Origin: an uncultured Clostridia bacterium
GTDB taxonomy: Bacteria; Bacillota; Clostridia; Oscillospirales; Ruminococcaceae
Assembly (NCBI GenBank): GCA_945921515.1
Contig: CAMEKR010000008.1
Location: 1 to 32,736 of the forward strand
Direction of reading: 5' to 3'
Length of the DNA: 32,736 nt
Position 1 is the first letter of the stretch. Every line of letters starts with the position of its first letter. This document shows, piece by piece, positions 1-32,736 of this stretch. The position numbers and the translations under genes were made by a program. The notes beneath the pieces are model-generated. The model saw only the letters and a program-made list of their open reading frames with translations, made no database searches and had not been told where the DNA came from.

Positions 1-43
1 CGGCTGAGGTTATTATACCATATGTTAAAGGATATTTCAAGAG

Positions 44-81
44 TACAAAAACAGGGAATGCCCTATCATCGCATTCCCTGT
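44..81 (-). terminator. Intrinsic terminator after recD2
   Basis: A perfect 10-bp stem (51-60 with 72-81, arm ACAGGGAATG) has an 11-nt loop and is followed on the minus strand by a short T run (complement of 47-51). It lies 8 bases past the recD2 stop, so it closes the prmA-recD2 operon. A closely related stem occurs at 32625-32645. Confidence 0.85.
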
Positions 82-88
82 ACCCTGA

Positions 89-2341
89 TTATTCTCCGCC
101 TGTCTCCTCTTCATCTCCGATATCCTTCTTGTTCATCTCAAGTTCAAGCATAGGACGGAGCAAGGTATATCTGAGCATTTTTCTGTCATTATCTACCATA
201 GCTTTTACAAGCTCTCTTGTACCTATAAGAATTATCATTTTCTTTGCACGGGTAACTCCCGTGTAAAGCAGATTGCGGTACAGCAGATTCTTTGTATATC
301 CCGTTATCGGAATGATAACGGCGTCATACTCGCTGCCCTGACTCTTGTGAATGGTAATTGCATAGGCGTGCTCCAGCTTTCTGAGCATCTCCGAGGTGTA
401 GATAGCCATTCTGCCTTCAAAATCGATGGTGACATTCTGTGAAAATCTGTCTACCGAGCGGATAATGCCGATATCTCCGTTGAAGATTCCGCTTCCTTTC
501 TCGTTGTTTCTTGTCCACAGCACGTCATAATCGTTTTTTGTCTGCATGACTTTATCGCCGATACGGAATATGACATCAAAAAACTTCAGCTCTGCCTTGT
601 TCTGAGCCGGCGGATTAAGTGCCTGCTGGAGCTGTTTGTTAAGCTCCCTTGTGCCTGCCGCACCCATCTTTGTAGGGCAAAGCACCTGTATATCATCTAT
701 CGGGGAAAAGCCGTAGGTTGACGGCAGTCTCTGCTTTGCAAGCTGTATGACAAGCGAGGGAATATCCTCTTCGTTCGGCTTGTTCATAAAGAAGAAGTCG
801 TTTTGCTTGTCGTCAAGCACAGGAAATTCGCCTTTTACTATTCTGTGAGCGTTAGTTACGATAAGGCTCTTTGCCGCCTGTCTGAAAATCTCTTTAAGCT
901 CTACAGACGGGATAAAATGCGACGCTATCAGGTCTTTCAGCACATTTCCTGCACCCACCGAGGGAAGCTGATTAGAGTCGCCTACCATAATGAACTTGGA
1001 AGACGGCTTGATAGCTCTAACAAGAGAACACATAAGCAGAGAATCGACCATTGACATTTCATCCGCTATGATAACATCCGCCGGCAGAGGATTCTTCTCG
1101 TTGCGCTTGAATTTCAGCTCATCCTTTGAGGTAAAATCTACCTCAAGAAGCCTGTGGATAGTCTTTGCAGGTTCTCCAGTAAGGTCGGACATTCGTTTTG
1201 CGGCTCTTCCCGTAGGGGCGCAAAGCAGTATCCGCTTTTTCTGTGCTTTAAGTATCTTAATAACACCGTTCAGCGTGGTGGTCTTACCTGTACCGGGGCC
1301 GCCGGTAAGGATAAATACCGAGCCCGTAAGGCAGGCATTTATTGCCGCGCGCTGAAGCGCCTCGTACTGTATGTTTTCGGAAAACTCAACTCCTCGTATC
1401 TCATCGGAGTAGTCTTTTTCGTACTGTGCGGAGGTTCTTAGCATAAAGGCGAGCTTTTTTGCAACTATTGTCTCCGAGTAATAATATTCGGGCAGATATA
1501 CAAATTCACGGTTACTTAGGGTGAGTCTTACCACCCAGTCATATCCTTCGCAGTCGTCAAGACAGCTCTCAAACTGTCTGCGTTCTATTCCGAGATAATC
1601 GCAGACAGATTCTCTCAGCTTTTCAATCGGCAGACAGGTGTGTCCCGCATTTGCATTTTCACGCAGAACATATACTATACCTGCCCGTACCCTGTCGCTG
1701 TTCTCTGCGTCAAATCCGAGATCGGCAGCCATTCGGTCAACCGAGCGAAAATCTATATCTATTCCACCTCTGCAGAGGATATACGGATTTGTCTTTATCT
1801 TTTTTATGCTCTCATGCTCAAATGCCGACCATACGCTTATTGCGTGAGAAGGGCCGAAATTGTACTCTCCGAGAAACTTAATTACCTCGTTCACGCCGGT
1901 TATCTTATGATATTCTTCGGATATGTAAAGAGCTTTATCGGAGGATATGCCCTTGATGGCGGTAAGCTGCATACAATCATTGTCGATTATATCAAGCGAT
2001 TCCGTGCCGAATGCCTTTACTATGCGCTTTGCTATTGCAGGGCCAAGTCCCTTTATAACACCGGAGCCGAGATATGCCGCAATCTCTTCTTCGGTCTGCG
2101 GCAAAGAACGCTCGCACAGCACAGCCTTGAACTGTCTTCCGTACTTAGTGCTTGTTATCCAGCCGCCCCTGAGATTCAATCTCTCTCCTTCGTTGACATC
2201 GCCCAGATTGCCTACAACGGGGATAAGCCCTTCTTCACAGCCGAGATTAAGCACGGTATATCCGTTTTCGGCATTTTTATATATAACATCCTCCACCGAG
2301 CCGCAAAGCTCAACGGAAATATCCGCTTTCTGATTATCCAA
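89..2341 (-). CDS. recD2: RecD2-type ATP-dependent DNA helicase
   Basis: This is a 750-residue superfamily 1B 5'-3' DNA helicase of the RecD2 family, which acts in replication-fork and mismatch-repair metabolism without RecBC. The N-terminal OB-like region starts near residue 10 and helix-hairpin-helix segments lie around 88-150. Walker A GGPGTGKTT is at 347-355 and Walker B IIADEMSMVD at 424-433. The C-terminal motifs AITIHKSQGSEYD and YTGVTRAKK are present, so the motor looks complete and the length is normal for RecD2. The start is a TTG at 2341: the family N-terminus begins there and the next Met is residue 123. This start overlaps the stop of the upstream small membrane gene, and AGGCGGGG just upstream can serve as ribosome binding site, so translation is probably coupled. 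It is the last gene of the prmA operon. Confidence 0.95.
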   Translation of the reverse strand: MDNQKADISVELCGSVEDVIYKNAENGYTVLNLGCEEGLIPVVGNLGDVNEGERLNLRGGWITSTKYGRQFKAVLCERSLPQTEEEIAAYLGSGVIKGLGPAIAKRIVKAFGTESLDIIDNDCMQLTAIKGISSDKALYISEEYHKITGVNEVIKFLGEYNFGPSHAISVWSAFEHESIKKIKTNPYILCRGGIDIDFRSVDRMAADLGFDAENSDRVRAGIVYVLRENANAGHTCLPIEKLRESVCDYLGIERRQFESCLDDCEGYDWVVRLTLSNREFVYLPEYYYSETIVAKKLAFMLRTSAQYEKDYSDEIRGVEFSENIQYEALQRAAINACLTGSVFILTGGPGTGKTTTLNGVIKILKAQKKRILLCAPTGRAAKRMSDLTGEPAKTIHRLLEVDFTSKDELKFKRNEKNPLPADVIIADEMSMVDSLLMCSLVRAIKPSSKFIMVGDSNQLPSVGAGNVLKDLIASHFIPSVELKEIFRQAAKSLIVTNAHRIVKGEFPVLDDKQNDFFFMNKPNEEDIPSLVIQLAKQRLPSTYGFSPIDDIQVLCPTKMGAAGTRELNKQLQQALNPPAQNKAELKFFDVIFRIGDKVMQTKNDYDVLWTRNNEKGSGIFNGDIGIIRSVDRFSQNVTIDFEGRMAIYTSEMLRKLEHAYAITIHKSQGSEYDAVIIPITGYTKNLLYRNLLYTGVTRAKKMIILIGTRELVKAMVDNDRKMLRYTLLRPMLELEMNKKDIGDEEETGGE

Positions 2342-2669
2342 TATACCGATCCCCGCCTTCAGTTGATTTTATACCTCTATAGCTTTTGCGTGCGGTTACA
2401 CGCACTCTTGTGTGATCTTTGCACAGTGCCCTGCAAAGCTTCATGAATTCTTCGTCGCAGCTAAGCTTCTTCGACACAACTATAACAACATCTCCCCTTG
2501 TGCCCGAAAGTGCGTTTCTCACAAGGCCTTCGACATCGTCACAGCTATGCGGGCGCACAAATACGGGAGGTATTCTCGCATTGCCGATACCCGAAAGAAG
2601 CATCACCGCATTTACCGCTCCCATTACGCCCAGAAAAATAAAAGTAAATATACATATGTATGCGCCCAT
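2334..2669 (-). CDS. Small membrane-anchored hypothetical protein
   Basis: I do not recognise this 111-residue protein. One hydrophobic segment lies at about residues 4-24 (ICIFTFIFLGVMGAVNAVML). A soluble tail follows, with a VVIVVSK strand, several cysteines and a basic C-terminus (RVRVTARKSYRGIK). It is probably anchored to the membrane with a short cytoplasmic domain. An open frame extends upstream to 2768, into prmA. I chose the ATG at 2669 because AAAGGAG sits 8 bases before it and because the hydrophobic segment then starts at the N-terminus. The gene lies between prmA and recD2 (62-nt gap upstream, 8-nt overlap downstream), so it is co-transcribed with them. No function can be assigned. 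Confidence 0.7.
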   Translation of the reverse strand: MGAYICIFTFIFLGVMGAVNAVMLLSGIGNARIPPVFVRPHSCDDVEGLVRNALSGTRGDVVIVVSKKLSCDEEFMKLCRALCKDHTRVRVTARKSYRGIKSTEGGDRYIG

Positions 2670-2731
2670 CCGACATACTCCTTTCATAAGGTTTACATCA
2701 GTATATGGCTGAGCGCAGTTATTCGTGAATA

Positions 2732-3706
2732 TCAGTCCGTATTGCAGGTGCAGAGGATTGCGTTCCAACCCTCTTTTTCCGAGATGCCGTCAACACGGAT
2801 ACCGTTTTCTTTAAGCGCTGATAACACTTCGTCAAGCCGTTCGGTGATTATTCCCGAAACGATAAGTCTGCCCTGCTTTTTCAAAAATCCGCTGAAATAC
2901 GGCGACATTGATATTATTACATCCGCTACGATATTTGCCGTTATGATATCAAAGCCTGTTCCTATTTTTCCGCGTAACTCTTCATCGTCGCTGATATTTC
3001 CGACAAAGGCGCTGACAGTATCGCCCGAAAAGCCGTTCTTTTCGGTATTCTCAAGCGCAGTACGCACGGAGTTTTCAAATATATCCACCATAACCGCCTG
3101 CTTTGCGCCGAGCAATAGTCCGGCTATGGAGAGTATGCCGCTTCCCGTACCTAAATCAAGCATTCTGTCGCCGTCGTGGATCTGCTTTTCCAGAAGCTCC
3201 ATTACAAGACGGGTAGTGTGATGCTGTCCCGTGCCGAAAGACGACGCCGGATCTATCTCCAGTATCTTTCTGCCTTTTGTGTCGCTTACTTCTTCCCAGC
3301 TGGGCTTAACTATCAGCTTATTGCCTATCGTAAACGGCTTGTAGTACTGCTTCCAGTTGTTTGCCCAGTCCTCTTCACGCACGCAGTCTATCTCTACATC
3401 AAGACTGCCGTAAAATCCGTCACGGTCGTTTTCTTTAAGCTCGTCGAGCGTTCCTTTGAGCGCCGACAGCATTTCCGCACCCTGCTCATTATCCTGCACA
3501 TAACAGGTGATATGAGGCTTTACCGTCTTAAGTCCCATAAGGCTGTCATCGACATAGTCCCAGTTATATTCCTTGTTTTCGAGAAATTCTTCAAAGTCGG
3601 CAGGATCGTGAATAATAAAACCGTTAAAGCCAAGCTCGGAAAGACGCATTGTTAATATCTGTACAGCTTCGCTCTCGGTATAAATATCTACTTGCTTGAA
3701 TTGCAT
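2732..3706 (-). CDS. prmA: Ribosomal protein L11 methyltransferase PrmA
   Basis: This 324-residue SAM-dependent methyltransferase trimethylates ribosomal protein L11 at lysines and the N-terminus. The N-terminal half is the L11-binding domain, including the family motif EEDWANNWKQYYKPF. The catalytic domain carries DPASSFGTGQHHTT and the SAM-binding motif MLDLGTGSGILSIAG, followed by an ANIVADVI segment that matches the NPPY-like catalytic region of PrmA. I chose the ATG at 3706 because GAGAGG lies 8 bases upstream; the in-frame ATG at 3721 overlaps that site. In many Firmicutes prmA lies near dnaJ and rsmE; here it heads an operon with a small membrane protein and recD2, divergent from hsp20. 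Confidence 0.96.
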   Translation of the reverse strand: MQFKQVDIYTESEAVQILTMRLSELGFNGFIIHDPADFEEFLENKEYNWDYVDDSLMGLKTVKPHITCYVQDNEQGAEMLSALKGTLDELKENDRDGFYGSLDVEIDCVREEDWANNWKQYYKPFTIGNKLIVKPSWEEVSDTKGRKILEIDPASSFGTGQHHTTRLVMELLEKQIHDGDRMLDLGTGSGILSIAGLLLGAKQAVMVDIFENSVRTALENTEKNGFSGDTVSAFVGNISDDEELRGKIGTGFDIITANIVADVIISMSPYFSGFLKKQGRLIVSGIITERLDEVLSALKENGIRVDGISEKEGWNAILCTCNTD

Positions 3707-3763
3707 AACGCTACCTCTCATTTATTACAGTTCCGTTTTAAAGCGAACATTTTTCTATTATAT

Positions 3764-3792
3764 ATTATCCTACATTTATTATGAAAAAGCAA
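3764..3792 (-). promoter_or_regulatory. Sigma-A promoter of the prmA operon
   Basis: On the minus strand, TTGCTT (3787-3792) is separated by 17 bp from GATAAT (3764-3769). It lies 58 bp before the chosen prmA start. Confidence 0.65.
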
Positions 3793-3868
3793 GTGAAAAA
3801 TTAAATAAACCCGATTTTTCGCCCTTAAATGTCAAAATTGTCATAGTTTTAAGAAGATTTTGTGAAAT

Positions 3869-3895
3869 TTAGCACTCTCCTATTGACAGTGCTAA
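3869..3895 (+). promoter_or_regulatory. CIRCE operator (HrcA site) of hsp20
   Basis: The sequence is TTAGCACTC, nine bases, CAGTGCTAA. The CIRCE consensus is TTAGCACTC-N9-GAGTGCTAA, so 17 of 18 conserved positions match; the first base of the right arm is C instead of G. The site contains the -35 box and ends 9 bp before the -10 box, so HrcA binding would block RNA polymerase directly. Confidence 0.9.
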
Positions 3896-3910
3896 AAACC
3901 GTGCTATAAT
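3883..3910 (+). promoter_or_regulatory. Sigma-A promoter of hsp20
   Basis: TTGACA (3883-3888), 16 bp, then TATAAT (3905-3910): both boxes match the consensus exactly. The -35 box lies inside the CIRCE element. Confidence 0.88.
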
Positions 3911-4017
3911 GTAGTTGTACAAAGAAAGAGGAACCACCTCAGGAAAGTACAAGGTAGCAAATGTTCGGCACTGCGTTTATCACAGCACCGCATATTGTAT
4001 GAATGGAGGAATGACTT

Positions 4018-4461
4018 ATGTTACCTGCAATTTTCAATGAAAACTTATTTGACGACTTTTTTGACGACAGATTTATGATGCCGTCCATATTCGGCAAGAA
4101 CGATCCGCTTTACGGCAAAAACGCAAAGAACGTAATGAAAACCGATGTTCGTGAAACGGAAAACACCTACGAGCTTGATATAGACCTCCCCGGATTCAAA
4201 AAAGAGAATGTATCGCTTAAGCTCGATGACGGTTATCTGACAATTGGCGCTGCAAAGAGCCTTGAGAAAGACAGCGGAAACGACAAAGACGGCAAGTACA
4301 TCAGGCGTGAGCGTTACGAAGGACAATGCAGCAGAAGCTTCTTTGTCGGAAAAGGCGTTCAGGCAAAGGACATATCCGCTAAATTTGAGGACGGCATTCT
4401 TAAGGTATCCGTACCTAAGACGGCACAGCCCGAAGCGAACAATTATATTGCCATTGAATAA
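4018..4461 (+). CDS. hsp20: Hsp20/alpha-crystallin small heat-shock protein
   Basis: This 147-residue small heat-shock chaperone would hold unfolding proteins in the cytoplasm without ATP. The N-terminal arm (residues 1-38) is rich in Phe and Asp. The alpha-crystallin domain runs from about 39 to 138, with the family signatures TYELDIDLPGFKKENV and FEDGILKVSVPK. The C-terminus YIAIE supplies an I-x-I-type motif used in oligomer assembly. GGAGG about 10 bases upstream fixes the ATG. It is transcribed alone from a consensus promoter overlapped by CIRCE and is closed by its own terminator. This predicts control by HrcA, as for groESL and dnaK, whereas many small heat-shock genes use other regulators. 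Confidence 0.97.
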   Translation: MLPAIFNENLFDDFFDDRFMMPSIFGKNDPLYGKNAKNVMKTDVRETENTYELDIDLPGFKKENVSLKLDDGYLTIGAAKSLEKDSGNDKDGKYIRRERYEGQCSRSFFVGKGVQAKDISAKFEDGILKVSVPKTAQPEANNYIAIE

Positions 4462-4493
4462 GCGATAAGGACAATGTCGTAACCGAATAGTGA

Positions 4494-4534
4494 AAACGAC
4501 GGCAGAGAATTAACAGCTCTGCCGCCGTTTTTTA
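4494..4534 (+). terminator. Terminator after hsp20
   Basis: GGCAGAG (4501-4507) pairs with CTCTGCC (4517-4523). The stem extends outward with one mismatch to AACG/CGTT and is followed by six T. The A run on the other side gives T on the minus strand, so it may also stop the convergent gene at 4537. Confidence 0.85.
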
Positions 4535-4536
4535 TT

Positions 4537-5019
4537 CTATCCTTTAATGTACGGTGCAACTAATTGCTTGATTTCTTTGATCGTTTTATTTCGGGATAGA
4601 GTGTCGGAGTTGGAAATAGAAGTATATCCGTATAATAAATCAATCATACCTTTCAATAAATCTTCATTGGACATTTCTTGTGGTATAGATGAAACACAGT
4701 TTTCTTGAGATAGCATTTTTATGCTGAATAGGGTCTTGTTATATAGTAAACTTTCAAAAACATCCAAATGGTATGTTGTTAAGTATCTCGTCAAAGCACT
4801 TATGCTGCGGGATGGGTTGGATAATTGGTTCTTAGAAGTCAGTTTCAATATTAAATCATTCTCACCAAATTGTTCTATTTGAAAACTCTTTTTGTCTCGT
4901 TTAAATGAGATTCCGTCGTTAATGTCATTTATAGCGTTTAAAATCAAATCTTTACATTCATTAAGTTTCAGAGTTATCCTTTTTTTTGCAAATGACAATG
5001 TAAAAATATAGATATACAT
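4537..5019 (-). CDS. AT-rich orphan hypothetical protein
   Basis: I do not recognise this 160-residue protein. It starts with a short hydrophobic stretch (MYIYIFTLSFAKKR), which is too short and too basic to be a clear signal peptide. It then has alternating polar and hydrophobic segments, and a basic-rich end (SRNKTIKEIKQLV). Only two cysteines are present. AGGAG lies 7 bases before the ATG, and an excellent promoter precedes it, so the gene looks expressed. Codon use is clearly more AT-rich than in the flanking genes (many AAA, ATA, TTA and AAT codons), which suggests acquired DNA. It is a single-gene unit converging on hsp20. A role in a mobile or defence context is possible but nothing in the sequence shows it. 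Confidence 0.7.
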   Translation of the reverse strand: MYIYIFTLSFAKKRITLKLNECKDLILNAINDINDGISFKRDKKSFQIEQFGENDLILKLTSKNQLSNPSRSISALTRYLTTYHLDVFESLLYNKTLFSIKMLSQENCVSSIPQEMSNEDLLKGMIDLLYGYTSISNSDTLSRNKTIKEIKQLVAPYIKG

Positions 5020-5045
5020 CGGTGTTCTCCTAATGTTTTTTCTAT

Positions 5046-5074
5046 ATTATACATCAGTTTCAGTAGGAAATCAA
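5046..5074 (-). promoter_or_regulatory. Sigma-A promoter of the orphan gene
   Basis: On the minus strand, TTGATT (5069-5074), 17 bp, TATAAT (5046-5051). It starts transcription about 20 bases before the start codon at 5019. Confidence 0.75.
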
Positions 5075-5106
5075 GATAATTTTTATTTATTTTTTTGCTA
5101 ACCCCC

Positions 5107-5135
5107 TTGACAAATCGTCCAGCCTATGATAAACT
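5107..5135 (+). promoter_or_regulatory. Likely promoter of the 66-codon ORF
   Basis: A consensus TTGACA (5107-5112) is followed after 17 bp by TAAACT (5130-5135), a 4 of 6 match to the -10 box. TATGAT nearby would give a spacer that is too short. It diverges from the orphan-gene promoter. Confidence 0.5.
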
Positions 5136-5184
5136 AAGTAAAAGTTGTCATATAACTTTAATTTATTTGAAAGGAGTGAGACCG

Positions 5185-5385
5185 ATGTATATAACTAAGC
5201 TATGCGCTCAGCTGTTTCCCAACGGCGGTGAAGCATATACCTACGGCTACCTGAGGGACTACCTTGAGAGTGCCTTCGGGCTCTCCGCGCGGCAGGTTGC
5301 CGGAGTCATAGGCGCAGGAGTAAGGTATGGGTTTATATACTTAGCTAATCGTAATAAAGATAACGAAAGTATTTTTGTACGCTAA
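5185..5385 (+). CDS. 66-residue hypothetical protein
   Basis: I do not recognise this protein. An in-frame ATG exists at 5095, but the ATG at 5185 has a perfect AAAGGAG 8 bases upstream and lies 50 bases after a promoter, so I take it as the start. The middle part (YGYLRDYLESAFGLSARQVAGVIGAGVRYGF) could form two or three short helices with a turn, as in small winged-helix DNA-binding proteins; that is only a guess. The C-terminus is polar. The gene is followed after 15 bases by a strongly foldable 128-nt segment on the same transcript. It might encode a small regulator or simply travel with that RNA. Confidence 0.6.
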   Translation: MYITKLCAQLFPNGGEAYTYGYLRDYLESAFGLSARQVAGVIGAGVRYGFIYLANRNKDNESIFVR

Positions 5386-5400
5386 GTTAGCTAAAGCTCC

Positions 5401-5528
5401 AAAACGGCAGACCGAAAGGGTGTACCTTTGGCAACTCCGCCTCGCCGGAACTTCATCTTTGCAACAGATGATTTGCTCGGCGGGGCGAAAGCTGCTTTAT
5501 GGGAAACACACTAAAGGCCTGCCGTTTT
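5401..5528 (+). ncRNA. Candidate structured RNA (three-way junction)
   Basis: The ends pair perfectly over 10 bp (AAAACGGCAG 5401-5410 with CTGCCGTTTT 5519-5528). Inside are a hairpin CC(G)AAAGG/CCTTTGG (5412-5431) and a 10-bp stem with one G-T pair (5438-5447 with 5478-5487). That stem carries an inner 6-bp hairpin (TCATCT 5453-5458 with AGATGA 5466-5471). The result is a closed multi-branch fold. No known riboswitch, ribozyme or housekeeping RNA motif was recognised. The strand is uncertain because the complement folds as well. The short T run after the closing arm is weak as a terminator. A small inverted-repeat mobile element is an alternative, but no target-site duplication is visible. 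Confidence 0.45.
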
Positions 5529-5549
5529 CACTTAATATCTCGCTTGGAA

Positions 5550-6722
5550 TTAATCGAGCAATTTTTTATATGTAATATCTATCAGAAACGCCCCAAGCGG
5601 CGCTGTAATGATTATCGACAGCACAGCCACAGTAAGCACCGTATTTCCGCAGGCAAGCCCCAGTGCCATCGGTACTCCGCCTATAGCCGCCTGAACGGTC
5701 GCTTTAGGCAGATAGGCGATACAGCAGAACAGCCGTTGTTTTACCGGCAGCTTTGTTTTTACAAAGCACAGCAGGACTCCAAGCGCCCTGAAAATCAGCA
5801 CGGCGAATATCAGTATTACCGCCACAGCACCGGCATTTGCCGCATAGCTTATATCAACAGCCGCACCGACAAGCACAAAAAGCATTATCTCAGCCGCCAC
5901 CCATATTTTGCCGAGCTTGCCCGACAGCCTTTGCGACGCCTCCGGGCGCACTTTTTTTATGGTGATTCCGCTGACAGTAACAGCCACCAGCGACGAGAAC
6001 GGCACTATAATGCCGAAGCCGTCCTCCGCCGCACACAAAAGGAAGGATATGCTGACAAGTATCAGCAGTTTTGCGGTATCCCGTATATGAATGAGCTTCA
6101 TCAGCTTACCGAGCAGATATCCGATAATTACACCAGCCGACGCGCCGAGAATTATCGATAGCGGTATCCTTGCCAAATCAAGCGCATTGAAACTACCGCT
6201 TTGTGCAAGTCCAGAAAAAACAGAAAACATCACTATGACAAACACATCGTCAAGCGACGCTCCTGCAAGGATAAGCTGAGGAATACTGTTTGTCCGTCCT
6301 CTGCCCTCCTCCATAAGCTTCAGCATTTTCGGCACTATCACCGCAGGCGAGACTGCCGCAATAACCGAGCCGAGAAGAAGTGCTTCGGTATATGAAACAC
6401 CGAGCAGAAGCGGAGCAAGCAATGCTGTTGCAAGCATCTCGGTACACGCAGGGACAAAGCACATCAGGACAGCCGGTCTGCCGACACGCTTTAAATCCGC
6501 TAAATTCAGCGATAAGCCTGCACGCATAAGAATAATTACAAGGGCGATTTTTCTCAACTGTGCCGATATATCAAGCACCGAGCCGTCGATAAGTCCCAAA
6601 GCGTGAGGACCAATGGCTATACCTACAGCAAGCATACCGATAAGGGCGGGAAGATGAAGCTTTTTGCAAAGCTCGCCTGCAAGAAAGCCGAGCAGAAAAA
6701 TGAGTGCGAGTGATAATAACAT
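5550..6722 (-). CDS. Cation/proton antiporter behind fluoride riboswitch
   Basis: This 390-residue membrane protein belongs to the monovalent cation/proton antiporter superfamily (Na_H_Exchanger fold). It has about 12 hydrophobic segments from residue 2 to the C-terminus. The segment GASLDDVFVIVMF, near residue 156, carries adjacent aspartates such as those used for ion coupling in electrogenic family members. No C-terminal regulatory domain is present. The frame opens at a TTG at 6743, but the ATG at 6722 has AAGGAG 7 bases upstream and starts directly in the first membrane helix, so I use it. The leader carries a fluoride-type riboswitch with a terminator, so expression should rise with fluoride. 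The transported ions cannot be read from sequence; Na+ or K+ against H+ is the family norm. Confidence 0.85.
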   Translation of the reverse strand: MLLSLALIFLLGFLAGELCKKLHLPALIGMLAVGIAIGPHALGLIDGSVLDISAQLRKIALVIILMRAGLSLNLADLKRVGRPAVLMCFVPACTEMLATALLAPLLLGVSYTEALLLGSVIAAVSPAVIVPKMLKLMEEGRGRTNSIPQLILAGASLDDVFVIVMFSVFSGLAQSGSFNALDLARIPLSIILGASAGVIIGYLLGKLMKLIHIRDTAKLLILVSISFLLCAAEDGFGIIVPFSSLVAVTVSGITIKKVRPEASQRLSGKLGKIWVAAEIMLFVLVGAAVDISYAANAGAVAVILIFAVLIFRALGVLLCFVKTKLPVKQRLFCCIAYLPKATVQAAIGGVPMALGLACGNTVLTVAVLSIIITAPLGAFLIDITYKKLLD

Positions 6723-6741
6723 AAAATTTCTCCTTATATGC

Positions 6742-6782
6742 AAAAAAGCCGACAGCTACTGCGTAAACGCAGAAGCCATCAG
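6742..6782 (-). terminator. Riboswitch expression-platform terminator
   Basis: On the minus strand, GGCTGATGGCTTCTGCG pairs imperfectly with CGCAGTAGCTGTCGGCT across a TTTA loop, then six T follow. The 5' arm includes the conserved CUGAUGGC of the aptamer, so aptamer folding and terminator formation exclude each other. This predicts that ligand binding switches the gene on. Confidence 0.8.
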
Positions 6783-6840
6783 CCTTGAATCGAGAGTTCA
6801 GGCGGTTCGGGCAAACGCCCCGGGAGAGCCTCATTCCCAT
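6768..6840 (-). promoter_or_regulatory. Fluoride riboswitch aptamer (crcB motif)
   Basis: The RNA reads GGGA-AUGAGGC-(UC)-UCCC, an extra GGGC-GUUU-GCCC hairpin, AACCGCCUGAA, a loop, UUCAAGGC, then UGAUGGCUUC. This matches the known fluoride aptamer in P1 with an AUGAGGC loop, P3, and the conserved CUGAUGGC. The loop GAGGC can pair with GCUUC to form the typical pseudoknot. The predicted transcription start falls at its first base. The match is to a remembered consensus, not a covariance-model hit. Confidence 0.85.
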
Positions 6841-6846
6841 ATATTA

Positions 6847-6875
6847 ATAATATCACAAAAAAGCAATAAATGCAA
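6847..6875 (-). promoter_or_regulatory. Promoter of the riboswitch leader
   Basis: On the minus strand, TTGCAT (6870-6875), 17 bp, TATTAT (6847-6852). It starts transcription near 6840, exactly at the aptamer, and lies just after the yicC stop codon. Confidence 0.75.
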
Positions 6876-6879
6876 GCGT

Positions 6880-7758
6880 TTATTCGATATTCTGTATCTG
6901 CTCTCTTATCTTTTCTATCTCGCTCTTCATATCAACTACAAGCCTTGTTATGCGTATATCCGACGCCTTTGAGCCGATAGTATTGGTTTCCCTGTTGATC
7001 TCCTGTACAAGAAAATCAAGCTTTCTTCCTATCTCCTTGTCGCTGTCGAGCATATCACGAAGCTGTGCCAGATGCGAATGGAGTCTGACCGTCTCTTCGT
7101 CTACCGCCGTCTTTTCGGAGAAAATAGCCGCCTCGGTGATTATCCTCTGCTCGTCTATATCCGAAGAGCCGAGTATCTCTTTAAGCTTATCTTCAAGCTT
7201 CTTGCGATATGCGGCGGTACTTTCGGGAGAATATACTTCAACCTTGTTTACCATATCCTCAATTACTGCCGCCTTCTCAAGCACATCCGCCTTAAGTGCG
7301 GCGCCCTCAGTTTCACGCATTGTGATGAACTTGTCAAGAGCGGCGCTTGCTACGGATGAAATATCCTTCCACAGCTGTTCCTCGTCTGCTTCTTCCTTTA
7401 TTACTGTAAAAACATCGGGTATTCTGAAAAGGTCGGACGCAGAAAGGTCATCGGTTATGCCGAGATCGGGCACAATTTTGCGTATAGCCTCAATATACTG
7501 CGCCGCTACCTGCTCATTTACCGTTACCGAAGTGTCTCTTACATCTATATTGTACACAAGCAAAGAAAGCTCGACTTTGCCTCTTGTTATCCTCTCTTTG
7601 AGAAGTGATTTAAGCTGAGGCTCAAGGTACTGATAGCTTCTGGGAAGCTTTGAAGAAAACTCGAAAAACTTATGATTTACGCTTCTTATTTCGACAATAA
7701 TCTCCCTGCCGTTTATAACAGCCTGTTCTCTGCCGAAGCCTGTCATACTTCTTATCAT
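6880..7758 (-). CDS. yicC: YicC/YloC family endoribonuclease
   Basis: This 292-residue protein has the family N-terminus MIRSMTGFGRE and the signature VEIRSVNHKFFE at about residues 22-33. The C-terminal domain includes LDFLVQEINRETNTIGSKA at about 249-267, followed by a helical end. YicC proteins are RNA endonucleases; E. coli YicC promotes decay of the small RNA RyhB. The length is normal. An AAAGGAAA ribosome binding site precedes the ATG. It lies 17 bases after the PLP-enzyme gene, probably as last gene of that operon. In many Firmicutes this gene is followed by gmk and rpoZ, which are not here. Confidence 0.93.
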   Translation of the reverse strand: MIRSMTGFGREQAVINGREIIVEIRSVNHKFFEFSSKLPRSYQYLEPQLKSLLKERITRGKVELSLLVYNIDVRDTSVTVNEQVAAQYIEAIRKIVPDLGITDDLSASDLFRIPDVFTVIKEEADEEQLWKDISSVASAALDKFITMRETEGAALKADVLEKAAVIEDMVNKVEVYSPESTAAYRKKLEDKLKEILGSSDIDEQRIITEAAIFSEKTAVDEETVRLHSHLAQLRDMLDSDKEIGRKLDFLVQEINRETNTIGSKASDIRITRLVVDMKSEIEKIREQIQNIE

Positions 7759-7775
7759 ATTGATAGTTTCCTTTC

Positions 7776-9035
7776 TTATAGCTTAAGCTCGCCGTTTTCG
7801 AGCATTGACTGTGCGGCAAGCAATATTCCTGTTTTACCCGACGGGTAAGTGATTCCGCCCTGAAGCCATACCGCATACGGCTCTCTCAGCGGTGCGTCGG
7901 CTGACAGCTCTATGCTTGCGCCCATTGTAAACGCCCCTGCCGCCATAATGACCTTGCTGTCATAACCCGGCATATCCCACGGCTCAGGCGTTGCCATAGA
8001 ATCTACGGGCGAACCGTTCTGTATGCCCTTGCAAAAAGCACAGAGCGCATCGGGCGTTCCGAGCTTTATTGCCGCAATTATATCCGTTCTTTCGCTGTTA
8101 TAAGCAGGAAATGTTTCATATCCGAGAAGTGAGAAGAAGGCACAGGCAAACACCGATGTCTTTACGGCGCTCTCAACGACCTGAGGAGCAAGGAAAAAGC
8201 CGAGATACATTCCTCTGTTCTCGTCAAGCGAACAGCCGACCTCCTTGCCTGTTCCTACGGTAGTAAGTCTGTAACTGCAAAGCTCAACAAGATCTTTTCT
8301 GCCTGCGATATATCCGCCGGTACGGGCGATAGCACCGCCGGGGTTCTTGATAAGACTGCCGATTATAAGGTCTGCTCCGACTTCGGTCGGTTCACGCTTT
8401 TCCACAAACTCGCCGTAGCAGTTGTCTACCATTACTATGGCTTCGGTATTCACGCTTCTTACAGCGTTTATTATTTCTCCTATTTTTGCAACGGATAAGG
8501 ATTCTCTCAGCGAGTATCCTCTTGAACGCTGTATATAAGCCACTTTACAGCCTTTTGCGCAGGCTGTCTTTATTCCTTCAAAATCGGGTGTTCCGTCGGG
8601 GAGAAGGTCTACCTGTGCATATTTCACTCCGAATTCCTTAAGCGAGCCGCCGTGTTCTCCGCCGATCACCTCCGACAAGGTGTCGTAAGGTGCGCCGGTA
8701 AGACAAAGGAGCGTATCTCCCGGTCTTAAAACGCCGAACAAAGCGGTAGACAGCGCATGAGTACCGTTTACGAAGCTGTGGCGCACAAGAGCGTCCTCTG
8801 CACCGAAGACCTCAGCGTATACCGCGTCAAGCTTATCCCTGCCGTCATCGTTGTAGCCGTAGCCGATAGTACCCTTGAGGTGCATCTCGCTTACTCTGTT
8901 GTTTATGTAGGCAGAAAGCACCTTGTTGCCGTTATACTCGGCTATTTCGCTTATTTTTGCAAACTGCTCGTTAGCAAGTGCTTCTGCCTGCTTTGCCTTT
9001 TCAAGCAGTCTTTTATCAATGTTAAAAAAGTCCAT
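7776..9035 (-). CDS. PLP-dependent enzyme, methionine gamma-lyase/aluminium-resistance family
   Basis: This 419-residue protein belongs to the fold-type I PLP enzymes once named aluminium resistance proteins and now often annotated as methionine gamma-lyase family. The start MDFFNIDKRLLEKAKQAE and the glycine-rich YGYNDDGRDKLDAVYAEVFGAEDALVR are typical. VMVDNCYGEF provides the cofactor-binding Asp, and the PLP lysine is expected in GSLIKNPGG. The true substrate of this family is not settled; C-S lyase activity is inferred from the fold. It is encoded 3 bases after a GNAT gene and 17 bases before yicC. Confidence 0.88.
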   Translation of the reverse strand: MDFFNIDKRLLEKAKQAEALANEQFAKISEIAEYNGNKVLSAYINNRVSEMHLKGTIGYGYNDDGRDKLDAVYAEVFGAEDALVRHSFVNGTHALSTALFGVLRPGDTLLCLTGAPYDTLSEVIGGEHGGSLKEFGVKYAQVDLLPDGTPDFEGIKTACAKGCKVAYIQRSRGYSLRESLSVAKIGEIINAVRSVNTEAIVMVDNCYGEFVEKREPTEVGADLIIGSLIKNPGGAIARTGGYIAGRKDLVELCSYRLTTVGTGKEVGCSLDENRGMYLGFFLAPQVVESAVKTSVFACAFFSLLGYETFPAYNSERTDIIAAIKLGTPDALCAFCKGIQNGSPVDSMATPEPWDMPGYDSKVIMAAGAFTMGASIELSADAPLREPYAVWLQGGITYPSGKTGILLAAQSMLENGELKL

Positions 9036-9038
9036 ATC

Positions 9039-9752
9039 TTACCTTCTTATTTCATAGTATATCTGTATTTTTTCAAAACCGATTTTCCAATAAAAACCAC
9101 ATATTTCGTCACGGCACAGCACAACGGCATTTTCATATTCATCAGCCGAGATATTCGCTAATCCTCTTACTACAGCCTCGCCGAAGCCTTTTTTCTGCAT
9201 ATCTTTCCTTACTGCTATATGCGACAGATAGCAGTTATTTGCGTATCCGTATAGCATTATGCCGCAGGCGGCAGGAGCTTCGTCATAAGTCGCAAGTGCC
9301 ATCTTGCTAACACCGTGTCTTATCATATGGCAAGTATCCGTGTACCAACTGTCAAAATGTTCGTCAGACAGATCAAACCCGCTTTTCAGTATGCCGAACA
9401 CGGTTTTATAGTCTTCGGTGAGCTTTGCCGAACCGCACTTTGCTATATCCTTTGTGCGTGCGGTCATAAGGAAGAGTTCTTCTGCGGTATCACCGAGATT
9501 GATATTAGTCAGTATCGCATTGCATCCAAGCGTTTCTCCGAAGCATATAAGCGAATCGCTGTCGCCGAAGCTTTCACTGCAGTACGCATAAAGCTCACCG
9601 CCGTAATACATCGCCAACATTCCGTCACCCTCGTAAAATGTGCAGAAGTCATAACCGGTGCCGTAAGCCTCATAATACGCATATATCCGCCCGACAATCA
9701 CATCGGATAACGGATAATCGGGCGGCAATGAGCCGTATATTCGTTTTATCAT
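9039..9752 (-). CDS. GNAT family N-acetyltransferase
   Basis: This 237-residue protein has a C-terminal GNAT domain (about residues 100-237) with the acetyl-CoA motif SHIAVRKDMQKKGFGEAVVRGL, containing the Q-x-x-G-x-G/A loop as QKKGFGEA. It ends with the usual YWKIGFEKIQIYYEI strand. The first 100 residues form an extra poorly conserved domain (AMYYGGELYAYC). The acceptor is unknown. The ATG overlaps the stop of the upstream M42 peptidase gene by 4 bases (ATGA), so translation is coupled. The context with two peptidases suggests an amino acid or peptide acceptor, but this is speculative. Confidence 0.85.
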   Translation of the reverse strand: MIKRIYGSLPPDYPLSDVIVGRIYAYYEAYGTGYDFCTFYEGDGMLAMYYGGELYAYCSESFGDSDSLICFGETLGCNAILTNINLGDTAEELFLMTARTKDIAKCGSAKLTEDYKTVFGILKSGFDLSDEHFDSWYTDTCHMIRHGVSKMALATYDEAPAACGIMLYGYANNCYLSHIAVRKDMQKKGFGEAVVRGLANISADEYENAVVLCRDEICGFYWKIGFEKIQIYYEIRR

Positions 9753-10777
9753 GATTTTTCACATAGTGCAAGATACATTTCGTATGCAAGCTTTGCCGTG
9801 CTTTCTGCGTCGCTCTTCTTTATCGTACAGGACGGTGAGTGCAGATATCTGCACGGTACGGAAAGCGCAACCGTTCTTATACCGCCTACGGAAGTATGGA
9901 TAGCTCCGCTGTCGTTCCCTCCTGCAACAAGAGTCTTTGTCTGACACGGGATATCCGACTTGCTTGCTAAATCAAATCCAAGGCGGTACAGCTCTCTGTC
10001 ATAGATAGTTCCTCTGTCCATATAGCTTATTACACAACCGCCGCCCAGCAAGCAAACCTTTTTTTCTCCGTCATTGCCCGAAAAATCGCAGGCGGTAGTA
10101 GTTTCAAGCACTATCGCATAATCGGGATGCACCGTGTATGCCGCTGTTTTTGCGCCTCTTGTGCCTATCTCCTCCTGCACGGTAAATACGCAGGTCACAT
10201 CGTAAGGAAGGGGCTTATTCAGCATATCTATCATTATAGCACAGCCTACCCTGTCATCGAGCGCTTTCTCACGAAGATATCCATCGCCGAGCTCGGTGTA
10301 GTTGCTCTCAAAATAAGCACAGTCGCCCAGCGACACATATTTCTCCGCCTCCGCTTTTGACAAAGCACCTATATCCATAGTAAGCGAATCGATTTTTACA
10401 GGCTTGCTCCGCTCCTCTTCGGACTGCTGATGAACAGCCTTTCCGCCGATAACGCCCACTGTACCGCCTGCAAAGTGAAGCTGTCTGCCTATAGCTACCT
10501 CGTGATTTATACCGCCGACTGCCGAGAGCTTCAGCAGACCGTCATCGGTAATATATGTCACAATAAAGCCTACCTCGTCCTGATGTGCGGCAAGCATTAC
10601 TTTATTCTTCGGCGTTTTTATGCCCTTTTTAAAGACGATGATGTTGCCAAGTGCGTCTACAGTTGCTTCGCAGTCATCCGGTAGCATTGACAGTATGATT
10701 TTTGTAACTGCCCTTTCATCACCGCTTGTGCCGTCTGCGGCACAGAGTTCTTTAATTATATTAAACAGCTCAGACAT
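9749..10777 (-). CDS. M42 family metallo-aminopeptidase (copy 1)
   Basis: This 342-residue M42 (TET-like) aminopeptidase trims N-terminal residues from peptides in the cytoplasm, usually as a dodecamer. Visible metal and catalytic motifs are AHQDEVG (His near 65), EKALDDRVGC, the catalytic pair in FTVQEEIGTRGAK, LETTTACD and RYLHSPSC. All expected ligands appear present. I chose the ATG at 10777 because AGGCGG lies 8 bases upstream; the frame extends to a GTG at 10786 that sits on that site. The start overlaps the stop of the second M42 gene by 8 bases. Specificity (glutamyl, lysyl or neutral residues) cannot be read safely. Confidence 0.92.
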   Translation of the reverse strand: MSELFNIIKELCAADGTSGDERAVTKIILSMLPDDCEATVDALGNIIVFKKGIKTPKNKVMLAAHQDEVGFIVTYITDDGLLKLSAVGGINHEVAIGRQLHFAGGTVGVIGGKAVHQQSEEERSKPVKIDSLTMDIGALSKAEAEKYVSLGDCAYFESNYTELGDGYLREKALDDRVGCAIMIDMLNKPLPYDVTCVFTVQEEIGTRGAKTAAYTVHPDYAIVLETTTACDFSGNDGEKKVCLLGGGCVISYMDRGTIYDRELYRLGFDLASKSDIPCQTKTLVAGGNDSGAIHTSVGGIRTVALSVPCRYLHSPSCTIKKSDAESTAKLAYEMYLALCEKS

Positions 10778-11798
10778 TATCGGCACCGCCTTTCATTGCA
10801 AATGCGGCGATAAGCCTTGACGTAGACATAACATCTTCGGTATCGATTATTTCTGCCGGAGTGTGCATAAATTTAAGCGGAATTGATAACGTACAAGCCT
10901 TTGCACCAGACTTGTTCACGCTTATCGTATCCGCATTTGTTCCTGTTTCTCCGCTCATTACTTCAAGCTGATACGGTATATCGTTTTCTTTTGCAAGGCA
11001 GATAAGACGCTCTGACAGCTCACGGGACAAAGACGGAGCAATTCCTATCATAACTCCCTTTGACATATCGGCGCACTTTGCTCTGTCGCTGTCGGGAGTT
11101 TTTGCAAAGCTTACATCCATCTCAAGCACATAATCGGGATCAAGATCGTATGCGGCTATCTTTGCGCCACGCTCGCCTGTTTCCTCCTGAACGGTAAACG
11201 AAACATCGATATCAAACGCAAGCTCCTTGCCGCTAAGCTTCTCAAGCGCACACAGTATTGAGGCAACGCCGCACCTATCGTCAAGCGCACCTGCACAGTA
11301 TCTTGTGCCTATCAAAGCCGTCGGCTCGCAGTCGAAGGTTATCCTGTCGCCAAGCGTTACTATCTTGCTGAGCTGCTCCTTAGTAAAGCCGGTATCTATA
11401 ACCATATCCTCTATTTTTACAGCGCTGTCGCCGCCCTTTACATGAGGCGGAAGCACAGAAACCGTACCTTTTATCTTTTCTTTGCCGTGAATCGTCACGC
11501 TCTGTGCGGCAAGCACACGCTTGTCCGGACCGCCGACAGCTCCGACCTTAATAAATCCTGCGTCATCGATATATGAAACGATAAGTCCGACTCTGTCAAT
11601 ATGGGCGTCAAGCAGCAGTTTGGGCTTTTTGCCGCTTTTTGCTATATGACCGATAACGCTTCCGAAATCGTCAATATAGCAGTCATCGGTATATTTGCGG
11701 AGCATTTCAAGTGCGGCTTGTGAAGCACTGCGCTCGTCGCCCGATACTCCGTCAACGCTGCAAAGGGTATACAGCATCTCATTTATATTCATCGTCAT
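10770..11798 (-). CDS. M42 family metallo-aminopeptidase (copy 2)
   Basis: This 342-residue M42 peptidase is a diverged paralogue of the gene that follows it. Motifs are DAHIDRVG, AGALDDRCG, FTVQEETGERGAK, LEMDVSFAK and LKFMHTPAE, covering the two-metal site and the catalytic Glu. The two copies are similar in motif layout but differ widely elsewhere, so they probably have different substrates or form mixed complexes. The ATG at 11798 is used; an ATG at 11792 is equally possible because the ribosome binding site is weak. It lies 15 bases after the LysR gene, which may control it. Confidence 0.92.
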   Translation of the reverse strand: MTMNINEMLYTLCSVDGVSGDERSASQAALEMLRKYTDDCYIDDFGSVIGHIAKSGKKPKLLLDAHIDRVGLIVSYIDDAGFIKVGAVGGPDKRVLAAQSVTIHGKEKIKGTVSVLPPHVKGGDSAVKIEDMVIDTGFTKEQLSKIVTLGDRITFDCEPTALIGTRYCAGALDDRCGVASILCALEKLSGKELAFDIDVSFTVQEETGERGAKIAAYDLDPDYVLEMDVSFAKTPDSDRAKCADMSKGVMIGIAPSLSRELSERLICLAKENDIPYQLEVMSGETGTNADTISVNKSGAKACTLSIPLKFMHTPAEIIDTEDVMSTSRLIAAFAMKGGADNV

Positions 11799-11813
11799 CT
11801 TTCTTTCACAGGC

Positions 11814-12761
11814 TTAGTACAAGCCGTCCATTTTTATCTTTTCCTTAACTCTCTCAAGTTCGGCTATAAACTGCTCGTCAAGCTTGCTTAAACTGTAGCC
11901 CTTGGGGAATATCAGGACATCCTTATTCACTTTATACGGCGCGTCGCATCTGAGCTGTACCATTCCGTGCTGTTCAAGACAGCTCTTAGGAACGGGAGAT
12001 ACCCACATATATGTGTTGTTGATATTTCCGAGCAGGTCAAACTGACTTCCTCTTTCATAAACATATATGCGCTTTTTGCGGTGCTCCGCTACGCTTGATT
12101 TTGACACTTTGGAAAATGACAGCGACGGTACGGAAAGGTCTCCGTGAACTATCTCGATATAATCTTCAAGATCGGAATATTTCACAACACCGTCGGGATT
12201 GTTCTTTGCAAGCGGACTGTCCTTGTTTACAAGCAGACGGTATTCAAACTCCCACAAAGGACGGTATTTAAGATTCTTACCGTCAAGCATGGCAAAATAC
12301 TGCTTTTCATGGATGTTCTGATATCTTATTATACCCAGCTTGAAGTCATAATTCAGGATGTTGTTGACAGCATCCATCGAGTTTGTTTCTTTGAAGTTTA
12401 TCGATATCTCCTTATCGGTATCAAGCAGGCTGACAAAATTCGAAAACGCCTTTGTGATATAGGTCGCTCTCGGAACGGATATACTGAAGCGTACACAGTC
12501 GTCTACCTTAGGCTTATACAGCGATACCATTTCGTCAAACTGTTCGAGTACGGCTCTTGCATAGCCTAAAAACTCGCCGCCCTTTTCGGTAGGTGCGACT
12601 CCCTTTGTAGTCCTTCTGAAGATAGTTATTCCTATCTCGTTTTCCAGCTCTTTTATAGCCTTGCTGAGATTAGGCTGCCCCATAAACAAATTGTTTGCTG
12701 CCTTTGTGATCGAACCCGTCTTTTCTATCTCGACCGCATACTTAAGATGCAGAAGATTCAT
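11814..12761 (-). CDS. LysR family transcriptional regulator
   Basis: This 315-residue LysR-type regulator has an N-terminal winged helix-turn-helix (residues 1-60; GSITKAANNLFMGQPNLSKAIKELENEIG) and a C-terminal periplasmic-binding-protein-like effector domain (about 90-300). The ligand is not identifiable. It lies 73 bases after the hydrogenase gene and 15 bases before the M42 pair, all on the same strand, so it may belong to either unit or link them. LysR genes are usually divergent from their targets, so this co-directional placement is not typical. Confidence 0.93.
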   Translation of the reverse strand: MNLLHLKYAVEIEKTGSITKAANNLFMGQPNLSKAIKELENEIGITIFRRTTKGVAPTEKGGEFLGYARAVLEQFDEMVSLYKPKVDDCVRFSISVPRATYITKAFSNFVSLLDTDKEISINFKETNSMDAVNNILNYDFKLGIIRYQNIHEKQYFAMLDGKNLKYRPLWEFEYRLLVNKDSPLAKNNPDGVVKYSDLEDYIEIVHGDLSVPSLSFSKVSKSSVAEHRKKRIYVYERGSQFDLLGNINNTYMWVSPVPKSCLEQHGMVQLRCDAPYKVNKDVLIFPKGYSLSKLDEQFIAELERVKEKIKMDGLY

Positions 12762-12834
12762 TAAAAGCCATATCCTTTCTTACAGAGGCAAATTCCTCTG
12801 ATTAATCATAACCCGTAAATGCTAAATCGTGCAG

Positions 12835-14322
12835 TTATTTCTGCACATTAGCGTCAATATCAGCAAATGTCTGGATAGCCTCTTTTATAGTCTTTTCGTG
12901 AGCCAGCATACCATACTTGTCAACTTCAGACTTGTTCTTTTCTCCGTGAGTAAGACAGCCTGCACCGCCTATACATCCGCCTATGCACGCCATACCTTCG
13001 ATAAAGTTATTAGGCAGAGCGTTCTTGGATGCACGCATAAGCGCACGCTTGCACTCTTCAATACCGTCGCAGGAAATGCCGTTAAGAACAAATTCTTCAT
13101 TGCCCTGTTCCTTAAGTGCTTCAGCTACCGCATCGGCGAGTCCTCCGCAGCGGGCAAATATTCTGCCGTAATATGAAGCGTTGTCAAGCGCAGTACCGTC
13201 AAGCTCAGCAAGCTCTATATCCTTGCTGTCAAATATAGCCTGAAGCTCTTCAAATGTCATCGCATAATCAACATAAGGCTTTACGGTATCCCACTTGACT
13301 TCCATTTTCTTTGCGGTGCAGGGACCTATGAACACTATCTTTGCTGTAGGATCGTTTTCCTTTATGTAGCGTGATATTTCCGCCATAGGCGAAAGATTGT
13401 GCGATATATTATCGTTAAGCGTCGGGAAGTATTGCTTGATATACATCACAAACGCAGGACAGCACGAGCTTGTAAGGAAGCCCTTTTCGGCAAGCTCCTG
13501 TGCCTCTTTGTATGCTACCATATCTGCACCCAGCGCCGCCTCTACAACGCTGTGGAAGCCGAGCATCTTTATGGCGGTAACCACCTGGTCGAGCTTTGCA
13601 TAGCTGAACTGGCTTGCTATAGAGGGTGCAACAACGGCATAAACCTTATAATTGCGGTTATTATCGCTTTTCTTCAGCATATCGATAATATCCACGATAT
13701 ATGACTTATCGCTGATAGCTCCGAAGGGGCAGGTATATACGCACGCACCGCAGGAAATACACTTGTCGTTATCGATATGTGCGGCGGCTGAGCTTGCGTC
13801 GTTAGCTCTTGAGATTGCACCTATCTTGCAGGCTCTCTCGCACGGACGCTTGAATTCAAGTATTGCTCCGTAAGGGCAAACCTTAGCACACTGACCGCAG
13901 TTTACGCACTTTGACTTGTCAATATGTGCCTTCTGGCGATCGTCAAAAGAGATAGCACCCATACGGCACACATCTTCACAGCGGTGAGCTATACAGCCTC
14001 TGCACGCCTCGGTGACATCATAACCGCCAACGGGGCACTCGTCGCAGGCGATATCTATTACTTCTATTACATTAGGGTTTTCGGGATCGCCGCCCATAGC
14101 GATCTTTATTCTTTCGGATACTATTGCTCTTTCTTTATAGATACAGCATCTCATGGTGGGCTTATCCTTGACGATGTTCTTTGCAACATCGTTGAAGAAG
14201 CTGAAAGAGTCAGCAGGCTTTTCCGTACCCTCGGTTGCCCATGCGTGTCTTGCAACCTCTCTTAACACCTTATACTTCAGATACTGCACCTTTGTGTCGA
14301 ATTTTTTCAGTTTCTTTTCCAT
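12835..14322 (-). CDS. [FeFe] hydrogenase, group B-like, monomeric
   Basis: This 495-residue iron hydrogenase has an N-terminal cysteine-rich region with several 4Fe-4S motifs (CDECP near 93, CRGC near 107, CVNCGQCAKVCP 139-150, CISCGACVYTCP 188-199). The H-cluster domain follows: L1 TSSCCPA (284-290), L2 GPCTAKK (333-339) and L3 GMACIGGC (443-450). All four H-cluster cysteines are present, as is the proton-transfer cysteine before the L1 ligand. The L2 and L3 wording (GPC instead of MPC, IGGCIGGAG) fits the group B class rather than group A. No NADH-binding partner is encoded nearby, so ferredoxin is the likely electron donor. It lies 92 bases after the phosphatase gene at the end of the rex cluster. 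The maturases HydE, HydF and HydG are not in this window. Confidence 0.9.
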   Translation of the reverse strand: MEKKLKKFDTKVQYLKYKVLREVARHAWATEGTEKPADSFSFFNDVAKNIVKDKPTMRCCIYKERAIVSERIKIAMGGDPENPNVIEVIDIACDECPVGGYDVTEACRGCIAHRCEDVCRMGAISFDDRQKAHIDKSKCVNCGQCAKVCPYGAILEFKRPCERACKIGAISRANDASSAAAHIDNDKCISCGACVYTCPFGAISDKSYIVDIIDMLKKSDNNRNYKVYAVVAPSIASQFSYAKLDQVVTAIKMLGFHSVVEAALGADMVAYKEAQELAEKGFLTSSCCPAFVMYIKQYFPTLNDNISHNLSPMAEISRYIKENDPTAKIVFIGPCTAKKMEVKWDTVKPYVDYAMTFEELQAIFDSKDIELAELDGTALDNASYYGRIFARCGGLADAVAEALKEQGNEEFVLNGISCDGIEECKRALMRASKNALPNNFIEGMACIGGCIGGAGCLTHGEKNKSEVDKYGMLAHEKTIKEAIQTFADIDANVQK

Positions 14323-14414
14323 AGTTCTCTTTTACGGCTCTTTGCCGCATACGCTCCTTTCGTTGTTACTTTTTCTTTTGTTCCGTCTGTTGTGCTTTTT
14401 TGATATCTCTTTTA

Positions 14415-15602
14415 TCAGAAATAGCTTACTTTTATCTTTTTGCCCATCGATTTAAGGCATTTGCTAAGCTCGTCTACAAGCTGCATTTTTATATTGAATG
14501 TGATAGGAAGATTCGGGTTCTGATGAGCCGCATTAACCGCCCTGCCGACATAGAAATTGATGTCGGTAGCGTCTTCAAACAGCATCCTCGCAATGCAAGA
14601 AGCACCGTCCTGCAAAATTGTCCAGTCGTCGTACAGCTTGTTCTCGCCGAGATAGTCCTTTGCGTAATCAAGCACTCTGCTTATCGTTACAACGCCCTCT
14701 GTTACAAGGTCAACGCCCTCGATAGTTGCCATCGGCGGTATATCGGGGCTGATATAATCAAGACAGGGTATTACAGGCTTGCCCAAAAACTGACCGGTCA
14801 GGGTGGATGTTGTGCCGCCGCAAACTATATGCTTTCCTTCTTTTGAGAAGAACAGCGTCAGCATCTTATTAAGGTCTTTGGGATCGGAGGGAGGACCTAT
14901 CATAAGGTTTACCTGCTCACGCTCACGAATCTTTATTACACCGACAGTAGTATCATCTCCCGGTGAGCCGCCGTACAGCCTTACGCACTCGTCAAGCAGT
15001 ATGGTAGCAAGCGCCTTTGCGGAGTATTCTCTGTCGTATACACCCTCCATAAATTCTATTATATTATCTCTCTGCCATCCAAAATTGAGCGATGAGCCGA
15101 CTCCGGCATAGATAGCGCCGTCGCTGGTAGTGATAAAGGTATCATCAAGCTTCAGCGGTATCTTTGAGTGATATATCGTCTTTCCGTCTATCTGATTTAT
15201 CGTTTTGGGATAATCGTAGTTCTTACCGTCACGCAGCATTATCACCTGCGGATTATCGTACTGAATTATCTCCGCCTCTTTGTTGTTTACCACTCTTATT
15301 ATTGTAAATGTAGAATATGCCACCTTTCGCACATCGCAGACGGGAAGAGTCGCCGCCATAGTAGCAACGCAGTCCTCAACGCTCATGCTGTTCGCCATCA
15401 TAGTGGATATTATCTTTGAAGTCAGAGTGGAAAGTATCGATGCCTTTACTCCGCTTCCAAGCCCGTCAGCAAGCACGAACACAATTGAGTTTTCGTCCTG
15501 TTCCACAAGCTCGACATGATCTCCGCATAGCTGTTCATCGTGCTTGTTTACGCTGAGATATCCGATATCGGTGCAGAAGCTGAACGCTTTACTGTTCATC
15601 AT
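14415..15602 (-). CDS. SpoIIE-type protein phosphatase in hydrogenase cluster
   Basis: This 395-residue protein has a PP2C/SpoIIE serine phosphatase domain at about residues 8-228. Metal-binding motifs are ADGLGSG (45-51), SDG (160-162) and GDDTT (215-219), so catalysis looks intact. A further 165-residue C-terminal domain (from about 232) is unfamiliar to me and contains GGTTSTL. There is no membrane segment, so it is not the sporulation SpoIIE. The ATG at 15602 (ATGATG) has AAGGAG 10 bases upstream and overlaps the sensory-hydrogenase stop by 14 bases, so the two are translationally coupled. Sensory hydrogenases and such phosphatases are known gene neighbours in Clostridia (compare the hfs operon of Thermoanaerobacterium), and probably signal in one pathway. 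No anti-sigma or STAS partner is visible here. Confidence 0.85.
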   Translation of the reverse strand: MMNSKAFSFCTDIGYLSVNKHDEQLCGDHVELVEQDENSIVFVLADGLGSGVKASILSTLTSKIISTMMANSMSVEDCVATMAATLPVCDVRKVAYSTFTIIRVVNNKEAEIIQYDNPQVIMLRDGKNYDYPKTINQIDGKTIYHSKIPLKLDDTFITTSDGAIYAGVGSSLNFGWQRDNIIEFMEGVYDREYSAKALATILLDECVRLYGGSPGDDTTVGVIKIREREQVNLMIGPPSDPKDLNKMLTLFFSKEGKHIVCGGTTSTLTGQFLGKPVIPCLDYISPDIPPMATIEGVDLVTEGVVTISRVLDYAKDYLGENKLYDDWTILQDGASCIARMLFEDATDINFYVGRAVNAAHQNPNLPITFNIKMQLVDELSKCLKSMGKKIKVSYF

Positions 15603-17271
15603 TTGACAGATTCTCCTTGAGCTTTGTAAGTGCGACCTTTGTTTCGGCGGTGGTTTCACCGAGAAGCGACGCAATCTCCTGTACTACACGCATCTGCTTT
15701 TCAATTACCTTGTCGGTTACTGCGATAGTCTCGGCGGCGTTCTTCTCACGCTTTGACCGTGAGATCTCTTCGCCCGTAATATCACGCATTATCGACATTA
15801 TGATATGATAACTCTTATCGTAGATTATCGTCTCTTCAACATATTTTCCGTATTCGGCGAGATATGTACGCTTGTTATGGATATCAACGCCTGTGGTCAT
15901 AACTTCAAGATAAGCTACCGGATCAAGAATACGCACTACCGGACATCCCATGATATCCGACAGACTCTTGATATTCATAATATCTCTTGCGGCCTTGTTT
16001 ATCTGCTGTACTTCAAGGTCTTCGCTCAGCACCATTATACCGTTGGGCGTGTTGTTTATTATGTTGTCGGAGAAGCTCTCGGCCTTTTCTTTAAGATACG
16101 GCAGACACATGGTAAGGTCTGCCTTGCCCTGAAGTATTGCTACCGCTTTTTCACGGCAGGTATCATAACCGCAGCTGCCGCAGTTGAGCTCCTGCGAAGG
16201 ATCGCTCTTGTTCATCTTGCGGAGTATCTCTTCTATAGCCTTACTACCGGGCATAGTCTTGGGCATACTGATAAACGGCATTGACTTAGTCATATCGCTG
16301 AGCTTCGGAGTATCGAATCTGCCGCTTCCCGCAAACTCATCTACCGCTCTTCTCTCGTGGATAACGCCTTCGTGCTTTTTATCCATTGCAGGGCCGCCTA
16401 TACAGCTGTTGACGCAGGCAGACATTTCGATAAAGCACTTTCCTACATTGCCTTCTATTATATCACGCAGTGCGTTGCGGCAGTTCTCCACGCCGTCTAT
16501 AGCCATATACAGATATTCCGGATTGTCCTTGTTCATTGAACGAAGAATGCCCGAAGTCGTGGGATACAGCCTTGTTTTTGCTCTGCCCTGCTTGTCGGTA
16601 TCGTCGCCTGTGGGCGAAACCTCTATGCTTTCATCCTTGAGCCAGCCTGTCAGCTCTTCAAAGGTAAGAACACAGTCTATAGCACCCTGATACGCTTCAG
16701 CCTCAGCCTTCTTAGATAGGCATGGACCTATGAATACCGTCTTGCATCCGGGATATTTCTTTTTCAGCACCTCTCCGTGTGCAAGCATGGGTGACTTTAC
16801 CTGTGCGAGCATCGGGAGCGCCTCGGGATAATATTTCTGAATAAGTGTGTTTACCGTGTGACAGCAGGAGCTGATGATAACATTATGCTCTTTGTCCGCA
16901 ACCAGCTTTTCGTACTGCTCGGTAACGAGCTGTGCGCCTTCTGCAGTCTCCTCTGTGCCGGCAAAACCGAGCTTTTTCAAAGCTTCGTTCATTGACGCAA
17001 GTCCGACGCCGTTATAGTTTGCCACAAATGACGGCGCAATGCTTACATAAACGGGGCTTCCCGATGCGATAAGTTCTTTTGCTTTGTCAACATCGTTTCT
17101 TATCTGCTTTGCGTTCTGAGGGCAAGCGACAAAGCACATACCGCACAGTATGCACTCATCCTCTACAATATTCGCCTGACCGTCAGAAAATTTAATTGAC
17201 TTGACGGGGCAATGTCTTATACACTTGTAACAGTTTTTACAATTTGATTTTTTCAGCCTTAAATAGCTCAT
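15589..17271 (-). CDS. Sensory group C [FeFe] hydrogenase with PAS domain
   Basis: This 560-residue protein begins with two 4Fe-4S motifs (CKNCYKCIRHCP 11-22; CILCGMCFVACP 40-51). An H-cluster domain follows with L1 SSCCHTV (134-140), L2 GPCLSKK (182-188) and L3 SACVNSC (284-290). Next come a further 4Fe-4S domain (C364, C367, C372, C389), a PAS domain (about 400-510) and a C-terminal helix likely to form a coiled coil. The cluster ligands are kept, but Pro after L1 is His and the L2 Met is Gly, as expected for low-activity sensory group C enzymes. It probably senses H2 or redox state and signals through the overlapping SpoIIE-type phosphatase. Its start lies 5 bases after the thioesterase stop and has AAGGTG upstream. 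Confidence 0.9.
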   Translation of the reverse strand: MSYLRLKKSNCKNCYKCIRHCPVKSIKFSDGQANIVEDECILCGMCFVACPQNAKQIRNDVDKAKELIASGSPVYVSIAPSFVANYNGVGLASMNEALKKLGFAGTEETAEGAQLVTEQYEKLVADKEHNVIISSCCHTVNTLIQKYYPEALPMLAQVKSPMLAHGEVLKKKYPGCKTVFIGPCLSKKAEAEAYQGAIDCVLTFEELTGWLKDESIEVSPTGDDTDKQGRAKTRLYPTTSGILRSMNKDNPEYLYMAIDGVENCRNALRDIIEGNVGKCFIEMSACVNSCIGGPAMDKKHEGVIHERRAVDEFAGSGRFDTPKLSDMTKSMPFISMPKTMPGSKAIEEILRKMNKSDPSQELNCGSCGYDTCREKAVAILQGKADLTMCLPYLKEKAESFSDNIINNTPNGIMVLSEDLEVQQINKAARDIMNIKSLSDIMGCPVVRILDPVAYLEVMTTGVDIHNKRTYLAEYGKYVEETIIYDKSYHIIMSIMRDITGEEISRSKREKNAAETIAVTDKVIEKQMRVVQEIASLLGETTAETKVALTKLKENLSNDEQ

Positions 17272-17276
17272 ATATA

Positions 17277-17660
17277 TTACACCTTGCTGTAAGTCTTAGC
17301 GGTAAATTTTTCTGCATTTACAATGAATCGCTCATGGGTCCCTTTGCCGATAACGCCTTTCTCATCCTTTGCAATGACCGAAAAAACAAGTCTGCGGTCA
17401 TCTATTTCGATAAGCTCCGCTTCAGCCGTGACCTTCATACCCTCCGGAGTCGCCGCCGTATGCGCTACATCGAGCTTTGTGCCGACAGAAGTCATACCCT
17501 CGCAAAGCTTACCGGAAAGCGCATTGCACGCCGCCTTTTCAATAAGCGCTATCATAGCGGGAGTGGCAAAAACATCAAGCGAACCGCTTCCCATCGACTT
17601 TGCCGTGTTGCTTTTATCGACCGTGACCTCCGCAGTTGCCTTTATGCCGGTTGTAAGCAT
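17277..17660 (-). CDS. FlK-like hotdog thioesterase
   Basis: This 127-residue single hotdog-fold protein resembles the FlK (fluoroacetyl-CoA thioesterase) family. The residues matching the FlK triad are visible: Thr in FATPAM (about 33), Glu in ALIEKAA (about 41) and His in VAHTAATP (about 67), followed by the typical PEGMKVTAEAEL and the Arg in THERFIV. Despite the family name, clostridial members are widespread and their natural acyl-CoA substrate is unknown. AAAGGTG lies 7 bases before the ATG. It sits between the [2Fe-2S] protein and the sensory hydrogenase, with short gaps (32 and 5 bases), so it belongs to the redox operon. Confidence 0.85.
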   Translation of the reverse strand: MLTTGIKATAEVTVDKSNTAKSMGSGSLDVFATPAMIALIEKAACNALSGKLCEGMTSVGTKLDVAHTAATPEGMKVTAEAELIEIDDRRLVFSVIAKDEKGVIGKGTHERFIVNAEKFTAKTYSKV

Positions 17661-17692
17661 TAAAATTCACCTTTCCTTTTCTTAAAGCGCTG

Positions 17693-17941
17693 TCAGCTAA
17701 GATCAGCCAGCACCTTTTCATCAAAAATCTGTCTGAAGTTGCCTTCTGACACTCCACAGATTATCTCATCGTCGATTTTGACGGAAACTCCGTCGGTGCA
17801 TCTGCCAAGACAGAATGCCGCGCCGAGATTTACCTTATCTTCGAGATTGTGTTCAGCTATGTACGCCTTTGCCAGCTCAATGATTTTGTACGAGCCTTTG
17901 AGGTGGCAGGAGCTACCTACGCAGATGCTGATGTTTTTCAT
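17693..17941 (-). CDS. Thioredoxin-like [2Fe-2S] protein
   Basis: This 82-residue protein has the four cysteines of the NuoE/HndA-type thioredoxin-like ferredoxin: C-x4-C at 7-12 (CVGSSC) and C-x3-C at 44-48 (CLGRC). It equals only the C-terminal cluster domain of NuoE, without the helical N-terminal part. It may pass electrons to one of the hydrogenases or sense redox state. Such short proteins commonly accompany the sensory hydrogenase gene in Clostridia. It is the second gene of the rex operon. Confidence 0.85.
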   Translation of the reverse strand: MKNISICVGSSCHLKGSYKIIELAKAYIAEHNLEDKVNLGAAFCLGRCTDGVSVKIDDEIICGVSEGNFRQIFDEKVLADLS

Positions 17942-17973
17942 ATTTTCCGTTTCCTTTCGATTTTCAGAGCGTA

Positions 17974-18609
17974 TCAGAACTTATTTCCGTCCTTGATCTC
18001 AAACTCCAGATTTTGTGAAAGCACCGCAAGAGAAGCCGCAAGATTTTCATACTGGACTATTACATCCGGCGGAACGACAAGATGCACCGGAGCAAAGTTC
18101 CATATAGCGAGTATTCCGCACTCTACCATACGGTCGCACACTTCCTGAGCATGCTCGGGCGGAACGCATATTATGCCTATATGTACCTTCAGCCTGCTGC
18201 ACAGATCCGGCATTTTATCAGCAGGGAAAATGCGCTTGCCGTCAACAATGCTCGCATCGGTGTCAAACGCCGCTACTATGTTAAGTCCGTAACGGCCGAA
18301 CTCCTTATACGAGAGCAATGCCTGTCCGAGTTTTCCTGCGCCTACTATTACAGCCTCTTTTGTGTTGTCATATCCGAGAAAGCTCTCAAGGTCACGGATA
18401 AGCTCGCTTGCTACATAGCCTGTCTTCGGCTTTCCGCCGGTCAGACTTACCGTTGCAAGATCCTTGCGCACCTGAACCTCGTTCAGCTTAAGGTCGTTTG
18501 CAACGGTCGTTGCCGAAATGTTGCGTACTCCCTCAGCACTTTTTTTCTTCAGATAGTCAAGATAGAAGGGCAATCTCCTCAGTGCCTGTTTAGAAATTGT
18601 ACCGTTCAT
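17974..18609 (-). CDS. rex: Redox-sensing transcriptional repressor Rex
   Basis: This 211-residue Rex repressor reads the NADH/NAD+ ratio and derepresses fermentative and hydrogen genes when NADH is high. The N-terminal winged helix (residues 5-75) has the family motif NEVQVRKDLATVSLTGG. The Rossmann domain has AVIVGAGKLGQALLSY at about 86-101, and the C-terminal helix used for domain swapping is present. AAAGGCAG precedes the ATG. It heads the redox and hydrogenase cluster, which suggests that it controls the cluster and itself. A consensus promoter and an inverted repeat that resembles a Rex operator lie upstream. Confidence 0.96.
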   Translation of the reverse strand: MNGTISKQALRRLPFYLDYLKKKSAEGVRNISATTVANDLKLNEVQVRKDLATVSLTGGKPKTGYVASELIRDLESFLGYDNTKEAVIVGAGKLGQALLSYKEFGRYGLNIVAAFDTDASIVDGKRIFPADKMPDLCSRLKVHIGIICVPPEHAQEVCDRMVECGILAIWNFAPVHLVVPPDVIVQYENLAASLAVLSQNLEFEIKDGNKF

Positions 18610-18665
18610 TTGTTCTGCCTTTCTGTGCGGAAGATATAATTCTACCGTCTGTCTATACTTATATC

Positions 18666-18694
18666 ATTATAAAATAAAAAGCAAACAGTGTCAA
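18666..18694 (-). promoter_or_regulatory. Sigma-A promoter of the rex cluster
   Basis: On the minus strand, TTGACA (18689-18694), 17 bp, TATAAT (18666-18671): a full consensus match at both boxes. Confidence 0.88.
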
Positions 18695-18707
18695 CCGATT
18701 TCGGCGA

Positions 18708-18731
18708 AAATCGTTAAAAATTTATCGATTT
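18708..18731 (-). promoter_or_regulatory. Candidate Rex operator
   Basis: The inverted repeat AAATCGATAA-ATTT-TTAACGATTT has 10-bp arms with one mismatch. Its core TCGATAA-N4-TTAACGA resembles the Rex consensus TTGTTAA-N4-TTAACAA with three mismatches. It lies just upstream of the -35 box. A palindrome CCGATTTCGG between it and the promoter (18695-18704) is an alternative site. Confidence 0.45.
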
Positions 18732-18750
18732 CGGCAAAGAAAAGATAAAA

Positions 18751-18769
18751 GCCGCAGCAAACCTGCGGC
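18751..18769 (-). terminator. Hairpin with T run, repeat copy 1
   Basis: The stem GCCGCAG/CTGCGGC has a 5-nt loop and is followed on the minus strand by TTTTATCTTTTC. It has the same stem as the hairpin just after aroB (19156-19176). Confidence 0.55.
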
Positions 18770-18770
18770 C

Positions 18771-18944
18771 CAGCTTGTCGAAAAAGTCTATTTTTTAAAA
18801 ATAGAACAAACTCTCAATCCCCATCCCCAAGCCCCTTCCCCTCGGGAAGGGGCTTATTATCGGGGGCTGCCGCCCCTGCGACCTTGCTTGGGGCTTCGCC
18901 CCAAACCCCATTTTATCTTTACAAAAAGGTTTATCGACAAGCTG
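18771..18944. repeat. MITE-like element with terminal inverted repeats
   Basis: The ends are exact 11-bp inverted repeats (CAGCTTGTCGA 18771-18781; TCGACAAGCTG 18934-18944). Inside are GC-rich hairpins, among them a 12-bp stem AAGCCCCTTCCC with its complement (about 18829-18855) and GGGGCTTCGCCCC (about 18890-18902). It has no coding content. The left 27 bases recur at 32647-32673, which shows that the sequence is dispersed. Confidence 0.55.
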
Positions 18945-19037
18945 TCAGACTGCGAGAAACACACGCAGACGAGGAAAAAGCCTCCGTCGGCGTACAAAAG
19001 TACGGTAGGAGGCTTTTGACGAAGTAAGCAAAAATGC

Positions 19038-19067
19038 TTTTGTAGAGCCGTTATCGGCTCTACAAAA
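19038..19067. repeat. Perfect 13-bp hairpin
   Basis: TTTTGTAGAGCCG (19038-19050) pairs with its exact complement at 19055-19067 over a TTAT loop. Just to the left, AAAAGCCTCC (from about 18975) pairs with GGAGGCTTTT ending near 19018. Both could act as terminators in either direction or belong to a dispersed repeat. Confidence 0.55.
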
Positions 19068-19155
19068 CTATGTTGCAAATTATCCGAAAGAATTAACGCA
19101 TACACATAAGTAAGTTTTGCATTTTTGCGGTGCGTGGGTTTATCGACAGTCTGAA

Positions 19156-19176
19156 AGCCGCAGAAAACCTGCGGCT
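19156..19176 (-). terminator. Likely terminator after aroB
   Basis: The stem AGCCGCAG/CTGCGGCT has a 5-nt loop 6 bases after the aroB stop codon. The T run after it is short (TTTCAG), so termination may be partial and completed by the hairpins further on. Confidence 0.6.
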
Positions 19177-19182
19177 CTGATA

Positions 19183-20292
19183 TTACATCTCAAATATTAC
19201 CTGCGCTATCTCCGGCTCTGCTATCTGTTTAGCATAGTCATTATCGCCGAAGCACATTACTTCTCCGATTTCCTTCTGGAAAACCATGCGGAGCTTTCCG
19301 TCACGCACCTTTTTATCGGTGTACAGCTTTCTGATAAGAGCGTTTCTGTCGATGTACGGCGGTATATTTACCGGGAGCTTGGCTCTCACGCACAGATTTA
19401 TTACACGCTGAACATTTTCGTGGGAAATAAAGCCGTATTTCTCGCCGAGCCGTGCCTGGGCGACAAGTCCGACAGCTACCGCCTCGCCGTGAAGCAGGTT
19501 GTAGTCGCTGACGGTCTCTATTGCTCTGCCGACCGTGTGACCGAGATTGAGCACTTCTCTAAGTCCCGACTCACGCTCGTCCTTCATAACTACTTTGTAC
19601 TTGACGGAGCAGTTATGCTCGGCTATATACTCGCACGCTTCCTTATCGTTTGCGAGTATCTTCTCAATATTTGCTTCAAGATAGTTAAACAGCTCCTCAT
19701 CTGCTATGCAGGCGTGCTTTATCGTTTCGGCAAGGCCGCTTGAAATCTGTCTTTCGGGGAGAGTTTTCCATGTATCTATATCAATGTACACCTTTTTAGG
19801 CTGATTGAACAGACCGATAAGGTTAGTCGCAAGCGGAGTATCGACCGCAGTTTTTCCGCCGACAGACGCATCTGCGGCAGAAAGCAGTGTTGTAGCGTAA
19901 TTTATAAACGGTACTCCTCTGCCATAAGTGCCTGCGACAAAGCCTGCAAGATCGCTGACAACTCCGCCGCCTATCGCAATGATACAACAGTCACGGCGAT
20001 AGCCCTTTTCAAGCATTGAATCCTCTACAAACTCTTTCATTGCTCTTGTCTTGGACTTTTCGCCTTCGGGTATAACAAAAACATTTGTATCATATCCTTC
20101 ATTTATAAGCCTTGCGAAAATATTCCTGACATAAAGCGGTTCAACTATCGAATCGGTTACTATTGCAAACTTCTTTATCCTGCCGCAAAGACCGCCTTTT
20201 ATATCGTTTATCAGCGTCTCGCACAGGTCTCTGCCTATCTCGATATCGTATGAATCGTCTACTACTTTTTTGAGTTCACAGTAAAATTTCAT
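19183..20292 (-). CDS. aroB: 3-dehydroquinate synthase AroB
   Basis: This 369-residue enzyme performs the second step of the shikimate pathway, converting DAHP to 3-dehydroquinate with NAD+ and a divalent metal. Family motifs are PEGEKSKT, IAIGGGVVSDLAGFVAGTYGRG (NAD and substrate binding) and TTLLSAADASVGGKTAVD. Metal ligands are in SGLAETIKH (Glu), LNLGHTVGRAIE (His) and LLHGEAVAVG (His). The protein is complete. The ATG overlaps the rlmN stop by 4 bases (ATGA), so it is translationally coupled to rlmN. No other aro gene is nearby; its place after lon-engB-rlmN appears to be a housekeeping mixture. Confidence 0.96.
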   Translation of the reverse strand: MKFYCELKKVVDDSYDIEIGRDLCETLINDIKGGLCGRIKKFAIVTDSIVEPLYVRNIFARLINEGYDTNVFVIPEGEKSKTRAMKEFVEDSMLEKGYRRDCCIIAIGGGVVSDLAGFVAGTYGRGVPFINYATTLLSAADASVGGKTAVDTPLATNLIGLFNQPKKVYIDIDTWKTLPERQISSGLAETIKHACIADEELFNYLEANIEKILANDKEACEYIAEHNCSVKYKVVMKDERESGLREVLNLGHTVGRAIETVSDYNLLHGEAVAVGLVAQARLGEKYGFISHENVQRVINLCVRAKLPVNIPPYIDRNALIRKLYTDKKVRDGKLRMVFQKEIGEVMCFGDNDYAKQIAEPEIAQVIFEM

Positions 20293-21338
20293 ATTGTCCC
20301 TCCGCTTTGTGTGTCTATGGATGTTAGCCTGTCGCTTCTTAGCTGTCCGCAGGCGGCGGAAAGCTGTGAGCCGAACTCTTTTCTCCGTGTGACATTTATT
20401 CCGTTTTTCTTAAGCTCGTCATAAAAAGCCGTTATTCTTTCCTCACCGCTACGCCTATATATGCTGCCTTGCGAAGCGTTGAACGGAATAAGATTAACAA
20501 ACAGCCTTGCACCGCCGATAAGCTCTGCAAGCTGTCCTGCGTTTTCCCTGCTGTCGTTTATTCCGTCAAGCATAATGTATTCGAGCAGAACCTTACGGTT
20601 GCATTTTTCGGTATAATACTTCGCCGCCTCTATTACCTCGCCTACTTTGTATCGGCGGTTTATCGGCATAAGCATATCCCTTATATCGTCACTCGGTGCG
20701 TGAAGACTTACCGCAAGATTGCACGGATCCTTTCTGTCGGCAAACTGTCTTATCCTGTCGCATAGTCCGCAGGTCGAGACGGTTATATGATTTGTTCCGA
20801 CTTCAAGCCCGTGACCGAGCGTTGCTATATCAATAAAGTCGCATAACGCCCGATAATTGTCAAACGGCTCTCCGATACCCATAACTGTAATATTACTAAT
20901 CGTTATATTTTGATGTTTTTCGACAGAGAGTATCTGTAAAATCATCTCACCTGCGGTCAGGTCTCTTTGTTTTTTCATCCGTCCGCTGCAACAGAATTTA
21001 CACCCCATATTGCAACCGCTCTGAGTCGAGATACACACGCTGTTTCCGTACTTCTGTCTCATAAGAACAGTTTCTACTCTGCATCCGTCCGAAAGCTCAA
21101 AAAGATACTTAACAGTATCTACAGATTGTAATATCTCGTCGATTTTTAACATTCCGAAATAGAAATTGTCGGATAAAAGCTGTTTTATCTTTGACGATAC
21201 CGACTTCATTTCATCAAACGAGGCGGCTTTATTCTTGTATATATCCCTGAAGATATTAGCCGCCTGAGTAGCTCTGAAGCCGTTTTCGGCAAGAAGAGCG
21301 CAAGCTTGTTCATATGTCAGTGAGAATATGTCCGTCAC
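20289..21338 (-). CDS. rlmN: Dual-specificity RNA methyltransferase RlmN
   Basis: This 349-residue radical SAM enzyme methylates C2 of A2503 in 23S rRNA and A37 in certain tRNAs. The iron-sulphur cysteines are in C-x3-C-x2-C at 109, 113 and 116 (CNMGCKFC). The two mechanistic cysteines appear at about 102 (VCISTQ) and 330 (SAACGQLR). The GIGEPFDN and SLHAPSDDIR motifs are present. The start is a GTG at 21338 that overlaps the engB stop (GTGA); the next Met is residue 44, too far in. It is coupled to engB upstream and aroB downstream. Confidence 0.95.
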   Translation of the reverse strand: MTDIFSLTYEQACALLAENGFRATQAANIFRDIYKNKAASFDEMKSVSSKIKQLLSDNFYFGMLKIDEILQSVDTVKYLFELSDGCRVETVLMRQKYGNSVCISTQSGCNMGCKFCCSGRMKKQRDLTAGEMILQILSVEKHQNITISNITVMGIGEPFDNYRALCDFIDIATLGHGLEVGTNHITVSTCGLCDRIRQFADRKDPCNLAVSLHAPSDDIRDMLMPINRRYKVGEVIEAAKYYTEKCNRKVLLEYIMLDGINDSRENAGQLAELIGGARLFVNLIPFNASQGSIYRRSGEERITAFYDELKKNGINVTRRKEFGSQLSAACGQLRSDRLTSIDTQSGGTI

Positions 21339-21934
21339 TGTTCATCATCCGTTTCTTCGGAGATATCTTCGATTATACTGCGTATCTCTTCCACACCCTC
21401 GCCGTTTACTGCCGAGAACTCTATCATATGGATATCCTCAGCGCAGGGAATCTCGGAAAGAAGAGCTTCTCTTCGCTTTGCCCTTTCGCTTTTCGTCAGC
21501 TTATCCGCCTTTGTCAGCACTACAACGAACGGTATCCCGTTATCTATGAGAAAATTTATCATCATAATATCGTCGGCTGTAGGCGGATGCCTGAAATCTA
21601 TTAGCTGGAACACCAGAGCAAGATTTCTGTCATCGGCAAGGTAGCCCTCGACAAGTCCTGCCCAGCGCTCTTTTTCGGAGCGTGATACTTTTGCGTAGCC
21701 GTACCCGGGCAGATCGGCAAAATACACACCGTCTACCGAATAGAAGTTTATCGTAACCGTCTTTCCGGGCATTGAGCTGACTCTTGCAAGAGCCTTGCGG
21801 TTAAGTATCTTGTTTATCAGCGAAGATTTGCCGACATTGCTCCTGCCCGAAAAGGCTATCTCCGCCCTGTCGGACTTTGGTATCTGCTTAAAAAGACCGT
21901 AGGAGGTAAAAAACTCAGCCTTGTTAAAATTCAT
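21335..21934 (-). CDS. engB: Ribosome biogenesis GTPase EngB/YsxC
   Basis: This 199-residue Era-like GTPase is needed for assembly of the 50S subunit and is usually essential. All G motifs are visible: G1 GRSNVGKSS (30-38), G2 Thr in GKTVTINF, G3 DLPGYG (74-79), G4 TKADK and G5 SAVNG. It starts 1 base after the lon stop codon. The lon-engB order is the usual arrangement in Bacillus and Clostridium. Confidence 0.96.
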
Positions 21935-21935
21935 A

Positions 21936-24356
21936 TTATATTTCCTTTACCGGTCTTTTCCCTGTTTTTCTTATTGCCTGGGGCTTCTGTGCTGTCGGGA
22001 GCTTCTTCTGTGCAGGTCTTGCCGCCGTTACATTCGGTTTTACGAGCGCAGTGCCGAGAACCGTATCAATGTTATCCGCAAGCACAAAGTTCATATTGTT
22101 CAGAATAACCTCGTCAAGCTCTTTCATATCCGCCTTATTCTCTTCGGGAATAACCACCGTCTTTATACCTGCGGAATATGCCGCCATAGTCTTTTCACGA
22201 AGACCGCCTATCGGCAGTACCTTGCCTCTAAGCGTTATCTCACCGGTCATTGCAACATCTCTGCGTACCGCAATGCCCGACAGTGCCGAAACAAGCGCAG
22301 TAGTCATAGTTACACCTGCAGACGGACCGTCTTTGGGTACGGCTCCCTCGGGTGCGTGGATATGTATATCCTTGTTCTTATAGAAGTCGGGATCTATCTC
22401 ATATTTGCGTGAAAGCGACCTTGTAAGGCTGACAGCGATCTTTGCGGATTCTTTCATAACGTCGCCAAGCGAGCCGGTAAGCTCTATCTTGCCGCTTCCT
22501 TCCATAACAAGCACTTCAAGCGGCATCAATACACCGCCGACAGAGGTCCACGCAAGACCGTTTACCGCTCCGACCTCGTCCTGCTTTGCTATCGTTTCGC
22601 CTGTATATTTCGATGCGCCGAGATACTCTTCAAGGTCTTTAGCCTTCACAGAAATTCTTTCTGCTTCACCTGCGGCAAGCTTTTTGAGCGCTTTTCTGCA
22701 TATCTTGGCTATATATCTCTCAAGCTTTCTTACGCCTGCTTCTTTGGTATAATTATCTATGATAGCATACACCGCATCGTTTGCAAATCGGAGGTTTGAC
22801 TTTATGCCGTGCTTTACGAGCTGTTTCGGAATAAGGTGCTCCTTTGCTATATGGAACTTTTCTTCTCTTGTATAGCTGCCAAGCTCAATGATATCCATTC
22901 GGTCAAGCAAAGGCGCAGGTATCGTATCGAGCGTATTCGCCGTGGTTATGAACAGCACCTCGCTCAAATCTATCGGTATCTCAAGATAGTGATCTCTGAA
23001 AGCTACATTCTGCTCGCTGTCAAGTACCTCGAGCATTGCGCTTGCGGGGTCGCCTTTATAGTCGTTGCCCATCTTGTCTATCTCATCAAACAGTATAACA
23101 GGGTTCATCGACTTTGCCTGCTTGAGCGCAGTTACTATCCTACCGGGCATTGCGCCTATGTAGGTCTTTCTGTGGCCTCTTATATCGGCTTCGTCACGCA
23201 CACCGCCCAGCGATACTCTCGCATACTTTCTGCCGAGTGCCGTTGCTATAGACTTTGCTACAGATGTCTTACCTACTCCGGGAGGGCCTACAAGACAGAT
23301 TATCTGTCCCTTTTTATCTGCGGCGTCCCATTCGTTCAGTGCAACTACTTCAAGGATACGCTCCTTGACCTTTTTCATGCCGTAATGGTCTTTATCAAGC
23401 TGTTTTTCCGCTTTTGCAATATCCGTCTTTCCGGTTGTATATATATTCCACGGCAGATCAAGCACAGTATCAAGGTAAGTTCTTACTACCGCCGCCTCCT
23501 GTGAACCGGGCGACAGGTGCATCAGCTTTTCACATTCTTTGATAAGCTTCTCTTCGGTATCGGGATCAAAACCGCATTCCTCTACCCTGTCCATATAATC
23601 ATAGCTCTCGGTCTGCGGATCGTCTACCTCGCCCAGCTGTCTTGATATTGCTCTCATCTGCTCACGCAGGTAGAACTCACGCTGATTTTTATCCAGAGCC
23701 TCCTTGACTTCTTCGTTTATATCCTGCTCAAGCCTTACTATATCCACTTCTCTTGCAAGGTATTTAACGAGCAGCTCGGCACGCCTGCGAAGAGTGGTGC
23801 AGGCAAGCAGAGACTGCTTGTCTTCGACCTTGAGATATACATTGAACACGATAAGCTCTATAAGTCTTTCGAGGTCTTTTTCGCCTAAAATGCCTCTGTA
23901 AAGCTCTATCGGCATTCTCGGAGACATCTCGCTGTACTGTCTGAACTCGTTTATTATTGCACGGATATACGCCGTTTTTTCTGCGCCTGTCAGATTATCC
24001 ACAGGCTTTGGCAACGGTGTGATATCGGCAATCATATAAGGCTGTTCGAATGACGCCGATTTCAGCTTTGCGCTGTAAAGTCCCTGCACCAGCACTCTTC
24101 TTGCCCCGTCGGGAGTATTGAGCGTCTGGCGTATCTCGGCTACAACGCCGACTTTATACAGATTTCCCGGTACTACATCGTCTATCTCTTCGTCTATCTG
24201 CGTTACAAGGAAAATCTTTCTGTCGTTATGCTCTATAGCCTCGTCTATCGCACTTATCGAACGCTCTCTCGCAACATCGAAGTGGAGTATCATTCCCGGG
24301 AAAATTACAAGTCCCCGCAATGCGAGCGCAGGCATTGTTATGAAGTCGTTTTTCAT
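21936..24356 (-). CDS. lon: ATP-dependent protease Lon
   Basis: This 806-residue Lon degrades misfolded and regulatory proteins in the cytoplasm. The N-terminal substrate-binding domain (about 5-205) starts with [15 protein letters not shown] and is followed by a helical linker. The AAA+ domain has Walker A GPPGVGKT (357-364) and Walker [12 protein letters not shown]. The C-terminal protease domain holds the catalytic Ser in [10 protein letters not shown] and the Lys in [14 protein letters not shown]. About 35 extra residues at the end are basic and low in complexity ([22 protein letters not shown]), probably a flexible tail. AAAGGAT lies before the ATG. No CIRCE site precedes it, unlike hsp20 in this window. 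Confidence 0.97.
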
Positions 24357-24446
24357 AGTCGTTATCCTTTCTTGTTGTTCTATATAATAATTTTTGTTTT
24401 ATCGGATTGTAATGCCGTATCTGTCTTTCGGTACGGTATTTTATCT

Positions 24447-24475
24447 ATTATACTATATTTCCGATGATTTTGCAA
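24447..24475 (-). promoter_or_regulatory. Sigma-A promoter of the lon operon
   Basis: On the minus strand, TTGCAA (24470-24475), 17 bp, TATAAT (24447-24452). It drives lon-engB-rlmN-aroB and begins about 10 bases after the murD stop codon. The leader is about 85 nt. Confidence 0.75.
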
Positions 24476-24486
24476 GCGAACAGCTT

Positions 24487-25806
24487 TCAATCGCCTTTTA
24501 CAAGCTGTTTGAAATGTTTTCCTCTCTCCTCGAAGTTTTTATAAAAGCCGTAGCTTGCCGCCGCAGGAGAAAGAATACAGCGTACTTTTGTTACCCTTTT
24601 TGCTTCTTCTACGGCTTTTGGCATATCGTCTGCAAATATCTTTTGTACAAGCGGATTAGTCACCTTTTCGGCGGCTCGTTTGCCGCTGTCGGGGAGTATT
24701 ATCAGATTTCTTACCGAAGTATCGGCATTAAGAAATTCCGAAAGCTCGTCATACGATATACCTCTGTCCATTCCGCCGATTATCAGCGTATCGGTATCGG
24801 GATATGCCTTCAGCGCCGCTATAGCGGTCTGCGGTGCAGTGCTTATGCTGTCATTGATATATTCCGCCCCGTTTATCGTACATACATATTCAAGTCTGTG
24901 TTCAAGTCCGGAGAAATCGGGAAGTGCTTCAAGGCATCTGCAAGCCGTACAGCCTGCCGATTCAGCCGCATACATCGCTATCGCTATGTTGTATAAGTTA
25001 TGCTCGCCTTTAAGCTTGGTATCTATCTTTTCCGCCGGGTAAAAATCGTCAAAGATGAATATACCGCCGTCTTTTGTACCGATATCACCGTAGGAAAAGC
25101 CTGCCGTTACTACTTTTGCTTTGGTATCAGCATATTGCTTTACTTCTTCACCTATTATCAGCGTATCCTTTTCACTCTGATAGCGGAATATGTTCAGCTT
25201 TGCGTTTGCGTATGCCTCAAAGCCGTCATAATGGTCAAGATGCTCGGGATAGATATTGAGCAGTACCGCAATATCGGGCGACGCTTTTACATATTCAAGC
25301 TGATGGCAGGACATCTCGCACACAATAACGCAGTCGTCTGTAAATTCTTCCCTGCGTTCAAGCGGAGGCACGCCTATATTGCCTATCAGCATGGTGTTCT
25401 TTCCGTTTTTTTCAAGGAAAAACTTTATCAGGCTCGATGTTGTGGATTTGCCCTTTGTTCCTGTGACACCGATTATTGTGCTTTCGCAAAATTGCAGAAA
25501 AAGGTCGGTCTGCGAGGTTATCTTCGCCTTGATATCATCGCCTACGCTGTTTTTTAGAGCTATACCCGGCGCTTTCATGATAATGTCGCAGTCTTTGTCA
25601 TAAAGGCAGGAGAGATAGTTCTCTCCGCAGCAAAGCGCACAGCCTTCTGCTTCGTCCTGCGGTACGGGATTCATATCTGCAACGGTTATTTTTCTGCAAT
25701 TGCATCCACGCAGAAGCGTGAGAGTTGAACGCCCCTCTCTGCCAAAGCCGAGAATAACCACGCTCTTCCCGTCAAAGAATGCTTTCAGCTTTTCATCTAT
25801 GGTCAT
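24487..25806 (-). CDS. murD: MurD-family muramyl ligase, probably MurD2-like (L-Glu adding)
   Basis: This 439-residue Mur ligase would add glutamate to UDP-MurNAc-L-Ala. The ATP loop is GTKGKST (116-122), the carbamylated lysine is probably K203 (NAKLNIF), and the C-terminal domain has SPAAASYGFYKNFEERG (413-429). In E. coli MurD, D-Glu is contacted by the lysines of DSKAT (319) and GGDGK (348); here the matching stretches are NDSIST (318-323) and GGMDRG (344-349), so both lysines are replaced. Ser415 and Phe422 equivalents are kept (S418, F425). This pattern, with a MurL-like gene directly upstream, fits MurD2, which uses L-Glu in Xanthomonas. A standard D-Glu-adding MurD remains possible. 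The murL-murD gap is 15 bases. Confidence 0.85.
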   Translation of the reverse strand: MTIDEKLKAFFDGKSVVILGFGREGRSTLTLLRGCNCRKITVADMNPVPQDEAEGCALCCGENYLSCLYDKDCDIIMKAPGIALKNSVGDDIKAKITSQTDLFLQFCESTIIGVTGTKGKSTTSSLIKFFLEKNGKNTMLIGNIGVPPLERREEFTDDCVIVCEMSCHQLEYVKASPDIAVLLNIYPEHLDHYDGFEAYANAKLNIFRYQSEKDTLIIGEEVKQYADTKAKVVTAGFSYGDIGTKDGGIFIFDDFYPAEKIDTKLKGEHNLYNIAIAMYAAESAGCTACRCLEALPDFSGLEHRLEYVCTINGAEYINDSISTAPQTAIAALKAYPDTDTLIIGGMDRGISYDELSEFLNADTSVRNLIILPDSGKRAAEKVTNPLVQKIFADDMPKAVEEAKRVTKVRCILSPAAASYGFYKNFEERGKHFKQLVKGD

Positions 25807-25821
25807 TTTATCATCTCTTTC

Positions 25822-27135
25822 TTATTTCAGCAGTCCGATAAGGTGCTGAGGAACGAAATTATCGGTATCAAAGTAATTCTCAAGGCTGTCCGGCTTTGAA
25901 GGCTCGGTATCCGTATATCTCCTTAAAAGCAAGGGCAACTCTTTGCCGCTTCGAAGCTCTGCCGCCATATACAGCGACAGTCTTACCTCGCTTTTTGTGC
26001 CGACGCATTCAAACGGCTTATCCGTGCCGTCAAGCACAAGTCCGTCGAACATATCGGCGTATTTTTCGCAGTCAAGCATATTCTTGCCGAAAATCTTAAC
26101 AAGCGTTTCATCGTCAAGGAATGCCGCAAGCAAGATATAAACATACAGGCACTTTGCGCAATCGGCGCACCATTTATCTGTCTTCGAGCCGAGATTACAG
26201 CTTAAGAATACCGGGAAATACTTGGGATATGCAACAAACTTCTTAGCGATCTGCCATTCGCTCCAAGGGCGCAGAAGGCTGAAATACTGTATACTGTCGT
26301 CAAGATAGCAAGTCACATATTCTCTGAAATCACGCTCAAACTCCGTACTCTTGCTGTACTGGTGGTTTATCTGTTTTCCGCTTACATAGGTCTCGTTTGC
26401 ACTGCTCTCATTGGATAGTACGATGTACTTTTTTCCGTAGATATACGCATAAAGATATGCGGAAAACGCAACAACTGCAGAAAACGGCGTATGTCCGTTA
26501 AGATAACCGTCTGCGTTGCGCTCGATAAGTGCCTTATCTATAGTTCTGCGGGGACCGACTATACAGTTATCGTCAAAGCCTGCGGTTTTAGCACAGGCAA
26601 CAGCGGCTCCGCCTTTATTTATTATGTAGCACATCGTATCATCGTGATACTGCCTTAACAGCTCCAGCGTCACTACGCTGTCCTTGCCGCCGCCGACCGG
26701 TACAAGATAGCCGTCTACCGTCTTATCGCACTTGCACAGGGGCATATCGCTGTTATCGGGTATTATCTGCATAAAGCTGTCAAAATCGGCGTCTATGCCG
26801 TTACGATAGAAAAACTCTCCGAGTCCGTTGAAGTAGAGCTTTTTCCACCACAGGCACTGCTCTTCGGTCAGCGAGCCGCACAAAACTCTGACAACAGGTG
26901 AGCAAGCGCACTTCCAGTAGCTGACAAGCTCCGCCATACCGATATTGAACACTATATTCTGAAGGAAAGGAGTCTTTTTCTCAAGCAATTTGCTTTCGGT
27001 CTTCCATGACGGGTAAAAGTCGTATCCGTCTATCGAAAAGTGGAAGAAAATACCGTCATCAGCTATATCAAAGCCGTGATAGATAAACTCTTTATGCTTT
27101 TCTCTGAGCATTCTGTACTTTTCGGCGTTATCCAT
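25822..27135 (-). CDS. murL: MurL-like UDP-MurNAc-L-Ala-L-Glu epimerase (putative)
   Basis: This 437-residue protein has an ATP-pyrophosphatase-type loop PVGGGKDS at 146-153, a second conserved stretch SNESSANE at 241-248, and a cysteine cluster C-x2-C-x2-C at 323-329 (WCADCAKC) that could bind zinc. These features and the length fit MurL of Xanthomonas, which converts the L-Glu of UDP-MurNAc-L-Ala-L-Glu to D-Glu using ATP, with AMP and PPi formed. The neighbouring MurD-like ligase with an altered glutamate pocket supports this strongly. Recognition is from remembered motifs, not a search. Another ATP-PPase enzyme (tRNA or cofactor thiolation) is the main alternative. It starts 8 bases after tmcAL. 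Confidence 0.7.
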   Translation of the reverse strand: MDNAEKYRMLREKHKEFIYHGFDIADDGIFFHFSIDGYDFYPSWKTESKLLEKKTPFLQNIVFNIGMAELVSYWKCACSPVVRVLCGSLTEEQCLWWKKLYFNGLGEFFYRNGIDADFDSFMQIIPDNSDMPLCKCDKTVDGYLVPVGGGKDSVVTLELLRQYHDDTMCYIINKGGAAVACAKTAGFDDNCIVGPRRTIDKALIERNADGYLNGHTPFSAVVAFSAYLYAYIYGKKYIVLSNESSANETYVSGKQINHQYSKSTEFERDFREYVTCYLDDSIQYFSLLRPWSEWQIAKKFVAYPKYFPVFLSCNLGSKTDKWCADCAKCLYVYILLAAFLDDETLVKIFGKNMLDCEKYADMFDGLVLDGTDKPFECVGTKSEVRLSLYMAAELRSGKELPLLLRRYTDTEPSKPDSLENYFDTDNFVPQHLIGLLK

Positions 27136-27143
27136 ATTTCCTC

Positions 27144-28301
27144 CTAAATAATAACGGGCTTTGAGGTGAACTCTGTACCGCAGGGCTGTCTTTTGTCAAG
27201 AGCAAGAGCGTACATATTTCCCGCCCGTTCTTCGAGTTTTGCAAAATGTGCCGCCTCGGGACCTGTCTTTGCAAGCGACGCAAGCGAAGTATCAACGGGC
27301 AGCTTATGCTCGCCTGCCGCAAGTATCTCTTTCCCTTTATCGTTCATTCCTAAAATTCTAACATAAGCGGGAGGATTTTTCAAGTCGTTTCCTGTAATTC
27401 CTAAGAAGGCGCAGAGTATAAGTCTGCGTATTCTCGCCATAGTGAAGTTTTTAGATTTTATCATCAGCATAAGCTGAGGCAGTGAGGTTGCTGTGCGCAC
27501 AGCCTTGTATATTCTGCTGTCCATACCGCCCGTGCCGTTGGGCAGGCGCTCAAACTCAGATTTTGACATAGTGCGGAGCTTTGCAAGTATAGCGGTCTCT
27601 ATGTTCTCAATATGTGCAAAACAGCCGTAATCGGTGAAGTCGGTATATGCGCTGACATCATTGCCGCCGCTGAGCATTGTCCTGAGCTTAGAGGCACTTA
27701 CGACAGTATCGCTTCCCTCGTCGCTGTCGTGAGCCGCACCGCTTCGCATTACCGTTACAGGCTTTATAATTCCACCGAGCTTATCAAGCGCACGGATATA
27801 TTCGACAGCAAGCGTGTTGTTAGGCTCGGTCAGCGTCTTTACAACATCGGGAGTATAATAAAGCTCTACCGTTTTCTTTAGCGCTAAGGGGTATGATTCG
27901 CCCTTTCGCATAGCGTCAAAGAACTCTTCGCATTCCGTCGCATAGTGTACTGCTCCTGCCGCTTCTTCAAGCACGGAAATATCGCCACACTCGCTCCCGA
28001 AGCTCAGCATATCGACACAGCCAAGAGCGTCTGCTATCCCGCACGCCCCCATAGCAAAATGCTCGGCGCTTGAGAGCGCAAACGGCGTGGGAAGCTCGAC
28101 CACAAGGTCTGCTCCGCCGCAAAGTGCGGCTCTTGCCCTGCTGTATTTATCGGCAATGGCAACATCTCCCCTCTGGGTGAAATTACCGCTCATTACGCAG
28201 ACGATATGAGTCGCTCCGTACTGCTTTCTCGTTTGCTCAAGATGATATTTATGTCCGTTGTGAAACGGATTGTATTCACATATTACTGCCGCTGTTTTCA
28301 T
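27144..28301 (-). CDS. tmcAL: tRNA(Met) cytidine acetate ligase TmcAL
   Basis: This 385-residue nucleotidyltransferase-fold enzyme forms N4-acetylcytidine at the wobble base of elongator tRNA(Met) from acetate and ATP. The N-terminus has the hallmark AAVICEYNPFHNGHKYHLEQTR with the HxGH motif; ICVMSGNFTQRGDVAI-type and SFGSECGD segments follow. An open frame extends to 28382, but the ATG at 28301 has GAAAGGAA just upstream and matches the family start. It heads the operon tmcAL-murL-murD. It is divergent from ackA, whose product makes acetate, the substrate of TmcAL. Confidence 0.93.
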   Translation of the reverse strand: MKTAAVICEYNPFHNGHKYHLEQTRKQYGATHIVCVMSGNFTQRGDVAIADKYSRARAALCGGADLVVELPTPFALSSAEHFAMGACGIADALGCVDMLSFGSECGDISVLEEAAGAVHYATECEEFFDAMRKGESYPLALKKTVELYYTPDVVKTLTEPNNTLAVEYIRALDKLGGIIKPVTVMRSGAAHDSDEGSDTVVSASKLRTMLSGGNDVSAYTDFTDYGCFAHIENIETAILAKLRTMSKSEFERLPNGTGGMDSRIYKAVRTATSLPQLMLMIKSKNFTMARIRRLILCAFLGITGNDLKNPPAYVRILGMNDKGKEILAAGEHKLPVDTSLASLAKTGPEAAHFAKLEERAGNMYALALDKRQPCGTEFTSKPVII

Positions 28302-28382
28302 AAAATTTCCTTTCGCCCGATAAAACCGCATTTTTACGGAATATGATGTCCGTACATTAATTTTTTCGGTATCTGTAATCAA

Positions 28383-28411
28383 ACTTTAACATATTCTTTT
28401 CGGTATTGCAA
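28383..28411 (-). promoter_or_regulatory. Promoter of tmcAL-murL-murD
   Basis: On the minus strand, TTGCAA (28406-28411), 17 bp, TAAAGT (28383-28388). The -10 box is a 4 of 6 match. It lies about 80 bases before the tmcAL start. Confidence 0.5.
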
Positions 28412-28484
28412 TATATTTTAACCCTGTTGTGTGAAATCTGTGTAAAATATCCGAGCCTTTTATACTATATTTTCAACAAAACCC

Positions 28485-28513
28485 TTGATTTTTCGACCGG
28501 TTTGGTTTAAAAT
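28485..28513 (+). promoter_or_regulatory. Sigma-A promoter of ackA
   Basis: TTGATT (28485-28490), 17 bp, TAAAAT (28508-28513), about 50 bases before the ackA start. Confidence 0.7.
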
Positions 28514-28566
28514 AAAAATGATATTGCGTACAGCAAAAACAAAAACAGAAAGGGTAAAAAAACAAT

Positions 28567-29778
28567 ATGAAAATTCTGGTAGTAAATGCCGGCAGCTCAT
28601 CGCTCAAGTATCAGCTCATTGATATGAAGGACGAGTCGGTTATAGCAAAGGGAAACTGCGAGCGTATAGGCATTGACGGAAAGATCACACACAAGACCTT
28701 CGACGGAAGAGAATATGTAGAGGAGTGTTCATTCCCTACGCACACAGAGGCTTTTGAAAAGCTGGTAGAAGTAATGACTACAGGCGACGCCGCAGTAATC
28801 TCTAATATGAACGAGATAGGCGCTGTAGGTCACAGAATAGTGCAGGGTGCTGAGGTGTTCACCAAGACAACTATCGTTACAGACGAGGTTATCGATCAGA
28901 TAGACGGACTTGCAGACCTTGCTCCCGTACATAACCACGCACACGCTCTTGCTCTGAGAGCCTGCAAGAAGGTAATTCCCGAGACAACTCCTCAGGTAGT
29001 TGTATTCGATACGGCATTCCACCAGACAATGCCACCCAAGGCTTATATGTTCGGTATGCCCTATGAGTGCTATGAAGAGCTTCATGTAAGAAAGTACGGC
29101 TTCCACGGCACTTCTCACCGTTTTGTATCGATGAAGTACAGCGAAGTAACAGGCAAGAGCCTTGAGGGTACAAACATTGTATCCTGCCATCTCGGCAACG
29201 GCTCTTCCATCACAGCTATAAAGGACGGCAAGTCGGTTGATACATCTATGGGCTTTACCCCTCTTGACGGTCTTATCATGGGTACCCGTTCGGGCAGCGT
29301 AGACCCCTCTGCCGTTGAGTTCGTACAGAACAAGCTGGGACTTACTCCCTCTGAGATGAGCGACTATCTTAACAAGAAGTCTGGCTTCCTCGGTATTTCC
29401 GGTCAGTTCAGCGACAACAGAGAGATCACCAGCGCCGCACAGAAGGGCGACAAGCGTTCACAGCTCGTTACCGATATGCTGACTTACGAGATAAAGAAGT
29501 ACATCGGCTCTTACACCGCCGCTATGAACGGTCTTGATGTAGTAATCTTCACCGGCGGTATCGGTGAGAATGCCCCCGAAGTAAGAAAGGGCGTATGCGA
29601 GGATATGGAATATCTCGGCATCAAGCTTGACAACTCCGTCAATGACGGCTTAAAGGGAAAGCTGACAAAGATATCCGCTCCCGACAGCAAGGTTGAAGTA
29701 TGGGTAATCCCCACAAACGAAGAGCTTCTTATCGCCCGTGATACACTTGAGATAACAGGGCTTGACAAGAATGCGTAA
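28567..29778 (+). CDS. ackA: Acetate kinase AckA
   Basis: This 403-residue enzyme interconverts acetyl phosphate and acetate with ADP/ATP, the ATP-yielding end step of acetate fermentation. Visible motifs are NAGSSSLKYQL (7-17), GHRIVQGAEVF, FDTAFHQTMP, YGFHGTSHRFVS, SCHLGNGSSITAI and FTGGIGENAPEVR, the full set of ASKHA-fold phosphate and adenosine sites. AAAGGG lies 12 bases before the ATG. Codon use is strongly biased to preferred codons (for example AAG, GAG, GTA and CTT), as in highly expressed genes. It is monocistronic; pta is not next to it. Confidence 0.97.
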   Translation: MKILVVNAGSSSLKYQLIDMKDESVIAKGNCERIGIDGKITHKTFDGREYVEECSFPTHTEAFEKLVEVMTTGDAAVISNMNEIGAVGHRIVQGAEVFTKTTIVTDEVIDQIDGLADLAPVHNHAHALALRACKKVIPETTPQVVVFDTAFHQTMPPKAYMFGMPYECYEELHVRKYGFHGTSHRFVSMKYSEVTGKSLEGTNIVSCHLGNGSSITAIKDGKSVDTSMGFTPLDGLIMGTRSGSVDPSAVEFVQNKLGLTPSEMSDYLNKKSGFLGISGQFSDNREITSAAQKGDKRSQLVTDMLTYEIKKYIGSYTAAMNGLDVVIFTGGIGENAPEVRKGVCEDMEYLGIKLDNSVNDGLKGKLTKISAPDSKVEVWVIPTNEELLIARDTLEITGLDKNA

Positions 29779-29800
29779 TAACTGAATCATTATTAATGCT

Positions 29801-29836
29801 GAGAGGCTGTCGTTATTGACAGCCTCTTTGTTATTG
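29801..29836 (+). terminator. Terminator after ackA
   Basis: GAGGCTGTC (29803-29811), GTTATT loop, GACAGCCTC (29818-29826), then TTTGTTATTGTT. It ends at the stop codon of the convergent GNAT gene. Confidence 0.85.
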
Positions 29837-30391
29837 TTACCGAATAATACCCTTAGCGTTCCATTTTATTATAGTTTCATATCCGAGCTTTTCATACCAG
29901 GGCGCAACGGCGGTATAATGAATATAGCTGTAATCGTAGCCTTTTTCTTTGAGATATTGTGTTACCATTTTTACCATTGTCAATGCTATGCCTTTATTTC
30001 TGTATTCGGGAACAGTTCCGACGCAGCCCGGTCCGCCTATCTTATATGTTTTCCCATCTATGCAAAGCTCGCCCATATCATCCGCTATGCAAAAGCTTGC
30101 TATTTCCCCGTCAACATAACCGCAGTATACTCTCGTACCGCCGTCAAAATATTCCGTCCAGTCGGCATCTACCTTTCCAACAGCATTTCTAAGCTCATTG
30201 ATATCCCCGTCATAAAAGCCGAATGAGATATTGCTATCCAATTTTCTATCATATACGCTCGTATCAAATTTGCCGAGCGGAAGTATCATTTCATTAAAAA
30301 CAATATCTTCCGGCAGACTGCGAATCGACTCATCCTCAAAATATCGGGGGTATAAGCCGTTAAACAATGCTGTGCTTTCACGATCGTTCAT
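29837..30391 (-). CDS. GNAT family N-acetyltransferase
   Basis: This 184-residue protein has a GNAT domain in its C-terminal half: an acetyl-CoA segment GGPGCVGTVPEYRNKGIALTMVKMVTQ with the R-x-x-G-x-A loop (RNKGIA), then YSYIHYTAVAPWYEKLGYETI, the typical final strands. The substrate is unknown. GGAGG lies 8 bases upstream of the ATG and a promoter precedes it, so it is a single-gene unit convergent with ackA. Confidence 0.88.
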   Translation of the reverse strand: MNDRESTALFNGLYPRYFEDESIRSLPEDIVFNEMILPLGKFDTSVYDRKLDSNISFGFYDGDINELRNAVGKVDADWTEYFDGGTRVYCGYVDGEIASFCIADDMGELCIDGKTYKIGGPGCVGTVPEYRNKGIALTMVKMVTQYLKEKGYDYSYIHYTAVAPWYEKLGYETIIKWNAKGIIR

Positions 30392-30427
30392 ATTTACTTC
30401 CTCCGCTTTGTAGGTTTTTGCCGTTCA

Positions 30428-30456
30428 ATTATATCATAACATGACTGATTTGTACA
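30428..30456 (-). promoter_or_regulatory. Promoter of the GNAT gene
   Basis: On the minus strand, TGTACA (30451-30456), 17 bp, TATAAT (30428-30433). Confidence 0.6.
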
Positions 30457-30473
30457 GCCGGAATAACCGGGCA

Positions 30474-30505
30474 TACAAAAATCTCCCACGGTATAAACGG
30501 GAGAT
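30474..30505 (-). terminator. Terminator after the PadR operon
   Basis: ATCTCCC (minus strand from 30505), 11-nt loop, GGGAGAT, then TTTTTG. It lies 11 bases past the DUF4097-like stop. Confidence 0.8.
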
Positions 30506-30516
30506 CCTTGTTGTCT

Positions 30517-31488
30517 TTATTTGCCGGTAATAACGATCGAGCCGCTTGACACTTTTGCGCCGATATTGGCAGAACCGCTGCCGAACTGTGTTTTTCCGCT
30601 GCCGGTAAGCCTTGTTGCAAAGTCCGGCGTATCTATCTTGACAGATCCCGAAGCTACCGAGTAATCGATCGTTCCTCCCGCATTTTCGGGAACGGCAAAT
30701 TCAAGTCTGCCGCTTGCAACATATCCTGTGATATCGCCGCTAAGCTCGTCAAAGCCAAGCGTAAGACTGCCGGAAGTAACATTGGCATAAGTGTTTCCGC
30801 AAAGACCGTTTGAACTCATTGAGCCCGATGTTACATCGTAGCTGTTGTCTGCGCATACAAATCTGTCGAGAGTTATGCTTCCGCTGGTGCAGTTTGCTTT
30901 TACCGAGTCAAGCGATGTTCCTCTGTTTGCTATAGTTACATCGCCCGAAGCGACGCTGAGCGAAAACTTTTTCGTATCTACCGTTGTACCGCTTACTTTT
31001 CCGCTTGCCACATATATATCCGTTTCATCCGAACACTTAGGAATATCGCCGTCTATCGATCCCGAAGCAAGCTTTATGCCAACTTTGCTTAATACCGCTT
31101 CGCTCCTGAACCTTTCGGGGAGCGTTATTGATATCTCGTTATACAGCGAGCCGAATAACGCAAAGAACGAAAAAGCCGTCTTTTCTCTTATACCGAGTAC
31201 GCCGTTCTCCATATTGCAGTCAAGCTCTCTGTTCTTTCCCGTTGTGCGATAAACAACGGTTATCTTTTCTTCACCGCCGTATAGAACCATCGTCTTTGCG
31301 CTTGCTATGTCAAGCGACAGCTCCGTTACAAATGAATCAAATTCATAATTATATGTCTGCATTTCTTTTTCCACCCTTTCAAATATTGCGTCATAGCCTT
31401 GTGCAAGTACCGGCACCGATACAACGGTACCGCCTATGATACCCGTAACAAGAAGAATTATTGATACGATAAGAATTATCTTTTTCAT
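30517..31488 (-). CDS. DUF4097-like beta-repeat envelope protein
   Basis: This 323-residue protein has an N-terminal membrane segment or signal (residues 3-28, KKIILIVSIILLVTGIIGGT). From about 130 to the end it has a repeated pattern in which ASG or TSG followed by S, K, D or R recurs roughly every 18-24 residues (LASGSIDG, VASGKVSG, VASGDVTI, CTSGSITL, VTSGSMSS, VTSGSLTL, VASGRLEF, VASGSVKI, VSSGSIVI). This is the repeating beta-strand ladder of DUF4097/YvlB-LiaG-like proteins. It is probably exposed on the outer face of the membrane. The function of the family is unclear, with links to cell-envelope stress. Its ATG overlaps the upstream DUF1700-like stop by one base. Confidence 0.88.
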   Translation of the reverse strand: MKKIILIVSIILLVTGIIGGTVVSVPVLAQGYDAIFERVEKEMQTYNYEFDSFVTELSLDIASAKTMVLYGGEEKITVVYRTTGKNRELDCNMENGVLGIREKTAFSFFALFGSLYNEISITLPERFRSEAVLSKVGIKLASGSIDGDIPKCSDETDIYVASGKVSGTTVDTKKFSLSVASGDVTIANRGTSLDSVKANCTSGSITLDRFVCADNSYDVTSGSMSSNGLCGNTYANVTSGSLTLGFDELSGDITGYVASGRLEFAVPENAGGTIDYSVASGSVKIDTPDFATRLTGSGKTQFGSGSANIGAKVSSGSIVITGK

Positions 31489-32114
31489 TAAAATCCCGCC
31501 TTTCTGCCGGTAAACGCCTTAACATGAAAACGGGCTATACTTTTAATTATTCCCATATAGCCCTTTACAATGTTCGTCACAAACACCGACATAATACCGC
31601 CGAGTCCCAAAACCGCCATTCCCGAGAACAAGCCGAACAAGCTGCCGAACATCAGATTTGTCAGCGACTCGGAAACTCCGGGGATAAAAGCTATAACCAT
31701 ACTAACCGCACCCGAAACCACCAAAGCAAAAGCGACCGCAATGTATGCAATCACAAGCACAAGAAGCGTCGGAATAGCCCACGAATATACGAAAATATCA
31801 AGACATAACGCCGCCGTGATAAGTCCTGCACTTGCCTTTGGTGCGGCTTCACGATTAGCCATAATATTTCCGCAATCGTTTACCGCATTAATAACGGGCG
31901 GAGGTAATTCGCAACCGTTATCCTGGATATACGCCTCGGCTATTTCTTCGGGCGAGCCGAGCTTTTCGCATATCTCCTGCTCTGTAAGACCGTTTTCAAG
32001 TCCTTCGGAAAAATGCTGTTCGATATCTTCGATTATTTCATCTGCAGGCAATGACATCTGCCTGAACCTATCTGTAAGAGCAGACATAAATTCCGCCTTT
32101 GTTGAGTATATCAT
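31488..32114 (-). CDS. DUF1700-like (HAAS) membrane protein
   Basis: This 208-residue protein has an N-terminal helical HAAS-like domain (residues 1-65; FMSALTDRFRQMSL, EIIEDIEQHFSEGLENGLTEQEICEKLGSPEEIAEAY). Three or four membrane helices follow between about 95 and 190 and the tail is short and basic. Such proteins are encoded next to PadR regulators and are thought to work with them in envelope regulation. AAAGGAAG lies before the ATG. It lies 13 bases after padR and overlaps the DUF4097-like gene, so the three form one unit. Confidence 0.88.
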   Translation of the reverse strand: MIYSTKAEFMSALTDRFRQMSLPADEIIEDIEQHFSEGLENGLTEQEICEKLGSPEEIAEAYIQDNGCELPPPVINAVNDCGNIMANREAAPKASAGLITAALCLDIFVYSWAIPTLLVLVIAYIAVAFALVVSGAVSMVIAFIPGVSESLTNLMFGSLFGLFSGMAVLGLGGIMSVFVTNIVKGYMGIIKSIARFHVKAFTGRKAGF

Positions 32115-32127
32115 ACTGATCTTCCTT

Positions 32128-32442
32128 TCATATTGATTTCTCCAGAATTTTGTTTACCGACGCATAAAAAGAGTTCCACTCGTCAAGCTGTTCTTTGAGC
32201 TTAACTCTGCCGATATCGGTGATGGAATAGTATTTTCTCGGAGGTCCCTCTCTTGACTCCACGAGATATGAAGTAATGCTCCCATCATCCTTAAGCCGTT
32301 TCATAAGCGGATATATCGTTCCCTCGGTTATATGTATGCAGTCGGAAATCTCATTGACAAGCTCATAGCCGTAGCAGTCCCGCCGTGATAACACAGACAG
32401 CACGCAAAGCTCAAGAGTGCCTCTTTTAAGCTGAGAATTCAT
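32128..32442 (-). CDS. PadR family transcriptional regulator
   Basis: This 104-residue PadR-type repressor has a winged helix (LKRGTLELCVLSVLSRRDCYGYELVNEI, then TEGTIYPLMKRLKDDGSI and REGPPRKYYSITDIGR) and a short C-terminal dimerisation helix. I chose the ATG at 32442, with AGGTAAGG upstream, over the frame start at 32493, because the family begins with the sequence after this Met. It probably represses its own operon through the symmetric site at 32533-32577. Confidence 0.93.
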   Translation of the reverse strand: MNSQLKRGTLELCVLSVLSRRDCYGYELVNEISDCIHITEGTIYPLMKRLKDDGSITSYLVESREGPPRKYYSITDIGRVKLKEQLDEWNSFYASVNKILEKSI

Positions 32443-32531
32443 AATTATAACCTTACCTTTCCTTTGAGGCGGTTTGTGCATTTCAATATGCAAAACACAC
32501 TCTCGCCTCTTACTCGGCTTTTTGTGATTCT

Positions 32532-32560
32532 ATTTTATCACAATGTACTGTGTATTGCAA
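32532..32560 (-). promoter_or_regulatory. Sigma-A promoter of the PadR operon
   Basis: On the minus strand, TTGCAA (32555-32560), 17 bp, TAAAAT (32532-32537). Confidence 0.7.
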
Positions 32561-32577
32561 GATACTGTGTGATAAAA
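32533..32577 (-). promoter_or_regulatory. Candidate PadR operator
   Basis: Exact 10-bp inverted arms (TTTTATCACA 32533-32542; TGTGATAAAA 32568-32577) are 25 bp apart. Between and overlapping them is a direct repeat of TACTGTGT. The arms cover the -10 box and the region just upstream of the -35 box, a layout suited to repression. Confidence 0.5.
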
Positions 32578-32616
32578 AATAGATGAATAATTCGGAGATA
32601 AATTGGCAGATATGTA

Positions 32617-32645
32617 CAAAAAAGCAGGGAATCAAAAATTCCCTG
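32617..32645 (-). terminator. Terminator of a minus-strand gene beyond the window
   Basis: The stem CAGGGAAT/ATTCCCTG (32625-32632 with 32638-32645) has a 5-nt loop and is followed on the minus strand by C and TTTTTT. The upstream gene lies to the right of the window or has been displaced by the repeat. Confidence 0.75.
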
Positions 32646-32646
32646 T

Positions 32647-32673
32647 CCAGCTTGTCGAAAAAGTCTATTTTTT
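32647..32673. repeat. Second copy of the dispersed repeat end
   Basis: These 27 bases (CCAGCTTGTCGAAAAAGTC and following T run) are identical to 18770-18796. After them the two copies diverge. The last 60 bases of the window (with CTATACTAAAACTGGACACA) contain no complete gene. Confidence 0.65.
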
Positions 32674-32736
32674 TAATAAGTAGTGAAGTGCTATACTAAA
32701 ACTGGACACAAGGGGGTAGAAAAATAAAAAGGCAAG

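Follow-up and report, generated by a model that had tools for sequence, protein, structure and literature searches.

How does the bacterium that carries this locus obtain D-Glu, a constituent of nearly all peptidoglycan? The window, by which we mean the whole stretch of 32,736 nucleotides that was analyzed, belongs to a metagenome-assembled genome (MAG) of 2.19 Mb in 213 contigs with a completeness of 98.9%. A first-pass annotation had called the host a Clostridium, which proved too narrow: this uncultured, gut-type member of Clostridia is a Ruminiclostridium-like MAG outside the genus Clostridium, and the nearest named matches listed are Ruminiclostridium, Oscillospiraceae and Clostridia MAGs. 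A TIGR00067 search retrieved no murI from this genome even at E ≤ 1. The same annotation had singled out murI, a D-amino-acid transaminase and a second murD as genes to look for, and none of them was found over cut-off; the one aminotransferase-IV protein is ilvE_II, and one MurD is over cut-off. Both murC and murE score over cut-off, accompanied by two proteins below the cut-offs of their models, one murF-like (232 bits vs 288.6) and one MurT-like (209 bits vs 800), from which the bacterium is expected to need D-Glu. That a murI was missed in a MAG of 213 contigs is unlikely but possible.

Two adjacent genes within the window suggest an answer. The features concerned are the following:

27144–28382, minus strand: nucleotidyltransferase gene, 8 nt before murL, an operon partner by position only.
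25822–27135, minus strand: murL-like gene (437 aa), identified from its ORF, an NF041275 match and an AF2 model.
26677–26694, minus strand: PP-loop GGGKDS of MurL (residues 148–153), the predicted ATP phosphate-binding loop.
26149–26202, minus strand: S-C(x)9-C-xx-C-xx-C of MurL (C313, C323, C326 and C329), a predicted metal (zinc) site.
24487–25806, minus strand: murD gene (439 aa), identified from its ORF, a TIGR01087 match over cut-off and the residues E/I/R.
25234–25248, minus strand: PEHLD of MurD2, whose Glu aligns with position 182 of E. coli MurD and is a reported determinant of specificity (PMC8788868).
24760–24777, minus strand: GGMDRG of MurD2, whose Arg corresponds to E. coli MurD position 348, likewise a reported specificity residue (PMC8788868).

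The murL-like and murD ORFs are as first described, separated by 15 nt on one strand, with an AGGAGG just 5′ of the 437-aa murL gene. In the annotated X. sacchari record (NZ_CP010410), murL is likewise followed directly by murD. The product of the upstream nucleotidyltransferase gene scores 314 bits against NF010191, under the cut-off of 360; the gene is of the tmcAL type, and the order ackA′ tmcAL murL murD (lon) is present in some relatives.

From sequence, we put at roughly 90% the probability that the pair constitutes a MurD2–MurL pathway, most likely supplying peptidoglycan D-Glu in this bacterium. The reactions of this pathway are established for characterized MurD2 and MurL homologues, as given in the available text of PMC8788868. 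Since no murI is detectable and a MurL-like protein is encoded beside an L-Glu-type MurD, glutamate is most likely flipped on the wall precursor. The pair had been proposed as a second route to D-Glu; with neither a murI nor a D-amino-acid transaminase over cut-off, it is probably the only one. The evidence for it lies in gene content, in signatures at the sequence and residue level, in an anticorrelation with murI, in natural gene fusions and in a predicted QueC/QatC-like PP-loop fold.

The sole NCBIfam family retrieved for the 437-aa protein at E ≤ 1 was MurL (NF041275, E = 1.7e-71), with residues 70–408 aligned to positions 69–409 of the 447-position profile. The assignment to MurL, which had initially been made from motifs, thus holds, and the better match to another ATP-PPase family that would have spoken against it did not appear in NCBIfam at E ≤ 1. 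NF041275 is a Xanthomonadales model (MurL_Xanthmoales equivalog) with a cut-off of 700 bits; the window protein lies far below it at 241 bits, and we therefore call it a clostridial homologue of MurL and do not assign it to the Xanthomonadales equivalog. The cut-off was reached by none of the 119 relatives surveyed. Identity to the annotated X. sacchari MurL is 34.8% over residues 71–413.

Across an alignment of 87 rows, the window protein included, GGGKDS, the SNE of SNESSANE (residues 241–248 of the window protein) and four Cys are invariant in 87/87 and so are not fortuitous. Both GGGKDS and SNESSANE had been noted correctly at the outset; the reported cluster of three Cys was one short, as four are conserved. 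X. sacchari MurL retains 50 of the 62 invariant residues, among them GGGKDS, SNE and the four Cys, and it also retains the KPFECVG motif. A Pfam search of the window MurL yielded no significant family (best DUF6395, 0.052), the QueC and LarE families of Pfam and NCBIfam were not matched at E ≤ 1, and phmmer found no relative of solved structure at E ≤ 1. A MurL profile search at E ≤ 10 returned only TtuA/PH0300 entries (0.013, over 49 positions). A QatC-like defence function was considered and set aside: three MurLs searched against PADLOC gave nothing at E ≤ 10.

The AF2 model of the window MurL is confident (pLDDT 93.9) and resembles QatC/QueC PP-loop enzymes, with a predicted QueC-like PP-loop fold that carries an SGGxDS-type loop and a Cys4 site. 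In QueC, the counterpart of the GGGKDS loop is SGGxDS, and that of the Cys cluster, C(x)8CxxCxxC, binds zinc, according to the available text of PMC13329287. The term "MurL" does not occur in PMC13329287 or in a second QueC-family paper. QueC, QatC and Cap9 PP-loop ATPases align with the window MurL at 10–18% identity; unlike them, the window protein sits in a cell-wall gene context and lacks a QueC match at E ≤ 1 or a PADLOC match at E ≤ 10. The modeled fold fits carboxylate adenylation. MurL would flip glutamate to the D-form on the cell-wall precursor itself, and in doing so it may spend ATP, release AMP and adenylate the α-carboxylate of the attached L-Glu. This acyl-adenylate step was put forward as a hypothesis in PMC8788868. 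MurI likewise supplies D-Glu for peptidoglycan but, unlike MurL, acts on free glutamate (PMC8788868).

The ligase is a full-length Mur ligase that scores 298 bits against TIGR01087 (cut-off 211.95), as a canonical D-Glu ligase would. At E. coli positions 182/319/348 it displays E/I/R, as does X. sacchari MurD2, to which its overall identity is only 26.6%. In X. oryzae MurD2, Glu197 and Arg358 control L-Glu specificity, and exchange of both for the E. coli residues switches the enzyme to D-Glu (PMC8788868). The original suggestion of a MurD2-like ligase is therefore borne out at the two reported L-Glu-specificity positions, Glu182 and Arg348. Among MurL-positive relatives, E/I/R is found in 59/60 MurDs and D/V/R in 1/60. 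For MurDs adjoining MurL in loci from a contig scan, which are drawn from the best 80 of at least 579, the figures are 68/72 for E/I/R and 4/72 for D/I/R; the 72 are what is left of the 80 after removal of seven loci without an adjacent MurD and of L213, which is cut by a contig end. The sets of 60 and 72 overlap, some genomes of the genus being in both. Outside the genus, MurD adjoins MurL in 12 of the 13 loci of a class sample, all 12 with R348 and with E (10) or D (2) at 182; the thirteenth locus (L271) has no MurD within its stretch.

The MurDs of MurL-negative relatives differ, with Lys348 in 42/42 and Asn182 in 41/42 (the exception, control L058, has Glu at 182); these 42 omit G114, whose MurD is truncated, and G096. 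Position 319 does not discriminate, Ile being present in 40/42 of the same controls as well. Arg at 348 is also seen in Streptococcus agalactiae MurD. A further position separates the groups: Tyr416 occurs in 132/132 MurL-linked clostridial MurDs vs Phe in 42/42 MurL-negative ones, while X. sacchari MurD2 has Phe. The window MurD carries Ala/Tyr at E. coli positions 414/416 and so departs from the Pro/Phe of X. sacchari MurD2. Alteration of the 414/416-equivalent residues left MurD2 stereospecificity unchanged (PMC8788868), and these positions are for that reason not taken as MurD2-defining. In a tree of 73 rows computed with the specificity columns removed and including 21 of the 42 controls, MurL-linked MurDs, the window's among them, fall on one side of a branch with an SH-aLRT of 96, opposite the canonical MurDs; when X. 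sacchari MurD2 is included the value is 92, with a long branch and weak placement.

MurL and murI are anticorrelated across the genomes surveyed. MurL is present in 72 of 119 relatives, the window's own genome included: 68 of the 71 genomes in the host's genus, together with G081, G085, G097 and G107. A murI over cut-off was found in 0/72 MurL-positive vs 40/47 MurL-negative relatives. A second set gave 0/52 vs 27/28, the one MurL-negative genome without murI over cut-off (G513) measuring 0.9 Mb. Its MurL-positive members were 13 class genomes and the genomes of 39 of the best 80 loci (of at least 579); its 28 MurL-negative members came from G511–G541 and are scored negative since the phylum and class samples list every match. 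Thus, a MurI over cut-off appears in none of the MurL-positive genomes surveyed. Sub-cut-off matches to the murI model occur in 3/72 MurL-positive relatives (21.8 to 35.6 bits) and in 17/52 of the second set (19.8 to 108 bits), the strongest, in G898, spanning positions 1–218. Matches above 200 bits to D-amino-acid transaminase, all sub-cut-off, were seen in 5/119 relatives, all five MurL-negative.

Seven MurL-negative relatives lack a murI over cut-off (G040, G043, G046, G075, G080, G082 and G098). G080 has a transaminase-like match; G040 and G046 encode a MurD of E/I/R type, and a gap in the assembly may therefore account for the absence of MurL in these two. In the MurD listing at 1e-45, 18 of the 119 genomes had no MurD at that limit. 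Fourteen of these were searched again, and 12 gave a MurD match at E ≤ 1e-20, G041 and G043 giving none; G017, G044 and G053, also among the 18, have a MurD beside MurL. The Fisher p for the anticorrelation is tiny, but it ignores relatedness, and the genome counts are not independent events, as 68 MurL-positive genomes represent one genus. Fairer contrasts come from within families or genera: g1 vs G071 in family f1, G097 vs G072 and G115 in f2, and G696 vs G514 within genus g308 of f164.

The pair had been regarded as mainly proteobacterial and actinobacterial, and its use in a Clostridium as notable. The literature does place MurL in Gammaproteobacteria, Alphaproteobacteria and Actinobacteria (available text of PMC8788868 and PMC5808125), describes its distribution as limited to relatively few genera (PMC8788868) and adds orthologs of low similarity from cyanobacteria, a fungus and an amoeba (PMC5808125). 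A link between MurL and Clostridia was not found in the titles or abstract openings of the papers listed; several of these hold "MurL" together with "Ruminococcus" or "Clostridia". The genomes give a different picture. MurL was detected in 17/393 class genomes from 12/219 genera, and the matches listed in the contig scan include the cultured Ruminococcus flavefaciens XPD3002, so the pair is present beyond Proteobacteria and Actinobacteria and is less exceptional among Clostridia than first thought. A phylum-wide sample (1/398 genomes, the window's own only) taken alone had suggested rarity, which the class sample and at least 579 confirmed places in the contig scan counter. That scan used clostridial queries and retained the best 80 of at least 579 loci, and it therefore says little about other phyla. 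XPD3002 and three further loci among the matches listed carry no MAG label (Eubacterium sp. ER2, Lachnoclostridium sp. An118 and Mordavella massiliensis An582), and none of these four genomes has a murI over cut-off. The distribution in Clostridia thus looks patchy but widespread, and not unique to the window's genome.

MurD lies directly 3′ of MurL on the same strand in 73 of the best 80 loci (of at least 579), fused in 3 of the 73. Overall, MurL and MurD share one open frame in five genomes: G015, G045 and G054 of family f1, G085 of f15 and G530 of f180. The two genes need not be linked, as seven genomes of the genus (G003, G006, G010, G021, G051, G065 and G067) carry MurL and an E/I/R or D/I/R MurD on separate contigs. 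A model of an 840-aa fusion displays well-folded domains (pLDDT 93.3), and with its pTM of 0.70 we make no claim on the mutual orientation of the two active sites. Compared with Xanthomonas, the window pair shares the murL-then-murD order, the MurL motifs, Glu182 and Arg348 in MurD2 and the lack of a detectable murI; it differs in its low identity to X. sacchari (34.8% for MurL, 26.6% for MurD), its sub-cut-off NF041275 score, Ala/Tyr at 414/416, its clostridial host and the fusions seen in some relatives.

Three other readings were weighed against this evidence. The ligase could have mixed specificity and take both Glu enantiomers, MurL then not being the sole source of D-Glu. L-Glu is reported to be accepted to a slight extent by S. 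mutans MurD, which carries Arg at the position of 348 (PMC8788868), and Asp182 occurs in some MurL-linked MurDs (1/60; 4/72, from the best 80 of at least 579; and 2/12), yet Glu and Arg are both present in the window MurD, and searches of the host genome turned up no source of D-Glu. We regard this possibility, which is partly compatible with the MurD2–MurL pathway, as improbable. Less probable still is a conventional MurD that adds D-Glu, next to a 437-aa PP-loop ATPase with a different task; the D-Glu would then stem from a racemase that escaped detection, from a side activity of DapF type or from uptake. The score over the ordinary murD cut-off is what such a ligase would give, Chlamydia is reported to have a bifunctional DapF that also acts as a glutamate racemase (available text of PMC5885031), and weak racemase-like matches occur in some MurL-positive genomes, though none in the window's own. 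Set against this are the anticorrelation of MurL with murI, the adjacency or fusion of MurL to MurD, a residue signature common to X. sacchari MurD2 and absent from the 42 control MurDs, and a host genome with one MurD over cut-off and neither murI nor a D-amino-acid transaminase over cut-off.

Finally, the 437-aa protein might belong to another PP-loop family (QueC, QatC, LarE or DUF6395) and merely resemble MurL. The modeled fold leaves room for MurL to be a QueC-like enzyme in its own right; the MurL model matches while the QueC, LarE and PADLOC searches gave nothing at their respective limits of E ≤ 1 and E ≤ 10, X. sacchari MurL retains most of the invariant residues, and the gene stands beside or is fused to MurD. 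This reading seems to us very remote.

The MurD2–MurL pathway itself is already known; what is added here is its clostridial spread with apparent replacement of murI, the fusions and the fold. We lean toward a broader proposal, held with clearly less assurance than the pathway assignment: a MurL of QueC/QatC fold would adenylate the α-carboxylate of the attached Glu, and a MurL–MurD2 unit, fused in several lineages, would have repeatedly replaced the racemase across Clostridia, the two genes probably travelling together. The "D-glutamate ligase" label that the murD model confers is probably wrong for MurL-linked MurDs, and the predicted QueC-like fold of MurL would explain in structural terms how ATP could drive the proposed epimerization. 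R. intestinalis genomes apparently lack murI, for which a D-Glu requirement or an altered wall was suggested (available text of PMC7478625). With the clostridial spread of MurL this puzzle becomes testable, and the MurL–MurD2 unit may be the explanation for gut species reported without murI, such as Roseburia intestinalis.

MurL and MurD are encoded together in a single open frame of 840-1019 aa at five loci (L079, L080, L081, L082 and L273). The five genomes carrying such one-frame genes are spread over three families, with G015, G045 and G054 belonging to family f1, G085 to f15 and G530 to f180.

Exceptions were observed among the MurD residues corresponding to the reported L-Glu specificity positions of MurD2 (Glu182 and Arg348, E. 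coli MurD numbering). The MurD at locus L058, from a genome that lacks a MurL-like gene and possesses the glutamate racemase gene murI (G104), displays Glu at 182 and Lys at 348; Glu at 182 alone is therefore not diagnostic. At locus L078, from a genome with a MurL-like gene (G097), MurD displays Asp, Val and Arg at 182, 319 and 348, respectively, and murI is present in the other sampled members of this family (G072 and G115).

Neither a murI match nor a MurL match was retrieved from G513, a 0.9 Mb genome with a completeness estimate of 100%. The MurL-containing genome G898 (locus L223) yielded a racemase match of 108 bits, below the curated cut-off of the model and spanning positions 1-218, which is possibly a diverged murI or another racemase. 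The labels Roseburia, Alistipes and Bacteroidetes carried by metagenome-assembled loci L183, L229 and L250 may be wrong.

MurL-like genes were also identified on Pseudonocardia plasmids (L277:3764-5164 and L278:3689-5083). Both are annotated as hypothetical and adjoin a WD40-repeat gene, and their products share about 32% identity with the window MurL; no murD was found nearby within the displayed stretch.

Other genes in the window include:

12835-17271, a gene for a monomeric [FeFe] hydrogenase and a related gene
30517-32493, a LiaG-family-like gene (95.5 bits, under the cut-off)

Near the hydrogenase gene and the related gene lies what we take, from reading of the ORFs, to be a Rex-like regulator, and the LiaG-family-like gene adjoins genes that are presumably, on the same basis, DUF1700-like and PadR-like.
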